NCBI RefSeq assembly: GCF_013391475.1
Contig: NZ_JACBAZ010000012.1
Coordinates: 1-64,000 of the forward strand
Direction of reading: 5' to 3'
Source of the DNA: Oceaniferula marina
GTDB lineage: Bacteria > Verrucomicrobiota > Verrucomicrobiia > Verrucomicrobiales > Akkermansiaceae
DNA: 64,000 nucleotides
Below the pieces are notes generated by a model. That model was not told where the DNA came from. It made no database searches and worked only from the letters and a program-made list of their open reading frames with translations. A program made the translations under genes and the position numbers. How positions within the stretch are numbered: the first letter of the stretch is position 1; each line of letters begins with the position of its first letter. Positions 1-64,000 of the stretch are shown one piece after another.

Positions 1-234
1 ACGAGCTTTATTCCAGCTAAGACCATCAGCAAGCGTACTTTGGATGTTTTTGAAAAAGGTCACCCCTATTTTGCGGCACCTCTTTCTGTGTCAATACCTT
101 ATATTAAAAAACTAACATTATTTTTTGTCGTGTGCTGTGACCAAGGCTAAATGGTCAGCCTCCGTTTGTTTTGGGTAGAGAAATATGAACATTAAACTAC
201 CGCCAATCACTATACGACAGACGGAAATAGAAAA

Positions 235-1428
235 TCACTTAGATAGAGTAACCATCCTCACCTCTTTGACGGACTGGTCAAAAATATCGGCGATGCTCAA
301 GCGCAAGTGGACAGTCTGATGATCCGATGGCATCCAATCGATGTTGACCTCTCTGGTCTCAGGACGCCACTCTGATTTTGACAGCAAGGGGTCACCCGCG
401 CATTCGGCATTATCAAACAACTCAATCTTATATGAAAATTGCGGCAGGCTGGTTTCTTCCATCGACCAAACAAGATTGAGTCCAGATGCCTTTTTAGTGA
501 TGCTGATTTTTTTGATCTTTGCTTTTTGATAATCAGGTCGATCCGCTTTATTCTCGACCGAAAAGACATGGTTCATGTTGTCTGGATATTTCAACGGTGG
601 CGATGGACGTGTCTGACTGCCTCCACTCCGCATGTAATAGAAATCGCCCGTTGAGTCTTTACGGGTACCGGCATCCCAGTTGTTTTTATAATGATGAGAC
701 CGTTTACCCGGCAAGCAGTCACCTCGATTTGGAGTGTATCTGCCAGATTGGGCCGGGTGCCACTCCCCCTGACCGTCCCGGCGCCAGATATGGCGCAAGT
801 GAACTTCCCGCATGTTTTTTCCAGTATCCTTCCAGTCCTCGATAAAAGCATCGTTGGGACCTTTGATGCGAATCCTAGGTTCTTTGACTCCGATCGTCGA
901 CAAGTGCCTCCAGACTCCACTCGCACCATCCCTGACAAAAAATCCGTAGTGCGTATCTTTGCCCACATCCCACGCTCGTATAACGTGAGTGTACCAAACA
1001 TCAGGCTGCCATCGTAATGCGAAATTCCACGTTTTTAACCCCACGCCTTCACCACCAAAATGTTCAGCGGTAGTGCCATGGCCAAGGTAGGCAGCATAAG
1101 GGAAATTAGCGGTATCGCTAGGGTCATCCATAGAGTGCCAGATGGAAAAAATATGCACCTTGTTTCCTCTCCGGTCATCACTCTCCTGAATTCCTGCATA
1201 GCCATTCCCCGTAGAGTTTCCTTTATTCCCCCAGAACCCTAACGTTTCATAATAGGTGCATGGAGCAACTCCCTTGCTCGGCACCCTCACTTCACAAATG
1301 GAGATATCGCCTGTTACGTTTTCCCCAAAATTAAAATGGGATGAAAGGGCGGCATTCTGACCGACCAGAGTGGCATTAGATATCGACGCCAATAGGCCGA
1401 TTGATAACAGAGTATCCATGGTCTTCAT
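235..1428 (-). CDS. Secreted DUF3472-type protein
   Basis: I recognise this 397-aa protein as DUF3472-like. It has the aromatic-rich core typical of that family, with repeated Trp/Gly strands such as W-G-N-K-G and F-F-V-R-D-G-A-S-G-V-W. A short hydrophobic N-terminus (MKTMDTLLSIGLLASISNAT) fits a signal peptide. The frame is open a further 47 codons upstream, but that extension is Cys-rich and overlaps the preceding gene, so I place the start at the ATG at 1428, 34 bp after the GH36-like gene. A C-terminal beta-sandwich of about 100 residues resembles the equivalent part of the 1147-aa protein at 6786-10229, so the two are paralogues. The biochemical role of DUF3472 is not established. Its place among glycosidases suggests glycan binding or cleavage. 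Confidence 0.75.
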   Translation of the reverse strand: MKTMDTLLSIGLLASISNATLVGQNAALSSHFNFGENVTGDISICEVRVPSKGVAPCTYYETLGFWGNKGNSTGNGYAGIQESDDRRGNKVHIFSIWHSMDDPSDTANFPYAAYLGHGTTAEHFGGEGVGLKTWNFALRWQPDVWYTHVIRAWDVGKDTHYGFFVRDGASGVWRHLSTIGVKEPRIRIKGPNDAFIEDWKDTGKNMREVHLRHIWRRDGQGEWHPAQSGRYTPNRGDCLPGKRSHHYKNNWDAGTRKDSTGDFYYMRSGGSQTRPSPPLKYPDNMNHVFSVENKADRPDYQKAKIKKISITKKASGLNLVWSMEETSLPQFSYKIELFDNAECAGDPLLSKSEWRPETREVNIDWMPSDHQTVHLRLSIADIFDQSVKEVRMVTLSK

Positions 1429-1462
1429 AAAATCACTAAATTGGAATGTACGAATCCAAAAG

Positions 1463-3967
1463 CTATTGCACCGGAAACAGCTCCAGACAAAGCACTTCGA
1501 ATGGTTGCAGTTTAAAAGTATACTCACCAGACAGAACATCCTCTTTGAATGTCTGATCCTCATAGGCATTTTTTACTTTAAACTTCACCGCCTGACCTTC
1601 CGGCACCTCTAGAACATCCGTAAGGTTAACAGTCAGCTCACTCGGCTTATCCGATGAGTTCCGTAGCGTGATGATACTCTTTCCAGGACTCCAAGATGCC
1701 CAACCGTAAACACCAAGCTTAAGAGGGTCACCACCCACCCAGTGGGTATCGACGAGGATCTTTTCATTTTTCTTTGCCCACTTGGCGGCCTCAGCCACTT
1801 CGTCCCATGCCTTGTCGGTCATCATCTCCGGCGTCAGGTAAAGCTCGAGCAGGTTGGCTCCGGTGCCGAAATAAGACCGGGCAGCATTCTTCATATTCAC
1901 ACCCGCACCAGCTCGATCCATTTCTCCCGCTTGATAATGACGCCCAACCACCAAACCGTGATGCATCACCGAGTTAAGAGGGTAAAGTGGTGCCTGTTGA
2001 ACAAACTTGGAATAGCAGCCCCAATCACGGAACGTAAGCCATTGCTCACGCTTGTCACCCACCCCCATCCAAGCCACATCTCCCGTGCCGGTGCGCCAGG
2101 TGCAATCAATATGATTCAGCCAGAATGGCGACGGCCAGGTGCCGACAGTGACATTAATAAACAACTCGGGATCGTGTTTTTTCAGCTCACGACCACACTG
2201 AATCAGCGACATAAAGTGAGGGCTCACCCCACTGCCCGCCTTGTCCCACTTGTAGTAGTTCACCTGGTGGTCTTTCATGAACCCGAGGCATTTCTCATAA
2301 AACCACTTGTAGTAGGCTGGCTGGGAAAGATCCATGGTCGATTCAATCAACCCCATTTTTTTCGCATGCGCCGTCCTTTCATTCGCACCACTGTATCCAC
2401 CCAGGGGTGAAATCCAGACACCCAGATTACTTTTTGATTTTCGGGCTTCAGCGGAAACCTCATCAAACCCGTTAGGAAACCTCTTCCGGTTGTATTCCCA
2501 CAAGCCAGCACCGTAATCATCCCAGCCATCGTCCATCACAAAAGAATCCAGTATCACCCCACGCTTCACCGTGAGTTCTCGATAATAATCTTTGATCACT
2601 TGGGTAAACTCTTCCCGGTTAGGGGCAAAATCATACCAACAGTTATAATGAAGCAACTGATGATAAGGAGTCGCACGTTCACGCTCGAGATAGTAGTTAA
2701 AGGCACGGCGGAGCTGCCCCTTCGGGTAAACTCCCATCACTGATTTAAAATCATACTTGGTGCCCTTTTTAATGGGTAAATGACAAGGGAAACCACTACG
2801 GAAGCTGTCACCGTCAAAGTAGTTGGCAGTGAATGGCATCTCAACCCCAAAAAACATCGAATCGCTCGCAACAGGGCTACCCGGAACCGAGCCAATCTGA
2901 CGGGAGTGAGGCACGCTGCCCTCGATAAACTGAAGCCCATACAGCGTCTGCGGCTTGGTGCTCGCCAAGGTATAGCTCTGGCTGATGTAGTTCGAGCCAT
3001 CACGAAGCTCTGCCGACCAGCGCACGTGAATGCCAGTCTTGGCATGTTTCAGAGTGGCTGTAATTGCTTTTCCACCCTTAATCTCAAGTTCCTTAACCGG
3101 ACTACTCAGGGTGAATGCCTCGGATGTCAGGTCACAGGCTAAAGATGCTGTGGCTTTTTTATTCACTAACTTTTCACCTGCCGGGCTCAGAATCGTGAAC
3201 TGCCCTTCAGCCCGAATATTCACAAGAGCAAAGGTTCCATCGTCAAATCGAAGTGTCAGGCCCGGCCCCCAGCTCAAACCTTTGTCCGTGCCCTTTTTCA
3301 CTTGGCAGCTGATACGCTGCCAATCTTTAGGAACCTTGTATTCAGCGAATGTCGCGCTGTTAGCATGGGCCTTGATCGTAATCAGTTCATTGGAGATCTC
3401 CAAGCTCGTACCATCCCGCTTCGATTTGTGAACGGACTTTGGTTTTGCGGTAAGGTCATTGATCGCTCTCTGGCCATCCAACACTTGGACCTGCTGGAAC
3501 TCACAGGTTCCCAACTCACCGGCGGAACTGTAATCCTTGGCCTGACCATCACTGCTGGTTTTTCCCACACGGATGGATTCAAGTTTTCCGGAAAAACCTG
3601 CCAGTGGTAAACTAGCGAGCGTTTCCCAGCTCTTGCCGTCGTTCGAGATTTGCGCTTGAATTTCCTGACCGGTTCTCCGCATACCCAGATAGATCCTCTC
3701 CGGGTCCTGAGCTTGCTCTTGGGTCGCGATACCAAATAACTCCTTTCCCGGGCGAAATAGCTCAGAGCCGCTCTTATCTTGAAAAGCAGGGCCACGCAAC
3801 TTGCCTCCGTCCACTTTCCAAGTCGCCTTTAGTAGGTTATTCTGAAGAACATAGTTCTTGGCAGAACTTTGCAAACTCGCCTTGTTTGGCGCTTCACCGG
3901 GGTAAGGCACAGCAATAACGGGAGAAATCAAACAAGCTCCAAGTAGGAGGATTTTTCTAAAAATCAT
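1463..3967 (-). CDS. GH36-like (clan GH-D) alpha-glycosidase
   Basis: This 834-aa secreted protein has a signal peptide (MIFRKILLLGACLISPVIA). Residues about 80-165 look like a concanavalin-type insert. The C-terminal half is a clan-D (beta/alpha)8 barrel with M-D-D-G-W-D-D at 478-484, the nucleophile motif Y-Y-K-W-D ending at D575 and a likely acid/base Asp in T-G-T-G-D at 630. Related proteins are often annotated as alpha-galactosidase or, misleadingly, as enterotoxin. It differs clearly from the classical GH36 enzyme at 13920-16568, so the substrate may not be a simple alpha-galactoside. It lies 34 bp upstream of the DUF3472 gene on the same strand, and the two are probably co-transcribed. 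Confidence 0.8.
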   Translation of the reverse strand: MIFRKILLLGACLISPVIAVPYPGEAPNKASLQSSAKNYVLQNNLLKATWKVDGGKLRGPAFQDKSGSELFRPGKELFGIATQEQAQDPERIYLGMRRTGQEIQAQISNDGKSWETLASLPLAGFSGKLESIRVGKTSSDGQAKDYSSAGELGTCEFQQVQVLDGQRAINDLTAKPKSVHKSKRDGTSLEISNELITIKAHANSATFAEYKVPKDWQRISCQVKKGTDKGLSWGPGLTLRFDDGTFALVNIRAEGQFTILSPAGEKLVNKKATASLACDLTSEAFTLSSPVKELEIKGGKAITATLKHAKTGIHVRWSAELRDGSNYISQSYTLASTKPQTLYGLQFIEGSVPHSRQIGSVPGSPVASDSMFFGVEMPFTANYFDGDSFRSGFPCHLPIKKGTKYDFKSVMGVYPKGQLRRAFNYYLERERATPYHQLLHYNCWYDFAPNREEFTQVIKDYYRELTVKRGVILDSFVMDDGWDDYGAGLWEYNRKRFPNGFDEVSAEARKSKSNLGVWISPLGGYSGANERTAHAKKMGLIESTMDLSQPAYYKWFYEKCLGFMKDHQVNYYKWDKAGSGVSPHFMSLIQCGRELKKHDPELFINVTVGTWPSPFWLNHIDCTWRTGTGDVAWMGVGDKREQWLTFRDWGCYSKFVQQAPLYPLNSVMHHGLVVGRHYQAGEMDRAGAGVNMKNAARSYFGTGANLLELYLTPEMMTDKAWDEVAEAAKWAKKNEKILVDTHWVGGDPLKLGVYGWASWSPGKSIITLRNSSDKPSELTVNLTDVLEVPEGQAVKFKVKNAYEDQTFKEDVLSGEYTFKLQPFEVLCLELFPVQ

Positions 3968-4170
3968 AGGATGTAAAATGTATGTAATAAGAGTCTGCGG
4001 TCATCATCCCACTCAGTCAATCTATCGCCAAATTTAATGACTCGAGGATAATTTTAACCCCATCATCTGGTGCAAATGAATTAAGTTTTTCCGAACACGA
4101 CAAGCGATGGGCATCACTACTTCGGTTCTCTATATTCCGACCAATGCACCGACATGGTGTGAATGCCTTG

Positions 4171-6705
4171 CTACTTAACCAACTCAACCTGCCCGTAGGA
4201 ATTGTTGCCGCCGTCACTGCGAACCTCAGCTTTTATGTAACATTCGTTATTCCCCTTCAAATCACCTGTGGTCTTGAGGTTGAAGAAATTTTTCTTGCTG
4301 GGTATTCCGGCGATCCCCATATGCTCATCTGTCGCCACTGTTTTGCCGTCTGCTATCAGAGACACCTTACGAATTTCCAAACGATGCTGACCTCTGGTAT
4401 AGTTGAACCTGACACCTTTAAGCTCACCGAGCTCTTTGGCTGGTAAATTCCACTTCACTGTTTTCCAGTCAACTCCCACCTGGGCAGGAGTCCAGCCGCC
4501 GATCGCTTCAGCTTTGATATCCATAACGGGCACCTTGGCTTCTTTTGTGGTCTTGATTAACGCAATCGCTGCCTCAACCGGATTTTCAAAAGCTTCTGAT
4601 TTCGTGAGGCCTGGTGCTCGGGTCCATTGTTTTTCCCACTTGGGCATGTCAAACGACGTTCCTGTATCGAAGCCATCAAAATAATGCTTCCAGCGTGGAA
4701 CGTAGTAGTCGCGAATCAGACCACTCCAAATGCGTGCCGAATAGTCACCAATCTGACCGCCCCAGATGGTAACAAGGTCTTTGGCATTGGCCTCGTAGAG
4801 GTCTTTTTCAGCAGCTGTTGTGCCGTGCTTGCGCGCCAGTGCCACCCAGTTGGAGAGGCGAAGTGTCGGGTGCGACTCGAGAAGTGTATCGAGTGCCTTA
4901 AGTAGCTTCAGGCCGTCTTTCGCGGCTTGTTTACGGAGATCGGAATAACCCATTTCCTCTGCTTCCATCGCTCTGGCAAAGAGTTGCTCAACCTTGATGC
5001 CCACATACATTGCCGTGAACTCGATGAGATCCGCGCGGTAGTTCGGGCTGTCTTTGAGCTGCTCGGCAGCTGCGGCAAAGGTTTCGATCGCCTGCTGAAA
5101 TTCTGGCGAGGTGTTGATCGAGCCCTTGCGGACCTTACCTGGGCGGAACTGCCAGTTGAAACGTGGGTGATCGGTAAAGGTACCGTAGCAAGTTTTACGT
5201 AGGAGGTTCCATGCCTTGGTCACTTCCGGCGGACAAGTTCCGTAGCGACTTGCACTGTAGTTGTTGAGCCAAACGTCGAGATCGATCTCTGTGTCTCTCC
5301 ACCCCATATCACTGAGAAGTTCATAAATGACTTCATTATTTTCGATTCCTTCCGGCGCAAAACCAAACCCGGCAAGGCGTCCTTTATTTTTGGAGTTGAG
5401 AGCTTCAATGGAACCACTTGCGTAGAAGTCAAGGCGACCAGTGAGGCCAGTCTTACCACCCATGTTAGGGATCACACTGTAAACCCACTTTTTGTTATAA
5501 AAACCTTTGTAGAAGTCCCAGTTCATGTCGGTCTTCCAGAAATGCTTATTGTAGTCAGCAGCCAGGTCGAGAAGGATCATCTTGTCGTCAGGCACCTTTG
5601 AAACAAGAGCCTCCAGAGAATGGTAATCCCAGATGTTGCGGGTGTAGCCGAACATCCACCCCTGCATCACCCAAGTCGCCTCCGGGTTCCCTGCTTTGAT
5701 AGACCTGTAAACTTGATCACCGTAGTGAGCCAGGAGTTGATAGCGCTTTTCCTTGTCATCCTTCGGTGCCGGGATGTCCATTTCATTGAAACAGTCAGCG
5801 AGGTAGTACTCACATTTGCCGAACTCTTTTTCCCACTCTTCGATAAACATCTTACCAATCTTTCCAAACAACGGCGTGTCCGGCAGCAAGAAACTCGTGC
5901 GGTTTTTCTCTGGGAACCCAGCCCAACTCGGGTGGAAGAATTTGATCTCTGGGTGGAGGCGCTGCATGCCACGAGGCACAAATCCAGCGAAAGCTGGACA
6001 AATCGGCTTCATCCCGAGCTCACGCATACGTTTGAGCACTTTGTGCTGAAGCTCGACCTGCCCCTTGTGCCAGTTGTCATTGAGCGGGCCATCAATCCCT
6101 GTGATATTACCCATACGCTGCCATGGAAGGTGAGCTGGCCCGGTGTAGAAGGCATCGACCTCTTCCTGCGTGAGGCCGAGCTTTTTCCAAACGCGCATCG
6201 AAATCGCTTCGTTCGCAACGAGAGCCAAGGGCATATCCAGACCGTGAAGCGCCATCCAGTCGAGCTCCTTTTCCCAGCGTTCCCAGTCCCAATAGGGAGT
6301 GGTGTAGCCGTAGGTGACCACGTTGAAGTAATAGTGATACTTGTAAGGAGAAACCACCTTCTTAAGGGGGGTGTCAGACCACTTCTCGGGAATGGCAATA
6401 CGAGAACCGCTCCATCCCACTTGACCTTGTTCATTCGCCTTCAAGTAGTCATAGAATCCACGGCAAATAGCGACGCCACAGCTTCCTTTAAAAGTAGGAA
6501 CCCCGTTTTTCACTTCATATTCAAAGACATCATGCCCATTTTTCTTTGGAATATTAGCGAATTGAATTTCATCTACCCGATCACCGATCAGGCGCTTGAT
6601 CACAGCGTGTGAAGACTGTTCAGAAGATGACGTTGGGCTGGCTTGGCTCATACAAGCAGCCATTGCAGAAAATGTAATCGTGAGGATATTTCGTAGTTTG
6701 TTCAT
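4171..6705 (-). CDS. Alpha-N-acetylglucosaminidase, GH89 (NAGLU-like)
   Basis: The 844-aa protein matches the NAGLU/GH89 architecture: a small N-terminal alpha/beta domain (about 30-120), a TIM barrel starting at Y-G-Y-T-T-P-Y-W-D-W (132-141), and an all-helical domain. The two catalytic glutamates known from the family are visible as D-C-F-N-E-M-D (E308, acid/base) and A-P-E-G-I-E-N-N-E (E452, nucleophile). The last ~130 residues form an extra beta-sandwich that is probably carbohydrate-binding. There is an N-terminal secretion signal. GH89 enzymes remove terminal alpha-GlcNAc from heparan sulfate or class III mucin glycans. The gene sits between the GH36-like enzyme and the large PA14/Asp-box protein on the same strand, which suggests one glycan-degradation unit. 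Confidence 0.95.
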   Translation of the reverse strand: MNKLRNILTITFSAMAACMSQASPTSSSEQSSHAVIKRLIGDRVDEIQFANIPKKNGHDVFEYEVKNGVPTFKGSCGVAICRGFYDYLKANEQGQVGWSGSRIAIPEKWSDTPLKKVVSPYKYHYYFNVVTYGYTTPYWDWERWEKELDWMALHGLDMPLALVANEAISMRVWKKLGLTQEEVDAFYTGPAHLPWQRMGNITGIDGPLNDNWHKGQVELQHKVLKRMRELGMKPICPAFAGFVPRGMQRLHPEIKFFHPSWAGFPEKNRTSFLLPDTPLFGKIGKMFIEEWEKEFGKCEYYLADCFNEMDIPAPKDDKEKRYQLLAHYGDQVYRSIKAGNPEATWVMQGWMFGYTRNIWDYHSLEALVSKVPDDKMILLDLAADYNKHFWKTDMNWDFYKGFYNKKWVYSVIPNMGGKTGLTGRLDFYASGSIEALNSKNKGRLAGFGFAPEGIENNEVIYELLSDMGWRDTEIDLDVWLNNYSASRYGTCPPEVTKAWNLLRKTCYGTFTDHPRFNWQFRPGKVRKGSINTSPEFQQAIETFAAAAEQLKDSPNYRADLIEFTAMYVGIKVEQLFARAMEAEEMGYSDLRKQAAKDGLKLLKALDTLLESHPTLRLSNWVALARKHGTTAAEKDLYEANAKDLVTIWGGQIGDYSARIWSGLIRDYYVPRWKHYFDGFDTGTSFDMPKWEKQWTRAPGLTKSEAFENPVEAAIALIKTTKEAKVPVMDIKAEAIGGWTPAQVGVDWKTVKWNLPAKELGELKGVRFNYTRGQHRLEIRKVSLIADGKTVATDEHMGIAGIPSKKNFFNLKTTGDLKGNNECYIKAEVRSDGGNNSYGQVELVK

Positions 6706-6785
6706 TGGTCTTGGATCGGTCGTGATGTTTAAATTTTCAATAGTGGTAAAAAAGGGATAGTTGAGAGAACTTGCGCATTTTCCTG

Positions 6786-10289
<3,504 letters not shown>

Positions 10290-10488
10290 TTACTCATCAA
10301 CCTCCATGGCATCGTTCCATGTTGCAGCTTGGCTTTTCCCTTTTAGAAAAAGCAGTTTGAGTATGTAAACTGTCTCTGACTAAAAGTCGACAGGGCTACT
10401 AAGAGATACCAATCTGGCACAAGACCAGACACACAAAAGATGAAAAAGACACAAACGCAATCTGCTCACGCCAAAAAATGAATTTTAT

Positions 10489-11109
10489 TTGTCCAATCAC
10501 GACCGACACTGGCATATTCTAGTAAGAGCCATACATTCCCAATCCAACGTCCACTCTACCTTGAGTCCTGCCCCTACAAATCATGCCGAAAACCAAGGCA
10601 AAAAATTATCTGACCGTGAATTTGAATTAGCGATCAAAGGCATTCAACGGGGGCTGTGCGGCTATATTGCCTCCATCACCAGCCATTCCAGTGACCGAGA
10701 TGACATCCTTCAGGAAACCAATCTTTTCCTCTGGCAACGCAAAAACGAATTCAAGTCCGGCACCAACTTCAAAGCCTGGGCATTCAAGGTCGCTTATTTC
10801 AAAGCGATGGGCAGCCGCAGAGACAAAGTCCGCCGAGGTGAAGAAGTCTTCAGTGAAGACATCACCCAACGCATCGCCACAGGGGCTGAAAGCTATTTCG
10901 ATAATAGCCCTGACAAATTCCCCGCTCTGGAAAACTGCCTGAAAAAGCTCAAACCCGAGGAATACCAACTCCTTCAGGAGAAATATTTCAAGGGCAACAC
11001 CATCACCGATTTCTCCCGCCGGAACAAACAATCGGCAGGCACCCTTTTAAAAAAACTCTCCCGTATTCGACTCCGACTCAGGGCATGCATCGAACAACAA
11101 CTGCCTTAA
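10489..11109 (+). CDS. ECF RNA polymerase sigma factor (Rhodopirellula/Verrucomicrobium type)
   Basis: Region 2 is recognisable from about residue 41 (D-R-E-F-E-L-A-I-K-G-I), with the D-D-I-L-Q-E motif (70-75) and the F-K-A-W-A-F-K-V-A stretch used for -10 recognition. Region 4 is the C-terminal helix-turn-helix (Y-Q-L-L-Q-E-K-Y-F-K-G-N-T onward). No in-frame ATG exists upstream of the core, so the start must be a non-ATG codon. TTG at 10489 is given here; TTG at 10561 would give a shorter, equally plausible protein. The FecR-like gene follows after 46 bp. This sigma/FecR pairing is common in Verrucomicrobiota and Planctomycetes, where it often accompanies glycan-use loci. The divergent neighbour is the 1147-aa secreted protein. 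Confidence 0.85.
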   Translation: MSNHDRHWHILVRAIHSQSNVHSTLSPAPTNHAENQGKKLSDREFELAIKGIQRGLCGYIASITSHSSDRDDILQETNLFLWQRKNEFKSGTNFKAWAFKVAYFKAMGSRRDKVRRGEEVFSEDITQRIATGAESYFDNSPDKFPALENCLKKLKPEEYQLLQEKYFKGNTITDFSRRNKQSAGTLLKKLSRIRLRLRACIEQQLP

Positions 11110-11155
11110 GCCTGGTCCTCCCCCCTTCACACCCACACACAAGCTATCTATCACC

Positions 11156-12682
11156 GTGAACCCAAGCACTGAACTCATCAAACTGGTCGACAAATGCATC
11201 GAGCAGAGCATGACTCGTATGGAGCGATCTCGGCTCGAGGACTTACTCAAAGATGACGACGCTCTGCATTACTATCTGGAAATGACAGCCATCGAGGTCA
11301 ACCTTCCATTTGAGCTCGCCCCCCCATCGGAATCAACCCCTTCATCAGCCACTTACAATATCAAACAGCTCTGGACACGCCCCTTACCCATGGTAGCAGC
11401 CATCGCGATCAGTTTTGCCGCTGGCATCTTCTCCAACCAATGGGTCAATCCGTCAGCATCCACGCCTCAACTGGCCCAAACGCCGGGCCACAGCCAGCCG
11501 GCCACGACGCAAAACGCAGCGACCATCACCAGCCTCATCGGGGTCAATTGGGATGGACCGGCCCCGGATTCTCTGGTGCTCAAAAGCAAAGATAGGGCAA
11601 TCCGTATGAGTTCAGGGCTGATGGAACTCACCTTCGCCAGCGGTGTCCGCACCCTGATTGAAGGGCCGGCGGATATCCAGGTCACTGGAATCAACCAAGC
11701 CCAACTCTCCATGGGACGCCTAGTGGCCGATGTGCCCAAAGGAGCCGAAGGATTCACCGTCAATTATGCCGGCGGCAAGGTCATCGATCTCGGTACCGAG
11801 TTTGCGATGTTCGTTCCCGGAAATAGGGAGGCTGTCGAAGTCGGGGTCTTCCGGGGGGAAGTGGAGGTCTATGACGACGGCGAATCCACTCCCAAGACGC
11901 TCACGGATGACCATGCCGTTTTGCACGGAATCCACTCCGATACCCCCTTCCAATCCATCCCATTCCAGCGCAAAAATTATGTTCGATTCTTGCCGTCGAG
12001 AGAATTCACTTGGGAGCTACCTGCAACAGCATCCACTGCTCCAGCGGTCATGGAATTTGACGTTTCGCACCTGGTTTGGAAAAGTGGTGACTATCGGGCT
12101 ATCATCAAATGGATGAAAGGTCACGACGCCTTGATTATCAGGCGTGCAGAACTCCTGCGCGATGGGCAGGTCATTGCCACCGATGCGCATCAAGCCAAAA
12201 CAGGAATGTATTATAGCCCCGATGATAATACCTACTCTTTCTCTATTCCTGAAGACGCTTATCGCAAAGGGCTTTGGAAACTAAGAATCACAGGCCATGC
12301 CAATGACAGGGCTAAAAATCGTAAACTGGGCAGCTTCACGGCTGACTCATCTGGTTTATTGCTTTTCGAAGATCAATACGCTGGCAACATTACCGACAAA
12401 TCATTTATTGGCACATGGAGATACAGCCACGATGGTGACATCTACGAACGCACGTTCACTGCTGATCATCGAGTTCAATTCTCAATCAATGGCAAACCTA
12501 ACGCAAGTCTAGATGGCGCAACGTGGGAGGTTAAACATGGTATTCTCACCCTTACGGTTCGCACCAGCGGTTACACGCTCAAAGAGCTCCATATGTTACG
12601 CAACGATCACGAACTCATCTTCATGAACCAGCGCTATAGGAATGCCAAAAAAGTCAGTATGCCGGCCACACCACCCCCCTGA
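11156..12682 (+). CDS. FecR-domain membrane protein, putative anti-sigma factor
   Basis: This 508-aa protein starts at GTG 11156. An N-terminal cytoplasmic helical region (about 1-60), a transmembrane helix near 78-96 (M-V-A-A-I-A-I-S-F-A-A-G-I-F) and a FecR core (about 140-255: G-L-M-E-L-T-F-A-S-G-V-R, G-G-K-V-I-D-L-G-T-E-F) are visible. The C-terminal 220 residues are unusual. They contain a beta-sandwich followed by a lipocalin-like strand region (G-T-W-R-Y-S-H-D-G-D, then T-W-E-V-K-H-G-I-L-T-L). FecR proteins transmit envelope signals to a partner ECF factor, here most likely the gene 46 bp upstream. The C-terminal extension is probably the sensor; that role is inferred. Confidence 0.8.
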   Translation: MNPSTELIKLVDKCIEQSMTRMERSRLEDLLKDDDALHYYLEMTAIEVNLPFELAPPSESTPSSATYNIKQLWTRPLPMVAAIAISFAAGIFSNQWVNPSASTPQLAQTPGHSQPATTQNAATITSLIGVNWDGPAPDSLVLKSKDRAIRMSSGLMELTFASGVRTLIEGPADIQVTGINQAQLSMGRLVADVPKGAEGFTVNYAGGKVIDLGTEFAMFVPGNREAVEVGVFRGEVEVYDDGESTPKTLTDDHAVLHGIHSDTPFQSIPFQRKNYVRFLPSREFTWELPATASTAPAVMEFDVSHLVWKSGDYRAIIKWMKGHDALIIRRAELLRDGQVIATDAHQAKTGMYYSPDDNTYSFSIPEDAYRKGLWKLRITGHANDRAKNRKLGSFTADSSGLLLFEDQYAGNITDKSFIGTWRYSHDGDIYERTFTADHRVQFSINGKPNASLDGATWEVKHGILTLTVRTSGYTLKELHMLRNDHELIFMNQRYRNAKKVSMPATPPP

Positions 12683-12765
12683 TCTTCCCCATTTGCAAAA
12701 TAGCCCATCTTGAACCTGAAGCCAACTTGTCTGCCTCATCTTCAGCGAAGGAGCATCAACCCAAG

Positions 12766-12793
12766 CATTCACCATTCAACATTCACCATTCGA
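12766..12793. repeat. Two-unit 14-bp direct repeat
   Basis: The unit CATTCACCATTCAA is followed at once by CATTCACCATTCGA, a 13/14 match, in the 250-bp gap between the FecR-like gene and the PEP-CTERM gene. It may be a simple sequence duplication or part of a binding site. No function is evident. Confidence 0.6.
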
Positions 12794-12932
12794 ACGCAGC
12801 GACACCCCTGATCACCCGACCTCATCGACGGCCAATTATTTTTTGTGTATTTTTGTGTCTGGTTATTCCTGAACTCGGTATGCTCATGTAAGCCCTATTA
12901 ATCTTTGGGTATTAACAACAATCAGAAAAAAT

Positions 12933-13514
12933 ATGAAAATGAAAAGCACATGCGCAATCGCGCTTTCATTCGGAATGGCAACTGCCGCTAACGCAGCTCT
13001 CACAGTGGCAACTGATGTCAGCCAAACAACCGTCAATGCTGATCTGAGTCTCATTACTCAAGACAACGCAAGTGATGGTGCAATTGCTTCTTCCCTCAAT
13101 GATGTATGGGTAACGAATTCGGGGTTCACTTCTGCGGTGATCACATTGGAGCTCGCCGGCGGTGACGACGTGGTAGTGGACGGAATCGCGTTTTGGAACT
13201 ACACTCCATTCGATTCTGGAAACGGAACTGCAACCGCCACGATTGAGTTCTTTAACGATGGCGTCAGCCAAGGAACAGCGACGCCCTTTGCCCCGAACCA
13301 AGATTCCACAGGAAGTAATACACCCACGCAGCAAAACTTCGTCATTGCAACCCAAACTGCGGACACAGCTATCCTTACACTCAGCACGAATTACGGAGGG
13401 GACCGCGTTGGATTCAATGAAATTCAATTCGATACCACAGCCGTCCCCGAACCATCTTCCGCAGCCCTTATCGGCCTGGGTGGACTTTCACTGATCCTGC
13501 GTCGTCGCAAATAG
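12933..13514 (+). CDS. PEP-CTERM sorting-domain protein
   Basis: This 193-aa secreted protein has a signal peptide (MKMKSTCAIALSFGMATAANA), a beta-rich low-Lys body and a C-terminal sorting tail V-P-E-P-S-S-A-A-L-I-G-L-G-G-L-S-L-I-L-R-R-R-K. The Pro-Glu-Pro motif, hydrophobic helix and Arg-rich end are the known PEP-CTERM/exosortase signal, which places the mature protein at the outer surface or in extracellular matrix. The body has Asp/Thr/Gly-rich strands without a domain I can name. A strong terminator follows at 13557-13589. The gene lies downstream of the sigma/FecR pair and may belong to its regulon. Confidence 0.85.
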   Translation: MKMKSTCAIALSFGMATAANAALTVATDVSQTTVNADLSLITQDNASDGAIASSLNDVWVTNSGFTSAVITLELAGGDDVVVDGIAFWNYTPFDSGNGTATATIEFFNDGVSQGTATPFAPNQDSTGSNTPTQQNFVIATQTADTAILTLSTNYGGDRVGFNEIQFDTTAVPEPSSAALIGLGGLSLILRRRK

Positions 13515-13556
13515 ATATGAAACACGTTTTTCAACTGTAACCTAAGTTTCTTTTTA

Positions 13557-13589
13557 TCCCACCCGACTCTCCGGGTGGGATTTTTTTTT
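13557..13589 (+). terminator. Rho-independent terminator after PEP-CTERM gene
   Basis: A perfect 9-bp stem TCCCACCCG / CGGGTGGGA with a 6-nt loop is followed by nine T residues, 42 bp after the stop codon of the PEP-CTERM gene. Confidence 0.95.
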
Positions 13590-13598
13590 GTGTATTAT

Positions 13599-13778
13599 AC
13601 CAAGTAGTAAAGATGAATGAGTTCTTTGGTAAGGCTCGACGAAGGAATGGTGCGGGCACCATGACTAAGGAGAAACAAAGCCAAAGGAGTCATTCATCCG
13701 GAACTCTCATGGATCACGCAGTGCTTTTCCACATACCTCAACAACGATCAATCGTCTCGTCTGTTTTGCGGAGTGGTA
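13599..13778 (+). repeat. Fold-back repeat, copy 1 (left arm deleted)
   Basis: This copy shares about 165 bp with 44074-44273, with only one substitution in the common part (T versus G in ...AAGGCTCGACG). It contains an inner inverted pair (GATGAATGAGTTCTTTGG with CCAAAGGAGTCATTCATC) and a small hairpin GGTGC-GG-GCACC. Compared with copy 2 it lacks about 20 bp of the left arm (ACAGACGGGACGATAGCCGA), so it cannot form the outer stem. It lies just downstream of a terminator, outside any gene. It is either a MITE-like non-autonomous element or a repeated structured RNA. No transposase is present nearby. Confidence 0.85.
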
Positions 13779-13832
13779 TTATACAAAGCACATTTCATGA
13801 TCGGGCTAAGCTCAGCGCTGGTAAGGTCTTCA

Positions 13833-13873
13833 TCGATAAAAACAACCCACCTTCCATTACAGAAGGTGGGTTT
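13833..13873 (-). terminator. Terminator of the GH36 alpha-galactosidase gene
   Basis: An 11-bp perfect inverted repeat AACCCACCTTC (13844-13854) / GAAGGTGGGTT (13862-13872), read on the minus strand, is followed by a T-rich run (GTTTTTAT). It lies 47 bp beyond the alpha-galactosidase stop codon. Confidence 0.85.
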
Positions 13874-13919
13874 ACACACACAAGGCGGGTGTTTAGCCCG
13901 CACATGAAATTATCTAGCT

Positions 13920-16568
13920 TTATTTCGTTGCAAGCTCTTCAAGCCGAATGACCACACTCTGGTAGTCACCGGTTCTCCATGGCAAAGAAATCCCCTTGGA
14001 CATCAGGTAATCACCTCCAAATTCTTTACCATGCATCTTGGTCATGGGTTTATTGGCATCGACCATGTTAATTTCTGTTAGCTTGTAACGGGCTGACGGG
14101 TCGAGTCCGGCCAACTTCACGGGAGCATGGGCATCAAGTAAGTTTTTCTCTGTGGTGAAGGCAAAGAAGAGAGCTTCTGTAGGCGCCTCTTCACCTTCCA
14201 GCACATACATCAGCGATGCCATCTTCGTCTTGAAAGGAGAACGCAATCGGTAGAGATCTCCAAGCTGAACCACGGGTCGAATATCTTTGTAAATCTCGAG
14301 AGCCTTTTTGGAAAACTCCATGTCCTTCTCCGGCACACGTTCAGGGCGAAGCTCAAATCCTAGACGACCCATCATCGCGACATCAAAGCGATACTTGATC
14401 GATGTCTCACGCCCGGTGTAATGGTTAGGCGATTCCGTAACGTGCGCTGCGCTGGCTATGGCAGGAAAAAGATGACTGATCGACCACTGCATCAATACAC
14501 GCTCCCGGGCATCCGTATTATCACTCACCCAATATTCATGATGGTATTTCATATTTCCGTAATCAACCCGTCCACCACCGGAACCGCAAGCTTGGAAAAC
14601 AACCTTCGGATACTTTTTCGTGATCCTGTCCAGCACACTGTAGTATCCCTTCACATAATCAATCCACAAATGCTCCTGACGATCCGCTGACAAATAGTTC
14701 GACCCGGGGTCACTGATGGTGCGGTTACAGTCCCACTTAATGTAGCTGATACCCGGATGTTTGCCGAGCAGGTCGTCCATGAAGTCGAAGATATAATCCT
14801 GCACCGCCGGATTGGTGAGATCGAGAATAAGTTGACTACGCTGCAGCCGCTGATGACGCTTGGGCAAGGTAATCACCCACTCCGGATGCTTTTCGTAAAG
14901 CTCGGACTTCGGATTCACCATTTCAGGTTCCACCCAGATGCCAAAATCAATCCCTTCTTTCTTAGAATGGTCGATCAGCCCCTGCACACCACCCTTGAGT
15001 TTGGCTGTATTCACCATCCAGTCTCCCAGACCGGCGCGATCATGGTCACGTGGATATTTTCTACCAAACCAACCGTCATCTAACACAAACAATTCAATCC
15101 CGGTCTTGGCAGCATCGGTGATCATGCGCTTGATGAGTTCATCATCAAAAGTAAAATAGGCGCCCTCCCAGGAGTTCAACAGAATGCGGCGCGGCTGGTC
15201 ACCATCGCGCACACCGTAGGCGAGAGCCCAGCGGTGAAGGTTGCGGGTAGCCTCGCCCTTCCCCTGATTGCTGTGAGAAAGGATCAGACGTGGAGTCTCC
15301 AAACGCTCCCCCTTGGAAAGGCGGTAACGCGACATATGAGGGTCATAACCAAACTGAGCCGACAATTGAGTATCACCCTTCGACTCAAATCGCATCCGCC
15401 AATTCCCGGACCATGCCAGTGCGCCAATGATGACTTCTCCCCTCTCTTCCTCCGCAGGATGGTCCATCGCCAGAATAAATCCAGGCTGTGCCAACTGACT
15501 CGTGCGGGCTCCTGTGACGACGCGGACTTCCTTGATGCCATTCTTTAATAACTCCTCTTTGATATACGCTTCACCATTTTGTTGCCCCGTAATCGACGTG
15601 AGATAAAACTTGTCCGATTCCAGAGAAAGAAACCCGGAAGCCGCGTGATGAATCACCACATCACCCTCTCCAAGATTGCGCACCACCGCCCAGCGCTCAA
15701 CTACGTTTTCACGCTTGGATACGAGGTAGTGCAGATTCACCTCCACAGGATACTCCGGATCCATCATCGTAAAGACCAGCTCGGTCTGATTCTCGTTGAG
15801 GTCCTTCCGGATGTGGCTGCGGTAATGGAGATCGAGCGAAATTTTTCCATCCGCCTGCACAAGGGAAATAGCATGCTCACCACGGTTCTCATCCCAATAC
15901 GTAGGATAAGCGAAGCCACCCTTCTCCTGGGAATCCTGAACGCGGGCTAAGCGGGTCCCGAAATAACTCTGATAGAGTTTCTCCCCTCGCAACTCAAAGG
16001 CCAGAGTGCTGGCTGCCATCTCCAGAACGATTTGATTACCTGTGATCTCAGGAGCCGCTCCTTCGTAGCTAACTTTGGCCTCCGCCCAATCCGCATGATC
16101 ATACCGATTCCCATCGTTGGCATCGTTCACGAGCAAGGTCAGCATTTCAATACCACGAAGGTCCTGCTTCACAGCCAAGGGTTTTTCTCCACCGTCCATC
16201 ACCGGGCTTTCCCACAGGGTTTTGCCATCACCGACCAATTTAAAAATCACACTGGCACGACCATCTTCAACCTCATCATCAATACCCACCATCGCCGAAA
16301 ACTGCGTTGCTTTCCCGTCGAGTTTCAGCCTCAGGGCACTGTTGGCATGACATCCAATACCCCGTTCAAATTTCTGCCCACCTATCGCCAGCGGGTTCCC
16401 GTCGACCGACCGCTTGGAGCGCGTCATACCATAGCCTGTTTCTGCCAGTGAAAGATCCAAAGTATCCAAGTAAAGTTGTTGCTGTGCCATCGTAGAAGTC
16501 GAAATCAGAGTAAAAAACAAAAGAGAGAGGCCTCGCCTCCCCATCAGATAATCATGAAGCTTGATCAT
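13920..16568 (-). CDS. GH36 alpha-galactosidase with NPCBM domain
   Basis: The 882-aa exported protein begins with a signal peptide (G-R-R-G-L-S-L-L-F-F-T-L-I-S-T-S-T-M-A-Q); ATG 16568 or 16544 can serve as start. Residues about 30-170 form an NPCBM (novel putative carbohydrate-binding) module, followed by the GH36 N-terminal beta-supersandwich and the catalytic barrel. Classical GH36 motifs are present: L-D-D-G-W-F-G-R, I-K-W-D (nucleophile D613 in this numbering) and W-V-S-D-N-T-D (acid/base D683). It should release terminal alpha-1,3/1,4/1,6-galactose in the periplasm or outside the cell. It is monocistronic with its own terminator, on the minus strand next to repeat copy 1. Confidence 0.95.
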   Translation of the reverse strand: MIKLHDYLMGRRGLSLLFFTLISTSTMAQQQLYLDTLDLSLAETGYGMTRSKRSVDGNPLAIGGQKFERGIGCHANSALRLKLDGKATQFSAMVGIDDEVEDGRASVIFKLVGDGKTLWESPVMDGGEKPLAVKQDLRGIEMLTLLVNDANDGNRYDHADWAEAKVSYEGAAPEITGNQIVLEMAASTLAFELRGEKLYQSYFGTRLARVQDSQEKGGFAYPTYWDENRGEHAISLVQADGKISLDLHYRSHIRKDLNENQTELVFTMMDPEYPVEVNLHYLVSKRENVVERWAVVRNLGEGDVVIHHAASGFLSLESDKFYLTSITGQQNGEAYIKEELLKNGIKEVRVVTGARTSQLAQPGFILAMDHPAEEERGEVIIGALAWSGNWRMRFESKGDTQLSAQFGYDPHMSRYRLSKGERLETPRLILSHSNQGKGEATRNLHRWALAYGVRDGDQPRRILLNSWEGAYFTFDDELIKRMITDAAKTGIELFVLDDGWFGRKYPRDHDRAGLGDWMVNTAKLKGGVQGLIDHSKKEGIDFGIWVEPEMVNPKSELYEKHPEWVITLPKRHQRLQRSQLILDLTNPAVQDYIFDFMDDLLGKHPGISYIKWDCNRTISDPGSNYLSADRQEHLWIDYVKGYYSVLDRITKKYPKVVFQACGSGGGRVDYGNMKYHHEYWVSDNTDARERVLMQWSISHLFPAIASAAHVTESPNHYTGRETSIKYRFDVAMMGRLGFELRPERVPEKDMEFSKKALEIYKDIRPVVQLGDLYRLRSPFKTKMASLMYVLEGEEAPTEALFFAFTTEKNLLDAHAPVKLAGLDPSARYKLTEINMVDANKPMTKMHGKEFGGDYLMSKGISLPWRTGDYQSVVIRLEELATK

Positions 16569-16826
16569 ACGCCATGGGTAAATTATATCAATCATACTGG
16601 ATGCATCGAACCATCCCGCCGACGAAAATTGATACCGATTTACGAGTTTTAACAAGCCTACATTAATCTTCCACTTCTGATTGTGCCGAGCCTTCAGCGA
16701 GTTCTACATAAACGCACAAGAAACACACGAGCATCCAATCCAAGACCCCTCATGAACCCGCTTCATACCATTTGATCAGTTAAATTGGCTGAATGGCACT
16801 GAAGGTTTTGCAGGGGACCATCGACG

Positions 16827-18653
16827 CTACTTTCTCTTCGAAGCCTCCATCTTTTTCCGCATGCGCTGAACCGCTGCCTGATGATTCACTGAACGATTCT
16901 TTTGCTGCTCGGCTGCCCGATTACGCCTCTCCTGCTCCTGACGAAGCCGCTCTGCTTGTTGTTGCTGGCGGCGGGATTGCTGGGCCTGTTTTTCCCTCTC
17001 CGCACGTGCAGCGCGCTCTTTTAAAGCCCGGGCTTCAGCCTGACGCTGTTGACGAGCCCGTGCGTCTTGTTGCTCTTGCCTTAGACGCTCTTCTCTTGCC
17101 CGTTGTTCGCGAGCCTCCTGTTCACGCCGGACTTTTTCTCTGGCGGCTTTTTCTCTGGCGGCCTTCTCCTGCATCTCCCGTTGCGCTTTCGACTTTCGCT
17201 GTTGCTCGGCTCGAGCTTTTTCTTGGCGCTTTTGTTCTTCCATTTCGCGCTTTTGTTTGGCCTGGCGCTCCCGAGTTTCTTGTTGCTCACGCATCTTTCG
17301 AGCTTCGGACTCACGCTCTTGCCTTACCCGTTCGGCTCGGGCTTTTTCGTCTCTTGCCCGTTGCTCTCGGGCCATTTTCTCACGTTGTTCCTGAGCCTGC
17401 TTCTTTTTCTCGATCCGCTCTCGCTCTTGTTGCTGCCTTTTTTCGATTTCGCGTCGCTGCTTGGCCAATAACTCCTTGGACGCGGACTTCTTTCCCCGAG
17501 CAGCTTTTTCCCTCGCGGCTTTCTCCTGCATTTCGCGTGTGGCTTCTCGCTGCCGGTTTCTTTCCATACGAGCACGCTCCTCTTCCTGCTCGCGCTGTTT
17601 CGTCATCTGACGCTCCCGGGCCTCTCTCTCGGTCCTTTGTGCCTGTTCACGCTTTTCCCTTTGTTTTCTTTCCTCCAGCTCCTTGTTCCGCTTTTCGCGG
17701 AAACGTCGTTCGGCATCCTGCTTTTTGCTTTGCGCCAACTCACGCTCCCTGCGTTCTCGCTCAACTCGTTCTTGCCTCTTTCGCTCAGCCATCACCCTGC
17801 GCTCCTGTTCACGTTTCAATTGTTGCAAACGATCGCGCTGAGCGCGTTCGGCCCGCTCCCTCTCACGTTGTTTCTTCAATCTGGCTTCCTGCTCACGACG
17901 TTCCCGCTCACGCCTCTCTTGAGCGCGTTTCTCAGCCTCGCGATGCTGGTGTCCAGGGTGCACGCCGCCATGGTGTTTTGGCTTACCATGATGAACGTGT
18001 CCGTGATGATTTGGCCGCATACGTGTGCGCCATGCCATACGCCAGGCCCATTCATTTTCTCGTCTCGCACAGGCTTCACTGGCTAGCCATGCCTGGGTCT
18101 CCCGCAGTTGCCACGCCAAATCTTCAGCCTCCATCCGGGCCTGTTCCTCAGCCCAGGCATTTTCCTCGGCTATCCACTCAGCCTCTTCCCTCAGGCGCTC
18201 AGCTTCTTCCCTCAGCTGCCGCTCCCGCAGCAGTTGGGCTTCTTTGATCTGGGCAATCTCCTGGGCCTCACGTTCTGCCGCGATGGCAGCTTCCTGATCA
18301 GCCACATATGCCGTCTCAGCTTCACGTCGCCGGGCCTCCTCCTCCGCATACTCACGGACCCGCTGCTCCATCGTCTCAATCAATACCTTTTCTCTCTCCA
18401 TCGCTTGATTGGAGACCTCCAGTGCCCGTTGATCAGCCTCCAAGCGCTCCTGGGCAAGTTGTAACTCCAGCTCACGCTCTTTGTTTTCCAGCTCGATGAT
18501 CCGGGCGTTCTGCTCCGCACGTTCCTGTTGCTCGGATGCCTTCATGGCAGGCTCTCCCTCTTTGAGACCAGTTTCGGGTTTCTCCTGACAGGCACAGAAC
18601 AAACTCACCATCAAGGTAAGGCTCATCATCGTCGCTATGGGTAATTTAAACAT
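16827..18653 (-). CDS. Glu/Arg/Gln-rich coiled-coil protein with His-rich linker
   Basis: About 608 aa of almost uninterrupted charged helix. The N-terminus (MFKLPIATMMSLTLMVSLFCAC) looks like a signal peptide with a weak lipobox (F-C-A-C), so it may be a lipoprotein; GTG 18674 is an alternative start. Residues about 40-205 are Glu/Ala-rich. A 25-residue His/Gly/Pro segment (H-H-G-H-V-H-H-G-K-P-K-H-H-G-G-V-H) then breaks the helix. Residues about 250-600 are Arg/Glu/Gln heptads with internal repeats such as R-E-M-Q-E-K-A-A-R-E-K-A-A-R, seen twice. No enzyme domain is seen. It could be a structural periplasmic rod, and the His segment could bind metal. Both roles are guesses. Composition makes the opposite strand fully open in part of the gene. 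Confidence 0.8.
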   Translation of the reverse strand: MFKLPIATMMSLTLMVSLFCACQEKPETGLKEGEPAMKASEQQERAEQNARIIELENKERELELQLAQERLEADQRALEVSNQAMEREKVLIETMEQRVREYAEEEARRREAETAYVADQEAAIAAEREAQEIAQIKEAQLLRERQLREEAERLREEAEWIAEENAWAEEQARMEAEDLAWQLRETQAWLASEACARRENEWAWRMAWRTRMRPNHHGHVHHGKPKHHGGVHPGHQHREAEKRAQERRERERREQEARLKKQRERERAERAQRDRLQQLKREQERRVMAERKRQERVERERRERELAQSKKQDAERRFREKRNKELEERKQREKREQAQRTEREARERQMTKQREQEEERARMERNRQREATREMQEKAAREKAARGKKSASKELLAKQRREIEKRQQQERERIEKKKQAQEQREKMAREQRARDEKARAERVRQERESEARKMREQQETRERQAKQKREMEEQKRQEKARAEQQRKSKAQREMQEKAAREKAAREKVRREQEAREQRAREERLRQEQQDARARQQRQAEARALKERAARAEREKQAQQSRRQQQQAERLRQEQERRNRAAEQQKNRSVNHQAAVQRMRKKMEASKRK

Positions 18654-18768
18654 TTCTTTGATCGTTTCTGCCACTGAGACGAATCCCCGTGATCATTCAT
18701 TCAAATTAATTTATCGGGGCTTGGCAGTTGTCCCTTCTCCGGTTCTGGGTTAGAACCATGTCCGAACC

Positions 18769-20784
18769 ATGATAGCATTTGCAGACGACAACGAAGGACG
18801 GTCATCCGGCGACCTGGTAAACGCCATGGAGCAAATGTTCTCAAGCTCGGGAAAACTTTCCTCATCCCCGGATTTTGAATACCGGGCGGAACAGCAGCAG
18901 ATGTCCATGGCCGTGGCCGAAGCCTTGGAAAATACTCACGTCCTCTGCGCGGAGGCCGGAACCGGGGTGGGAAAATCCCTCGCCTACCTCATCCCCGCCG
19001 CTAAATTCGCATTGGAAACCGGCCGAAAAGCGGTCATTTCAACCCACACCATCAACCTCCAGGAACAGCTGATCAACAAAGACATCCCGCTGGCGAATAA
19101 GATTCTTGGGGGAGAGCTCAAGGCCGCCCTACTCAAAGGGCGAGGGAATTACGTCTGCCCGCTCCGACTCAAACGTGCGATGCAGCAGACCGGTGATTTA
19201 TTTAGCACCGGCGAGGCCGAGGAGCTGAAAGCTATTTGGGACTGGGCCGAAGGCACCCGGGATGGAACCAAAAGCGATCTCAACTTCCAGCCCTCGGCCA
19301 AAGTCTGGAGTCAGGTCTGCTCTGACGGCAGCGTCTGCACCCACCGCACCTGCGGCCGCAATGGTAACTGTTTCTATCAAATTGCACGTAAACAGATGGA
19401 GGATGCCGACATCGTCGTGCTCAACCACACCTTGTTCTTCTCTCTGCTCGCGCTCGGAGAAATCCCGGATGACGATCCCGGCTATCTCTTTGCCAACGAT
19501 TTTGTCATCTTTGATGAGGCCCACACGCTGGAACAGGTTGCCGCTGTTCAGTTAGGGCTTCGCCAAAGTCACGCAGGACTCAAATTCGAGGTCCAACGCC
19601 TCTACAATCCACGCAACCGCAAAGGACTGCTTCGCGCAATGCACAACGCCCGGGCCATGAAAGCCGCCGAGCGCGTTCTGGATGAAGCCGAGGAGTTCTA
19701 TCAAACCATCGCAGAACAAGTCGAATTCGGAAAATTCAGTAAAGAGTTCCGAGTCAGGCAACCCGACTTCGTCGATAACACACTCGGCGAGCCGCTCCGA
19801 GCCCTCTGGGGAGAGATCGAAGAAGCGGCAGATGCCTTGGAAAAAGACTCCACCACCCGAGCTGAACTCATGGACGGAGCTCGGAGAATGCGCGAAATCC
19901 ACGCCGGTCTACGCCTGTTCCTCGACCAGGATGACGAAGACAGTGTCTACTGGGTGCAGAAAAGCGGACGGGACGACGACATGCTCAGCATTCACTCTGC
20001 GCCCATCAACGTTGCTGACCGCCTGCGCCGGATCATGTTTGGCCACGGTCGGACCTGTATCCTGACCAGCGCCACCCTCGGAACGGGAGATGAAGAACTT
20101 CTCTACTTTCGCAAACGTATCGGTGCTGAAAATGCCCTCGCCGTCAAAATTGGGTCTCCGTTCAATTACCAGGAACAGATGAAAATCTACGTGATCAAAT
20201 CGATGCCGGAGCCATCACATAAGGATTACGAAAACGCCCTGGTTCACTGGATTGGCCGCGTGCTTAAATACACCGAAGGCAAGGCCTTTGTACTGTTTAC
20301 CAGTTACCGGCTGATGCGAAATGTGGCAGCTGCCATGGACGATTTTTTTTACGACCACGACTGGCGTCTGCTTCTTCAAGGGGATGGTATGCCACGCCAC
20401 AAGATGATCGATATTTTCCGCAAGGACACACACAGCGTTCTCTTTGGAACCGATAGCTTTTGGGCCGGGGTCGACGTCCCCGGTGAAGCTCTGTCCAATG
20501 TCATCATCACCCGACTACCCTTTGCCGTGCCCGACCACCCACTGGTGGAATCCCGCTTGGAAGCCATCATTGCCGATGGAGGCAATGCCTTCGTTGACTA
20601 CTCGGTTCCCGAAGCGGTTCTCAAACTACGTCAAGGCGTCGGGCGACTGATCCGCACAGCCAAAGACAAAGGCATGGTTGTTCTGCTAGATAATCGTGTC
20701 GTCACCAAACCCTACGGAAAAACCTTTTTGGGGTCCCTGCCTCCGGCCCCAATCAAAATCGTCAACGAGCCGCTCAAGGATTAA
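18769..20784 (+). CDS. DinG/YoaA-family ATP-dependent DNA helicase (XPD-like)
   Basis: This 671-aa superfamily 2 helicase has Walker A G-T-G-V-G-K-S at 64-70, motif Ia around S-T-H-T-I-N-L-Q-E-Q, the D-E-A-H box at 249-252 and the C-terminal motif VI region Q-G-V-G-R-L-I-R. Between motifs I and II lie Cys130, Cys184, Cys190, Cys195 and Cys201, and four of these can hold the 4Fe-4S cluster typical of XPD/DinG proteins. Family members unwind DNA 5'->3' and act on R-loops, flaps or damaged forks. No N-terminal exonuclease domain is present. The DsrE-like gene follows after 40 bp and may be co-transcribed. Confidence 0.92.
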   Translation: MIAFADDNEGRSSGDLVNAMEQMFSSSGKLSSSPDFEYRAEQQQMSMAVAEALENTHVLCAEAGTGVGKSLAYLIPAAKFALETGRKAVISTHTINLQEQLINKDIPLANKILGGELKAALLKGRGNYVCPLRLKRAMQQTGDLFSTGEAEELKAIWDWAEGTRDGTKSDLNFQPSAKVWSQVCSDGSVCTHRTCGRNGNCFYQIARKQMEDADIVVLNHTLFFSLLALGEIPDDDPGYLFANDFVIFDEAHTLEQVAAVQLGLRQSHAGLKFEVQRLYNPRNRKGLLRAMHNARAMKAAERVLDEAEEFYQTIAEQVEFGKFSKEFRVRQPDFVDNTLGEPLRALWGEIEEAADALEKDSTTRAELMDGARRMREIHAGLRLFLDQDDEDSVYWVQKSGRDDDMLSIHSAPINVADRLRRIMFGHGRTCILTSATLGTGDEELLYFRKRIGAENALAVKIGSPFNYQEQMKIYVIKSMPEPSHKDYENALVHWIGRVLKYTEGKAFVLFTSYRLMRNVAAAMDDFFYDHDWRLLLQGDGMPRHKMIDIFRKDTHSVLFGTDSFWAGVDVPGEALSNVIITRLPFAVPDHPLVESRLEAIIADGGNAFVDYSVPEAVLKLRQGVGRLIRTAKDKGMVVLLDNRVVTKPYGKTFLGSLPPAPIKIVNEPLKD

Positions 20785-20824
20785 GCGCCCCTAACGACAC
20801 ACCCACACGCACAAATAAAAGACC

Positions 20825-21157
20825 ATGCAACGATCCGTCATCATCACTCGAAATGGCATGGGAGAAGGCGATCCCAAGCTCTCTCTCATCCTACTGGAAA
20901 AATATCTGACATCCTCACTGGAAAATGACGACATCAAGGACGTCTATGCCTTTTATAACAGTGGAGTCAAAGCCCCACTGGAGAACAAAAACATCTACCT
21001 GCTGCTCGAACAGGTCCAGAGCAAGGGAGCCGAGATCTATTTTTGCGGAACCTGCCTTGAGTTCTACGGGCTGGCTCAGGATGTCAACATTGGCAAGATT
21101 GCATGCATGAATGACATCCGTACGGTCATCAACAACAGCCGGGCTGATTTTTTATAA
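20825..21157 (+). CDS. DsrE/DsrF-family protein, YedF C-terminal-like
   Basis: This 110-aa cytoplasmic protein has the DsrE-like fold. The Y-F-C-G-T-C-L-E-F-Y-G-L segment (residues about 73-84) matches the cysteine motif found in the C-terminal half of YedF, a sulfurtransferase-like protein associated with selenium metabolism in some genomes. The N-terminal TusA/SirA half of YedF is missing, so this is the DsrE part alone. The family handles persulfide sulfur or selenium, but this particular activity is unproven. It is interesting in light of the candidate selenoprotein at 42448-43131, though the two genes are 21 kb apart. Confidence 0.75.
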   Translation: MQRSVIITRNGMGEGDPKLSLILLEKYLTSSLENDDIKDVYAFYNSGVKAPLENKNIYLLLEQVQSKGAEIYFCGTCLEFYGLAQDVNIGKIACMNDIRTVINNSRADFL

Positions 21158-21191
21158 GCGAAATAGCAAGGGTTCAACGCAAGCCGGCGGC

Positions 21192-21213
21192 GGCTGATTG
21201 AGGCCAATCAGCC
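21192..21213. terminator. Hairpin between convergent genes
   Basis: A perfect 8-bp stem GGCTGATT / AATCAGCC with loop GAGGCC lies between the convergent DsrE-like and aroD genes. It has no T-run on either side, so terminator function is only likely from its position. Confidence 0.4.
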
Positions 21214-21230
21214 CTACCGTTATCATCTCA

Positions 21231-21962
21231 TCACAATCCCTGAGGCTCGTTACTGGGAGCCTTGGTGATCGGATCCAGAGCCGCAATCGCTGTTTTCAAC
21301 AATTCGGCAGGCCACTGGCCGGGAGCCGTAGGTTCACTTCCCAGATATCCGTAATTGAGCAAGGATCCGTGCTGGGCATAGAGCATACGCGACACCGGAG
21401 CGAGCGGCCCCATGCCCATGATCGCCATGGGATGTGTGTTGCGCTGCAGTAAACTGGTGCACAGAGGAAAATCCTTCACACTTTTATGATAGAGCGCCAA
21501 CTTAACAATATCGGCTTCCTCTGCCATATCCACCATACGCTGAAGCTGAAATTCTTCCGGGGTATGGTCAAAGTTGTGATAGGAAAGAATCAACCCTACC
21601 TCACGAGATCGAATCTCGTGGATGGTTTTTTCCAAACCATTGTATGATGCCAGCTCGACATCAATCCAAGTTGCCCGGTCAGCCACCGCCATCAGCAACT
21701 CGGCTCGCTCCTCCAAACTAAGGACCGCAGCTCCCCCCTCCGCAGCACAGCGGGCAGTGAACAACAAAGGAAAATCCTTAAAACGATCCAGCTCGAGCTC
21801 CAAAGCATCCATGTGCCCGGACATGGCATCGAGACGAATCTCCAACAAGTCACACTGCTGCGGCAACTCAACCGGCTGCAGGCAGGCAAGATGGTTCAAT
21901 GAGGCAACAGATCCCACCACCAGTGGGCACTCAGGAATAGTCACTTGACGTTGGCTGGACAT
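21231..21962 (-). CDS. aroD: Type I 3-dehydroquinate dehydratase
   Basis: This 243-aa protein catalyses the third shikimate-pathway step. Family residues are visible: E-I-R-L-D (41-45), the catalytic His in S-Y-H-N-F (H129) and the Schiff-base lysine in D-I-V-K-L-A (K154). Length agrees with the usual 220-250 aa. The N-terminal ~20 residues are an extension of no evident function. The gene stands alone, converging on the DsrE-like gene and not in a shikimate operon. Confidence 0.93.
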   Translation of the reverse strand: MSSQRQVTIPECPLVVGSVASLNHLACLQPVELPQQCDLLEIRLDAMSGHMDALELELDRFKDFPLLFTARCAAEGGAAVLSLEERAELLMAVADRATWIDVELASYNGLEKTIHEIRSREVGLILSYHNFDHTPEEFQLQRMVDMAEEADIVKLALYHKSVKDFPLCTSLLQRNTHPMAIMGMGPLAPVSRMLYAQHGSLLNYGYLGSEPTAPGQWPAELLKTAIAALDPITKAPSNEPQGL

Positions 21963-22044
21963 GACATCCGCATGTCACATCCAGCCGCATGATTTGTCAA
22001 TGCGCGTTCGCAAGGAATCTTGCCATCCGCAGGCATCAAGTGCT

Positions 22045-23550
22045 TTATTTGTATTCTTTTTCCAGTGCTCCCATGGGGAACAACTTGTTTGGCACCCGTG
22101 CGTCGCGCATCAATTTTTCAATTTCCGCCACAACTTCGGGGTGCTGCTGGGCCACATCTTCGCTTTCTCCGATATCCTTGGCCAGATTGTAAAGCTTCAA
22201 GGGGGTCTTGCTTCCACTCTTCATCACATTCTCCCGGATTCCTTTCCAGTCACCCATACGGATGACTTGCTGACCACGGGTCAAACGGCTCTCCCAATAC
22301 AGGTATTTATGTTCTGGCTGATCTGCACCGGTCAACGCGGGAACAAAGGAAATGCCGTCGATTCCCGCAGGAGCTTTCACTCCGGCAATGTCACATGCCG
22401 TCGGTAAAAAGTCCCAGAGGGCGGCCACATGATCCGTGCTGCTGTTCGCTTTGATTTTCCCGGTCCATTTTACGACAGCGGGCACGCGGATGCCACCTTC
22501 ATAGAGGTCGCATTTTTTACCACGCAAAAGGCCGTTCCCTTCAAAAAAGGCACGGTCATAGCCACCGTTGAAGGTCGCTCCGTTATCGGAGGAAAAAATC
22601 ACCACGGTCTTATCATCAAGATCCAATTCTTTGAGCAAGGTTCTCATTTTACCCAAGGTCCGGTCCATGCGGGTAATCATCGCAGCGTAGGTTGCCCTCG
22701 GTGTCTTATTCGGTAGATAACCAGCCCCTTTGACGTATGGTTCTTCTTTACCAAACTCCTTACGGTATTTTGCCAGCGACGGTTCGTCTTCAGGAACCTG
22801 CAAGGCCACGTGGGGAACAGGCGTCGCATAATACAGGAAAAACGGTTTATCCTTACTGCGCTTGATAAAGGCAAGCGCCTCGTCCTCCATCACATCCGCA
22901 GCATAAGTCTCTCCGGTCAAACCACGGTCATTCCCTGGAAGCGTCACCTTCTGGTCATTCTTCCACAAGTAGGTGGGGTAATAGTTATGAGCGTTGCGCT
23001 GGCAAATATACCCATAAAAAAAGTCAAACCCGTGCCGGTGCGGGCTGCCCTCATCCTTGGGATGACCCAAGCCCCACTTGCCGATACATGCGGTTGTATA
23101 TCCCGCATCCTGCAAGAGTTCGGCCACCGTGGTTTCCGATGCCGGCATCGCCAGCTGCCCGGGGAAGCCGTCTTCTTGTTTATACTGCTGAAAGCGGCTT
23201 GCCGCCTTTTTCATATCGGGGTCCGAGTATTTCTCAGGCTTTCCTAACAAATGAGCCGAGTTCTCGCGGATCGCGGCATGACCCATATGCTTTCCTGTCA
23301 ATAAAGCGCAACGTGACGGAGCACACACATTCTGACCGGAATAGAACTGGGTAAACTTCATTCCCTCTTCTGCCAACTGGTCAATATGCGGCGTCTTGAT
23401 TTTCTTTTGCCCGTAACACCCCAGTTCGCCATAGCCGAGGTCATCGGCAAAGAAAAAGATGATGTTTGGTTTATTGTTTTCCTTCGCTTGAAGGCCTGAG
23501 GCCGCCAGCAAGGATAATGCGATCGTGGATAATACGTGTGTGGTCTTCAT
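22045..23550 (-). CDS. Secreted sulfatase (formylglycine type, arylsulfatase A-like)
   Basis: This 501-aa exported enzyme has a signal peptide (MKTTHVLSTIALSLLAASGLQA). The sulfatase signature is V-C-A-P-S-R-C-A-L-L-T-G-K with C76 expected to be converted to formylglycine, and the metal ligands D-D in F-F-A-D-D-L-G-Y at 35-36. Later family features include T-A-C-I-G-K-W-G-L-G and S-S-D-N-G-A. It hydrolyses sulfate esters, most likely on a glycan. The same N-terminal pattern recurs in the partial sulfatase at 63553-64000, so they are close paralogues. It lies downstream of a PEP-CTERM gene on the same strand, separated by that gene's terminator region. No maturase (FGE or anSME) is visible in the window. 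Confidence 0.93.
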   Translation of the reverse strand: MKTTHVLSTIALSLLAASGLQAKENNKPNIIFFFADDLGYGELGCYGQKKIKTPHIDQLAEEGMKFTQFYSGQNVCAPSRCALLTGKHMGHAAIRENSAHLLGKPEKYSDPDMKKAASRFQQYKQEDGFPGQLAMPASETTVAELLQDAGYTTACIGKWGLGHPKDEGSPHRHGFDFFYGYICQRNAHNYYPTYLWKNDQKVTLPGNDRGLTGETYAADVMEDEALAFIKRSKDKPFFLYYATPVPHVALQVPEDEPSLAKYRKEFGKEEPYVKGAGYLPNKTPRATYAAMITRMDRTLGKMRTLLKELDLDDKTVVIFSSDNGATFNGGYDRAFFEGNGLLRGKKCDLYEGGIRVPAVVKWTGKIKANSSTDHVAALWDFLPTACDIAGVKAPAGIDGISFVPALTGADQPEHKYLYWESRLTRGQQVIRMGDWKGIRENVMKSGSKTPLKLYNLAKDIGESEDVAQQHPEVVAEIEKLMRDARVPNKLFPMGALEKEYK

Positions 23551-23602
23551 GAAAGTTAACGGATGGTATCGAATACGTAGGGGAATGTTATTTCTTGGCG
23601 TT

Positions 23603-23632
23603 AAAAAACCCGGCCTTGATCCAAGACCGGGG
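23603..23632 (-). terminator. Terminator of PEP-CTERM gene 23655-24380
   Basis: On the minus strand, a stem CCCGG(T)CTTG / CAAG(G)CCGGG with a 3-4 nt loop is followed by TTTTTT. It lies 25 bp past the stop codon and separates the PEP-CTERM gene from the sulfatase gene. Confidence 0.85.
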
Positions 23633-23654
23633 AAAAATTGAATCGGGTAGTCAT

Positions 23655-24380
23655 TTACTTCCGACGGCGCAGGAACAACGCGACCCCAGACAAGCCAAGC
23701 AAAGCTGCTGATGAGGGCTCAGGCACTGTGGTGACATCAACTGAAATATTATCGATTCCATTTGTGAGTGTGCTGGCATGAAGACTCTGAATCCCGATAC
23801 CATCTACGGTCAATTGCCCCGCAAATGTATAGGGAGCCAGTCCCGTTTCATTTGAATCTTCAAGCTTAATCGATGTGTTCGTGCCATCATAAGTAATAAT
23901 GGCTTTAATGTTTTCTTCGGTTCCGCTGCTAGCAAAATTAATGAGATTAGATCCTGTCGCATTCGTTGTACCTGTAATATGAAGACCTACAGTTCCATTT
24001 TGCCTCTTGCCAATAAAATAAGTAAACCCAGATCCATTGAGAAGTTGTAATCCAATCCCCCGCCCACTCTGCGTCTCATTGCGAATGAGCGTAAAATCCA
24101 CCGTCATCGTATCATTGACGCCTATTGTGATTGCGCCACCAGAAAAATCACGCTCATTGAGACTAAAACCTCTTCCCAATGCTGCCCCAGATGTCACGAC
24201 AAAATCTCCATCGCCCCCTGACCACGCCCCTGACCAGCCGGGCGTGCCACTTCCACCATTTTGACCCCCTACATCTTCAGTGCTTGTGTAGCTATTAAAA
24301 TTATCTTCCGCAATGATCACCGCCTGAGCTGCACCTATTGCTAGGCTCCCAATCATCATTGTTATCACTGTTGTTTTCAT
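23655..24380 (-). CDS. PEP-CTERM sorting-domain protein, LamG-like
   Basis: The 241-aa protein starts at ATG 24380 with a signal peptide (MKTTVITMMIGSLAIGAAQA). It opens with D-N-F-N-S-Y, typical of secreted concanavalin/LamG-type proteins, and ends in V-P-E-P-S-S-A-A-L-L-G-L-S-G-V-A-L-F-L-R-R-R-K, a full PEP-CTERM anchor. The frame is open for 32 codons further, but that part has no signal character. It is transcribed away from the XylR-type regulator across a 128-bp region that contains the operator-like site at 24479-24507, so the regulator may control it. Confidence 0.8.
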   Translation of the reverse strand: MKTTVITMMIGSLAIGAAQAVIIAEDNFNSYTSTEDVGGQNGGSGTPGWSGAWSGGDGDFVVTSGAALGRGFSLNERDFSGGAITIGVNDTMTVDFTLIRNETQSGRGIGLQLLNGSGFTYFIGKRQNGTVGLHITGTTNATGSNLINFASSGTEENIKAIITYDGTNTSIKLEDSNETGLAPYTFAGQLTVDGIGIQSLHASTLTNGIDNISVDVTTVPEPSSAALLGLSGVALFLRRRK

Positions 24381-24478
24381 GTTTATGTATTTGGTTGTTT
24401 TAGTTGCTTTTTTCACTTCCACCCATCGGTGAAAGCAGACTCGATTATGCAAAACCATCCCATCTTGTCGTTGCAATC

Positions 24479-24507
24479 TTGCGTATTATTTTTATGATTT
24501 TGCGCAA
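24479..24507. promoter_or_regulatory. Operator-like dyad, site A
   Basis: The 29-bp sequence begins TTGCGTATTA and ends TTTTGCGCAA. It ends 1 bp before the regulator's ATG and matches site B (27575-27603) at 24 of 29 positions. The ends TTGCG and CGCAA are inverted, with an inner AT-T-AT...ATGAT partial dyad. Its position predicts autorepression. Confidence 0.7.
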
Positions 24508-24508
24508 T

Positions 24509-25675
24509 ATGAAACCCATAGATAAAAATCAGCGCCAATCCAAAGACTCTTCGTTCACACTCGGTCTGGTGATGGATTTTTTTAACCCGAAGCTGCTTGA
24601 GGGGGCTCGGGCCTACTGTGAAGAACAGCACATCCGTCTGGATGCGCGCTGGTCGGTGCGGGGGGACTGGCTTCCAGAAAAGCTCAGCTGGAATGGTGTT
24701 TTACACGGTCTGGTTGAAGCGTCCGCTGTCTCCGAACGCCTTGCGCAGACCACCCTGCCAGCACTGGCACTTACAGCCGATGAATCCTCACTTGCGGTGA
24801 TTCCTGACTACTATCGCTGCGGTCAACTTGCCGCTGAAGAACTCCTCTGCTATGGCGCGGAGCACCTGCTTCTGGCCAAACTTAGTCACCGGTTCCTCGA
24901 TCGTCGTTTTTTTGACGGAGCCCTCTCTGTGGCACAACAACATCAAATCCCCTTTACGGCATTCGATAATACGAGCAGGAGTTTCCGCCCCATGATCCGA
25001 AAACTGGTGAGAACCATCAAAAAACCTCCCTCCCCCCTTGGCTTTTGTTTAGCCCATGCTGCGGTCGCCCACTCCGTCACCAATGCGCTTGCATCCTCGG
25101 GCATACGTATCCCTGAAGAGGTCAGCATCGTGGTCATCGACAAGGATGTTCAACAAACGGCGGCTCTGGCAACAGTCCCTCTAACCAGCATCGAACTCAA
25201 CGAATGGCACCGTGGATTTGTTGCAGCAGAAACCTTGCATCGCTGGTTACTGGACAAGCACAAACCCGCCCATGACATCCAAATCCCCCCACGCGGAGTA
25301 AGAGGCAGGGCAAGCACCGGACACGTGGAGAGCCGGGATCCCGTCATGGCCAAGGCACTTGGATATCTACGTGCTCACTTCAAACAAAGCATCGGGGTCC
25401 CCGAAATTGTCGCCGCCGCAGGAGCCTCGCGCAGACTGGTGGAGATGAGATTCCGTGAAGCCCTCAACCGAAGCATTCACGAAGAACTGCGAAGGCTGCG
25501 GATCGAACATGCCCAGCACCTTCTAAAAGAACAATCATTGAGTATCACAGAAATTGCCCGCAGCTGTGGTTTTGCCTCCGTTCACTATTTTTCTGCCGCG
25601 TTCAAACGAGAAATTGGGATCTCCCCCAAGCGATTCCAACAACAAAACCGAGACGCCTCATCGCGTGGTGAATGA
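24509..25675 (+). CDS. XylR-type transcriptional regulator (LacI-like sensor + AraC HTH)
   Basis: This 388-aa regulator has an N-terminal periplasmic-binding-protein-like sensor (about 15-270, with the effector-domain pattern Y-R-C-G-Q-L-A-A-E-E-L and I-P-E-E-V-S-I-V-V-I-D) and a C-terminal AraC helix-turn-helix pair (about 285-380; I-T-E-I-A-R-S-C-G-F-A-S-V-H-Y-F-S-A-A-F-K-R). This is the E. coli XylR architecture. ATG 24509 is preferred because upstream codons run through the operator. Its 3' end overlaps the convergent DUF3472 gene by 18 bp. A shared 29-bp dyad lies before its own start and before that DUF3472 gene, so it probably controls both. The sugar ligand is unknown. Confidence 0.88.
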   Translation: MKPIDKNQRQSKDSSFTLGLVMDFFNPKLLEGARAYCEEQHIRLDARWSVRGDWLPEKLSWNGVLHGLVEASAVSERLAQTTLPALALTADESSLAVIPDYYRCGQLAAEELLCYGAEHLLLAKLSHRFLDRRFFDGALSVAQQHQIPFTAFDNTSRSFRPMIRKLVRTIKKPPSPLGFCLAHAAVAHSVTNALASSGIRIPEEVSIVVIDKDVQQTAALATVPLTSIELNEWHRGFVAAETLHRWLLDKHKPAHDIQIPPRGVRGRASTGHVESRDPVMAKALGYLRAHFKQSIGVPEIVAAAGASRRLVEMRFREALNRSIHEELRRLRIEHAQHLLKEQSLSITEIARSCGFASVHYFSAAFKREIGISPKRFQQQNRDASSRGE

Positions 25676-27529
25676 TCCCGAATCAAACATCCACATCTTC
25701 CCCCGCTCATTGAAGACGAGGGCGCGGTAATAGTACTTTGTCTTGGGTTTTAAATCGTCCAATTTCACTGAATTGATACCATTTTTTAAAACCTCAACCT
25801 TCTGGGAATGAGGCCAAATACGATCATCCTTTAAGGTGGAATGTTTTCTTTCCGTACCTGATTTTTTGCGTGGAGCAAAGGTCAGGCAATCCTTTTCTCC
25901 ATAGTAAACCACCGCACTGGCATCGTTGCCCGCATCTTCAACGCCTAAATGCAGCATCGCTGAATTTTCGGCAGATACCACACGGTGCTCTGCAAAGGTC
26001 ACCGGCAATTGATAGAGTTGTTTGACTTTGTCCGGAGAAAGGTAATCGGGGAGGGCTTCATCATGAACAGAACCCGGCAGTTGGATCGGTTTCGCCGGTC
26101 CACTGAAGTGCTCCATACCGCCCATCTGGAAGACAAACCATCCATCCTTGGTCACACCCCAGAGTTTATTGTTATGCGTTCTTTTACCTGCAGGTAGAAT
26201 ATCCAACCGCTGCCACTTCCCTTCGGCATCCAAACACCACCCTTTACGAACAACCTTACGAACAATGTCACCGCTGCGCTGCACCTGCGGAGGACCGGGA
26301 ACCTCCACAAAAGATCCCGGCCACAAGGAGGCTTTGGCCTTTCTGCCTGATCGACCTCCTACCCACTTTCTCCCGACACAATACAATTTCCACCCGGCCA
26401 AATCCGGATCATAAAAATACCCATAATACGTATTGTAGGTTTGACCACGCTCAACTCGAAGGCTCTGCACCACTTCATGTGGCCGTGATGAAGCCAATGG
26501 CGACCAACCCCTTGGTTTTACCCCCGTGCCCTCATGGCCAAAACCGCTGAAATCCGCGCTGGGGTCCCCCAATGCCAGTAGATGAGCCTGCTGCTCCAGC
26601 GGGGCCGTTTCACGCGACCACATCGAAAAATTAAATCCTCCCTGAAACCTCTGGTCTGCATCAAAACTGCCACCATAATATCCGAACGGGGTGACAATCG
26701 GAGAATAGCTGCTCACGTGATTCAAGCTCTTGGATACCATCACCCACATCTTCGTCTCTTCGACCCGCGAGGACCGATAGCTTCCATGCACAGCCGCAGG
26801 ACGCCAGCGGGCGCGCAGTAACTTCGCACCCTCGATAGCAGAACCATACACATCAACGGTCGAAAGTTTTCCCAATGAGACCCCTTGTTCGGTATCCGCC
26901 GACAAGTTCAGTGTATGTTTTCCCGTATCAGAAACTTGGAACACCAGCCCCTCCTTCATCGCCTTGACATCTCTCATTTTGATTCGCTTCTTCTGCCCGG
27001 CAAAAGAAACCACCATACTGCCCTCAGGATTCTTTTGGTTGGCATCCAGACGAATCAACAACCTCACCTCCCCGGGCTTCGTCAAATACAGATGCCAACG
27101 CATGGATTGGCCCGGTTTGTCCCACCCGTCCAGATAGGCATAATCAGAAGCTATCAAGGGAGGGTGACCTTTGGCCGGTTTCCCCGCAGGGTGACCATTC
27201 GCAACATCCTTGTGAGCCGACGCACCTTTGGCCCGGATTCCACGGTCAAAAAATCCATTGCTCGCAGTGAGTATGATTTTTCCTCTGCCTGCCGCCTGGC
27301 CATGGTATTCAATGCGATCTCCAAATTCCCCCACGCCTGAGGTAAACCACTCGGCTGGCTCACCCAACTGGCCTTGTCCGGCAGGAACTTCAACTGCCTG
27401 AGCCGGACCACCTAGGCCCAACAACAAAACCGACACCGTCGTAAGTAAAGCTCCCGTTCTCCCCCCATCCCTGGCTCTCCCCACTTTAATTGACTCTGCC
27501 ACCATTCTCGTCTGTTTCATGATCTGCAT
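25658..27529 (-). CDS. Secreted DUF3472 protein with N-terminal DUF5077-like and C-terminal Fn3-like regions
   Basis: About 623 aa. The start is uncertain: ATG at 27529, 27520 or 27505. All give a signal peptide ending in L-L-G-L-G-G-P-A-Q-A. Residues about 90-210 resemble a DUF5077-type binding module. The DUF3472 core follows (about 240-480; S-P-F-G/P-F-G-Y-Y-G-G-S and F-N-F-S-M-W-S). A fibronectin-III-like strand set closes the protein (L-K-P-K-T-K-Y-Y-Y-R-A-L-V-F-N). It is the third DUF3472 protein of the window and the best candidate target of the adjacent XylR-type regulator, because site B lies 46 bp upstream of its start. Confidence 0.82.
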   Translation of the reverse strand: MQIMKQTRMVAESIKVGRARDGGRTGALLTTVSVLLLGLGGPAQAVEVPAGQGQLGEPAEWFTSGVGEFGDRIEYHGQAAGRGKIILTASNGFFDRGIRAKGASAHKDVANGHPAGKPAKGHPPLIASDYAYLDGWDKPGQSMRWHLYLTKPGEVRLLIRLDANQKNPEGSMVVSFAGQKKRIKMRDVKAMKEGLVFQVSDTGKHTLNLSADTEQGVSLGKLSTVDVYGSAIEGAKLLRARWRPAAVHGSYRSSRVEETKMWVMVSKSLNHVSSYSPIVTPFGYYGGSFDADQRFQGGFNFSMWSRETAPLEQQAHLLALGDPSADFSGFGHEGTGVKPRGWSPLASSRPHEVVQSLRVERGQTYNTYYGYFYDPDLAGWKLYCVGRKWVGGRSGRKAKASLWPGSFVEVPGPPQVQRSGDIVRKVVRKGWCLDAEGKWQRLDILPAGKRTHNNKLWGVTKDGWFVFQMGGMEHFSGPAKPIQLPGSVHDEALPDYLSPDKVKQLYQLPVTFAEHRVVSAENSAMLHLGVEDAGNDASAVVYYGEKDCLTFAPRKKSGTERKHSTLKDDRIWPHSQKVEVLKNGINSVKLDDLKPKTKYYYRALVFNERGKMWMFDSGSFTTR

Positions 27530-27574
27530 ACCGGAACTTACTCTATCCAAAATGGCTCCCGTGTCGTTACCAAA

Positions 27575-27603
27575 TTACGCATCATTTTTGTGATATTGCG
27601 CAA
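27575..27603. promoter_or_regulatory. Operator-like dyad, site B
   Basis: This 29-bp site (TTACGCATCA...TATTGCGCAA) lies upstream of the DUF3472 gene. It is 24/29 identical to site A before the regulator gene, with the same TTRCG...CGCAA ends and an inner ATCA...TGAT pair. It is the likely binding site of the XylR-type regulator. Confidence 0.7.
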
Positions 27604-27787
27604 GCATGATATCCGAATGTGTATTTTAAAGTAAAGGGCACTTGGCATAGGATCGCAGGAAAAACCCACAATTTCTCTGACAAGGTCAAAAATCAGGCTA
27701 CTTTACCCATCCATGCCGCATTTTACTCTTTTGCATCAGAGCAAGCTACGGCACAACCATCGGCGTCAACCCAGACACACACATATC

Positions 27788-29095
27788 ATGAATAAAACAC
27801 TCGGCATAGGACTCGCAGGATTCGGCACCGTTGGAACCGGTGTATGGGAAACCCTGGAACGCAACTTTGATCTCATTTCCAACCGGACCGGCGTCCGAAC
27901 CGAAATGATGCGTATCGCCGTGCGTGACATTAACAAATCCCGCCCCGAGGGAGCACCTGTGGAAAAATTCACCACCGACTGGAAAGATGTCGTCAACGAC
28001 CCGACCGTCGATATCGTTGTCGAACTCATCGGAGGAACCACAACCGCATTCGAAATTGTCGAAGCCGCGCTCAAGGCTCGCAAACCTGTGGTAACGGGCA
28101 ATAAAGCCCTACTCGCTGAACGAGGCAAGGCTCTGTTCGCGCTCTCGCGCGAGATGAATACACCCATTCATTTCGAAGCGGCCGTAGCCGGAGGTATCCC
28201 CATCATCAAAGCTGTCCAGGACTCCTTTGTCGGCAACCGCATCGAGACGATGGCCGGCATCATCAATGGCACATCCAACTATATTCTCGAGCGGATGACC
28301 GATGCCGGACTCGGCTACCCCGAAGCGCTCAAAGAAGCTCAAGAACTAGGATACGCAGAAGCTGACCCCACCCTAGACGTCAACGGATGGGACGCCGCTC
28401 ACAAAGCCATCCTACTGGCCACCCTGTCCTACGGATTTAGCATCGACCCCGCTGAGGTTTACGTGCGGGGCATTGAAATGGTCCGCGGTATCGACATTGA
28501 ATTTGCCAAGCGTCTCGGCTTCGTGGTCAAACTTCTTTGTGTGGTGCGCGAGCACGAAAATGGCACGGTGGAAATCCGCACCCAACCCTCGTTCATCCCT
28601 CAAAGCCACGTTCTCTCGAGCGTCAATGGTGTCTTCAATGCGGTTGCCATCAATGGTGACGCATCCGGTGAATCACTCTTCTACGGACGTGGCGCCGGCA
28701 AGGGGCCGACAGCATCATCGGTTGTCGCCGACATCGTAGAAGCCGCACGCGGGTTTGCCCAGGAAGCAGGCCACCGCGGCTTTCTCCCCTATCAGACAGA
28801 GGGACAACTTGTTCCGATCGAAGACACTGAAACCCCGTATTATGTCCGCTTCGATGTTACCGACGAACCGGGCGTGATTGCCAAGATTGCCAATATCCTG
28901 GCTGATGCCGGCATCGGTATTTCCGGAACCCACTCACCAGTGAACGCCGATGACCCCGACGCCGACTTTGTCGACATGGTATTCCAACTGCACACCTGCA
29001 AGTTTGGTCTACTCAAAGACACCCTGAAGGAGATCGAAGCACTCAACTGCGTCAACTCCCGTCCGGTTGTGTTCCGAATTGAAAATTTAGGCTAA
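27788..29095 (+). CDS. hom: Homoserine dehydrogenase
   Basis: This 435-aa monofunctional enzyme has an N-terminal Rossmann motif G-L-A-G-F-G-T-V-G-T-G, the signature G-I-I-N-G-T-S-N-Y-I-L near residues 158-168, the catalytic-domain stretch Y-A-E-A-D-P-T-L-D-V-N-G-W-D-A-A-H-K, and a C-terminal ACT domain (P-Y-Y-V-R-F-D-V-T-D-E-P-G-V) for threonine feedback. It reduces aspartate semialdehyde to homoserine. ATG 27788 gives the normal length; the frame extends 25 codons upstream without family similarity. The 3' end overlaps the convergent cysteine desulfurase gene by 4 bp. Confidence 0.95.
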   Translation: MNKTLGIGLAGFGTVGTGVWETLERNFDLISNRTGVRTEMMRIAVRDINKSRPEGAPVEKFTTDWKDVVNDPTVDIVVELIGGTTTAFEIVEAALKARKPVVTGNKALLAERGKALFALSREMNTPIHFEAAVAGGIPIIKAVQDSFVGNRIETMAGIINGTSNYILERMTDAGLGYPEALKEAQELGYAEADPTLDVNGWDAAHKAILLATLSYGFSIDPAEVYVRGIEMVRGIDIEFAKRLGFVVKLLCVVREHENGTVEIRTQPSFIPQSHVLSSVNGVFNAVAINGDASGESLFYGRGAGKGPTASSVVADIVEAARGFAQEAGHRGFLPYQTEGQLVPIEDTETPYYVRFDVTDEPGVIAKIANILADAGIGISGTHSPVNADDPDADFVDMVFQLHTCKFGLLKDTLKEIEALNCVNSRPVVFRIENLG

Positions 29096-30285
29096 GTAAA
29101 AATCTGCACAGGCCCCACTCCGGGGCCTCCCTGCACACGACGCAATTTGCCCACTGCCTTTTTCACAGCTTCCACAGCGGCATCGCACTCCTCGGAAGTC
29201 GTCAGAATGGACAAGGAAATACGCAGACTGCTTCTCGCCTGATCCGCAGGTATGCCCATGGCTGTCTGAACATGGGAAGGTTTCTGCTTTCCGGTCATGC
29301 AGGCACTTCCTGCCGAGCATTGCACGCCATACTCATCCAGCAAGATCAACAAGCCAGCGGCTTCACAGTCGTCAAAGGAAAGATGTGAGGTGTTCGCCGT
29401 CCGATAATCCATGGATCCATTCACCGTCACACCGGTGATCTCCGACAGAATTCGCTGCTCAAAATGATCCCGCAAGCGAGCCACTCCGGCATGCCCATCG
29501 GCATCCAAACGGGACTTCATCAGCTCCGCAGCTTTTCCCAGCCCGACAATGGACGCTACATTCTCGGTGCCGCTTCGCCGCCCCCCTTCCTGCCCACCAC
29601 CTCGCAGCATCGGTTCAAATGCCAACCCGCGACGGATATAGAGTGCGCCCACACCCTTCGGAGCGTGTAACTTATGCCCGGAAATCGATAAATAATCGAC
29701 CGGCACCTCCCGCACATTCACCTCCGTTTTCCCCACCGCTTGGATGGCATCACTGTGCAACGGAACGCCAGCACTCCGAGCCACCTCGCAAGCCTCCGCC
29801 ATCGGCTGAATCACTCCAGTTTCATTATTGGCCCACATCAGAGAGGAAAAGGCCACATCACCCAATGCGAGAGCATCCCGATACGCCTCGAGATCCAATC
29901 GGCCATCAGGCTGAACCCCCACTTTTTCCAACACAAAACCCTCCTGATCTTGCAAGTACTCGCCATAACGTAAAATCGCACTGTGCTCAATCGCACTGGT
30001 CACCACCCTCCGGCACTGCCCCCCCTGTCTCGCAGACACCCGAGCTAAAAACGACAGAGCCGCATTATTCGCCTCCGTTCCACAGCCGGTAAAAATGATC
30101 TCCTCAGGATCTGCACCAATCAACGATGCCACTTGCTCGTGAGCCGTCTCCATGGCCGTTCTTACGGCCTTTGCGGCTCGATACCCGCTGGAAGGATTAT
30201 ACCATTGATCCGTCAAATACGGCATCATCTCCTCCAGCACTTCGGGATGAATTTGAGTGGTTGCGTTGGAATCAAGGTAAACCAT
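29092..30285 (-). CDS. Cysteine desulfurase (NifS/IscS family)
   Basis: This 397-aa PLP enzyme begins M-V-Y-L-D-S-N-A-T-T; ATG 30291 is an equally possible start. The PLP-stacking His is in S-A-I-E-H-S (H101), the Schiff-base lysine in S-I-S-G-H-K-L-H (K205) and the substrate Cys in V-Q-C-S-A-G-S-A-C. It mobilises sulfur from cysteine for Fe-S clusters or tRNA thiolation. No iscU or sufU gene is adjacent, so a stand-alone NifS-like role is likely. Such enzymes can also act on selenocysteine, but nothing here shows it. Confidence 0.92.
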   Translation of the reverse strand: MVYLDSNATTQIHPEVLEEMMPYLTDQWYNPSSGYRAAKAVRTAMETAHEQVASLIGADPEEIIFTGCGTEANNAALSFLARVSARQGGQCRRVVTSAIEHSAILRYGEYLQDQEGFVLEKVGVQPDGRLDLEAYRDALALGDVAFSSLMWANNETGVIQPMAEACEVARSAGVPLHSDAIQAVGKTEVNVREVPVDYLSISGHKLHAPKGVGALYIRRGLAFEPMLRGGGQEGGRRSGTENVASIVGLGKAAELMKSRLDADGHAGVARLRDHFEQRILSEITGVTVNGSMDYRTANTSHLSFDDCEAAGLLILLDEYGVQCSAGSACMTGKQKPSHVQTAMGIPADQARSSLRISLSILTTSEECDAAVEAVKKAVGKLRRVQGGPGVGPVQIFT

Positions 30286-30359
30286 AGCCATGAGGTAACG
30301 ACTATCGGCCCCGGGGACAACCAAAATTCACGACCGCAAGCACAGCCAGGCACCCCTGG

Positions 30360-30875
30360 CTACCACCAGGCAAACCAGGATTTCTTCTTGGCCTTTCTCT
30401 TATGTTTTCCATCACCCACGCTGACCACCTCGACTTCCACCTCGGTCAGGCCATGTTTTTTAAAGCCAAGCTTCGAGGCCGCGCGCGGAGTGACATCAAT
30501 AATCCTGCCGTCAATAAACGGCCCCCGGTCATTGACCCGCATCTTCAACGAACGTCCATTGCTTAGGTTGGTCACTTTAACAACGCAAGGCAACGGCAAG
30601 GTCTTATGCGCGGCCGATACATGCCAGGGCATAACTTTCTCGCCAAGTGAGGTATTACCCCGCTTGAGACCAAAATACTTACTCTCGTCATACCACGACG
30701 CAATCCCGGTTTCACGGTACTGCAAAGCCTGCTCAACCTGCATCGGACGATAATGCCCGCCACGAACCGTGTAGGAACGCGTCATGTACCCCTCATAACT
30801 CGGACCACAGGACACCAACACCATCGAGAGTATCGATACCCACATCATCATAAAAACTCGAGTGTTCCAAGCCAT
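30360..30875 (-). CDS. rlpA: RlpA-family lipoprotein (double-psi beta-barrel)
   Basis: This 171-aa protein has a lipoprotein signal ending V-S-C-G-P. The RlpA core has G-I-A-S-W-Y-D-E-S, V-T-N-L-S-N-G-R-S, the catalytic-type V-N-D-R-G-P-F and D-V-T-P-R-A-A. RlpA homologues bind or cleave denuded septal peptidoglycan. No SPOR domain is present; the C-terminus is a short Lys/Trp tail. The gene is 74 bp upstream of the desulfurase gene on the same strand. Confidence 0.88.
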   Translation of the reverse strand: MAWNTRVFMMMWVSILSMVLVSCGPSYEGYMTRSYTVRGGHYRPMQVEQALQYRETGIASWYDESKYFGLKRGNTSLGEKVMPWHVSAAHKTLPLPCVVKVTNLSNGRSLKMRVNDRGPFIDGRIIDVTPRAASKLGFKKHGLTEVEVEVVSVGDGKHKRKAKKKSWFAWW

Positions 30876-31029
30876 GGGGCAAAGCTATCGCAAATCCGCC
30901 CAGCGGAAAACTTCAAAAGTCAGCACTGCATATCGGTATGACTCTGGCACGCACAGCCGTTCTTGACCTCCGGACATCCAGAGCCTATAAGCGCGGCGAA
31001 CCAGACCAACAAATAACCTCAATCATCCA

Positions 31030-31140
31030 ATGACTCGTAAATCCATCGAAGCCTGGGCCAAAGCCTTCATCGTCGTCCTCTCCCTGACCTTTGTCTACTC
31101 GGCATATAAGGTGGGTGAAATGATCGGATGGTGGGGATAG
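31030..31140 (+). CDS. 36-aa single-span membrane protein
   Basis: An ATG at 31030 opens 36 codons encoding MTRKSIEAWAKAFIVVLSLT followed by F-V-Y-S-A-Y-K-V-G-E-M-I-G-W-W-G and a TAG stop. It has a basic N-terminus, one hydrophobic helix (about residues 11-25) and a Trp-Trp end. It stops 21 bp before the MscS-family gene on the same strand, which suggests co-transcription and perhaps a small channel-associated subunit. That role is inferred from position only. Confidence 0.55.
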   Translation: MTRKSIEAWAKAFIVVLSLTFVYSAYKVGEMIGWWG

Positions 31141-31161
31141 ACCCGTTGTAACCTGCCGACC

Positions 31162-32025
31162 ATGTCTCTGACCTTGCTTGCCGACCTTGCCGCAGATGCG
31201 GTTCACGCCTGGGAAAACGTTTGGCTGCAAACTGCAGTCGCCGTCGTCCTAACCTATATTGCCCATCTGGTTATTCGCGGGGTTTTACTCCGTCCACTCG
31301 AACGAATTGCGGATGCCACTAGCAATGACCTTGACGACCGACTCGTCCATTTCCTGAGAATTTTTTACAAAGTCGCTCTCGTTTTCGGGCTGTTTTTGGT
31401 TGTTCTTAAAATTCACGGCATCGCCATCACGCCACTGCTCGCCAGCGCCGGTATCGCAGGGATCGCCATCGGCCTCGCAGCCAAGGAAACCCTCGCGGAT
31501 ATCCTCGCCGGCATTTTTCTCATCACCGACCGCCCGATCAAAATTGGTGACCGGGTGAAAATCGAACGGATCGGCAAACATTGGGGGGCCTGGGGCGACG
31601 TGCTCGACATCGGCCTACGCCGAACCTGCATCCGCAATACCGACGGCGTCGCCGTTAACTACCCCAACAACATCCTCGCCAATTCCATTATCACCAATTT
31701 TTCCCACGACGACGGACCAATGCGGGTCAGAGTGCGATTCCAGGTCGATCATGATGCCGATATCGAACATGTATGCGATGTTGCCAAACTTGCGATTCAA
31801 CGGACCGAACACGTCATCGATGAAAGCTCCGAGGTGGTTGTCCGCTCACTCTGGCACGACGACGGAGGACATATGCACTCCGGCATTCTCGTCGAAGGGC
31901 GCTACCGCATCCCCAACATTCGCGAACGCACCCGCATCCGGTCGGCTGTTTTAAAGAATATCCTCGCCGACTTCAAAACGAACCGCATCCAACTCTCATC
32001 CCCCACGATCAAGGTAGGGGCTTAA
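31162..32025 (+). CDS. MscS-family small-conductance mechanosensitive channel
   Basis: This 287-aa inner-membrane protein has three predicted helices (about 24-45, 70-90, 95-118), the third with the Gly/Ala-rich pore pattern A-S-A-G-I-A-G-I-A-I-G-L-A-A-K-E. The beta domain follows (I-K-I-G-D-R-V-K-I) with the L-R-R-T-C-I-R-N-T-D-G-V-A-V-N-Y-P-N region and then the alpha/beta C-terminal domain. It matches the short MscS form that releases solutes on hypo-osmotic shock. It is preceded by a 36-aa membrane protein at 21 bp. Confidence 0.92.
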   Translation: MSLTLLADLAADAVHAWENVWLQTAVAVVLTYIAHLVIRGVLLRPLERIADATSNDLDDRLVHFLRIFYKVALVFGLFLVVLKIHGIAITPLLASAGIAGIAIGLAAKETLADILAGIFLITDRPIKIGDRVKIERIGKHWGAWGDVLDIGLRRTCIRNTDGVAVNYPNNILANSIITNFSHDDGPMRVRVRFQVDHDADIEHVCDVAKLAIQRTEHVIDESSEVVVRSLWHDDGGHMHSGILVEGRYRIPNIRERTRIRSAVLKNILADFKTNRIQLSSPTIKVGA

Positions 32026-32080
32026 AGGCGATACCAATCAGAGACGTAGAATCGCAGGGCGAATGCACTAGCGGCTAACA

Positions 32081-32215
32081 GCCTGCGGCGCTGACAGAAT
32101 TCACATGATTGAAGAGGATTTACAGGATTTTTCAGAAGTAAGCGAGCAGCTAGGTTTTGGGTAAAGCTTGATCTTCAAAATGAAAAATCCTGACCATCCT
32201 GTCTGCGCCGCAGGC
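32081..32215. repeat. 135-bp fold-back element
   Basis: Terminal 17-bp arms GCCTGCGGCGCTGACAG (32081-32097) and the complement of 32199-32215 match at 16 of 17 positions. An inner pair ACAGGATTTTTCA (32122-32134) with TGAAAAATCCTG (32181-32192) also pairs. It fills most of the gap between the MscS gene and the end of the export-protein gene. It resembles a miniature inverted-repeat element. No second copy was found in the window. Confidence 0.7.
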
Positions 32216-32264
32216 ATCACTCAGATAAGCTCCCTCATGTAGGAGCCCTGAAAGCGGAGACTGG

Positions 32265-32849
32265 CTACTGGCCATCAAAAGGCCCCTTTTGAGGCACCAC
32301 GATCAGGTCTCCTTCTTGCACTTTGACCCGCTTGCTTTCATCCTTACGCAGGTCATAGATCGTCTTTTTGTTTCCACGGTGCAACTCCACCCGTTTGATC
32401 GTACCAAACATATCAACACCACCTGCAGCTGCAATCGCTTTCAATAAGGTCATATCACGTTTAAAGGCAACAGGACCATTCCGGTTCACCCGACCGGTCA
32501 CACTGACCTCTGCCGCATCGATACCTCCTTCTCCTTCATTTTTCTGAGAGACCACTGTAATACGAGGATCCTGATAAATCCCAGCATCCTTGTATGCCGC
32601 TTCAATCCGCCGGGAAAGCTTGGCGCTATCGATTCCACTGGCCTGAATCCCCCCTTTGATCATGGGCAAAAACAACTGGCCATCAGGGGTCACCATATAA
32701 CGCCCGGTCACCCGGGCCTGCTCACCTTGGGGAATGCCACGGATCTCAACCGTTAAAAATTCTTTAGGTGAAATTGCCTGTGCTGAGGCAAAATTCAAAC
32801 AAGCCAACAGCACCGTGGCCAAACATACGAATCCATGTAATTTTTTCAT
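32265..32849 (-). CDS. Small Wza-like polysaccharide export protein (1)
   Basis: This 194-aa protein has a signal peptide ending F-A-S-A-Q-A. It consists only of a Poly_export (PES) domain (T-V-E-I-R-G-I-P, L-F-L-P-M-I-K) and one SLBB domain (V-S-V-T-G-R-V-N-R-N-G-P-V, L-L-K-A-I-A-A-A-G-G). The additional domains and C-terminal amphipathic helix of full Wza are missing. It is the last gene of the minus-strand export cluster and a tandem paralogue of 33016-33606. It probably forms the periplasmic or outer-membrane part of the export channel with the beta-barrel encoded upstream. Confidence 0.85.
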   Translation of the reverse strand: MKKLHGFVCLATVLLACLNFASAQAISPKEFLTVEIRGIPQGEQARVTGRYMVTPDGQLFLPMIKGGIQASGIDSAKLSRRIEAAYKDAGIYQDPRITVVSQKNEGEGGIDAAEVSVTGRVNRNGPVAFKRDMTLLKAIAAAGGVDMFGTIKRVELHRGNKKTIYDLRKDESKRVKVQEGDLIVVPQKGPFDGQ

Positions 32850-32954
32850 GATTAGGGAGGAGTAATTAACTCGATAAGCAACCTGCACCTGTATGATGCC
32901 ATGTCAAATCATGCGGAGTCTTTTATTCACTTTTTTCTCCCATCCCCCATCAAT

Positions 32955-32988
32955 AAAAAAGCCGGTGAAGGAAAGCTCCCTCACCGGT
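32955..32988 (-). terminator. Terminator between the two small export genes
   Basis: On the minus strand, ACCGGTGA...TCACCGGC forms a long stem with an inner GGA/TCC pairing and one mismatch, followed by TTTTTTATT. It lies 28 bp past the stop of the gene at 33016-33606. Confidence 0.85.
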
Positions 32989-33015
32989 TGTAAATTTTGG
33001 CCAACAATCTCTTAT

Positions 33016-33606
33016 CTATCGGCCTCGCCAATCCTTCTGAGGGACATTGATGGTATCTCCGGGATAAACGCGAACAGTCATATGCTCTGTCTTTTTTAAA
33101 TTATAAACAGTGCGACGACCTTTACGTATCAATTCCACCCTGTAGATCGATCCAAACGCCGTTTCGCCACCAGCAGCAGACACCGCCTGGAATAAAGTCA
33201 TCCCTGAAATGAATGGCCGCTGGCCTGGGGATTTCACATATCCACCGATACTAACCACCTCGCGCTCACGCTGCTCGATCTGTCGGCTGTCTTGCCCGGA
33301 ACTCACCGCAATGCGTGGATCAGTGTACATCCCTGCCGCTTTGTAGGCGGCTTCAATTTTTCGAGCCAAAGATGAATAACTCATCCCATTGGCTTTGATT
33401 CCGTTTTTCAAGAGAGGCATGTAAACGTAGCCCTTCGGATCAACATTATACTCTCCACTGACACGGGACTGCTCGGATGCCGGCACACCCAGAATGCGAA
33501 TGGTCAGCGACTCGTTCGCCGAAATACTTTGAGCCGTTGCAAAGCTCGAGCATAAAACAATGGCTGTGATCGTAGCCGCCAGTAGTTTAGTTATGGATTT
33601 CATCAT
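33016..33606 (-). CDS. Small Wza-like polysaccharide export protein (2)
   Basis: This 196-aa protein starts at ATG 33606 or 33603 with a signal peptide (M-M-K-S-I-T-K-L-L-A-A-T-I-T-A-I-V-L). It has the same PES plus SLBB organisation as 32265-32849 (I-R-I-L-G-V-P-A-S-E-Q-S-R-V-S-G, V-S-I-G-G-Y-V-K-S-P-G-Q-R, A-V-S-A-A-G-G). The two are clearly duplicates but have diverged. It follows the Wzc-like gene and belongs to the capsule/exopolysaccharide secretion system. Confidence 0.85.
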   Translation of the reverse strand: MMKSITKLLAATITAIVLCSSFATAQSISANESLTIRILGVPASEQSRVSGEYNVDPKGYVYMPLLKNGIKANGMSYSSLARKIEAAYKAAGMYTDPRIAVSSGQDSRQIEQREREVVSIGGYVKSPGQRPFISGMTLFQAVSAAGGETAFGSIYRVELIRKGRRTVYNLKKTEHMTVRVYPGDTINVPQKDWRGR

Positions 33607-33755
33607 ATGGTATGGAAAATGTGGGAAGGGAGCAATCAAACGTTAAAAAGGGAGTCAAAAGGGCAGTCACAAAGCCATGCTTGCCATATTGGCGATGACC
33701 AAGATACCCCTGCTCGGACCCTTGTCAACGGAATCACCGGCAATAAAACCTCAGT

Positions 33756-35906
33756 TTAGTAAAGATCGTCATCTTGCTCGGTCACCTTCTTCGGTTCGGC
33801 TGCGGCAGCCGTCTGCTTCTGTGACTGCTCGGTCGGGCTTTCATCTCCGGAAGGAGCATAGTAGGTGTAGTAGCTTGTGTAGTACTGGTATTGGTTGTCG
33901 CTGCGGACATCCACGTTGTTGAGCACCACACCGATGACGTGGCCGCCAACATTCTCGACAGCCTGCTTCACCCGCATCAGCATGTTACGAGGCAACTTGC
34001 GGTGCTGGACCACTATCATCGTCAAGTCCACCTCACTGGACAACACAGAGGCGTCACTGACACCGAGAATTGGTGGGGAGTCAACCAAGACCAAGTCAAA
34101 GCGTTGCTTCACATCCTTGATCAGCTCGGACATACGACGCGAGTTCAGGATACCGGCGGCGTCAGCTGGCAGGATGCCTGATGGCATGAAATAGAGGTTG
34201 TCCACAGGTGTCTGGAGGATCACATCCTCGAGCAGCAAATCCGTGGTCAAGTAATTGGTCAAACCAACCGAGTTGTTGATATCGAAGAAGGTATGCAATC
34301 GAGGACGGCGAAGGTCGGCATCGATCATCAGCGTGGTGTAACCACCTTGAGCACAAATGTAGGCCAGGTTCACCATCGTGGTGGACTTACCTTCACCCGC
34401 TCCACCGGATACCACTGTAATCGAGTTGTCCTCTGGGTTCTTGCGGTTGAATTCAATATTGGTTCGGAGGATACGATAAGCCTCGGCATCGGGGCTGGAT
34501 CCAGCCTGCTTGTGTAGAACGCCCACATCCTTGGGAATCACAGCGAGCACGGGCACTTTAAGGAATCGTTCAACATCTTCCAAACTCTTCACTGAGGTGT
34601 CGAGATATTCGAGCGCGAAAGCAATACCCACACCGAAAATCAAACCAACCACCGCACCTAAAGCAAGGTTGAGTGGCACATTCGGGCTGACGGCATTGTC
34701 TTGGATTTGAGGATACTGATGCACCACAATATTCGTCATGGGCATTTCAAGTTTCGTTTTCTCGCGATCATATTGAATATCCATGTTGTCTTTGATTGCC
34801 AAAGCCGTCTGGTATTCTTTACGGGCAATATTGAACTCCTGAATATCACGAGCCGTTACGGTGCCCTCTTCCTTCTGAGCATTCACGACTTCCTGCATTT
34901 TTTCCACACGCCCTTCAAGCAAATCAAGTTTGTGCTTCAAAGAGTCACGCACATTATGAGCTCTTCTCTCCAAGCTTGCCTCCAACTCGGTAATCCCCGT
35001 TTTACGCATGACAATATCCGGGTGGTTCTCACCAAACCCTTGCGCCAGCATTTGCTGAAGCTCACGCTTCGCTTCGATGTATTTATTGTAATATTCCTGA
35101 AAACCTACTTCAGGTAATTCAGCCGCGACTGCAATCAATTCTTCACGGCTCAATGTAAGTAATTTATTCAACTGAAAGCTCAACTGCTCTTTGTCTCGCT
35201 TCGCCTGATAGAGCTCTTTCTCAGCAATTTCAACCAAGCCACTACTGATGCCCTGGGTATTACCACCTTTTTCAGTTTCCCAGTAGATGATGCCTGACTT
35301 CTCTGCAATATCCATCAAGCGCTTCCGCAGCTCCGCCACCCGGTCACTTTTATTCTGAAGCTGCCCTTTAATCGCCTTCAGTTGATCATCACGAATTCCA
35401 CGTTCAATCATTCTTCGGCGCTCTTCGTATGCCTCATACACCGCCTGCGCGACTATTTTTGCATCGTCCTTCTTGCGATGCCTCACTGAAATTTCAATCA
35501 AGTCCGTTCCGCGACGCTGACTCGTTTTGATCATGCCTTTTAACAAAGCGATCACGGTTTTTCTGTTCTCACCCCAGCGTGTCTCCAACTGAACCTTGTC
35601 AATCGCCAGCTCGAGAGTTTCTTCAGCCACGATAATCTCAAACTGAGTGTTCATGAACTGACGTGTCATGGGAACAGCCGTTCCTCCAGCTGCGCGTGTC
35701 ATCGTCGGATCAACTTCAACAATCGGTTTCACCTCAACCAGGGCCATACTCTCATATTTCTTTGGCATCACATAGGTGATCACCGCAGCAGTCAGAAACA
35801 CCAAAAGGAAGGTCAGGAGAATAACACCGTAACGATTCTTCAACACCTGCCAATAATCAATGGCATGCAGATTCGCTTCGCTCTGGTTCGGGTCTGGATT
35901 TTGCAT
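33756..35906 (-). CDS. Wzc-like polysaccharide co-polymerase / BY-kinase
   Basis: This 716-aa inner-membrane protein begins at ATG 35906. An N-terminal Wzz domain is bounded by membrane helices at about 27-46 and 412-434, with a long periplasmic coiled coil (about 165-390). The cytoplasmic tyrosine kinase has Walker A G-G-A-G-E-G-K-S (501-508), Walker A' L-M-I-D-A-D-L-R-R-P (about 526-535) and Walker B D-L-V-L-V-D-S-P-P. A Tyr cluster (Y-Q-Y-Y-T-S-Y-Y-T-Y-Y, about 673-683) is the expected autophosphorylation site. It regulates chain length and export of exopolysaccharide with the adjacent Wza-like and barrel proteins. Confidence 0.95.
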   Translation of the reverse strand: MQNPDPNQSEANLHAIDYWQVLKNRYGVILLTFLLVFLTAAVITYVMPKKYESMALVEVKPIVEVDPTMTRAAGGTAVPMTRQFMNTQFEIIVAEETLELAIDKVQLETRWGENRKTVIALLKGMIKTSQRRGTDLIEISVRHRKKDDAKIVAQAVYEAYEERRRMIERGIRDDQLKAIKGQLQNKSDRVAELRKRLMDIAEKSGIIYWETEKGGNTQGISSGLVEIAEKELYQAKRDKEQLSFQLNKLLTLSREELIAVAAELPEVGFQEYYNKYIEAKRELQQMLAQGFGENHPDIVMRKTGITELEASLERRAHNVRDSLKHKLDLLEGRVEKMQEVVNAQKEEGTVTARDIQEFNIARKEYQTALAIKDNMDIQYDREKTKLEMPMTNIVVHQYPQIQDNAVSPNVPLNLALGAVVGLIFGVGIAFALEYLDTSVKSLEDVERFLKVPVLAVIPKDVGVLHKQAGSSPDAEAYRILRTNIEFNRKNPEDNSITVVSGGAGEGKSTTMVNLAYICAQGGYTTLMIDADLRRPRLHTFFDINNSVGLTNYLTTDLLLEDVILQTPVDNLYFMPSGILPADAAGILNSRRMSELIKDVKQRFDLVLVDSPPILGVSDASVLSSEVDLTMIVVQHRKLPRNMLMRVKQAVENVGGHVIGVVLNNVDVRSDNQYQYYTSYYTYYAPSGDESPTEQSQKQTAAAAEPKKVTEQDDDLY

Positions 35907-36010
35907 AATCAATAGGTATTCAGGAGATAGAGCCTCTGGCGTGCTTATTCAAACAAGCCCAAGGAATTGAGGTAGAGATTTCTCGCTGAGAATCGATCGT
36001 TTGTAAATGA

Positions 36011-36043
36011 AAAAGCTGCCGCAATGTCACATTGCGGCAGCTA
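36011..36043 (-). terminator. Terminator after the outer-membrane barrel gene
   Basis: A perfect 13-bp stem AGCTGCCGCAATG / CATTGCGGCAGCT with a 3-nt loop; on the minus strand it is followed by TTTTC. It lies 28 bp after the barrel gene's stop codon and before the Wzc-like gene, so it splits the export cluster into two transcripts or attenuates read-through. Confidence 0.9.
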
Positions 36044-36070
36044 GCGTGTTCGGATTTTTCGACAGGAAAA

Positions 36071-37300
36071 TTAGAACTCATAGCGAAGACCCAGAGACGC
36101 ACGGTTCTGGCTGTAATCGCGGGAGTCAGCAGCGGCTGGCAAACCTCCACCGGACGAGCTGTCGGTGTAGTTGTAAGAACCAGTCACGTATACTGAATCA
36201 TTGACCTTGTAGGAGAATCCGACATACAGATTCCAAAGGTCTTGATCAAGATCCGAGATGCCAGCAATGTTGGCATCTTGGTAGTCCGTCATGATGTAGT
36301 TCAAACCACCGTGCAGCGTCAGCTGAGGCGACACAATGTAGTCAGCGGAGATACCGAGACGGAAGGTGTCATTGAGGTCATAGTAGTAACCACCGAAGCT
36401 GGTTCCGTAGTCCTCCATGCTGTAACGGGCAAAGGCACGCACGCTGAACTGGTCGTTCACGCGGCTACGAAGCGCACCTTCAAAGAAGGGGCTGGTATTG
36501 TCGTCACCACTGTCGGAATCACGGAACTGAGCACCCGCCTTAAGCACACCAACGGTGTTCGGGCTGAAGCGATGTTCGATACCGGCAAGCAGGTAGTGAC
36601 TGTCAGAATCTTCGGCTGTGCCGTCGGCTGAAGTCGCGCTGTAGCGGTAGTCCAGAGTCCAGACTGTTTGCTCAGTGGAGCGATAGCGGAACTGGTTGTA
36701 AACCGACCATGTTGTCCGGTCGTTACCACTCGCGGCGGTATCATAATCGACACCGTGGAAAGTGAATCCAGTGTAAGTCGCAAAACGCTCAGTCCAACGG
36801 TAACCCACAGCATTGTCGGTGGTCCAGTGGAAGTAAGGATCGAGCTGACGGTCAAGGGTAAGGCCCCAGTTGTAGTCGGGCTCCATCTCATAGGCAACGT
36901 AGTTGCGGCTGGAGAAACGAAGACGCTCACTGACGCGGTGCGCCCAGTTGACGCCAAGACGACCTTCACCATAGGCATCGCTGGACATGGCTGCTGGCTG
37001 GTCAAAGTAGTACGTTCCACCGATGCGGCCATACACATCCCAAGTGGTCTGGGGTGTGATGCTGACCCAAGCGGCACCAACATAGGCACTGACATAACCA
37101 GAGTCATCTTCGTAACCTTCACTTCCTTTGATCACCGTAGGGGTGACGTTATCGTCATAACCCACGCTGATTCCTGCGGACCAGGTAATTGGCAAACTTT
37201 CGAGCGCATCATCGTTGGGTGCAAGGTCATACAACCCTTGCGCGCATGCCGCGCCAAGGGATGCGAGCATCACACCTCCTGCAATCATTTGTTTTTTCAT
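36071..37300 (-). CDS. Outer-membrane beta-barrel protein of the exopolysaccharide cluster
   Basis: This 409-aa protein has a signal peptide (M-K-K-Q-M-I-A-G-G-V-M-L-A-S-L-G-A-A-C-A-Q). The rest alternates aromatic-ended amphipathic strands (Y-V-S-A-Y-V-G-A-A-W, W-T-L-D-Y-R-Y-S-A-T-S) and ends in R-A-S-L-G-L-R-Y-E-F, the terminal Phe being the known BAM signal. About 18 strands can be drawn. It resembles the barrels encoded with Wza/Wzc genes (DUF560/EpsL-like group) and is the likely outer-membrane exit for the polymer, since the two Wza-like proteins lack their own transmembrane ring. Confidence 0.8.
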   Translation of the reverse strand: MKKQMIAGGVMLASLGAACAQGLYDLAPNDDALESLPITWSAGISVGYDDNVTPTVIKGSEGYEDDSGYVSAYVGAAWVSITPQTTWDVYGRIGGTYYFDQPAAMSSDAYGEGRLGVNWAHRVSERLRFSSRNYVAYEMEPDYNWGLTLDRQLDPYFHWTTDNAVGYRWTERFATYTGFTFHGVDYDTAASGNDRTTWSVYNQFRYRSTEQTVWTLDYRYSATSADGTAEDSDSHYLLAGIEHRFSPNTVGVLKAGAQFRDSDSGDDNTSPFFEGALRSRVNDQFSVRAFARYSMEDYGTSFGGYYYDLNDTFRLGISADYIVSPQLTLHGGLNYIMTDYQDANIAGISDLDQDLWNLYVGFSYKVNDSVYVTGSYNYTDSSSGGGLPAAADSRDYSQNRASLGLRYEF

Positions 37301-37347
37301 AATCGTAATCTTAATTTATCAATGAATAATATCCTTAGAAAGCTATC

Positions 37348-37947
37348 TTAGGTTTCTGGGTTTTCAACAACATCTTCAGCAGTGGAAGAAGATGGAGTCA
37401 CGGTAGGAGGAGTATCAACTGGAGGCAGAAGCGGGAATCCGCCGGGACCACCAGGAGTAGGGCCAACGGGGTTGTCGGCAGTTCCTCCGTTCGGGAAATC
37501 GAGTGGGTTTTGAGCAACCGGTGGCACAACCACAGGCTTACCTCCTTTTTCGTCACCTCCTTTGGCGCTGTATCCGGAATCACCACCGACTGCAGTCAGT
37601 TTGGTCACCACGGCATTCACCTGGGCAAGGGCATCAGGAGCAACAGCAACGGCACACTGGCCGATGATGCGAAGTTTGCTTGGAGCAGCGGTAGCAGCAG
37701 CATCAACGATACTTGCAACCATGGCCTTATCAGCATCGGAAGCCACAATGGCAGCTTTCACGATTTCACAGGCACATGCCTCGTTCTGGCCAATCTGGGC
37801 AGCGACGAGTTCAAGAACCTTATCGGGCTGGGCAGCTACGGCTCTTTTGACAACCGCAGATACATTTTGACAATCAGGCGCATCTGCGAAGGCTGGCGTA
37901 GCGGCCAGCACAGCACCGAACAGCGCATATTTAATAGTATTTTTCAT
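37348..37947 (-). CDS. Secreted Ala-rich helical protein of the export cluster
   Basis: This 199-aa protein has a signal peptide (M-K-N-T-I-K-Y-A-L-F-G-A-V-L-A-A-T-P-A-F-A). Residues about 25-120 are Ala/Val-rich helices with Cys at C26, C57, C59 and C97 (approximate), which could form disulfides. The C-terminal third is Pro/Gly-rich and disordered (P-V-G-P-T-P-G-G-P-G-G-F-P-L-L-P-P-V). I do not recognise the family. It sits 48 bp upstream of the outer-membrane barrel gene on the same strand, and similar position-conserved proteins occur in verrucomicrobial exopolysaccharide loci. Confidence 0.7.
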   Translation of the reverse strand: MKNTIKYALFGAVLAATPAFADAPDCQNVSAVVKRAVAAQPDKVLELVAAQIGQNEACACEIVKAAIVASDADKAMVASIVDAAATAAPSKLRIIGQCAVAVAPDALAQVNAVVTKLTAVGGDSGYSAKGGDEKGGKPVVVPPVAQNPLDFPNGGTADNPVGPTPGGPGGFPLLPPVDTPPTVTPSSSTAEDVVENPET

Positions 37948-38035
37948 AATAATTTCCTTTCTGGATCGAAACGATTCTTTCGACCGTTTTTAGTTTTTCC
38001 TGTTTGTTTGTTCTGTCTTTTTTCCTGTCAGGGAG

Positions 38036-38106
38036 AGCGGGTAGCGGGAATCGAACCCGCATAATCAGCTTGGAAGGCTGGAGCTTTACCATTAAGCTAT
38101 ACCCGC
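38036..38106 (-). tRNA. tRNA-Gly (anticodon TCC)
   Basis: A 71-nt cloverleaf on the minus strand: acceptor GCGGGTA/TACCCGC, T-arm GCGGG-TTCGATT-CCCGC, anticodon loop CTTCCAA with TCC. The outermost anticodon-stem pair is a C-A mismatch. The 3' CCA is not encoded. Confidence 0.95.
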
Positions 38107-38336
38107 AATGGTGAGAGTATTTAATCGAGAATATGAAAGCCTAGCAAGCATTAAATTGACTTTTTTAAAACATTTCTTTTCTTTTTCAAACATTGTTTAA
38201 GAGTCTTAAATCCACGATTTTGCTTTGATTGGAGCAATAGGGACGACCTGCACACGCCATTGAAGAATCAGTTAGAAAGCGAGCGAGGCGACCACAAACA
38301 TAAATGAATATGCAAGGGCATCGTGTGATGCAATTG

Positions 38337-39092
38337 TTACAATCCTGTCGAATGAGGAAGAAACACGGAGTCCACACCGAACTTTTCAGCAACTTGTGCC
38401 GACAGAGCGCGCACGCCGAAGGTTTCGGTCGCATAATGACCTGCGTAAAACACATTCAGGCCCAGCTCTTCAGCCAAGGGGTAACTCCAATGAGGCCCCT
38501 CACCGGTGATGAATGTATCAACGCCACACTCGGCAACAGCCGCCACCTCGCTACCAGCGCCGCCGGTAATCACCCCCACGGTTCCGACCGGGTCACTTCC
38601 TGCCGGACAATGGTGCACAGGGGCATCCACCGCACGGCCAACCCTCTCAAGCAATGCTTCACGAGACAGCGACATCGACTGCTTCAATCCAAGCTGAATC
38701 CCCTTCCAATCAAAAAAAGGCTCGGGATCAGACATTCCGATTGCCCGTGCCAGACAGGCGTTGTTTCCGAGAAAGGGATGCACATCGAGGGGAATATGCG
38801 CACTATAGATTGCCAGACCGTGGTCCATGGCCAGCTTGATTTTACGATACACCGGCCCTGTCACACGTTGCGTCCCTTGCCAAAACATCCCGTGATGAAC
38901 CAACAACAGGTCAACTCCCTCGGCCACGGCCTTCTCCATGACGGGTAACGATGCATCCACGGCAGCCCCGACTTTGGAAACAGAACCTCCATTCTCAAGC
39001 TGCAAACCATTCAGAGCCCCGGGGTAGTCGGGGATGACATCCAGGCTCAACTCTTCGTCCATCCATGCACACACATCCTTGAGTTTGGTCAT
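38337..39092 (-). CDS. Nif3-like dinuclear metal-centre protein (YbgI type)
   Basis: This 251-aa protein has the NIF3 pattern N-G-L-Q-L-E-N (about 28-34), the metal-binding H-H-G-M-F-W (about 66-71), Y-S-A-H-I-P-L-D (about 94-101) and a late G-H-Y-A-T-E (about 217-222). It is the short form without the PII-like insert. Members form toroidal hexamers with two metal ions per subunit; the substrate is unsettled (the family was wrongly named GTP cyclohydrolase I type 2). No adjacent partner gene suggests a function. Confidence 0.9.
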   Translation of the reverse strand: MTKLKDVCAWMDEELSLDVIPDYPGALNGLQLENGGSVSKVGAAVDASLPVMEKAVAEGVDLLLVHHGMFWQGTQRVTGPVYRKIKLAMDHGLAIYSAHIPLDVHPFLGNNACLARAIGMSDPEPFFDWKGIQLGLKQSMSLSREALLERVGRAVDAPVHHCPAGSDPVGTVGVITGGAGSEVAAVAECGVDTFITGEGPHWSYPLAEELGLNVFYAGHYATETFGVRALSAQVAEKFGVDSVFLPHSTGL

Positions 39093-39147
39093 GCATTACC
39101 CAGTAACAAATTCCAGATGAAATCCCACCTCTAATTTGCGGGCCAGC

Positions 39148-40368
39148 CTATTTCAAGCCAAGGTATTTCTCGAGCAGCGCATCCAAGGTTGCCTTATCGG
39201 CAACGAGCCCTTGAACCACCACTTTATCCACAATCAGCAGTTTAGGCATCACCGGGGTGCTCTGGACAAACACCCGGTAGTCGGCAACATTGCGCTTCAA
39301 TAGTTCATCCACCCACTCGGAATCGCTGACAATCGCCTGCTCACCAACCATGCCAATTGCCAGAGACTCCACCACCTCCAGCGGCATACCCTCACTTTCA
39401 AACAACTGCCGATGAAAATCGGCAAACTTTGAGGGGTCGGCCCGCCAAACCTTCAGTGCCAAGCGAGCCAACTCACAGGCATGCTGGTGGTTCTTCGCGC
39501 CTTCGGGAAGATACTGGTTGCATGAGCGGTTCAAAGGGACGGGAAGGACGATCACAGCCAATTCCCCGGGATGCCGGGCCATTTCCTGCTCCAGCAGTTC
39601 GTGCATCTCGCGACAAGCGGCACAGGTATAATCAAAATACTTCACCAGCACGTGAGTAGCATCAGCGGAGCCCAAATGCGGCAAGGCCTTCACCCGGTAG
39701 GATTTCCCTCCATTTAAAAACTGCACCAGCCGCCCCTCCCCGCGGGCATGAATGTCCTTTGCCTTATGCTCAGAAAGATCAGCCGAAGGCTTACCGCCAC
39801 CATGCAGCTGCAACACATCCACCCGGTGGGTTTCCGGCTCGGGCCCAAGATGCTGGATCAATGCCAAACTCAACACCGCCAGCATCGCCAAACCGGCACA
39901 AAACCACGCAACCATTCGCCGCTGCTTACCCCGCTCTCCAACAAGTAGACACAACCCCAGCAGAGAACCCAATGCGTGAGACGTCATGCAATACGGGCAG
40001 AACTGATCGAGAACAAACAACTGCAAGGCCGTAAACCAACACGCCGCCCAAAGACACAACCAGGCAGCACAACAACGAAATTTTCGCGCCAAATGCGACG
40101 CCGACCAAGGCCCCCAAAGGCTCGCCCATATCGCCAAATACAGCCCAAGCGAAAACAAACTCACCGGAACCACCGCCCAGACCATCGACCACTTACTCCC
40201 CAACACATTGGAACAGCCGCTACCCGCCCCACAACCGGCCAGACTATCAATCCGTCCACTCAATTTTTCGATCGACAGCCAGAGGCTCAATCCGGCAGCA
40301 AACACACACAAAACCGAAGCCGTCCAGCGCACACCCCTCCCCAGCCCTTTGTCGTGCGTTTCAGACAT
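39148..40368 (-). CDS. VKOR-DsbA/thioredoxin fusion
   Basis: This 406-aa protein has an N-terminal vitamin K epoxide reductase domain with about five membrane helices. Its loop cysteines lie in A-G-C-G-A-G-S-G-C (about 41-49) and the quinone-proximal C-P-Y-C follows F-V-L-D-Q-F (about 137-140). A periplasmic thioredoxin-fold domain with active-site C-A-A-C in Y-T-C-A-A-C-R-E-M-H (about 245) follows. Fused VKOR-Trx proteins reoxidise periplasmic disulfide catalysts using quinone. The start ATG at 40368 abuts the stop of the upstream 105-aa membrane protein gene (TGA-ATG), so the two are co-translated. It could be the electron partner of the periplasmic thioredoxin protein at 42448-43131, but that is inference. 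Confidence 0.9.
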   Translation of the reverse strand: MSETHDKGLGRGVRWTASVLCVFAAGLSLWLSIEKLSGRIDSLAGCGAGSGCSNVLGSKWSMVWAVVPVSLFSLGLYLAIWASLWGPWSASHLARKFRCCAAWLCLWAACWFTALQLFVLDQFCPYCMTSHALGSLLGLCLLVGERGKQRRMVAWFCAGLAMLAVLSLALIQHLGPEPETHRVDVLQLHGGGKPSADLSEHKAKDIHARGEGRLVQFLNGGKSYRVKALPHLGSADATHVLVKYFDYTCAACREMHELLEQEMARHPGELAVIVLPVPLNRSCNQYLPEGAKNHQHACELARLALKVWRADPSKFADFHRQLFESEGMPLEVVESLAIGMVGEQAIVSDSEWVDELLKRNVADYRVFVQSTPVMPKLLIVDKVVVQGLVADKATLDALLEKYLGLK

Positions 40369-40686
40369 TCAACCTTTTGTCGCAGATTGCTTATCCGTTG
40401 TGGACCGCTCAGACACACCCAGAGGTCTGCCCTGATCATCCAGAGTCACCCAGTCGTCACCCTCGCGCATTCTGCGCCACCCGTTGATACCCAAAAGCAA
40501 GGTCAATGCCAGACATGCCAGCGTCGTCTCCATCAGGAAAGGGCTGGTAACCATCGCCAGATAGAGCCGCCCTACTTCTCCTGAGAAACCAGGCAAATAT
40601 GCCGCCGCGGCAATCCCTCCAAGGCAAATGAAGAAAAACACAATGATCGCCATACCGATCGCGATCTGTTTCTTCCGTGAATCCAT
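40369..40686 (-). CDS. 105-aa two-helix membrane protein next to VKOR
   Basis: This small protein has two membrane helices (about 8-31, I-A-I-G-M-A-I-I-V-F-F-F-I-C-L-G-G, and about 52-68, T-L-A-C-L-A-L-T-L-L-L-G) and a soluble Asp/Ser-rich tail. Its stop codon touches the VKOR start codon. I do not recognise the family. The coupling points to an accessory or assembly role for the VKOR protein. Confidence 0.65.
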   Translation of the reverse strand: MDSRKKQIAIGMAIIVFFFICLGGIAAAAYLPGFSGEVGRLYLAMVTSPFLMETTLACLALTLLLGINGWRRMREGDDWVTLDDQGRPLGVSERSTTDKQSATKG

Positions 40687-40816
40687 AACAATGATGACAA
40701 GGTATAATAGGGGTAAACAGGCTGTATTTCAACGCTCCATCCAGAAAATTCGACAGCCGTGGCTGAACCAATGGCTGAAAGCATAAGAAAAACGGAACAA
40801 CAGCAACAGAGGAAAG

Positions 40817-40899
40817 TACCGGGAACAGGGGTCGAACCTGCACGCCCTAGGGGCACCAGATCCTAAATCTGGCGTGTCTACCAATTCCACCATCCCGGC
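40817..40899 (-). tRNA. tRNA-Leu (anticodon TAG)
   Basis: An 83-nt class II tRNA on the minus strand. The acceptor is GCCGGGA/TCCCGGT (first pair G-T), the anticodon arm is CCAGA-TTTAGGA-TCTGG with anticodon TAG, there is a long variable arm (TGCCCCTAGGGCGT), and the T-arm is CAGG-TTCGACC-CCTG. CCA is not encoded. Confidence 0.95.
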
Positions 40900-40989
40900 C
40901 TGACACGCCGCGACTATAGAAATCAACTCCCACTTGGCAACCGTATTTTTATCCGATCTCTATGAAAAATACGTCATGCGCCGCGATGC

Positions 40990-42273
40990 TCACACATTGG
41001 CCAAACTGGCGGCCATTGCCTCCAATGTCCGGTCAATTTCCAGCTCTCCGTGTGCCACGCTGATAAAGCCGGTCTCATAAGGGCTGGGAGCCATATAAAC
41101 TCCCTGCTCGAGCATTGAGGTGAAAAAGCTGCGGAAAGCCGCCTTATCCGCCGTCATCACCGAGTCCAGATCCACAATTTCCTCACCTGTAAAAAACAGG
41201 CAGAACATCGATCCCACACGGTTAAAGCGGTAATCCAGCCCCTTCTCAGCCAACAAAGCCCTCACTCCTTGCTCCAGCCGTGCCCCGAGTTGCTCCAGAC
41301 GTGCGTAACCATCCACACGCTCCATTTCTCGCAGTTGGGCCAAGCCCGCAGCCATCGCAAGAGGGTTACCACTTAAGGTTCCAGCCTGATACACGGGACC
41401 ATCAGGCGCCAGGTAGTCCATGATTTCAGCCTTACCGCCAAAAGCCCCCACCGGCAAACCGCCGCCGATCACCTTCCCCATCGCCGTCAAATCGGGAATC
41501 AGCCCTTCCAGCTCCTGCACGCCTCCTTTGGCCACCCGGAACCCCGTCATCACCTCATCAAAAATAAACACCGAGCCATACTCCGAGGTAAGCTCTCTCA
41601 AACCACGTAAAAAACCCTCCACGGGAAAAATCAACCCGGCATTCGCAGGGTAACTTTCCACAATCACGGCTGCGATTTCATCACCCCATTTTTCAAACAC
41701 CTCACGCAACATCTCCAGATTATTGTACGGAAGTGTGATCGTTTCAGCCGCAAATCCCGCAGGCACCCCCGCCGAATCCGGCTTGCCGTGAGTCAAGGCC
41801 CCCGACCCTGCAGCCACCAACAAACTGTCCACATGCCCATGGTAACATCCGACAAATTTGACCACCTTATCCCGTCCGGTAAACCCTCGGGCCAGACGGA
41901 TTGCACTCATCGTGGCCTCCGTTCCCGAATTCACCATCCTTACCTTTTCCACCGAAGGAACCCAATCGACAATCAACTCTGCCATTTCCACCTCATAAGG
42001 GTTGGGAATACCAAACGACACCCCGGCCGCTGCGGCCTTGGTCACGGCCTCGGTCACGCACTCCGGCGCATGCCCGAGAATCGCCGGCCCCCAGGTCCCA
42101 ACGTAATCAATCAATTCATTGCCATCGACGTCCTCAATCCGGCACCCCTTGGCGCGGTTGACAAAAAACGGCTCACCATCAACATTACGAAAAGCTCTGA
42201 CCGGAGAATTCACTCCTCCCGGAATCACATGCTTGGCTTTCTGAAACAACTGCTTGGATTTATCTGTCTTCAT
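40990..42273 (-). CDS. hemL: Glutamate-1-semialdehyde 2,1-aminomutase
   Basis: This 427-aa PLP/PMP enzyme of the C5 tetrapyrrole pathway converts glutamate-1-semialdehyde to 5-aminolevulinate. Motifs: P-G-G-V-N-S-P-V-R-A-F (17-27), V-N-S-G-T-E-A-T-M-S-A (114-124), F-I-F-D-E-V-M-T-G-F-R (236-246) and the Schiff-base K267 in M-G-K-V-I-G-G-G-L-P-V-G-A. ATG 42273 matches the family start; the frame is open further but without similarity. The divergent neighbour is the selenoprotein candidate. Confidence 0.96.
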   Translation of the reverse strand: MKTDKSKQLFQKAKHVIPGGVNSPVRAFRNVDGEPFFVNRAKGCRIEDVDGNELIDYVGTWGPAILGHAPECVTEAVTKAAAAGVSFGIPNPYEVEMAELIVDWVPSVEKVRMVNSGTEATMSAIRLARGFTGRDKVVKFVGCYHGHVDSLLVAAGSGALTHGKPDSAGVPAGFAAETITLPYNNLEMLREVFEKWGDEIAAVIVESYPANAGLIFPVEGFLRGLRELTSEYGSVFIFDEVMTGFRVAKGGVQELEGLIPDLTAMGKVIGGGLPVGAFGGKAEIMDYLAPDGPVYQAGTLSGNPLAMAAGLAQLREMERVDGYARLEQLGARLEQGVRALLAEKGLDYRFNRVGSMFCLFFTGEEIVDLDSVMTADKAAFRSFFTSMLEQGVYMAPSPYETGFISVAHGELEIDRTLEAMAASLANV

Positions 42274-42447
42274 AGGCAAGGATCTGAGCATGGCCACTCG
42301 AAGCAAAATTGGCAAGCTCTGCAAACAAGAATCACATGCCGGTCCGCTTCCTGAGCAAAGCCTGATATTCAGAAAAAAAACATCCACCCAATCCCACACT
42401 CGACAATCCCCCCGGAATCGATCATCTCTCTGTTAACACCTACCATC

Positions 42448-43131
42448 ATGAACATCCATTCCACCATCACGGCCATCACCCTGGCCCTGACCGTAGCCTC
42501 GGCCCAGGCAAGAACCTGGACCAGCGCCGACGGCGCCAAAACCTTCGAAGGAGAATACGTCAGCCATACCGATCTCTCCGTCACCGTCATCAAAAACGGC
42601 CGTAAAGTAACCTTCAAACAGGATCTCATCTCCGAAGCAGACCGAACCTGGATCAAGGAAGAAGCAAAAAAAGCGGCTGAAGCCACCGAAGAATCCACCA
42701 GCTTGGACGATCAGGTGATCGGCAAAAAAATCAAAGGGAAAACCGTCCGGACCGGCGACAAAAAATTCATCACCGAAGATACCACCAAGGTCCCTCAATA
42801 CTACTTCCTCTATTTTTCAGCCAGCTGGTGAGGCCCCTGTAAAACCCACGCTCCACAGTTGGTGGAGTATTACAACAAAAGCATCGCCGACAACGACAAG
42901 GTGGAATTCCTCCACGTCAGTCAGGATGACAGCCGGCGCGACGCCCTCAACTGGGCTCGCTCAGCCAAATTCCCCTGGCTCACCGTGCTCAGTTCCAAAT
43001 CCAAAACCTCGGGGCTGGCGAAATACGATTCGGGCACTCCCAGCTACATCCTGATCGACAAAGATGGCAACGTCCTCGCCAGCGATGAGAAAAAGTGCAT
43101 CAAAAAAATCAAGGAACTCACCGGTAAATAG
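42448..43131 (+). CDS. Candidate selenoprotein: periplasmic SHD1-thioredoxin (WUGPC) protein with in-frame TGA
   Basis: One reading frame of 227 codons from ATG 42448 to TAG 43129-43131 is interrupted only by TGA at 42829-42831 (codon 128). The order is: signal peptide (MNIHSTITAITLALTVASAQA), an SHD1-like small beta domain (about 22-72, R-T-W-T-S-A-D-G-A-K-T-F-E), a linker, and a tryparedoxin/nucleoredoxin-type thioredoxin fold (Y-F-L-Y-F-S-A-S-W, then TGA, then G-P-C-K-T-H-A-P-Q-L-V-E-Y-Y-N). In this family the motif is W-C-[GP]-P-C; the TGA replaces exactly the first, nucleophilic Cys, leaving resolving C131. Sequence after the TGA keeps family character to the end (G-T-P-S-Y-I-L-I-D-K-D-G-N-V). 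A hairpin with bacterial SECIS geometry follows. Selenocysteine is the best reading; a recent nonsense mutation or sequencing error is the alternative. Confidence 0.8.
42829..42868 (+). promoter_or_regulatory. Selenocysteine TGA with bacterial SECIS-like hairpin
   Basis: TGA (42829-42831) is followed, 19 nt later, by stem CTCCAC (42851-42856) / GTGGAG (42862-42867), extended by a G-T pair at 42850/42868. The loop is AGTTG. The apical loop starts 25 nt after TGA and has G at its second position. Both fit the published bacterial SECIS pattern (loop 16-37 nt from TGA, G among the first two loop bases). The stem also codes conserved residues, so chance cannot be excluded. Confidence 0.65.
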
Positions 43132-43337
43132 CGGCCAGCCGGAAAGCCTCCCGCACCGATCCGCCTTGTCCGAGCCCTCGCCCGGGCACTCCAAACCTCT
43201 GAATCGCACCCCCGTAAAATTCAGATTGAATATTTTTCTTTGCTCCCCCGTCTCACCCGGCACGCGTGCCACGGTGGACATTCCCTGCTGGAGTTTTCGA
43301 CCGAGCGCGCTATCTTAACGTTTATCTCATTAACTCC

Positions 43338-44072
43338 ATGAAACGAGCCACCCTACATCGACTCCTATCAGCCATCGCCGTTCTGGCTTCCCTTGCCCTC
43401 GCATCTCCCAGCTTCGCTGCGCCAAGAAAGTCACTGCTCGATAACGACCCGGAAGTGGTCTACATCAACGAGCACCTCGATCGCACCATCCACCTGATGG
43501 TGGCGCAACCCGCCGCCGCTTATTCTTCGAAAAACGGAGGACGCAAACTCGGAACCTTCCCGGCAAACACCAAAGTCGAACTCCTCGCCATCGGAGGAGA
43601 AAATGCCTACCGGGTCAAAGGCAAAACCAAAAACAGCACCGTCTCAGGCTGGGTGTCTCCAAAGCTCCTCGCATCCAAAGACAAAAACTTCATCGCCAAC
43701 CTGAAGCAACTCTACAAACGTCAGATGACGGTCAAGGAGCTGATCGAAAATCAGGATGTCGCCATCGGTATGACTCTCGATGAAGTTAAGCTGTCTCTGG
43801 GAGAGCCGACTAAAACCGAAGTCAAACAAACCCGCAAGGGCTCATCCGGCAAATGGGAATACATCATCACGGAAGAAGAAAAACACTACCAAACCATCAG
43901 AGATCCACGCACGGGTCGCACCTATCGCCAGGTTACCCATATCACCACCGAGGAACGCGAACGCACCACCCTTGAGTTCGAAGACGACGTGGTCACCTCC
44001 GTCACCCGTAAGCGGGATAACGGTCCAGGGAAGGTCCGCATCATCCCTGTGCCCATCGTCTGGGGCTGGTAA
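43338..44072 (+). CDS. Secreted SH3-like / BamE-like protein
   Basis: This 244-aa exported protein (signal M-K-R-A-T-L-H-R-L-L-S-A-I-A-V-L-A-S-L-A-L-A) has a bacterial SH3-type region at about 50-110 (A-A-A-Y-S-S-K-N-G-G-R-K-L-G, V-S-G-W-V-S-P-K-L-L). After it comes a segment starting I-G-M-T-L-D-E-V-K-L-S-L-G-E-P-T (about 143), which is the SmpA/OmlA/BamE-type motif, and a strand-rich Lys/Arg/Glu end. The exact role is unknown; envelope or peptidoglycan association is likely. It follows the selenoprotein candidate on the same strand after 206 bp, and the fold-back repeat copy 2 begins 2 bp after its stop. Confidence 0.7.
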   Translation: MKRATLHRLLSAIAVLASLALASPSFAAPRKSLLDNDPEVVYINEHLDRTIHLMVAQPAAAYSSKNGGRKLGTFPANTKVELLAIGGENAYRVKGKTKNSTVSGWVSPKLLASKDKNFIANLKQLYKRQMTVKELIENQDVAIGMTLDEVKLSLGEPTKTEVKQTRKGSSGKWEYIITEEEKHYQTIRDPRTGRTYRQVTHITTEERERTTLEFEDDVVTSVTRKRDNGPGKVRIIPVPIVWGW

Positions 44073-44073
44073 A

Positions 44074-44273
44074 ACCAAGTAGTAAAACAGACGGGACGAT
44101 AGCCGAGATGAATGAGTTCTTTGGTAAGGCGCGACGAAGGAATGGTGCGGGCACCATGACTAAGGAGAAACAAAGCCAAAGGAGTCATTCATCCGGAACT
44201 CTCATGGATCACGCAGTGCTTTTCCACATACCTCAACAACGATCAATCGTCTCGTCTGTTTTGCGGAGTGGTA
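44074..44273 (+). repeat. Fold-back repeat, copy 2 (complete)
   Basis: This 200-bp element has imperfect terminal inverted repeats: left ACCAAGTAGTAAAACAGACG... and right, read in reverse complement, ACCACTCCGCAAAACAGACG.... The core AAAACAGACGRGACGAT matches at 16 of 17 positions. An inner arm pair (GATGAATGAGTTCTTTGG / CCAAAGGAGTCATTCATC) and a GGTGC-GG-GCACC hairpin lie inside. It matches copy 1 (13599-13778) with one substitution. It begins directly after a stop codon, in the same orientation relative to the upstream gene as copy 1. It is a MITE-like element or a repeated structured RNA. Confidence 0.88.
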
Positions 44274-44350
44274 TAACACTCCTAGCCCGGCCTTGAGCCC
44301 CCCCCCTTCTACGCGCACATAGCGCACTGGAACAGGGCCAGATGACCGAC

Positions 44351-45016
44351 TCAGCAGCTTGTCCCCTCAAGCAAATGCTTGTCGTATCCGATACCGATAA
44401 GCAGGCGCATCGCCTCATGCACCTCTTCGGGAACATTCTGTTCGATCATATACCCCATCTTGGGATACTCGATAATGCGCTGCAGGTCTCCGACCATGAT
44501 CGCAATCACCTCATCCCTTGGTATTTCCTCATTGCAGTAATGCTCGAAATCGAGCTGCGGGGAGGTCACCTGAACGTCCAATTCCGGCCATTGGGCCCGG
44601 ATTGTTGCATAGGTTCTGCGCTCCATGTATGGTTTCTGCACCGCAATCGCGGTCAGCACCTTGACATCGGATTGGTCCAGCACCTTGCGGGTCAACGATA
44701 CGTTCTCCCCGGTATTGGTGGATAGGTTTTCAATCAAGATCACCTCTTCGGGCACGCCCAGCTCCATCGCGCGCTCGGCAAAGAGATTCGCTTCCGGCTT
44801 TAAAAACACCCCTTCGGTAAAATTACCAAGACCTCCGGACATCACCACCAACGGCGCCATACCCGCATGCCACAACTCCGCGACCCGGTCGGCAACCCTC
44901 AGATCATGGCTGCCGAGAGCCCAGATAATACCGGCCCGCTCCAGATGGTGGCCCATCTGGTGATAATTCCAAATATGCTCTATGGCCTCGCGTTCTGTCA
45001 TATTCATACCCACCAT
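44351..45016 (-). CDS. YdcF/SanA-family DUF218 protein
   Basis: This 221-aa protein has the DUF218 pattern: I-I-W-A-L-G-S-H-D, P-L-V-V-M-S-G-G-L-G-N, E-A-N-L-F-A-E-R-A, I-L-I-E-N-L-S-T-N-T-G-E-N and I-A-V-Q-K-P-Y-M-E-R-R-T. It has no signal peptide, so it is the cytoplasmic YdcF-like type (E. coli YdcF binds S-adenosylmethionine). The ATG at 45016 shares its first base with the stop of the esterase fusion (TAATG), so the two genes are translationally coupled. Confidence 0.85.
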   Translation of the reverse strand: MVGMNMTEREAIEHIWNYHQMGHHLERAGIIWALGSHDLRVADRVAELWHAGMAPLVVMSGGLGNFTEGVFLKPEANLFAERAMELGVPEEVILIENLSTNTGENVSLTRKVLDQSDVKVLTAIAVQKPYMERRTYATIRAQWPELDVQVTSPQLDFEHYCNEEIPRDEVIAIMVGDLQRIIEYPKMGYMIEQNVPEEVHEAMRLLIGIGYDKHLLEGTSC

Positions 45017-47223
45017 TATTCCTGTTTCAATCTTGCTGCGGTCTGTTCCGCAATCACCTTGGCCCCGTCCGCATTCGGATGAATATGGTCGGGAAACAAC
45101 GCCCCCTTCCCTTCGAAGGGAGTCGACATATCGATGGTTTCGACGTGCTCCGCCTTGGCTACTTGCGCGATAGCAGCATTGATCGCATCCACACGGGCAT
45201 CCCCAAAGTACCGCTGCCCCTTGAACAATGGTGCCAACTTATGCCAGATAATTACTCGCGGATGACTGTCCAACTGCTTGTAAGCCTGGATCAGCTCACG
45301 GTAATTGGGAACAAACTCGGCCTTACCGTAGCGCCCCCAATCCATGATGTCATTGATACCCAAATTACAAATCACAATATCGGGTCTGAATTTAAGCGCC
45401 TGGGCGTGCTCGGGCATAAACAAATAAGCCCGCTTACCTTTGCCGCGTTTCGATTTTTTCAGAATGCCACGCCCCGAGTTACCAAAATTGCGAACCTCAT
45501 ACTGATCTCCCAGCAGCTGCTGCAGCTGGGCCGGGTAGCTGTTCTCCTCACGGTTTGCGATCCCGGCTCCAAACGTAATGCTGTCACCGATACAGGCAAC
45601 CCGGATCACCGCTGCCTTTTGTTTGGCCGCCGTATCCGCAGCTCTCTTACTTCCATTCGTATTCATAGTTCCTGATGATTGATCGCCACCACCCAGCTGC
45701 GTCCGAAACGGACTGGCCGGCAAGCCCTCCGCATTCACCAGATTGCAGTCTGGATTGTTGGCCCAAGCGTAACGCAACGAGGCCGGCTTGCGCACCGCAG
45801 CACTGGTAAGTGTAAGATACGCTCCCTGAACATTCGCCTGCGCCGGATGAAAAATCCGATCCTTGCCTGCCAACTCAAAGCCTCGGATACGACCGCCATC
45901 CGACGGCTTCATACCCTGCCCATGCTCAAAATCAAGAATCACTTTACTCCCCTTGACCACACTGCGCCGATAAAGCGGACCGTTGGCCACCAGGTCCTTC
46001 CCATACGCCCCGGCCAAAGCGAGTCGGGCCAACCGCTCACCGACGGGCTTTTTATCCCCCGGATGCACATTGGTCGGATGCCCTACATCAATCGTCACCG
46101 CCATACCGACATGTTTAATCTCACGGCTGGCCTGCAACTGCATCTCTCGAAACTCCGGCCACTGGCGGTTCAATCCCGGCAACTGCACATAATACACCGG
46201 CAGCTCCGGTGCATTCCACGCCTGCCGCCAACTCTTCACCAGAGACTTGAACTTCCGCTTGTTCAAAGCTGCATCCACCGGAGCGCCACCGGCACCATCC
46301 ACCGTGGCATTCGACTCCCCCTGGTACCAGATCACCCCCTTCACTGGCAGGGGTAAATAGCGTGCAATCCCGGCATCCCACAAGTAATGCGGAGCAAAAG
46401 GGTGAGGAGGAGCCTTTGCTTTCAGCTTTGGGTCCGCCAGCCAATGCGTCAAATTCAAAGCCGCCCGTTCCCGGCACCACTGCGGGTAATCCTTGTTTTT
46501 CCACCACTCGTTCAAAAGCGGCTTCAAGACCGAATCCGAAGCCATCACCTCCGGTGAAAGATGAGCCTCAATCGGCGTTCCCCCCACCGCATAGTTCACC
46601 AGACCAATCGGCACGTTCAACTCACGACGCAGCTTTTGACCAAAAAAGTAAGCCACTCCCGAAAACGATGCCGAACTGGCCGGAGCACAGGGCTGCCAGC
46701 CAGAACTCGCATAGTAATTCTCCATCGTCATGTTCTTGAGGAAGTCCACCGCGAATTTTTTGCCCCCTGGATGCAGCGTCCCCCGATGATTCAATAATCG
46801 CAGCCCGGCATCCTCCGAAGCGGCTATCGCCTCCTTCCCTCCCTTGCTTTGCTTGAGCATCCATTGCATATTGGACTGTCCGGTCGCAATCCACACATCC
46901 CCAAGCAACACATCCTTGAGCACCACACTCTCCTGCCCGGAAGAAACCTGCAGCTCCCGCCCATCAGCAGACGCTGGCATGGCCCCCAATGTGACATTCC
47001 AATCTCCCCCGGCATCAGCCACTGTTTCCTTCTCCCGATCCCCAAACTGCACCACCACCTTCTGCCCCGCATCCGCCTGCCCCCAGACCGGGATGACTTT
47101 GCCACGCTGCAACACCATGTGGTCTGAAAACACATCCGCCAATTGCAATTCTGCAAGAGCCGGATGTACCGTACACAACAAGCCCAGCAAACAGAAGAAA
47201 GGACGGCCAAACAACGATTTCAT
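45016..47223 (-). CDS. Sialate O-acetylesterase fused to GDSL/SGNH esterase
   Basis: This 735-aa exported protein has a signal peptide ending H-P-A-L-A. Residues about 25-500 form a sialate 9-O-acetylesterase-like (SASA) region with F-S-D-H-M-V-L-Q-R, catalytic Ser in A-T-G-Q-S-N-M-Q-W (about 116) and V-I-W-Y-Q-G-E-S-N. Residues about 535-735 are a second SGNH hydrolase with nucleophile motif I-G-D-S-I-T-F-G, G-N-S-G-R-G, L-G-I-N-D and the terminal D-H-I-H-P-N. Two esterase units in one chain suggest removal of O-acetyl groups at different positions on one glycan. It fits the mucin/glycosaminoglycan theme of the window. Confidence 0.92.
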   Translation of the reverse strand: MKSLFGRPFFCLLGLLCTVHPALAELQLADVFSDHMVLQRGKVIPVWGQADAGQKVVVQFGDREKETVADAGGDWNVTLGAMPASADGRELQVSSGQESVVLKDVLLGDVWIATGQSNMQWMLKQSKGGKEAIAASEDAGLRLLNHRGTLHPGGKKFAVDFLKNMTMENYYASSGWQPCAPASSASFSGVAYFFGQKLRRELNVPIGLVNYAVGGTPIEAHLSPEVMASDSVLKPLLNEWWKNKDYPQWCRERAALNLTHWLADPKLKAKAPPHPFAPHYLWDAGIARYLPLPVKGVIWYQGESNATVDGAGGAPVDAALNKRKFKSLVKSWRQAWNAPELPVYYVQLPGLNRQWPEFREMQLQASREIKHVGMAVTIDVGHPTNVHPGDKKPVGERLARLALAGAYGKDLVANGPLYRRSVVKGSKVILDFEHGQGMKPSDGGRIRGFELAGKDRIFHPAQANVQGAYLTLTSAAVRKPASLRYAWANNPDCNLVNAEGLPASPFRTQLGGGDQSSGTMNTNGSKRAADTAAKQKAAVIRVACIGDSITFGAGIANREENSYPAQLQQLLGDQYEVRNFGNSGRGILKKSKRGKGKRAYLFMPEHAQALKFRPDIVICNLGINDIMDWGRYGKAEFVPNYRELIQAYKQLDSHPRVIIWHKLAPLFKGQRYFGDARVDAINAAIAQVAKAEHVETIDMSTPFEGKGALFPDHIHPNADGAKVIAEQTAARLKQE

Positions 47224-47539
47224 ACCCCACTATCTACCAGAAAACACCACGCAATCAAACCCAGGACACTGGTATCACAAACCAACCTGATCGACCCAAA
47301 AAAGCCTAACATCACCCTACTTTGCATCATTTTTTCAAGACTATGCATATCTTGCTGTAAAGCCCTTTCGCCTTGCCAACTGACAAGATATAGGGGTATT
47401 ATTTTTAAACACATACAACATATTGTATGCAGAACGCATTCTTTAAAGTCAAAAACAACCTCCGCCACAATATATTGCCCATATCCGGTATTCATACCCA
47501 TCCGAATCATCTGAACCACCATTAACCTACATAAGCACC
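47224..47539. other. 316-bp intergenic region before nrdJ
   Basis: This AT-rich divergent spacer separates the esterase fusion from nrdJ. It holds the dyad at 47412-47429 and a longer-range inverted pair ATATCTTG (47347-47354) / CAAGATAT (47384-47391). No cobalamin riboswitch boxes (GCCACTG or the AAAxxGGGAA-type core) were recognised, and no convincing gene. Confidence 0.7.
47412..47429. promoter_or_regulatory. Operator-like palindrome upstream of nrdJ
   Basis: CATACAA-CATA-TTGTATG is a perfect 7-bp inverted repeat with a 4-bp spacer, 111 bp before the nrdJ start. It is probably a repressor site. It does not match the NrdR box pair well (the ACACWATAT...GTGT pattern is absent). Confidence 0.55.
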
Positions 47540-50500
47540 ATGTCAGTCCCTCCAGTCACTGCCGACGCTCCCAAATCAAAGAAATCCAAATCCTCTGGAC
47601 CTACAACACCGTCCAAGGCCCTGAGCTTTAAAGCAACGTTCGCCACCCCCGGTATCTGCCCATTCGATGACATTGAATGGTCCGACCGCACCGCTGAAAT
47701 CACCGACGACTCCGGCGGCATCATGTTCCGTCAGGAAAACGTCCAGGTTCCAGCCTCCTGGAGTGAACTTTCTGCAAAAATTGCCGTTTCCAAGTATTTT
47801 TACGGAGACATTGCCAAAGGAACCGACCCATCTACAGGGGGGCGTGAAACATCCATTAAACAACTCGTCCACCGCGTCACCCGCACCATCGCGGATTGGG
47901 GACTCGAAGACGGATACTTCGCCGACAAGGAATCGACCGAAGTGTTTTACAACGATCTCACCTGGCTCTGCCTGAACCAATACGGAGCTTTCAACTCACC
48001 GGTCTGGTTTAACGTCGGTCTCTATCAGGAATACGGCGTCGGCAAAGACGGCGGACAAGGCAACTGGCGCTGGTCAGACGAAAACAATGAAGCCATCCGT
48101 GCCACCACCCAGTATGAATACCCACAGGGAAGCGCCTGTTTCATCCAAAGCGTAGAAGACAACATGGAAGACATCATGCGCCTTGCCACCTCCGAAGCCA
48201 TGCTCTTCAAATATGGCTCCGGCACAGGTTCCGATCTCTCCACCCTGCGCTCCACCCGCGAAAAACTCACCGGCGGCGGCCACCCATCCGGCCCGCTCTC
48301 CTTCCTCCGCGTTTACGACCAGGTCGCCAACGTCGTCAAATCCGGCGGCAAAACCAGGCGAGCGGCAAAAATGAACACCCTGAAAGACTGGCACCCGGAC
48401 ATCGAGGAATTCATTGAAGCCAAAACCATCGAAGAGAAAAAAGCCTGGGCACTCATCGAACAAGGATACGATGGATCCTACAACGGCGACGCCTACGGCT
48501 CCGTGATGTATCAAAATGAAAACCTCACGGTGCGCGTCGGGGATGAATTCATGAACGCCGCCATCGAAGGTAAGGACTACTGGACCCGCAACGTCAGCGA
48601 CGGCGACCCTTGCGAAAAGAAAAACGCCCGTGAGATCCTGCGTAAAATTGCCGAAGGCACCCACATCTGTGGTGACCCCGGCATGCAGTTCGATACCACC
48701 ATCCACACCTGGCACACCTGCAAGGCATCCGGACGCCAACACTCGACCAACCCCTGCTCCGAGTTCCTCTTCCTCAACGACACCGCCTGTAACCTCGCCT
48801 CACTCAACCTGATGCGCTTCAAGGACGCCGACGGCAGTTTCGATACCAAACGCTTCTCCGCCGCCTGTAAACTCTTCATCACGGCACAGGAAATCATTGT
48901 CGACCGAGCCAGCTACCCGATCAAAAACATCGCGGAAAACTCCCACCTCTTCCGCCCGCTCGGACTCGGCTACGCCAACATCGGTGCCCTGATCATGAGC
49001 TACGGCCTGGCCTACGACTCCGATGAAGCACGCCACCTCGCCGGCTCCATCACCGCCCTCATGGCCGGTGCCTCCTATGAGCAAAGCGCAGATATGGCAG
49101 CCGCCCGCTCGGCCTTCCCCTGCTACTTCAATTCCGCCTACCCGTCCAACCCCAACCCGGAAGAAACATCCAATGAAACCGCCATGCTCGAGGTCATCGA
49201 ACACCACCGGTCGAAACTGGATAACTTGGCACCCGAAGCCCGCTTTGCCAACATCACCGCCGCCGCCCGCAAATCCTGGGATGCCGCCCTCGAAAAAGGC
49301 AAACAATTCGGCTACCGCAACTCCCAGGTCACCCTGCTTGCGCCCACCGGCACGATCGGTTTCCTGATGGACTGTGATACCACCGGAATCGAACCCGACA
49401 TCGCCCTGGTGAAATACAAACTGCTGGCCGGCGGAGGTATGCTGAAAATTGTCAACCAAACCGTCGCCCCGGCACTGCAGTATCTCGGATACTCGAAACC
49501 GGAAATCACCGACATCCTCGCCCACATCGAGAAATACGATACCATCGAGGATGTAGTCGACGAACAAACCGGAGAGCCCGTCTGCAGTCACCTCAAGCCC
49601 GAGCACCTGCCGGTCTTCGACTGCGCCTTCAAGGCCCACCAAGGCAAACGTAGTCTCCACTACCTCGGCCACATCCGCATGATGGCCGCGACCCAACCAT
49701 TCCTCTCTGGAGCGATCTCCAAAACGGTCAACCTTCCGGAGGAAGCCACCATCGAGGATATCATGGAAACCTACATCGAAGGATGGAAACTCGGCCTCAA
49801 AGCCATCGCCATCTACCGTGACGGATCCAAACGCTCCGCCCCACTCAATACCAAGAAAACCGAAGGCATGGGCGGAGAGGCTGACAAGGTCGGAACCAGC
49901 AGCGACAAAGATGATCTGATCGCCAAACTCGAAAACAGCATGGCCGAACTCGCCATCGAAAACGAGAAGCTTCAGAAAAAAGCCAACGAGCCGGTCCGCC
50001 AATACATGCCGGACACCCGCCAGTCCATCACCCACAAATTCGAAGTCGCCGGACACGAAGGCTACATCACCGTCGGCCTCTTCGATAACGGCCAACCCGG
50101 TGAACTCTTTGTCCAAATGGCCAAGGAAGGTAGCACCATCGGCGGCCTGATGGACTCCATGGGAGCCCTCACGTCGATGGCCTTGCAATACGGTGTGCCA
50201 CTGGAACGCTTGGTCAAGAAATTCGCCTACCAGCGATTCGAGCCTAGCGGATTCACCAAGAACCCGGATATTCGCAACGCTTTCTCGCTGACCGACTACG
50301 TCTTCCGTTGGATGGGATGCTCCTTCATCCCCGGCTACCGCGAAATGACCTCCCCTAACCAGGGACAAACCGAACTCCCCATGCCCGAAATCGAGACCAT
50401 GGAGAAAAAGGCCGTCAACCGCCCGGTTCCCGAGCTCATTACCGACACCGCGGCTGAGCGAAAAGCAGCCCAAGCCACCGCAACCAAACGGGTGGATACG

Positions 50501-50617
50501 GCCATCGGCCACGCCTACATGGAAACCCCATGCACCAACTGCGGCAGCGACAAGGTCATCCGAGCCGGAGCCTGCGGCTGCTGCACCGAGTGCGGAACCT
50601 CCCAAGGCTGCAGCTAA
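47540..50617 (+). CDS. nrdJ: Adenosylcobalamin-dependent (class II) ribonucleotide reductase
   Basis: This 1025-aa enzyme reduces ribonucleotides to deoxyribonucleotides. Family signs: Q-Y-G-A-F-N-S-P-V-W-F-N-V-G (147-160), C200 in P-Q-G-S-A-C-F-I, the radical-site motif S-T-N-P-C-S-E-F (N404, C406, E408), L-L-A-P-T-G-T-I-G-F-L-M, and the long C-terminal extension ending with a metal- or redox-type cluster T-N-C-G-S-D...G-A-C-G-C-C-T-E-C-G-T-S-Q-G-C-S. Length agrees with the roughly 1000-aa NrdJ subtype. The N-terminus is a Lys/Ser/Pro-rich tail. It stands alone, so the cell depends on B12 synthesis or uptake for this enzyme. Confidence 0.96.
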   Translation: MSVPPVTADAPKSKKSKSSGPTTPSKALSFKATFATPGICPFDDIEWSDRTAEITDDSGGIMFRQENVQVPASWSELSAKIAVSKYFYGDIAKGTDPSTGGRETSIKQLVHRVTRTIADWGLEDGYFADKESTEVFYNDLTWLCLNQYGAFNSPVWFNVGLYQEYGVGKDGGQGNWRWSDENNEAIRATTQYEYPQGSACFIQSVEDNMEDIMRLATSEAMLFKYGSGTGSDLSTLRSTREKLTGGGHPSGPLSFLRVYDQVANVVKSGGKTRRAAKMNTLKDWHPDIEEFIEAKTIEEKKAWALIEQGYDGSYNGDAYGSVMYQNENLTVRVGDEFMNAAIEGKDYWTRNVSDGDPCEKKNAREILRKIAEGTHICGDPGMQFDTTIHTWHTCKASGRQHSTNPCSEFLFLNDTACNLASLNLMRFKDADGSFDTKRFSAACKLFITAQEIIVDRASYPIKNIAENSHLFRPLGLGYANIGALIMSYGLAYDSDEARHLAGSITALMAGASYEQSADMAAARSAFPCYFNSAYPSNPNPEETSNETAMLEVIEHHRSKLDNLAPEARFANITAAARKSWDAALEKGKQFGYRNSQVTLLAPTGTIGFLMDCDTTGIEPDIALVKYKLLAGGGMLKIVNQTVAPALQYLGYSKPEITDILAHIEKYDTIEDVVDEQTGEPVCSHLKPEHLPVFDCAFKAHQGKRSLHYLGHIRMMAATQPFLSGAISKTVNLPEEATIEDIMETYIEGWKLGLKAIAIYRDGSKRSAPLNTKKTEGMGGEADKVGTSSDKDDLIAKLENSMAELAIENEKLQKKANEPVRQYMPDTRQSITHKFEVAGHEGYITVGLFDNGQPGELFVQMAKEGSTIGGLMDSMGALTSMALQYGVPLERLVKKFAYQRFEPSGFTKNPDIRNAFSLTDYVFRWMGCSFIPGYREMTSPNQGQTELPMPEIETMEKKAVNRPVPELITDTAAERKAAQATATKRVDTAIGHAYMETPCTNCGSDKVIRAGACGCCTECGTSQGCS

Positions 50618-50665
50618 CCCAGCAACTCCATCCACCATTCCTTTTTGGCGACCCGTTCGCTCAAT

Positions 50666-50706
50666 GGCAACCAGTCGGCATACCCTGTGTGTGTCGGCTG
50701 GTGATC
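50666..50706. repeat. REP-like hairpin (unit 1)
   Basis: GGCAACCAGTCGGCATAC...TGTCGGCTGGTGAT forms an imperfect hairpin and resembles 50914-50953 (GGCAACCAGCCGGCATAC...GCGCCGGCTGGCAAC). Confidence 0.6.
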
Positions 50707-50741
50707 GGGGGGAGAACTAACACCCCTCTAACACATCACCA

Positions 50742-50801
50742 GAAAGTAGGACAGGTTTCCCAACCTGTCGGCTAGCCATGTGAACCTAGCAGCCACAAAG
50801 G
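50742..50801. repeat. 60-bp palindromic repeat, copy 1
   Basis: It contains a perfect hairpin GACAGGTT-TCCC-AACCTGTC followed by GGCTAGCCATGTGAACCT. It matches 52223-52282 at 58 of 60 positions. This is a REP-type intergenic repeat. Confidence 0.85.
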
Positions 50802-50913
50802 TTCAGGAAGGAATCATACCCTATCCTCACTTACCGTGGCATGGAGGAAGAATCGAGAGATTCAAATACTTAGTCAACACCTCTCATGCACCTTATCTAT
50901 TCCTCTATTTCTT

Positions 50914-50953
50914 GGCAACCAGCCGGCATACTGCTCGTGCGCCGGCTGGCAAC
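50914..50953. repeat. REP-like hairpin (unit 2)
   Basis: CCAGCCGGC / GCCGGCTGG form a perfect 9-bp stem with a 13-nt loop, 50 bp before the AT-rich gene. It is related to 50666-50706. Confidence 0.65.
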
Positions 50954-51002
50954 AACCAATTAACCAAGGGACCACACCTTCAATCAACCCATCATTTACT
51001 GC

Positions 51003-51953
51003 ATGAAAACATTCAAACGAAATCTAATAAAATTACTGCTCACATCTATTCTGTTAGCATTTGGATCAACACAATCTCACGCTGACAGCGCGAACACGAA
51101 TCAAATACATATGGCAAATGATCAATTTTCACTAACTTGCCATATCCCCATAGTCATCGAAGCTGATGAAAAGCTATACTTTTACTACAAATGCACTCTG
51201 AAGAACACGTCCAACGAAAAAATACGCATACATAAGCAAGCTCAAACTCATGCGACAAAAGATGGGAAGTATTCCAAATTCAAGCGGTATGCACATCAAA
51301 TACATCAAGAGTTAGCCCCTGGAGAATCCACAACTTGGATGCAACATGCAGTGGCAACCTCTGAAGGAGACTTCAAATTGAAGGTCAGTATGGACACCTT
51401 CAAAAACATAAAGACTTCGGAAACAACCGCACAAATCAAAAAAGTCAAGCATCCTGAATATGAAATTAATTTTCTTAACAAGGAAATCCAGAAGAACGCA
51501 GACAACTTCCCTCTCATAAAAGCAAACACAGATGAAACCCTTGGCTCTTTTCATAAGTTTAGCTTCACCAACAAACCTGTAAAAGTCGGCAACTATATGG
51601 TTAATGCTTTTATCTTTGAGGCTCCAAAGGAAGAACGGGATTTGGTTTGGAGCTTTAACAGCGAAGGATTTTCAGGTGTATGGTATATACTACCGGTAAA
51701 AGGTACAATGAAAGGGTTTACTCATTTCCACAAAAGACAACTAACCGAAAACAACAAAACCATCGGGAAAATAGGAGACAAGATGATTTTGCAAATCCTA
51801 CCTGCTCACAGAATGACCCCTGGAGAAAAATACATTCTCTGGTTTAACAATAAGATCATGCCCTACTCCTTTAAGCATGTCACATTGTCGCTTAACTTCC
51901 CCCCCTTGGGTAAAAGCTCATACAAAGATGTTTTTCCTCGTGGAGTCTATTAA
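51003..51953 (+). CDS. AT-rich secreted protein of unknown function
   Basis: This 316-aa protein has a signal peptide (M-K-T-F-K-R-N-L-I-K-L-L-L-T-S-I-L-L-A-F-G). The body reads as two beta-sandwich domains (about 35-155 and 170-310), with C-H-I-P-I-V-I-E and Y-Y-K-C-T-L-K-N-T-S-N-E resembling intracellular-proteinase-inhibitor or Ig-like strands. I do not recognise the family. The gene is clearly richer in A+T and Lys/Asn codons than its neighbours and lies between two copies of the same palindromic repeats, next to a decayed SDR gene. Recent acquisition is likely. Confidence 0.65.
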   Translation: MKTFKRNLIKLLLTSILLAFGSTQSHADSANTNQIHMANDQFSLTCHIPIVIEADEKLYFYYKCTLKNTSNEKIRIHKQAQTHATKDGKYSKFKRYAHQIHQELAPGESTTWMQHAVATSEGDFKLKVSMDTFKNIKTSETTAQIKKVKHPEYEINFLNKEIQKNADNFPLIKANTDETLGSFHKFSFTNKPVKVGNYMVNAFIFEAPKEERDLVWSFNSEGFSGVWYILPVKGTMKGFTHFHKRQLTENNKTIGKIGDKMILQILPAHRMTPGEKYILWFNNKIMPYSFKHVTLSLNFPPLGKSSYKDVFPRGVY

Positions 51954-51985
51954 TGGACACAATCACGTAAAAAAAAACATCCAAG

Positions 51986-52152
51986 TTAGGGTGCAACCAT
52001 GGCCTAGCCATTATCTGAGAACCTCAAGCCAAGCCTAAAGGGCACCGCAATCTGCACCCGTTCTTCCGGAGCCTTGTTAAGGCTCAGTCTCGACACCAAA
52101 GCACTTCTCCATCGTCGATGTATTGATAATTCCGGGATTCTGGAGACTACCC
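51986..52152 (-). pseudogene. Remnant of a short-chain dehydrogenase (C-terminus)
   Basis: On the minus strand, N-P-G-I-I-N-T-S-T-M-E-K-C-F-G matches N-P-G-I-I-N-T-P-M-L-Q-K-C-F-G of the intact SDR at 57624-58328. After a frameshift the match goes on: A-P-E-E-R-V-Q-I-A-V-P-F-R-L-G-L-R-F-S-D-N-G, then TAG in place of Gln, A-M-V-A-P and TAA, against S-P-E-E-W-A-A-A-A-A-P-F-L-L-G-L-D-A-S-D-N-G-Q-A-L-T-A-P. The N-terminal four-fifths are gone. It is a decayed paralogue with a frameshift and a nonsense codon. Confidence 0.85.
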
Positions 52153-52222
52153 TAAGAGACTAAGGAGAAGGGGGCGAGAAGGGGTCGGTTCATACCTTTG
52201 GCCCTTTCCTCTAACAACCGAA

Positions 52223-52282
52223 GAAAGTAGGACAGGTTTCCCAACCTGTCGGCTAGCCATGTGAACCTGTCAGCCACAAAGG
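52223..52282. repeat. 60-bp palindromic repeat, copy 2
   Basis: It is identical to 50742-50801 except for two adjacent bases (GT for AG), with the same GACAGGTT-TCCC-AACCTGTC hairpin. It marks the right side of the island around the AT-rich gene. Confidence 0.85.
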
Positions 52283-52374
52283 GACATTCCTTCCTGGCCT
52301 TTTTTATTCAATGCAACCAATCGCTTCCTGAACTCTTATCCACGCTGTTTCAATTATTTGTTAGCACGTTAGAA

Positions 52375-53424
52375 TTACTTTGTGGGCTTGATTTCCGGCA
52401 AGGACCAAGAACCATCAAGGATCTCCTTGCGCGGCTGGTACATCCGCACGGCATAGTTCCAACCTTTAGTGATCGGCAGGTAATTTACATTTTTGGGATC
52501 ACCGCCGAAATGGAACGTGAAGGAGCCGTCTTCGTTAGGTTTGGCGGAAAAATTGTTGTAGCTGTTCACCCCGAGGTCGTTTGCCTCGAGATACCCGTCG
52601 GCATTGTAGATTGTGATCGACCAGAAGGCGTCCACAGGGACGTCTTTAACAGTCACCACATGTGGGGTGTTGCCATCGTTCTCATCGACGCTGCTCAAAA
52701 TATAGAGAGCGGCCTTGCTCGGTAGTCCTCCCCATCCAGCGGCAGCACCAAGCAAATAATCCACTGGTCGGACCTCCTCTTTACGACCGAATGCATAGGT
52801 GGTCTCAAAGCCAAGAGCCGCCAGATCGTTAAGCGATTTGCGTGCCACCGCGAGTTGATCCGTGTCCCAGTTTGGAGCCTCAAATGGACCGCTGCCACCG
52901 CCGCTCATGCTGAGTTTGTCCTGAACCGCGTGGGCCTTGACCAGGTCATCGGGGTCGCCGGCATTGTAAAATGTGCGGATGGCAGCGAGGGCAAAGCGCG
53001 TGCCCACCTGCTTCTCAGTCAGCTCGTAGGTTCCCGGTTTCGACTCCACGAACATGTAATGATCCTGGTTCACCACATGCATGGACATGTAACGTTTACC
53101 TACCTCCGGCAGTGTAATTTTCACGGGTTGGGATAGATCCAGCAGCACTCCCGAGTAGAGCGTGTCTTGGTTCATGCGGATCACAGGCTGATTTTCCGGT
53201 GTTGTGGGCTCGCGGAGATGCGTGAATTTGCCTAATTTAACATCCATCATCTTCATGTTCTGGCGGATCATGTGATCTGATTCGGCTCGCACAAAGTTGG
53301 ATACGTTGACTGGTTCTTTGCTCTCATCGGCGAGAACCGTTGAGCCAAGGATTGTTGCTGCGTAGACGGCAATGCTAGTGGTAATCGTTGTTTTCATCAT
53401 TTGTTTTTTGTGGTTAAATTTCAT
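52375..53424 (-). CDS. Secreted DUF1254/DUF1214 protein (1)
   Basis: This 349-aa exported protein starts at ATG 53424 (a weak GAG lies upstream; ATG 53400/53397 are possible). The DUF1254 part has V-I-R-M-N-Q-D-T-L-Y-S and Y-M-S-M-H-V-V-N-Q-D-H-Y. The DUF1214 part has F-W-S-I-T-I-Y-N-A-D-G-Y-L and ends Y-A-V-R-M-Y-Q-P-R-K-E-I-L-D-G-S-W-S-L-P. The biochemical function of these domains is unknown. It is a diverged tandem relative of the next gene, whose stop is 9 bp upstream, so they form an operon. Confidence 0.88.
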   Translation of the reverse strand: MKFNHKKQMMKTTITTSIAVYAATILGSTVLADESKEPVNVSNFVRAESDHMIRQNMKMMDVKLGKFTHLREPTTPENQPVIRMNQDTLYSGVLLDLSQPVKITLPEVGKRYMSMHVVNQDHYMFVESKPGTYELTEKQVGTRFALAAIRTFYNAGDPDDLVKAHAVQDKLSMSGGGSGPFEAPNWDTDQLAVARKSLNDLAALGFETTYAFGRKEEVRPVDYLLGAAAGWGGLPSKAALYILSSVDENDGNTPHVVTVKDVPVDAFWSITIYNADGYLEANDLGVNSYNNFSAKPNEDGSFTFHFGGDPKNVNYLPITKGWNYAVRMYQPRKEILDGSWSLPEIKPTK

Positions 53425-53433
53425 CTATTCATC

Positions 53434-54843
53434 TCATTGAACTTTTTTTGCCTTGGGCGGCGACCAGGTGCCGTCAAGGGCATCTTGCTTGGGCCAGTAA
53501 AGGCGCATCACCAAGAAAAACGGACCGTTTGGTGCGGGCAACCAGTTGGACTCCTTGTCTTTGCCGGGTGAATCCTTTTGCACGTAGAGAGTGATGCCGC
53601 CATCAGCGTCCTTCTTGAGATCGGGCAGCATCGGCGAATTGATTAGATAACGGTTGATCGGATTCGCGGTGAGCAGGCTTGACGGCAGTTCATACATGGT
53701 CAGTGACCAGAACGCATTGACCGGCGGCAACTGGCCCGGTGCAAACCGCATCGAGTATCGATTTTTTGACGCATCCAGTTTCTGACCGGTCGCATCAACG
53801 AAATAAATTGGATACATCGCCTCTTCTGCCGAATTGCCATAAATACCGCCCACGGCACCAGCCATGCGTAAGAGGTAATCGTTTTTCAACGTTTCCCGTG
53901 TCCCGAAGGCATCGCTCGCTGTCACCTCGCCGGCGTCAACACGTTTCATCAGCCTATCGTGCTCTTTCCATGCATCGGCCATGCCGTCCTCTACCGCCTT
54001 GCGGATTTCGAGGGAAAGCGTTGCTTCATCAAAGGACTTGCCCGCACCGATCCCCAGCTTTGCAAATCGGGCCATGAGGTCCTTCTCGGAGGAATGCGTG
54101 GGACAGAACTGCAGAGCAAAGTTCAGGATTTGAAAGAACTTGATCGATGTGCGCTGCTGCTCGGGCGTGAGCGGATTGATGAAGTCAATCGCTGGCGCGG
54201 CCTTGGGCGTGGGCTTACCTAGAAACTGCGACAACGTTTGCACCTTGTAGCCAGCTTGCACTTTCTTCACATTATCGAGATCCTCGGGGTTAATGAGTTG
54301 AGTTCGATAGATTGCAAAAACCAGTTCTGTCTCAGACTTGATCACCGCTTTGATGCCCTCCGGCTTCTCACCCTTCCAGTCCGGGCCGGCGATAAGGAAA
54401 CGACCGCCATCGTGTCCAGTGGTGCGGCTTCCAAGGTAGGCGAAGTTGTGGGTATAAGTATCGATCAACTGCACAGAGAAATAGCGGCTCTTATCGATGA
54501 CTGGCAGCGTTAGAACGATTGGCTCAGTCCGTAGATCCATGCCGAGCATGGAATAGGGGGTGTCAGAGTTAGGTGTCTGAATCGTCTTGTCTTCGGGCGT
54601 GTAAACACGGGGCGTGCTATTGATCTGATTCCATGGTGCTTGAAACTCAGGGTTGTCGCGATCCACGAAGTAGGCGTGTTGAACGCGATAGTTGTCCACG
54701 ATGGAGTAGCCGTAAATGTATGCATCCTTGGCGATGGTGCGGGCTTCAGTTGGCGTGACGTCGGTTTGAGCGCTCACGTGCAGGGAGCAAACCGCTAGAG
54801 CTAGCACAGTCAGGCTGGATTTTATGATAGGCTTGGTATTCAT
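53434..54843 (-). CDS. Secreted DUF1254/DUF1214 protein (2)
   Basis: This 469-aa exported protein starts at ATG 54843 with a signal peptide (M-N-T-K-P-I-I-K-S-S-L-T-V-L-A-L-A-V-C-S). DUF1254 (about 30-180) has A-Y-I-Y-G-Y-S-I-V-D-N-Y and T-P-N-S-D-T-P-Y-S. DUF1214 (about 345-465) has F-W-S-L-T-M-Y-E and M-R-L-Y-W-P-K-Q-D-A-L-D-G-T-W. Such pairs occur widely and often scattered among genomes, consistent with transfer. The start at 54900 would read through a non-signal leader. Confidence 0.9.
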   Translation of the reverse strand: MNTKPIIKSSLTVLALAVCSLHVSAQTDVTPTEARTIAKDAYIYGYSIVDNYRVQHAYFVDRDNPEFQAPWNQINSTPRVYTPEDKTIQTPNSDTPYSMLGMDLRTEPIVLTLPVIDKSRYFSVQLIDTYTHNFAYLGSRTTGHDGGRFLIAGPDWKGEKPEGIKAVIKSETELVFAIYRTQLINPEDLDNVKKVQAGYKVQTLSQFLGKPTPKAAPAIDFINPLTPEQQRTSIKFFQILNFALQFCPTHSSEKDLMARFAKLGIGAGKSFDEATLSLEIRKAVEDGMADAWKEHDRLMKRVDAGEVTASDAFGTRETLKNDYLLRMAGAVGGIYGNSAEEAMYPIYFVDATGQKLDASKNRYSMRFAPGQLPPVNAFWSLTMYELPSSLLTANPINRYLINSPMLPDLKKDADGGITLYVQKDSPGKDKESNWLPAPNGPFFLVMRLYWPKQDALDGTWSPPKAKKVQ

Positions 54844-55079
54844 GATTCTGACGGAGTATAAATTGAGGTCGCCATTAATTGACCGTATTAGATACATCAT
54901 CCATTATTGACAATGTCAATGCAGACTGTTGATGGCATAAAAGCTTCAGGGTTCCCTCACTTCAATTGTTCCTGTCTGGACACCGAAACGGATCAATCCC
55001 AAAGCTCGCGAGCAAAAACACCTCATTCCTCGTTTTGTGATCGACCCATCGTAAAGTCCCTCTCTACACTCCGCCTGCC

Positions 55080-55532
55080 ATGAAAACCAAATCCACACTC
55101 CTCGCGATCTGCCTCGTCCTCACTTCTTTGACCGCTTGCGCCAAAGAAAAGGTAGATCCTCTCAAGGCTCCAGCCGACGTTGCCGCCGCCCCTGCTGATG
55201 CCAAAGCCACCGCCTCAGGCTTGAAATCAAAGGTGCTCAAAAAAGGAACCGGCAAGAAGAAGCCTACCGCCACCGACACCGTGACAGTGCACTACTCCGG
55301 TTGGACCACCGACGGAAAATTATTCGATAGCTCCTACAAGCGGAACCAGAAAGCCAGCTTCCCGCTCAACCGCGTGATCAAAGGCTGGACCGAAGGACTT
55401 CAGCTCATGGTCGTGGGTGAAAAGCGCCGCTTCTGGATTCCGGCTGAACTCGCCTACGGCCCAGCCGTCCCTGGTAGCGGTCGCCCCGGCGGGATGCTCG
55501 TCTTTGACGTGGAACTTTTTGAAATCAAATAA
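55080..55532 (+). CDS. FKBP-type peptidyl-prolyl isomerase lipoprotein
   Basis: This 150-aa protein has a lipobox L-T-A-C after M-K-T-K-S-T-L-L-A-I-C-L-V-L-T-S. A single FKBP domain follows (about 45-150) with V-H-Y-S-G-W, F-D-S-S, G-W-T-E-G-L and the end V-F-D-V-E-L-F-E-I-K. It is very similar to units 1 and 3 of the triple-FKBP protein at 56214-57323. It would act on proline bonds of envelope proteins. Confidence 0.93.
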   Translation: MKTKSTLLAICLVLTSLTACAKEKVDPLKAPADVAAAPADAKATASGLKSKVLKKGTGKKKPTATDTVTVHYSGWTTDGKLFDSSYKRNQKASFPLNRVIKGWTEGLQLMVVGEKRRFWIPAELAYGPAVPGSGRPGGMLVFDVELFEIK

Positions 55533-55667
55533 TCCACTCGCGCATCGGGACCATTCGCGCATTGGTGGGACGGACTCTTTTTGATCGAGAGCCTTGCCAG
55601 CGCTGTTACGGTGATGGTGCTGCCGAGCTGCCGGCGTCACACTTCAGGACGGTCCGGCAGCAGCAAA

Positions 55668-55702
55668 AAGCGGCGACCCTGAACAGGGTCACCGCTTGTA
55701 AA
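55668..55702 (-). terminator. Terminator for minus-strand transcript
   Basis: Stem AAGCGG(T)GACCCTG / CAGGGTC(G)CCGCTT with a 2-nt loop and one mismatch pair, followed on the minus strand by TTTTT. It ends the transcript of the 66-aa gene and its PEP-CTERM-like relic. Confidence 0.75.
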
Positions 55703-55727
55703 ATGGAGATGGGGCTCGGTTCCGACA

Positions 55728-55793
55728 CTATCTCCCTAGGCGCTCGATCAGAGCGAGACCAACCAGGCCGAGAAGCGCCGGTGAGGAGGAAAA
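55728..55793 (-). pseudogene. PEP-CTERM-tail-like relic after the 66-aa gene
   Basis: Directly after the stop codon of the 66-aa gene and in the same frame, the minus strand reads F-S-S-S-P-A-L-L-G-L-V-G-L-A-L-I-E-R-L-G-R and TAG. This mirrors the S-S-A-A-L-L-G-L-x-G-L-A-L-x-x-R-R-R tail of local PEP-CTERM proteins but lacks Pro-Glu-Pro. It is probably the end of a decayed PEP-CTERM gene. Confidence 0.55.
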
Positions 55794-55994
55794 TTATCCC
55801 TGATGAGCTGCAATTACCTTTTTGGGGTGCTTAAGCAGAGTGCGAACTTCCGTTGAGTTCATTGCTGCAACAGTCGCTTCGTCCACGCCGAGAGCGACAA
55901 GGCGGCGGCTTTGCACTTTTTGGCGCTGCTTTCTTGCGCCGGCTGATTTTGTAGGACGAGTTCTGTTGTTGTTACGCTGTAATGATGTAGCCAT
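55794..55994 (-). CDS. 66-aa basic protein of unknown function
   Basis: It starts at ATG 55994. The N-terminal half is strongly basic (R-N-N-N-R-T-R-P-T-K-S-A-G-A-R-K-Q-R-Q-K) and disordered. The second half (L-V-A-L-G-V-D-E-A-T-V-A-A-M-N-S-T-E-V-R-T-L-L-K) looks like a small helical fold. The basic tail suggests binding to RNA or DNA, perhaps the ribosome. It has its own downstream terminator. I do not recognise a named family. Confidence 0.6.
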   Translation of the reverse strand: MATSLQRNNNRTRPTKSAGARKQRQKVQSRRLVALGVDEATVAAMNSTEVRTLLKHPKKVIAAHQG

Positions 55995-56213
55995 AATAGT
56001 AGTTTAGATTGATAGTTGAAGAGGTTAAGATCCGTCTGATCGACAGGCGCGAATCAGCTCGGTCCGGAGACTACTAGTCGACCAACTAAGCTCAGTCAAC
56101 TGGAAACCAATCCCAAGTACGGAGCGGAGTCAGCAAGTCCGTGGACTGATCGATCATGGGATCGTCAGCCTATAAGAGGAGGCAAAAATGAATGGCAGAA
56201 AGCCAGCCCGCGT

Positions 56214-57323
56214 CTAGCGGACGATTTCGAGGAACTCGATGTCGAAAACGAGCATCCCGCCTGGGCGACCGCTGCCAGGGACGGCTGGGCCGTAGGCAAG
56301 CTCGGCCGGAATCCAGAAACGACGTTTTTCACCGGTGACCATCAGTTGCACCCCTTCGGTCCAGCCTTTGATCACACCGTTCAGTGGGAACTCCGTGGGT
56401 TCCCCACGAGTCACTGAGCTATCAAACATTTCTCCGTCGGTGGTCCATCCAGAGTAGTGAACTTTCACGGTGTCGGTGGCCTTGGGCTTCTCTTCTCCCT
56501 TTCCTGCGCTGAGCACTTTATGGGCAAGTCCGCTGTCGGTCTTCTCGGCATCGGCAGGAACCGCTGCCACATCCTCAGGAACCGCTGGTGCAGGAGGAGC
56601 TTGTTTGAAGGAAACGAGTTCAAGGTCTGCAACGATGAATCCACCGGGAGCCTGGGGCTCGGGCAACCATGCCTGGCGCTGCTCTGCGGTATCCATCTCG
56701 GCAAGAATCTCCGCAAGAACCGGCGGCAGTTTATCAAGTGGCATACTTGGAGGCGACTGCTCTTTACGGGTATCCTGCACGGTTTCTCCTGCCATCGTCT
56801 TGGCGGTAAAATGGAAAGTGACGACGCTATCTGCACCCGGCTTTTCGCCGGAACCTTGTTTGATGATTTTGTAGGCCACTCCCCCGGCGGTTTTCTCGGC
56901 ATCCGCAGGTGGCTTCGCAATTTCTTTGATAGCGAGAAGCTCCACATCAAAGCAAAGCATGCCACCTGGGCGACCGCTACCAGCAACAACAGGACCGTAG
57001 GCCAGATCTTCAGGAATCCAGAAGCGGCGTTTCTCCCCGACCACCATCAGCTGCAGACCTTCGGTCCAACCGGCAATCACCTGACCGAGCGGAAAACTGG
57101 TTGGCTCACCGCGGCTCACCGAGCTATCGAACATTTTTCCGTCCGTGGTCCAGCCAGAGTAGTGGACGGTCACCGCGTCTGTGGCGCTTGGTTTTACATC
57201 GCCGGTTCCGGCTTGGAGGACTTTCGATGCGAGACCGCTCTCGGTCACGATGGAATCAGCGGGGGCGGCGGCGACATCAGCAGGTGTTTCTGGCATATTA
57301 TTTTTAGGTTGGGCCGCTTCCAT
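56214..57323 (-). CDS. Protein with three tandem FKBP units
   Basis: This 369-aa protein; ATG 57296 (M-P-E-T-P-A-D-V-A-A) is an alternative start. Unit 1 (about 30-135) and unit 3 (about 265-369) are nearly the same as the lipoprotein at 55080 (V-H-Y-S-G-W-T-T-D-G, R-R-F-W-I-P, L-A-Y-G-P, G-S-G-R-P-G-G-M-L). Unit 2 (about 140-240) keeps only parts (V-V-T-F-H-F-T-A-K-T, L-P-E-P-Q-A-P-G-G) and has lost the active-site aromatic residues, so it is likely inactive. No signal peptide is visible, unlike its single-domain relative. Units are joined by A-D-V-A-A-x-P-A-D-A linkers. It arose by domain duplication. Confidence 0.9.
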   Translation of the reverse strand: MEAAQPKNNMPETPADVAAAPADSIVTESGLASKVLQAGTGDVKPSATDAVTVHYSGWTTDGKMFDSSVSRGEPTSFPLGQVIAGWTEGLQLMVVGEKRRFWIPEDLAYGPVVAGSGRPGGMLCFDVELLAIKEIAKPPADAEKTAGGVAYKIIKQGSGEKPGADSVVTFHFTAKTMAGETVQDTRKEQSPPSMPLDKLPPVLAEILAEMDTAEQRQAWLPEPQAPGGFIVADLELVSFKQAPPAPAVPEDVAAVPADAEKTDSGLAHKVLSAGKGEEKPKATDTVKVHYSGWTTDGEMFDSSVTRGEPTEFPLNGVIKGWTEGVQLMVTGEKRRFWIPAELAYGPAVPGSGRPGGMLVFDIEFLEIVR

Positions 57324-57623
57324 TATCGAGGCGGCGGGGTGATGGTGTCCGGAGTATCCCCGTCATTCGCAATGACCGACATCACTGAATCGCTTCAGCA
57401 GTCATCAATGGTCTTGATAAGGGATAAGCTTGGGATTTTGATTGGGGGGGGGCAAGCATCCATACGAGAAACCATCTGTCAACCACCCGCTGGGCTAAAT
57501 ACCAAGAGATGGAAAGGGGGGCAGAAAAGCACGCTCCCCCCCTCCCCGCCCGAGATCATTCTCCAATCAACGCAGCAATATCTTGTTCAATGCATTTCAT
57601 CGATGACGATATCAAATGCGAAC
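57324..57623. other. 300-bp intergenic region
   Basis: It holds a G-tract (about 57445-57453) and a possible GGGGGG...CCCCCC pairing around 57515-57543. No gene, promoter or repeat can be named. Confidence 0.5.
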
Positions 57624-58328
57624 TCAAGGGGCCGTCAGCGCCTGGCCGTTGTCGGATGCATCCAATCCAAGCAAGAAGGGAGCGGCAGCAGCGGCCCACT
57701 CTTCCGGGCTCCTATGGTGTCCAGCCTCCTCACCAAAGCACTTCTGTAACATCGGCGTATTGATGATCCCCGGATTCAAAGCCACCACAGCCAAGCCTGC
57801 GGGCAACTCCTGGGCCAAGGCTTGAGACAAGCCTTCAACCGCCCATTTGCTGGCACAGTAGGGTGCTACTTCAGGGGAAGTCGACCTACCCCAGCCGGAA
57901 GAATAATTGACAATCACCCCCTTGCCCGCTTCCTGCATCAACGGCACACTGTGGCGGATCAGGTTGGCCGTGCCGTTGATATTGACGGCCGTCAGCGCAT
58001 CAAACTCTTCCGCTGTAATCTCCCACAACGGAGCCGGACGATTCACAAGCGCCGCATTGTTGACGAGCAGATCCGGGGGACCGAAACGTTGGTAAGCTTT
58101 CTCACAAAACCTCGCCACCTGACCGTCATCCGCCACATCCACCACAGCCAACCATGTCTGGTCTGGATACGCATGCTTCAGTTCCTCGATCACGTCCTCA
58201 TTCCGGCCGCAACCGCAAACCCGATGGCCAGATTGGATAAAAACATCAAGCAATGCCCTGCCCAAACCGGACGTGCATCCGGTCAACCAAATCACCCTGG
58301 TATCGTTCTTCCTTTTTCTATCAATCAT
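57624..58328 (-). CDS. Short-chain dehydrogenase/reductase
   Basis: This 234-aa classical SDR starts at ATG 58328; the frame goes 25 codons further without similarity. It has the cofactor motif T-G-C-T-S-G-L-G, N-N-A-A-L, catalytic S-S in V-N-Y-S-S-G-W-G and Y-C-A-S-K, and the tail N-P-G-I-I-N-T-P. The substrate cannot be told. A decayed relative of its C-terminus lies at 51986-52152. Confidence 0.92.
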   Translation of the reverse strand: MIDRKRKNDTRVIWLTGCTSGLGRALLDVFIQSGHRVCGCGRNEDVIEELKHAYPDQTWLAVVDVADDGQVARFCEKAYQRFGPPDLLVNNAALVNRPAPLWEITAEEFDALTAVNINGTANLIRHSVPLMQEAGKGVIVNYSSGWGRSTSPEVAPYCASKWAVEGLSQALAQELPAGLAVVALNPGIINTPMLQKCFGEEAGHHRSPEEWAAAAAPFLLGLDASDNGQALTAP

Positions 58329-58518
58329 AGCGCACTGATACCCCATTTTTATAACGATTGCCAGCCCGTTCATCCAAGAAGGATTCTCCTTGACCTCATG
58401 CAAACAGATTCGCTTTAATACCTAGCACAATCTTTTGCATACAAGCATCGAAGTTCCTAACCTTCTCTCCATACTGGCCTCACCCTCCCTCTCCATCTTC
58501 CTCAAGCTTTATCCCGAC

Positions 58519-59583
58519 ATGACCTCAAAACTAACGCTCCTTTGTTCACTCGCAGCTGCCGGGGCCTCGTCCGCAGCCCTCATCACCGGCACTTCGGTCC
58601 TCAACAAAACCAACTGGGCCCTCGACCCCGGAGCCTCGGCCAGCCAATCGAGCACCGCATCAGGCGGCACCGCTAATCGAGCGATCGACGGCAACACAAG
58701 CGGAGCCTGGAACAACGGCTCGGTCACACACACCGCCCCAACGGACACCACAGCCAACTGGACCGTCGACCTCGGTCAGGACCGGGCGATCAACCAGATC
58801 GTGATCTACAACCGGACCGATTGTTGTGGCAACCGCCTGTCAAACGTATCACTACTCACCAGCACCAGCCCAGCCTTTGATTCGACCACCTACGACTCAG
58901 GTAATATTGCCGGCAACCTGGGAAACCGATCATATTGGTCAGTGAATTCCACCGGGCGTTATGTTCGCATTCAACGCGACGGCCCGAGCACTGGCGGAGA
59001 AAACATCATCTCTCTGGCCGAGGTCCAAATCTTCGGAGGCTCTCAATTCGGATACAATAATCTTGCACCAAATGGCACGGCCACCCAGTCCAGCACACTG
59101 GTCAACGGAGCCAATCCCGCCGCAGCCAAAGCCATCGACGGCAACCTCAACGATAATTTCAACAGCGGATCCACCACCCACACAGCAGCAGGCGGGGGCA
59201 CCCCCGTCTTCTGGGAAGTCAGCTTCACCGAACTCACCAACATCAACGAAATCGCCCTCTACAACCGAGGCGACTGCTGCCCGGAACGTCTGAGTAACTT
59301 TCGGGTCTCGGTCTTCGATGGAGACACCGAAGTCTGGGGAGAAAACTACTTCGAAGGCAGTGGCCAGGCAGAAGATATTTTAAGCATCCAGGAGGACACC
59401 GGAGCCTTTTTTGCAAGTGGGGACCGCGTCCGGGTGGAACTGATCGGAGGCTCCAATAATGCCGGGAACGACATTCTCTCATTACGCGAAGTCGAAATCT
59501 ACGGCACCGTTGTCCCCGAAACATCCAGCGCGGCCCTGATTGGACTCGCTGGTCTGGCCCTGATCCTGCGACGCAAAAAATAA
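58519..59583 (+). CDS. Discoidin-type PEP-CTERM protein with two F5/8-type domains
   Basis: This 354-aa secreted protein starts at ATG 58519 with a signal peptide (M-T-S-K-L-T-L-L-C-S-L-A-A-A-G-A-S-S-A). Two F5/8 type C (fucolectin-like) domains follow (about 30-175 and 180-325). Each has A-I-D-G-N and the odd shared motif Y-N-R-x-D-C-C-x-x-R-L-S-N with adjacent cysteines. The sorting tail reads V-P-E-T-S-S-A-A-L-I-G-L-A-G-L-A-L-I-L-R-R-K-K, with Pro-Glu-Thr in place of Pro-Glu-Pro. It probably binds sugars at the cell surface. A terminator follows. Confidence 0.87.
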   Translation: MTSKLTLLCSLAAAGASSAALITGTSVLNKTNWALDPGASASQSSTASGGTANRAIDGNTSGAWNNGSVTHTAPTDTTANWTVDLGQDRAINQIVIYNRTDCCGNRLSNVSLLTSTSPAFDSTTYDSGNIAGNLGNRSYWSVNSTGRYVRIQRDGPSTGGENIISLAEVQIFGGSQFGYNNLAPNGTATQSSTLVNGANPAAAKAIDGNLNDNFNSGSTTHTAAGGGTPVFWEVSFTELTNINEIALYNRGDCCPERLSNFRVSVFDGDTEVWGENYFEGSGQAEDILSIQEDTGAFFASGDRVRVELIGGSNNAGNDILSLREVEIYGTVVPETSSAALIGLAGLALILRRKK

Positions 59584-59610
59584 GCAATTCTCGGGAACGA
59601 TCTCTGATTC

Positions 59611-59646
59611 ACCGAATGCGGGCCTACTCGCATTCGGTCTTTTTTT
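59611..59646 (+). terminator. Terminator after discoidin PEP-CTERM gene
   Basis: A perfect 10-bp stem ACCGAATGCG / CGCATTCGGT with an 8-nt loop, then C and seven T residues. Confidence 0.95.
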
Positions 59647-59664
59647 GTCTGGCTCCCGTTCAAA

Positions 59665-60339
59665 TCAAGACTCGAACTCAAGAGTATACCCCAGCCCCCG
59701 CCTGGTCTTGATCGGATCCTCACCTCCACTGGAACGGATTTTGGCACGCAAGGACTTGATGTGCGCATCCACCGTTCGGTCCATCGCCGAGCCCGGGTCA
59801 TCCCACGCTTTCTCCAACAACTGCTCGCGGGTAAAAATCCTCCCCGGCTGCGACATCAAAGCGACTAATAATTTATATTCGTGTGCCGTCAATGGCAGGC
59901 ACTCACCACAGCAATGCACCTGCATCGACTCCGGATCGTGAACCAGACAGCCGACTTGCTCGGGAATGGTCGTCGGCCGCCCCGAGGTCCGGCGCAACAC
60001 TGCCCTCACCCGGGCACAAACTTCACGGGGGCTGAACGGCTTGGTGACATAGTCATCCCCACCGAGCTCCAGCCCCAAAACCCGGTCAATTTCAGAATCC
60101 CGTGCAGTTAAAAACAAAACGGGCACCGCCGAGAAAGTCCTGATCTTGCGACATAAATCAAAGCCTGACATATCCGGCAAACCCACGTCCAGGATCGCAA
60201 AATCAATCCCCTGCTCAAACACAGGCAACGCTTTCCCGGCGGTGGTAACATGAATAACCTCAAAATGCTCGGTTTCCAAAGCATACACCAAGGTGTCCGC
60301 AATCGACACCTCATCCTCAACGAGCAGAACACGTGGCAT
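59665..60339 (-). CDS. OmpR-family response regulator
   Basis: This 224-aa protein has a receiver domain (M-P-R-V-L-L-V-E-D-E, phospho-acceptor in A-I-L-D-V-G-L-P near D51, T-A-R-D, K in Y-V-T-K-P-F) and a C-terminal winged helix (L-T-A-H-E-Y-K-L-L, T-V-D-A-H-I-K-S-L-R-A-K-I, R-G-L-G-Y). CreB/QseB-like in form. No histidine kinase gene is adjacent, so the partner must be elsewhere. ATG 60339 gives the usual length; the frame's upstream part is not conserved. Confidence 0.93.
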   Translation of the reverse strand: MPRVLLVEDEVSIADTLVYALETEHFEVIHVTTAGKALPVFEQGIDFAILDVGLPDMSGFDLCRKIRTFSAVPVLFLTARDSEIDRVLGLELGGDDYVTKPFSPREVCARVRAVLRRTSGRPTTIPEQVGCLVHDPESMQVHCCGECLPLTAHEYKLLVALMSQPGRIFTREQLLEKAWDDPGSAMDRTVDAHIKSLRAKIRSSGGEDPIKTRRGLGYTLEFES

Positions 60340-60504
60340 GTCCCAAGACTCCGGAATCCCATGCTCCGAGTCAAGAACTGAACCCGAAGTGCCCAAACAT
60401 TCCATCACACGCGGACAAGACAAATTTTCCGTGCCAAATAAACCGCTGGACAGGGGCAGAATGTGCCCCTAGGTTTGCCGCCCATTATCAGTAATACTCG
60501 ATTT

Positions 60505-61407
60505 ATGAAAAATAAGCATATCGCCTCCGTCATCGGAGTTATCGGGCTCGCCGGCATCACCGGAATGAGCACCCTCAACGCGCAAACGCCTACCCCACCA
60601 GCACCGGCTCCCGTACCAACTCCAGCCCTGCCGGAACTCTCCGAGGCAGAAGTCAAAGAAATCAGCTCCTTCCTGCTCGGATTCCAACAAGGTCAAGGCC
60701 TTGGAGGCAACGGCCTGACTGCTGCAGACGTCAGCACCGATGACCTCGTCAAAGGATTCCTCGCCGGCCTCAAAGGTGGACGCCCTGAAATCCCGGAAGA
60801 AAAAATCCGCGCAGCCATGCAGGCACTCAGCAAAGCCGTTGGCGACCGTGAAGCCAAAAAAGGTGAGGCCAACCTCGCTGCCGGCAAAGCATTTCTCGAA
60901 AAAAATGGCAAACGTGAAGGTGTCACCACCACCCCTAGCGGCCTCCAGTACGAAATCCTCAATAAAGGAGGTAGCGAAAAATACGCCGCCCCAGCCGGAG
61001 GAGCCCAGGACACTGGAACCAAATTCCTGGTGAACTATCGTGGCACCCTGATTGACGGAACCGAATTCGACAAGTCACCAGAAGGATCCCCCTTCCCGAT
61101 GACCCTCCAGGTCATCCCAGGCTTCAAAGAAGCCCTGACCACCATGCCCGTCGGAGCAAAATGGAAACTCTTCATCCCATCGGAACTCGCCTATGGCCCA
61201 CGCGCCGCTGGTCCGAAAATCGGAGCCAATAGCACCCTGATCTTCGAACTCGAGCTGCTGGAAATCCAAAAGGCCCCAGCCGCACTGCCACCGGTTCCGG
61301 TCCCGACACCTGGTGCCGCACCCATCAAACCCAAGGCAACGGCCGTCACACCACCAGTGAAGGTTCCCGTTCCTCCCAAGGAAAAGAAATCCGAGAAGGC
61401 CGAATAA
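60505..61407 (+). CDS. FkpA/Mip-like FKBP-type peptidyl-prolyl isomerase
   Basis: This 300-aa exported protein has a signal peptide ending M-S-T-L-N-A-Q. A Pro/Thr linker and the helical dimerisation domain (about 45-140, S-E-A-E-V-K-E-I-S-S-F-L-L-G-F-Q-Q-G) come before the FKBP domain (about 145-255; V-N-Y-R-G-T-L-I-D-G-T-E-F-D-K-S, A-Y-G-P-R). A long Pro/Lys-rich tail ends the protein. It is a periplasmic foldase of the Mip type, with an unusual extended tail that may attach to the cell wall. Confidence 0.93.
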   Translation: MKNKHIASVIGVIGLAGITGMSTLNAQTPTPPAPAPVPTPALPELSEAEVKEISSFLLGFQQGQGLGGNGLTAADVSTDDLVKGFLAGLKGGRPEIPEEKIRAAMQALSKAVGDREAKKGEANLAAGKAFLEKNGKREGVTTTPSGLQYEILNKGGSEKYAAPAGGAQDTGTKFLVNYRGTLIDGTEFDKSPEGSPFPMTLQVIPGFKEALTTMPVGAKWKLFIPSELAYGPRAAGPKIGANSTLIFELELLEIQKAPAALPPVPVPTPGAAPIKPKATAVTPPVKVPVPPKEKKSEKAE

Positions 61408-61447
61408 TCCCGGAGATTCCGGTATTGCCAAACAAGCTCATTTATCC

Positions 61448-61481
61448 AAGACTGTCGGACATACTCCGACAGTCTTTTTTT
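61448..61481 (+). terminator. Terminator after FkpA-like gene
   Basis: A perfect 12-bp stem AAGACTGTCGGA / TCCGACAGTCTT with a 5-nt loop, followed by a T-run. It ends 69 bp before the UPF0173 gene start. Confidence 0.92.
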
Positions 61482-61550
61482 GGGGCCCGCGCCAGAGCCC
61501 GCCAGAGTCTAACACCCATCTCAATCAACCAGCCAACCAAGCTTCTAACC

Positions 61551-62246
61551 ATGACTAATCTCACCTACTACGGACACGCCTGTTTTTCGGTAGAAATTGC
61601 CGGCAAAACTCTACTCTTTGATCCCTTTATCACCCCCAACCCACTGGCACAGGAGATCGACATCAACAGCATTCAGGCTGATTACGTCCTGATCAGCCAC
61701 GGCCATGAAGACCACGTGGCCGACGCCCTGGACATCCTGAAACGCACCGGTGCCACCCTGATCTCGAACTTTGAAATCGTTACCTGGTTCGGCCAACAAG
61801 GCATCACCAACGCCCACCCGCTCAACCACGGCGGCAAAGCCCACTTCCCTTTCGGATCTGTCAAATACGTCAACGCAGTGCACTCGTCCATCCTTCCCGA
61901 CGGCACCTACGGAGGCAACCCCGGCGGTTTCGTCATCGAATCCGACCAAGATCATTTCTACTTTTCCGGCGACACCGCCCTCACCCTCGATATGACCCTG
62001 CTTGGAGAACTTCACCAGCTCGACTGGGCGGTGCTCTGCGTCGGAGATAACTTCACCATGGGCCCCGAAGACGCCGCCATCTGTGCCGAATGGGCCAGAG
62101 TGAAGGAAGTTGTGGGCGTTCACTTCGACACCTTCCCCTATGTGGAAATCGACCACGCCCAAGCCAAGGCCGCTTTTGCGGACAAGGGCATCACCCTGCA
62201 CTTGCCCGGCATCGGCAAAACCCTGCCACTCAACGCTTCAAGCTAG
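61551..62246 (+). CDS. UPF0173 metal-dependent hydrolase (metallo-beta-lactamase fold)
   Basis: This 231-aa cytoplasmic protein has Y-Y-G-H-A-C-F-S-V, the metal motif S-H-G-H-E-D-H-V-A-D, S-G-D-T-A-L-T-L and a terminal V-G-V-H-F-D-T. These fit the YtkL/UPF0173 family. Its substrate is unknown. ATG 61551 follows a terminator, and ispF starts 19 bp after its stop, so the two are probably co-transcribed. Confidence 0.92.
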   Translation: MTNLTYYGHACFSVEIAGKTLLFDPFITPNPLAQEIDINSIQADYVLISHGHEDHVADALDILKRTGATLISNFEIVTWFGQQGITNAHPLNHGGKAHFPFGSVKYVNAVHSSILPDGTYGGNPGGFVIESDQDHFYFSGDTALTLDMTLLGELHQLDWAVLCVGDNFTMGPEDAAICAEWARVKEVVGVHFDTFPYVEIDHAQAKAAFADKGITLHLPGIGKTLPLNASS

Positions 62247-62265
62247 TCCACAACCCAACTATCCC

Positions 62266-62745
62266 ATGTATCGCACAGGACTTGGATATGATGTCCACCA
62301 ATTTGCCCTCGACCGTCCACTCATCCTCGGAGGAGTGGAAATCCCTCACACCCACGGCCTCGCAGGGCACTCGGATGCCGACGTGCTTTGTCACGCCATC
62401 GCCGATGCCTTGCTCGGAGCGCTCGGACTCCCCGATATCGGCCACTACTTCCCACCTACCGATGACAGCATCGAAGGCATTTCCTCGTTAGAAATCCTCG
62501 AAAAATGTCGCGAGCTTCTGGCAGAACGCCAGGCCGTCATCCAGAACATCGATTCCTCCATGATTGCCGAAGCCCCGAAAGTCCTGCCTCACGCCGAGGA
62601 TATGAAAATCAAAATGGCAGAGGCTCTTTCCATTCAACCCAGCCAAATCGGCATCAAGGCAACCACCAATGAAACCATGGGATTTGTCGGTCGAAAAGAA
62701 GGCATCGCAGCCCTCGCCAATGCCCTGATTTACATCCCGGATTGA
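62266..62745 (+). CDS. ispF: 2-C-methyl-D-erythritol 2,4-cyclodiphosphate synthase
   Basis: This 159-aa enzyme of the non-mevalonate isoprenoid pathway has G-Y-D-V-H-Q-F (7-13, zinc ligands D9 and H11), G-H-S-D-A-D-V-L-C-H-A-I-A-D-A-L-L-G-A, F-P-P-T-D and T-T-N-E-T-M-G-F-V-G-R. Length is typical. ispD is not in the window, so the pair is split here. Confidence 0.96.
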   Translation: MYRTGLGYDVHQFALDRPLILGGVEIPHTHGLAGHSDADVLCHAIADALLGALGLPDIGHYFPPTDDSIEGISSLEILEKCRELLAERQAVIQNIDSSMIAEAPKVLPHAEDMKIKMAEALSIQPSQIGIKATTNETMGFVGRKEGIAALANALIYIPD

Positions 62746-62777
62746 TTTCCAGCAGTCTAACTGCTAGAACAATCCCC

Positions 62778-63470
62778 ATGTCCACCATCCCAGACCTCCC
62801 TGAAGATGAGCGCCCGCGTGAACGTCTAGCCCGCCTGGGCGCCAGCGCTCTTAGCGATGCCGAGCTCTTGGCGATTTTTTTGAGAGTCGGAGTCAAAGGG
62901 TGCAGCGCCATCGAGGTAGGTCGCCAACTACTCAGTAAGTATGGCAGTCTGAACGCACTGGGCGGTCTCAGCATCCCCGAACTGGCCAGCGAACACGGAT
63001 TGGGGCCGGCAAAAGCAGCCCAACTCAAGGCCGCCTTCGAGTTAGGTATCCGCTGTGCCCAAGAAAAAATGGCGAGTCAAGTCATGAACAGCGCCGATGC
63101 CATTTATCAGGCCATCGCTCCTCGTCTGGCCCACGAACGCCACGAACACATCCTGATTATCCTGCTCAACACCAAGCTCCAGGCCACCCAAACCATCGAG
63201 CTAAGCAAGGGCAATGCCAACACCGCTTTGTGCGAACCCCGCGACGTGCTCCACCACGTCCTGCTCGGCCAGGCACCGGCCTTTGTCCTGATCCACAACC
63301 ACCCGTCCGGAGACCCAAGCCCGAGCCGCCAGGACATCAGCTTGACAAAAAAAATCCAGCAAGCCTGCGAAACCATGCACCTGCGATTTGTCGATCACGT
63401 CATCATCGGCCGCCCGGGAGACCAGCGCCCGCAACCATACTATTCGTTTGCCGGGGCCGGATTGCTCTAA
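62778..63470 (+). CDS. radC: RadC-family JAB/MPN metalloprotein
   Basis: This 230-aa protein has an N-terminal helix-hairpin-helix region (R-E-R-L-A-R-L-G-A-S-A-L-S-D-A-E-L-L-A-I-F-L-R-V-G) and a C-terminal JAB1/MPN domain with H-N-H-P-S-G-D-P-S-P-S-R-Q-D, the RadC signature. A role in DNA repair is historical and doubtful. It follows ispF by 32 bp; ATG 62778 is chosen over an upstream TTG. Confidence 0.94.
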   Translation: MSTIPDLPEDERPRERLARLGASALSDAELLAIFLRVGVKGCSAIEVGRQLLSKYGSLNALGGLSIPELASEHGLGPAKAAQLKAAFELGIRCAQEKMASQVMNSADAIYQAIAPRLAHERHEHILIILLNTKLQATQTIELSKGNANTALCEPRDVLHHVLLGQAPAFVLIHNHPSGDPSPSRQDISLTKKIQQACETMHLRFVDHVIIGRPGDQRPQPYYSFAGAGLL

Positions 63471-63552
63471 GGAAATCCAAAATCCGGCAGGATTCTGACA
63501 CACGCGAAGAAATATGGCGCGCCTGCTAGATGTATGCTATACCCAGCACGTC

Positions 63553-64000
63553 ATGAAACACTTCTTGCTTTCTCTCAGCGCCGCAACTGCACTATTTGCA
63601 CCACTCAGCGCAGCGGATAAACCGAACATCGTTTTTATCCTCGCCGATGACCTCGGATACTCTGAGCTCGGTTGCTACGGCCAAAAGAAAATTAAAACAC
63701 CACACGTCGACAAGCTCGCCAAAGAGGGCATGCGTTTCACTCAGCACTATACCGGAGCCCCGGTCTGCGCCCCGGCCCGTTGCGTCCTTCTGACAGGTAA
63801 ACATCTGGCTCATGCTGAAATCCGGGGCAACCGGGACTCGGGCAACGGCCAACGCTTCCCCGGGCAATGGCCTCTGTCCGATCAGGCCCTGACCATCGCC
63901 GAGGTCTTAAAAGAGCAAGGGTATGCCACCGGTGCATTCGGCAAATGGGGGCTCGGCCCCACCCAATCCAGTGGAGCTCCGAACAAGCAAGGTTTTAACC
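63553..64000 (+). CDS. Sulfatase, N-terminal part (cut by window end)
   Basis: 149 codons are visible from ATG 63553. There is a signal peptide (M-K-H-F-L-L-S-L-S-A-A-T-A-L-F-A-P-L-S-A), the metal ligands in I-L-A-D-D-L-G-Y, and the signature V-C-A-P-A-R-C-V-L-L-T-G-K with C72 as the formylglycine precursor. The sequence around Y-S-E-L-G-C-Y-G-Q-K-K-I-K-T-P-H is close to the sulfatase at 22045-23550. The gene continues beyond 64000. Confidence 0.93.
   Translation, partial: MKHFLLSLSAATALFAPLSAADKPNIVFILADDLGYSELGCYGQKKIKTPHVDKLAKEGMRFTQHYTGAPVCAPARCVLLTGKHLAHAEIRGNRDSGNGQRFPGQWPLSDQALTIAEVLKEQGYATGAFGKWGLGPTQSSGAPNKQGFN

Follow-up and report, generated by a model that had tools for sequence, protein, structure and literature searches.

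Thioredoxin-like selenoproteins with selenocysteine (Sec) in a UxxC motif are known as a broad kind, as described in the accessible text of PMC13188914, PMC9312934 and PMC1088965. One of them, a thiol-disulfide isomerase-like selenoprotein (PF13905/cd02966, UxxC), was first reported from the Sargasso Sea (PMC1088965), and the family appears again in the 2026 inventory of prokaryotic selenoproteins (PMC13188914) and in a 2022 review (PMC9312934). A Trx-like 1 (COG0526) selenoprotein has also been described (PMC2398784). Selenoproteins have been reported from Planctomycetes (PMC4807772), and in the accessible part of that paper a family of the type presented here was not seen.

We analysed a stretch of 64,000 nucleotides from Oceaniferula marina (Akkermansiaceae, Verrucomicrobiales; contig NZ_JACBAZ010000012.1, positions 1 to 64,000), hereafter the window, and found in it what is very probably the gene for an exported selenoprotein, in which UGA codon 128 is read as Sec and which acts as a thiol-disulfide oxidoreductase outside the cytoplasm. 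Like the Sargasso Sea family, the window protein matches Thioredoxin_8, has Sec at the first position of UxxC and has widespread Cys homologues. The descriptions of that family, in the text accessible to us, name neither an SHD1-like N-terminal domain nor a verrucomicrobial family, and the thioredoxin part of the window protein may belong to it, the two being compared by description only.

Selenoprotein thioredoxins (Trx, PF00085) are small single-domain proteins. They share the UxxC motif and the thioredoxin fold with the window protein, which is matched by PF00085, but the window protein adds an export signal and an N-terminal domain and reaches only 25.8 of 96.8 bits against TIGR01068. The exported thiol-disulfide oxidoreductases ResA, TlpA and DsbE, together with tryparedoxin, share the fold and the best sequence profiles with the window protein; unlike it, they are Cys proteins. 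The model for TUGYCR motif thioredoxin-fold (seleno)proteins (NF053656) reached 16 of the 100 bits that it requires. The NCBIfam list for the window protein has 11 matches, each below its cut-off, and an existing NCBIfam selenoprotein model was therefore rejected as its identity.

The main texts of PMC13188914, PMC9312934 and PMC12013277 contain neither SHD1 nor Verrucomicrob-, and Verrucomicrob- is also missing from PMC5029168, PMC1088965 and PMC2398784. In searches on Verrucomicrobia or its genera with selenium, and on SHD1 with thioredoxin, the family appeared in no title or opening of an abstract among the matches listed, subscription papers and supplements lying outside these searches. 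An earlier reading of the window from its sequence only had proposed a new type of selenoprotein. Because UxxC thioredoxin-like selenoproteins are already known, Sec in a thioredoxin fold is not the new element; the part of the proposal that stands is the architecture, an export signal and SHD1-like domain that we did not find described, together with the lineage-wide family.

A thioredoxin-fold frame with TGA at the active site

The frame starts with ATG, has 227 codons and ends with TAG at 43129-43131 (Table 1). Codon 128 is its sole internal TGA, with 99 sense codons downstream, and lies in the context FSASW-U-GPCKTHAPQLVEYYN, where the W-U-G-P-C motif of a thioredoxin fold has its first catalytic residue. 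Frame and translation thus bear out the sequence-only reading, which had described one 227-codon frame with a single TGA in place of the first catalytic Cys. It had also expected an automatic gene caller to split the gene; the list of open reading frames under translation table 11 does cut it in two, a product of 127 aa (42448-42831) and another of 90 aa starting at TTG (42859-43131).

Table 1. Features of the selenoprotein locus in the window
Feature	Position	Strand	Basis
Coding sequence, 227 residues, predicted Sec at 128	42448..43131	+	Reading frame; homologues with the same single TGA across the protein length
Predicted Sec codon TGA, residue 128, first position of UxxC	42829..42831	+	TGA in 79 homologues, TGC/TGT in 36 Cys forms
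Second (resolving) Cys, C131	42838..42840	+	Invariant column in alignments A2 (50 rows) and A3 (24 rows)
Putative N-terminal hydrophobic export signal, residues 1-21	42448..42510	+	Judged by eye from the sequence
SHD1-like small beta domain and helix, residues 22-80	42511..42687	+	Structure model; PF03983 in 8 of 50 members of A2
Thioredoxin-fold domain, residues 84-227, Thioredoxin_8, tryparedoxin/ResA/TlpA-like	42697..43128	+	Profiles, structure model, fold matches
SECIS-like hairpin in the coding sequence	42850..42868	+	Fold, covariation, codon bias

When the TGA is translated as Cys, Thioredoxin_8 in Pfam matches the second half of the protein at 50.6 bits (cut-off 27), and the AhpC-TSA, Redoxin and Thioredoxin (PF00085) profiles were also above their cut-offs there. 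The sequence-only reading had thioredoxin sequence continue for 99 codons past the TGA; in the TGA homologues at least 92 codons beyond it are open. In an AlphaFold2 model (mean pLDDT 90.5, pTM 0.73), a small beta domain at residues 22-57 is followed by a helix and then by a thioredoxin fold, in which U128 stands directly before a helix. In the structure library pdb_via, the nearest solved fold was that of a thioredoxin, at Z 14.8; tryparedoxins came at Z about 12-14, ResA-like proteins at Z about 11, and glutathione-peroxidase folds stood lower in the list (Z about 11). A profile search of solved structures ranked tryparedoxins and a thioredoxin first. The Pfam score, the W-[CU]-x-x-C motif, the conserved Pro opposite it and the fold all place the protein in the Thioredoxin_8 superfamily. 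Alignment A2 comprises 50 of 69 sequences (37 TGA and 13 Cys forms); Thioredoxin_8 matched 50 of the 50, W127 and C131 are invariant, and P198, probably the cis-Pro of the domain, is conserved in at least 90%.

The structure matches barely cover residues 1-86, and the N-terminal domain is described here by its predicted strands (22-26, 32-40, 44-49 and 52-57), which a helix follows at 63-80. Pfam SHD1 (PF03983) gave no match to the window protein at E<0.1. It did match 8 of the 50 members of A2 at E<0.01 (best 7.6e-7), the window protein not being one of the eight. The earlier description of the protein as SHD1-fused thus has to be softened to SHD1-like. Residues 6-17 of the putative export signal have pLDDT below 50 in the model. 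Hydrophobic N-termini were also seen by eye in relatives; one relative, as started in our set (L056), is without one.

In the five closest pairs of homologues compared, Ka/Ks after the TGA was 0.013/0.181, 0.017/0.260, 0.030/0.079, 0.017/0.113 and 0.019/0.105, comparisons involving the window gene itself being close to saturation. Upstream, Ka was also below Ks except in one pair (L045/L054, 0.043/0.031). These values demonstrate that purifying selection acts downstream of the TGA.

The genome carries the Sec machinery, and the TGA form tracks selA

The source genome (88 contigs, 5.07 Mb, 97% complete) contains all four components of the Sec trait above their cut-offs, which answers one of the checks proposed with the sequence-only reading: selA (515 bits, cut-off 268; contig 6), selB (307 bits, cut-off 242; contig 4), selD (375 bits, cut-off 125; contig 1) and a tRNA-Sec (51.7 against an Rfam gathering score of 47; called tRNA-SeC with anticodon tca by ARAGORN; contig 1). 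The last two lie about 25 kb apart. The selD gene itself (L027 1528, G000 contig 1) has one in-frame TGA, in an N-terminal AAG-U-AAK motif, and by its sequence SelD of this genome appears to be a selenoprotein too.

When the read-through protein was compared with 260 genomes of the family, 248 had some match and 64 had a homologue with in-frame TGA among the listed matches, weaker matches lying outside this tally. Homologues with TGA were also found in four other families of the order. A selA match occurred in 8 of 16 genera, and altogether 69 of the 260 genomes had selA above cut-off: 57 of the 64 with a listed TGA homologue vs 12 of the 196 others (Fisher P = 2.5e-37, uncorrected for kinship). 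The seven exceptions are five genomes of 70-86% completeness, one in which selA lies in two fragments, both below cut-off (G174), and a 96% complete genome without a selA match (G182). The TGA homologue of G182 (L075) has lost the second Cys (U-PSAV) while its frame stays open for 97 codons past the TGA and keeps the hairpin stretch GCTCCACAGTTGGTGAAG; going by its sequence, it may have outlasted a Sec trait that this genome no longer has.

Sec and Cys alternate at codon 128

From the loci of the family we retained 67 TGA rows and 27 Cys rows, and 20 further loci in other families of the order added 12 TGA and 9 Cys rows. The total at codon 128 is 79 TGA and 36 Cys forms (31 TGC and 5 TGT), the Cys/Sec exchange that had been sought as a check. 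A stop at this codon was TGA in 79 of 79 retained homologues and never TAA or TAG, and none of these rows has fewer than 92 open codons beyond it. This recurrence of TGA is far beyond chance.

From the family loci we set aside four candidate frames, one being weak and three lacking similarity, and rows with the same sequence around the site were collapsed. Among the 95 loci L030-L124, nine have no retained row: L061-L064 have own-genome matches to the N-terminal part only, L057 was merged with L056, L071 has T before the TGA, L106 offers a pair of TGA frames, of which one has L in front of the TGA and the other is truncated where the stretch ends, the halves of L112 (G235) lie in different frames, and L075, which is also outside alignments A2 and A3, lacks the second Cys. 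Decay elsewhere in the gene was not seen as a rule among close relatives, L112 and L075 being the exceptions. In three of the four genomes whose match lists another stop or a second TGA (G208, G183 and G213), and in G217, the row ends there, 92-97 codons past the Sec codon, which is the natural end of the gene.

Cys forms occur in genomes with and without selA, and four genomes (G305, G275, G296 and G355) have selA together with a Cys form. Cys relatives in genera g2, g6, g8, g14 and g15 of the same family share the layout of N-terminal stretch and thioredoxin domain but have TGC or TGT for TGA, and the AGTT loop motif described below is missing from all 36 Cys forms. The 13 Cys rows of A2 are 26-31% identical to the window protein. 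In the window genome, the thioredoxin part has a single further match among those listed, to a distant Cys protein (L060, 36% over 98 residues).

A tree of 112 thioredoxin domains with the site masked requires a minimum of six changes between Sec and Cys, and well-supported branches make three of these unavoidable; many of its forks are left open because the alignment has only 138 columns. Three Cys forms (L135, L136 and L139) fell among the Sec forms of one family (f2) with modest support (SH-aLRT 84-89) in this unrooted tree, a placement that suggests switches from Sec to Cys in that family.

Two TGA forms depart from the motif, with U-A-S-C (L153 881) and U-V-P-C (L032 1863), and three from the usual hairpin loop, with AGGTT (L050 852 and 1866) and AGGTG (L154 632), showing what motif and hairpin tolerate.

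A hairpin downstream of the TGA is under selection

Bacterial SECIS elements are hairpins just 3' of the UGA whose small apical loop has a G near its start, and by these features we call the hairpin in the window gene SECIS-like. It has 7 bp, six of which (42851-42856 with 42862-42867) form a conserved core, and a 5-nt loop, AGUUG (42857-42861), that begins 25 nt after the TGA and has G at its second position, as the sequence-only reading had described. Folded alone (24 nt), the hairpin is stable, with an energy of -10.6 kcal/mol (z -3.3). In a 45-nt context the energy is ordinary (z -0.5; 53 of 200 shuffles fold equally well), so that the evidence for the hairpin is comparative rather than thermodynamic, and covariation and codon use were tested instead.

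For covariation we used the 64 distinct sequences among the 67 family TGA rows, as 48-nt stretches (set A1), the 12 TGA rows of other families being left outside. The six core pairs were formed in 89.8% of 384 cells, vs 81.0% (sd 0.6) when the 3' letters were shuffled and 35-55% when the partner strand was slid. Five of the six pairs showed double changes, a count reached by 10 of 500 shuffles. There were 25 doubly changed cells (4.2 in shuffles) and the covariation score was 0.223 (0.078 shuffled), neither value being reached in any of 500 shuffles. Of the 64 sequences, 32 lack one of the six pairs and three lack more than one. The hairpin is therefore conserved with compensatory changes among the TGA forms.

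The loop starts with AG in 79 of 79 TGA forms (AGTTG 35, AGTTA 33, AGTTT 8, AGGTT 2, AGGTG 1). The Leu codon in the loop (+10) is TTA or TTG in all 68 TGA forms with Leu there. These two codons account for 15% of the 1207 other Leu codons of the same genes, and in Cys forms for 3 of the 27 at this position. Similarly, Gln in the loop region is encoded by CAG in 75 of 75 cases, against a background of 46%. One Cys form (L139) has the same APQLVE peptide, with the codons GCT CCG CAA CTC GTG GAA. This biased codon use at the loop indicates that the constraint lies on the RNA. Taken together, these data demonstrate that the hairpin is under selection.

Taxonomic range

We scanned one genome per species, 84,980 species in all, with the DNA signature TGGTGA-N6-TGY-N9-GYNCCNCAGTTRGTGR. 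It matched in 66 contigs, vs 0.12 expected by chance with equal base frequencies; since the signature is strict and was built from TGA rows already seen, 66 is a lower bound, and a lack of matches in other groups is no sign of absence there. The titles of 65 of these contigs name Verrucomicrobia, and the remaining one reads only 'Bacterium isolate'. Of the 69 matches, 65 lie in frames that are open for over 60 codons ahead of the site and over 80 beyond it, the other four lying near an end of the available stretch. The genomes of the family, those of other families and the signature contigs overlap and are thus not independent samples. A search of genome contigs with the single protein confirmed no relatives, nor did alignment A4 against viral contigs.

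Cultured strains of five species carry the signature (Roseibacillus persicicus, R. ishigakijimensis, Persicirhabdus sediminis, Rubritalea profundi and Rubritalea marina), and with the gene present in strains from collections the claim is directly testable.

Discussion

The Sec pathway of the genome, the co-occurrence with selA, the exchange of Sec and Cys and the covarying hairpin support the earlier claim of a Sec-containing protein, and Sec is almost certainly inserted at UGA-128. In the mechanism we propose, SelB carrying Sec-tRNA would bind the in-frame hairpin, which starts 18-19 nt downstream, and UGA-128 would for this reason be read as Sec. We are also confident that the product is exported. 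It would consist of the export signal, the SHD1-like N-terminal domain and a thioredoxin fold of the tryparedoxin/ResA/TlpA type, whose CxxC would have become U128-G-P-C131. The selenolate of U128 would attack a disulfide or an oxidised thiol (or a peroxide), C131 would resolve the mixed selenenyl-sulfide, and an electron donor would re-reduce the enzyme. As to the direction of the reaction, we lean towards a reductase rather than an oxidase or peroxidase.

The alternative that survives best accepts the selenoprotein but makes it an exported peroxidase or a disulfide-forming oxidase. Sec favours peroxide chemistry, the AhpC/TSA and Redoxin profiles score above cut-off and glutathione-peroxidase folds are among the structure matches, and yet the protein has a UxxC motif, its nearest matches in sequence and fold are Thioredoxin_8, tryparedoxin and ResA-like proteins, and the resolving Cys is invariant in both alignments; we regard this reading as possible but less probable. 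It is very improbable that the UGA is read through as another amino acid, or is reassigned throughout the genome, without selenium. An in-frame TGA followed by a structured RNA would fit such read-through too, but residue 128 aligns with the catalytic Cys, the whole Sec pathway is present and the TGA forms track selA. Genome-wide reassignment was rejected because TGA ends long frames within the window (9 of the 30 stop-to-stop frames longer than 300 codons, counted on both strands with spurious antisense frames included). That a nonsense mutation or a sequencing error broke an ordinary Cys thioredoxin gene would account for one stop in an otherwise intact frame, for the split in the table-11 list and for a TGA one base away from the TGC/TGT of Cys relatives, but the chance of this is negligible: TGA alone among the stops recurs at this position across many assemblies, including some from cultured strains, which makes a sequencing error untenable, and the selection downstream of the TGA and the covarying hairpin contradict a pseudogene.

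A broader reading can be offered tentatively. Sec-decoding Verrucomicrobiales might possess an expanded, dedicated extracytoplasmic selenium redox system, formed by an exported, tandem-duplicated UxxC family with SHD1-like N-termini. In such a system the N-terminal domain might anchor or target the protein, the hairpin might have fixed a part of the protein sequence (A-P-Q-L-V-E), and several lineages might have changed between Sec and Cys without losing the machinery; we consider this reading possible but less likely than not.

The locus would add a family of exported selenoproteins to an order for which the literature searched holds little on selenium use. Ordinary annotation is expected to end the protein at residue 127, and the active site would be lost. 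The family also offers a clean natural data set on the limits that a coding-region SECIS element sets on codons and residues and on the exchange of Sec and Cys, as exemplified by the Cys relative that has the same peptide without the hairpin codons (L139).

Gene neighbourhood and further TGA frames

In the 66 signature loci each recurrent neighbour was present in at most 14 loci, and those looked at suggested no partner; four example neighbours presumably are, as judged by eye, a dienelactone hydrolase, a tRNA methyltransferase, a short-chain dehydrogenase and a cytidine deaminase, with no evident functional link. The next frame downstream of the window gene (43266-44072, +, 268 aa from GTG) had no Pfam match at E<0.001.

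TGA thioredoxin genes also stand in tandem: one locus (L052) has three in a 3.7-kb stretch, and seven (L045, L047, L050, L054, L107, L108 and L143) have two each. In one neighbouring copy read in the signature loci, a lipoprotein-like N-terminus (MLVSC) replaces the SHD1-like domain. Near one homologue (L037, G240), the minus strand at 2291-3493 has a second, different thioredoxin-like frame with TGA in the motif W-U-G-P-C-R-A-M-Y-P-H, with 293 codons before the TGA and 107 after it. This frame matched AhpC-TSA at 85 bits, with the ResA model below cut-off, and is a candidate for another selenoprotein.
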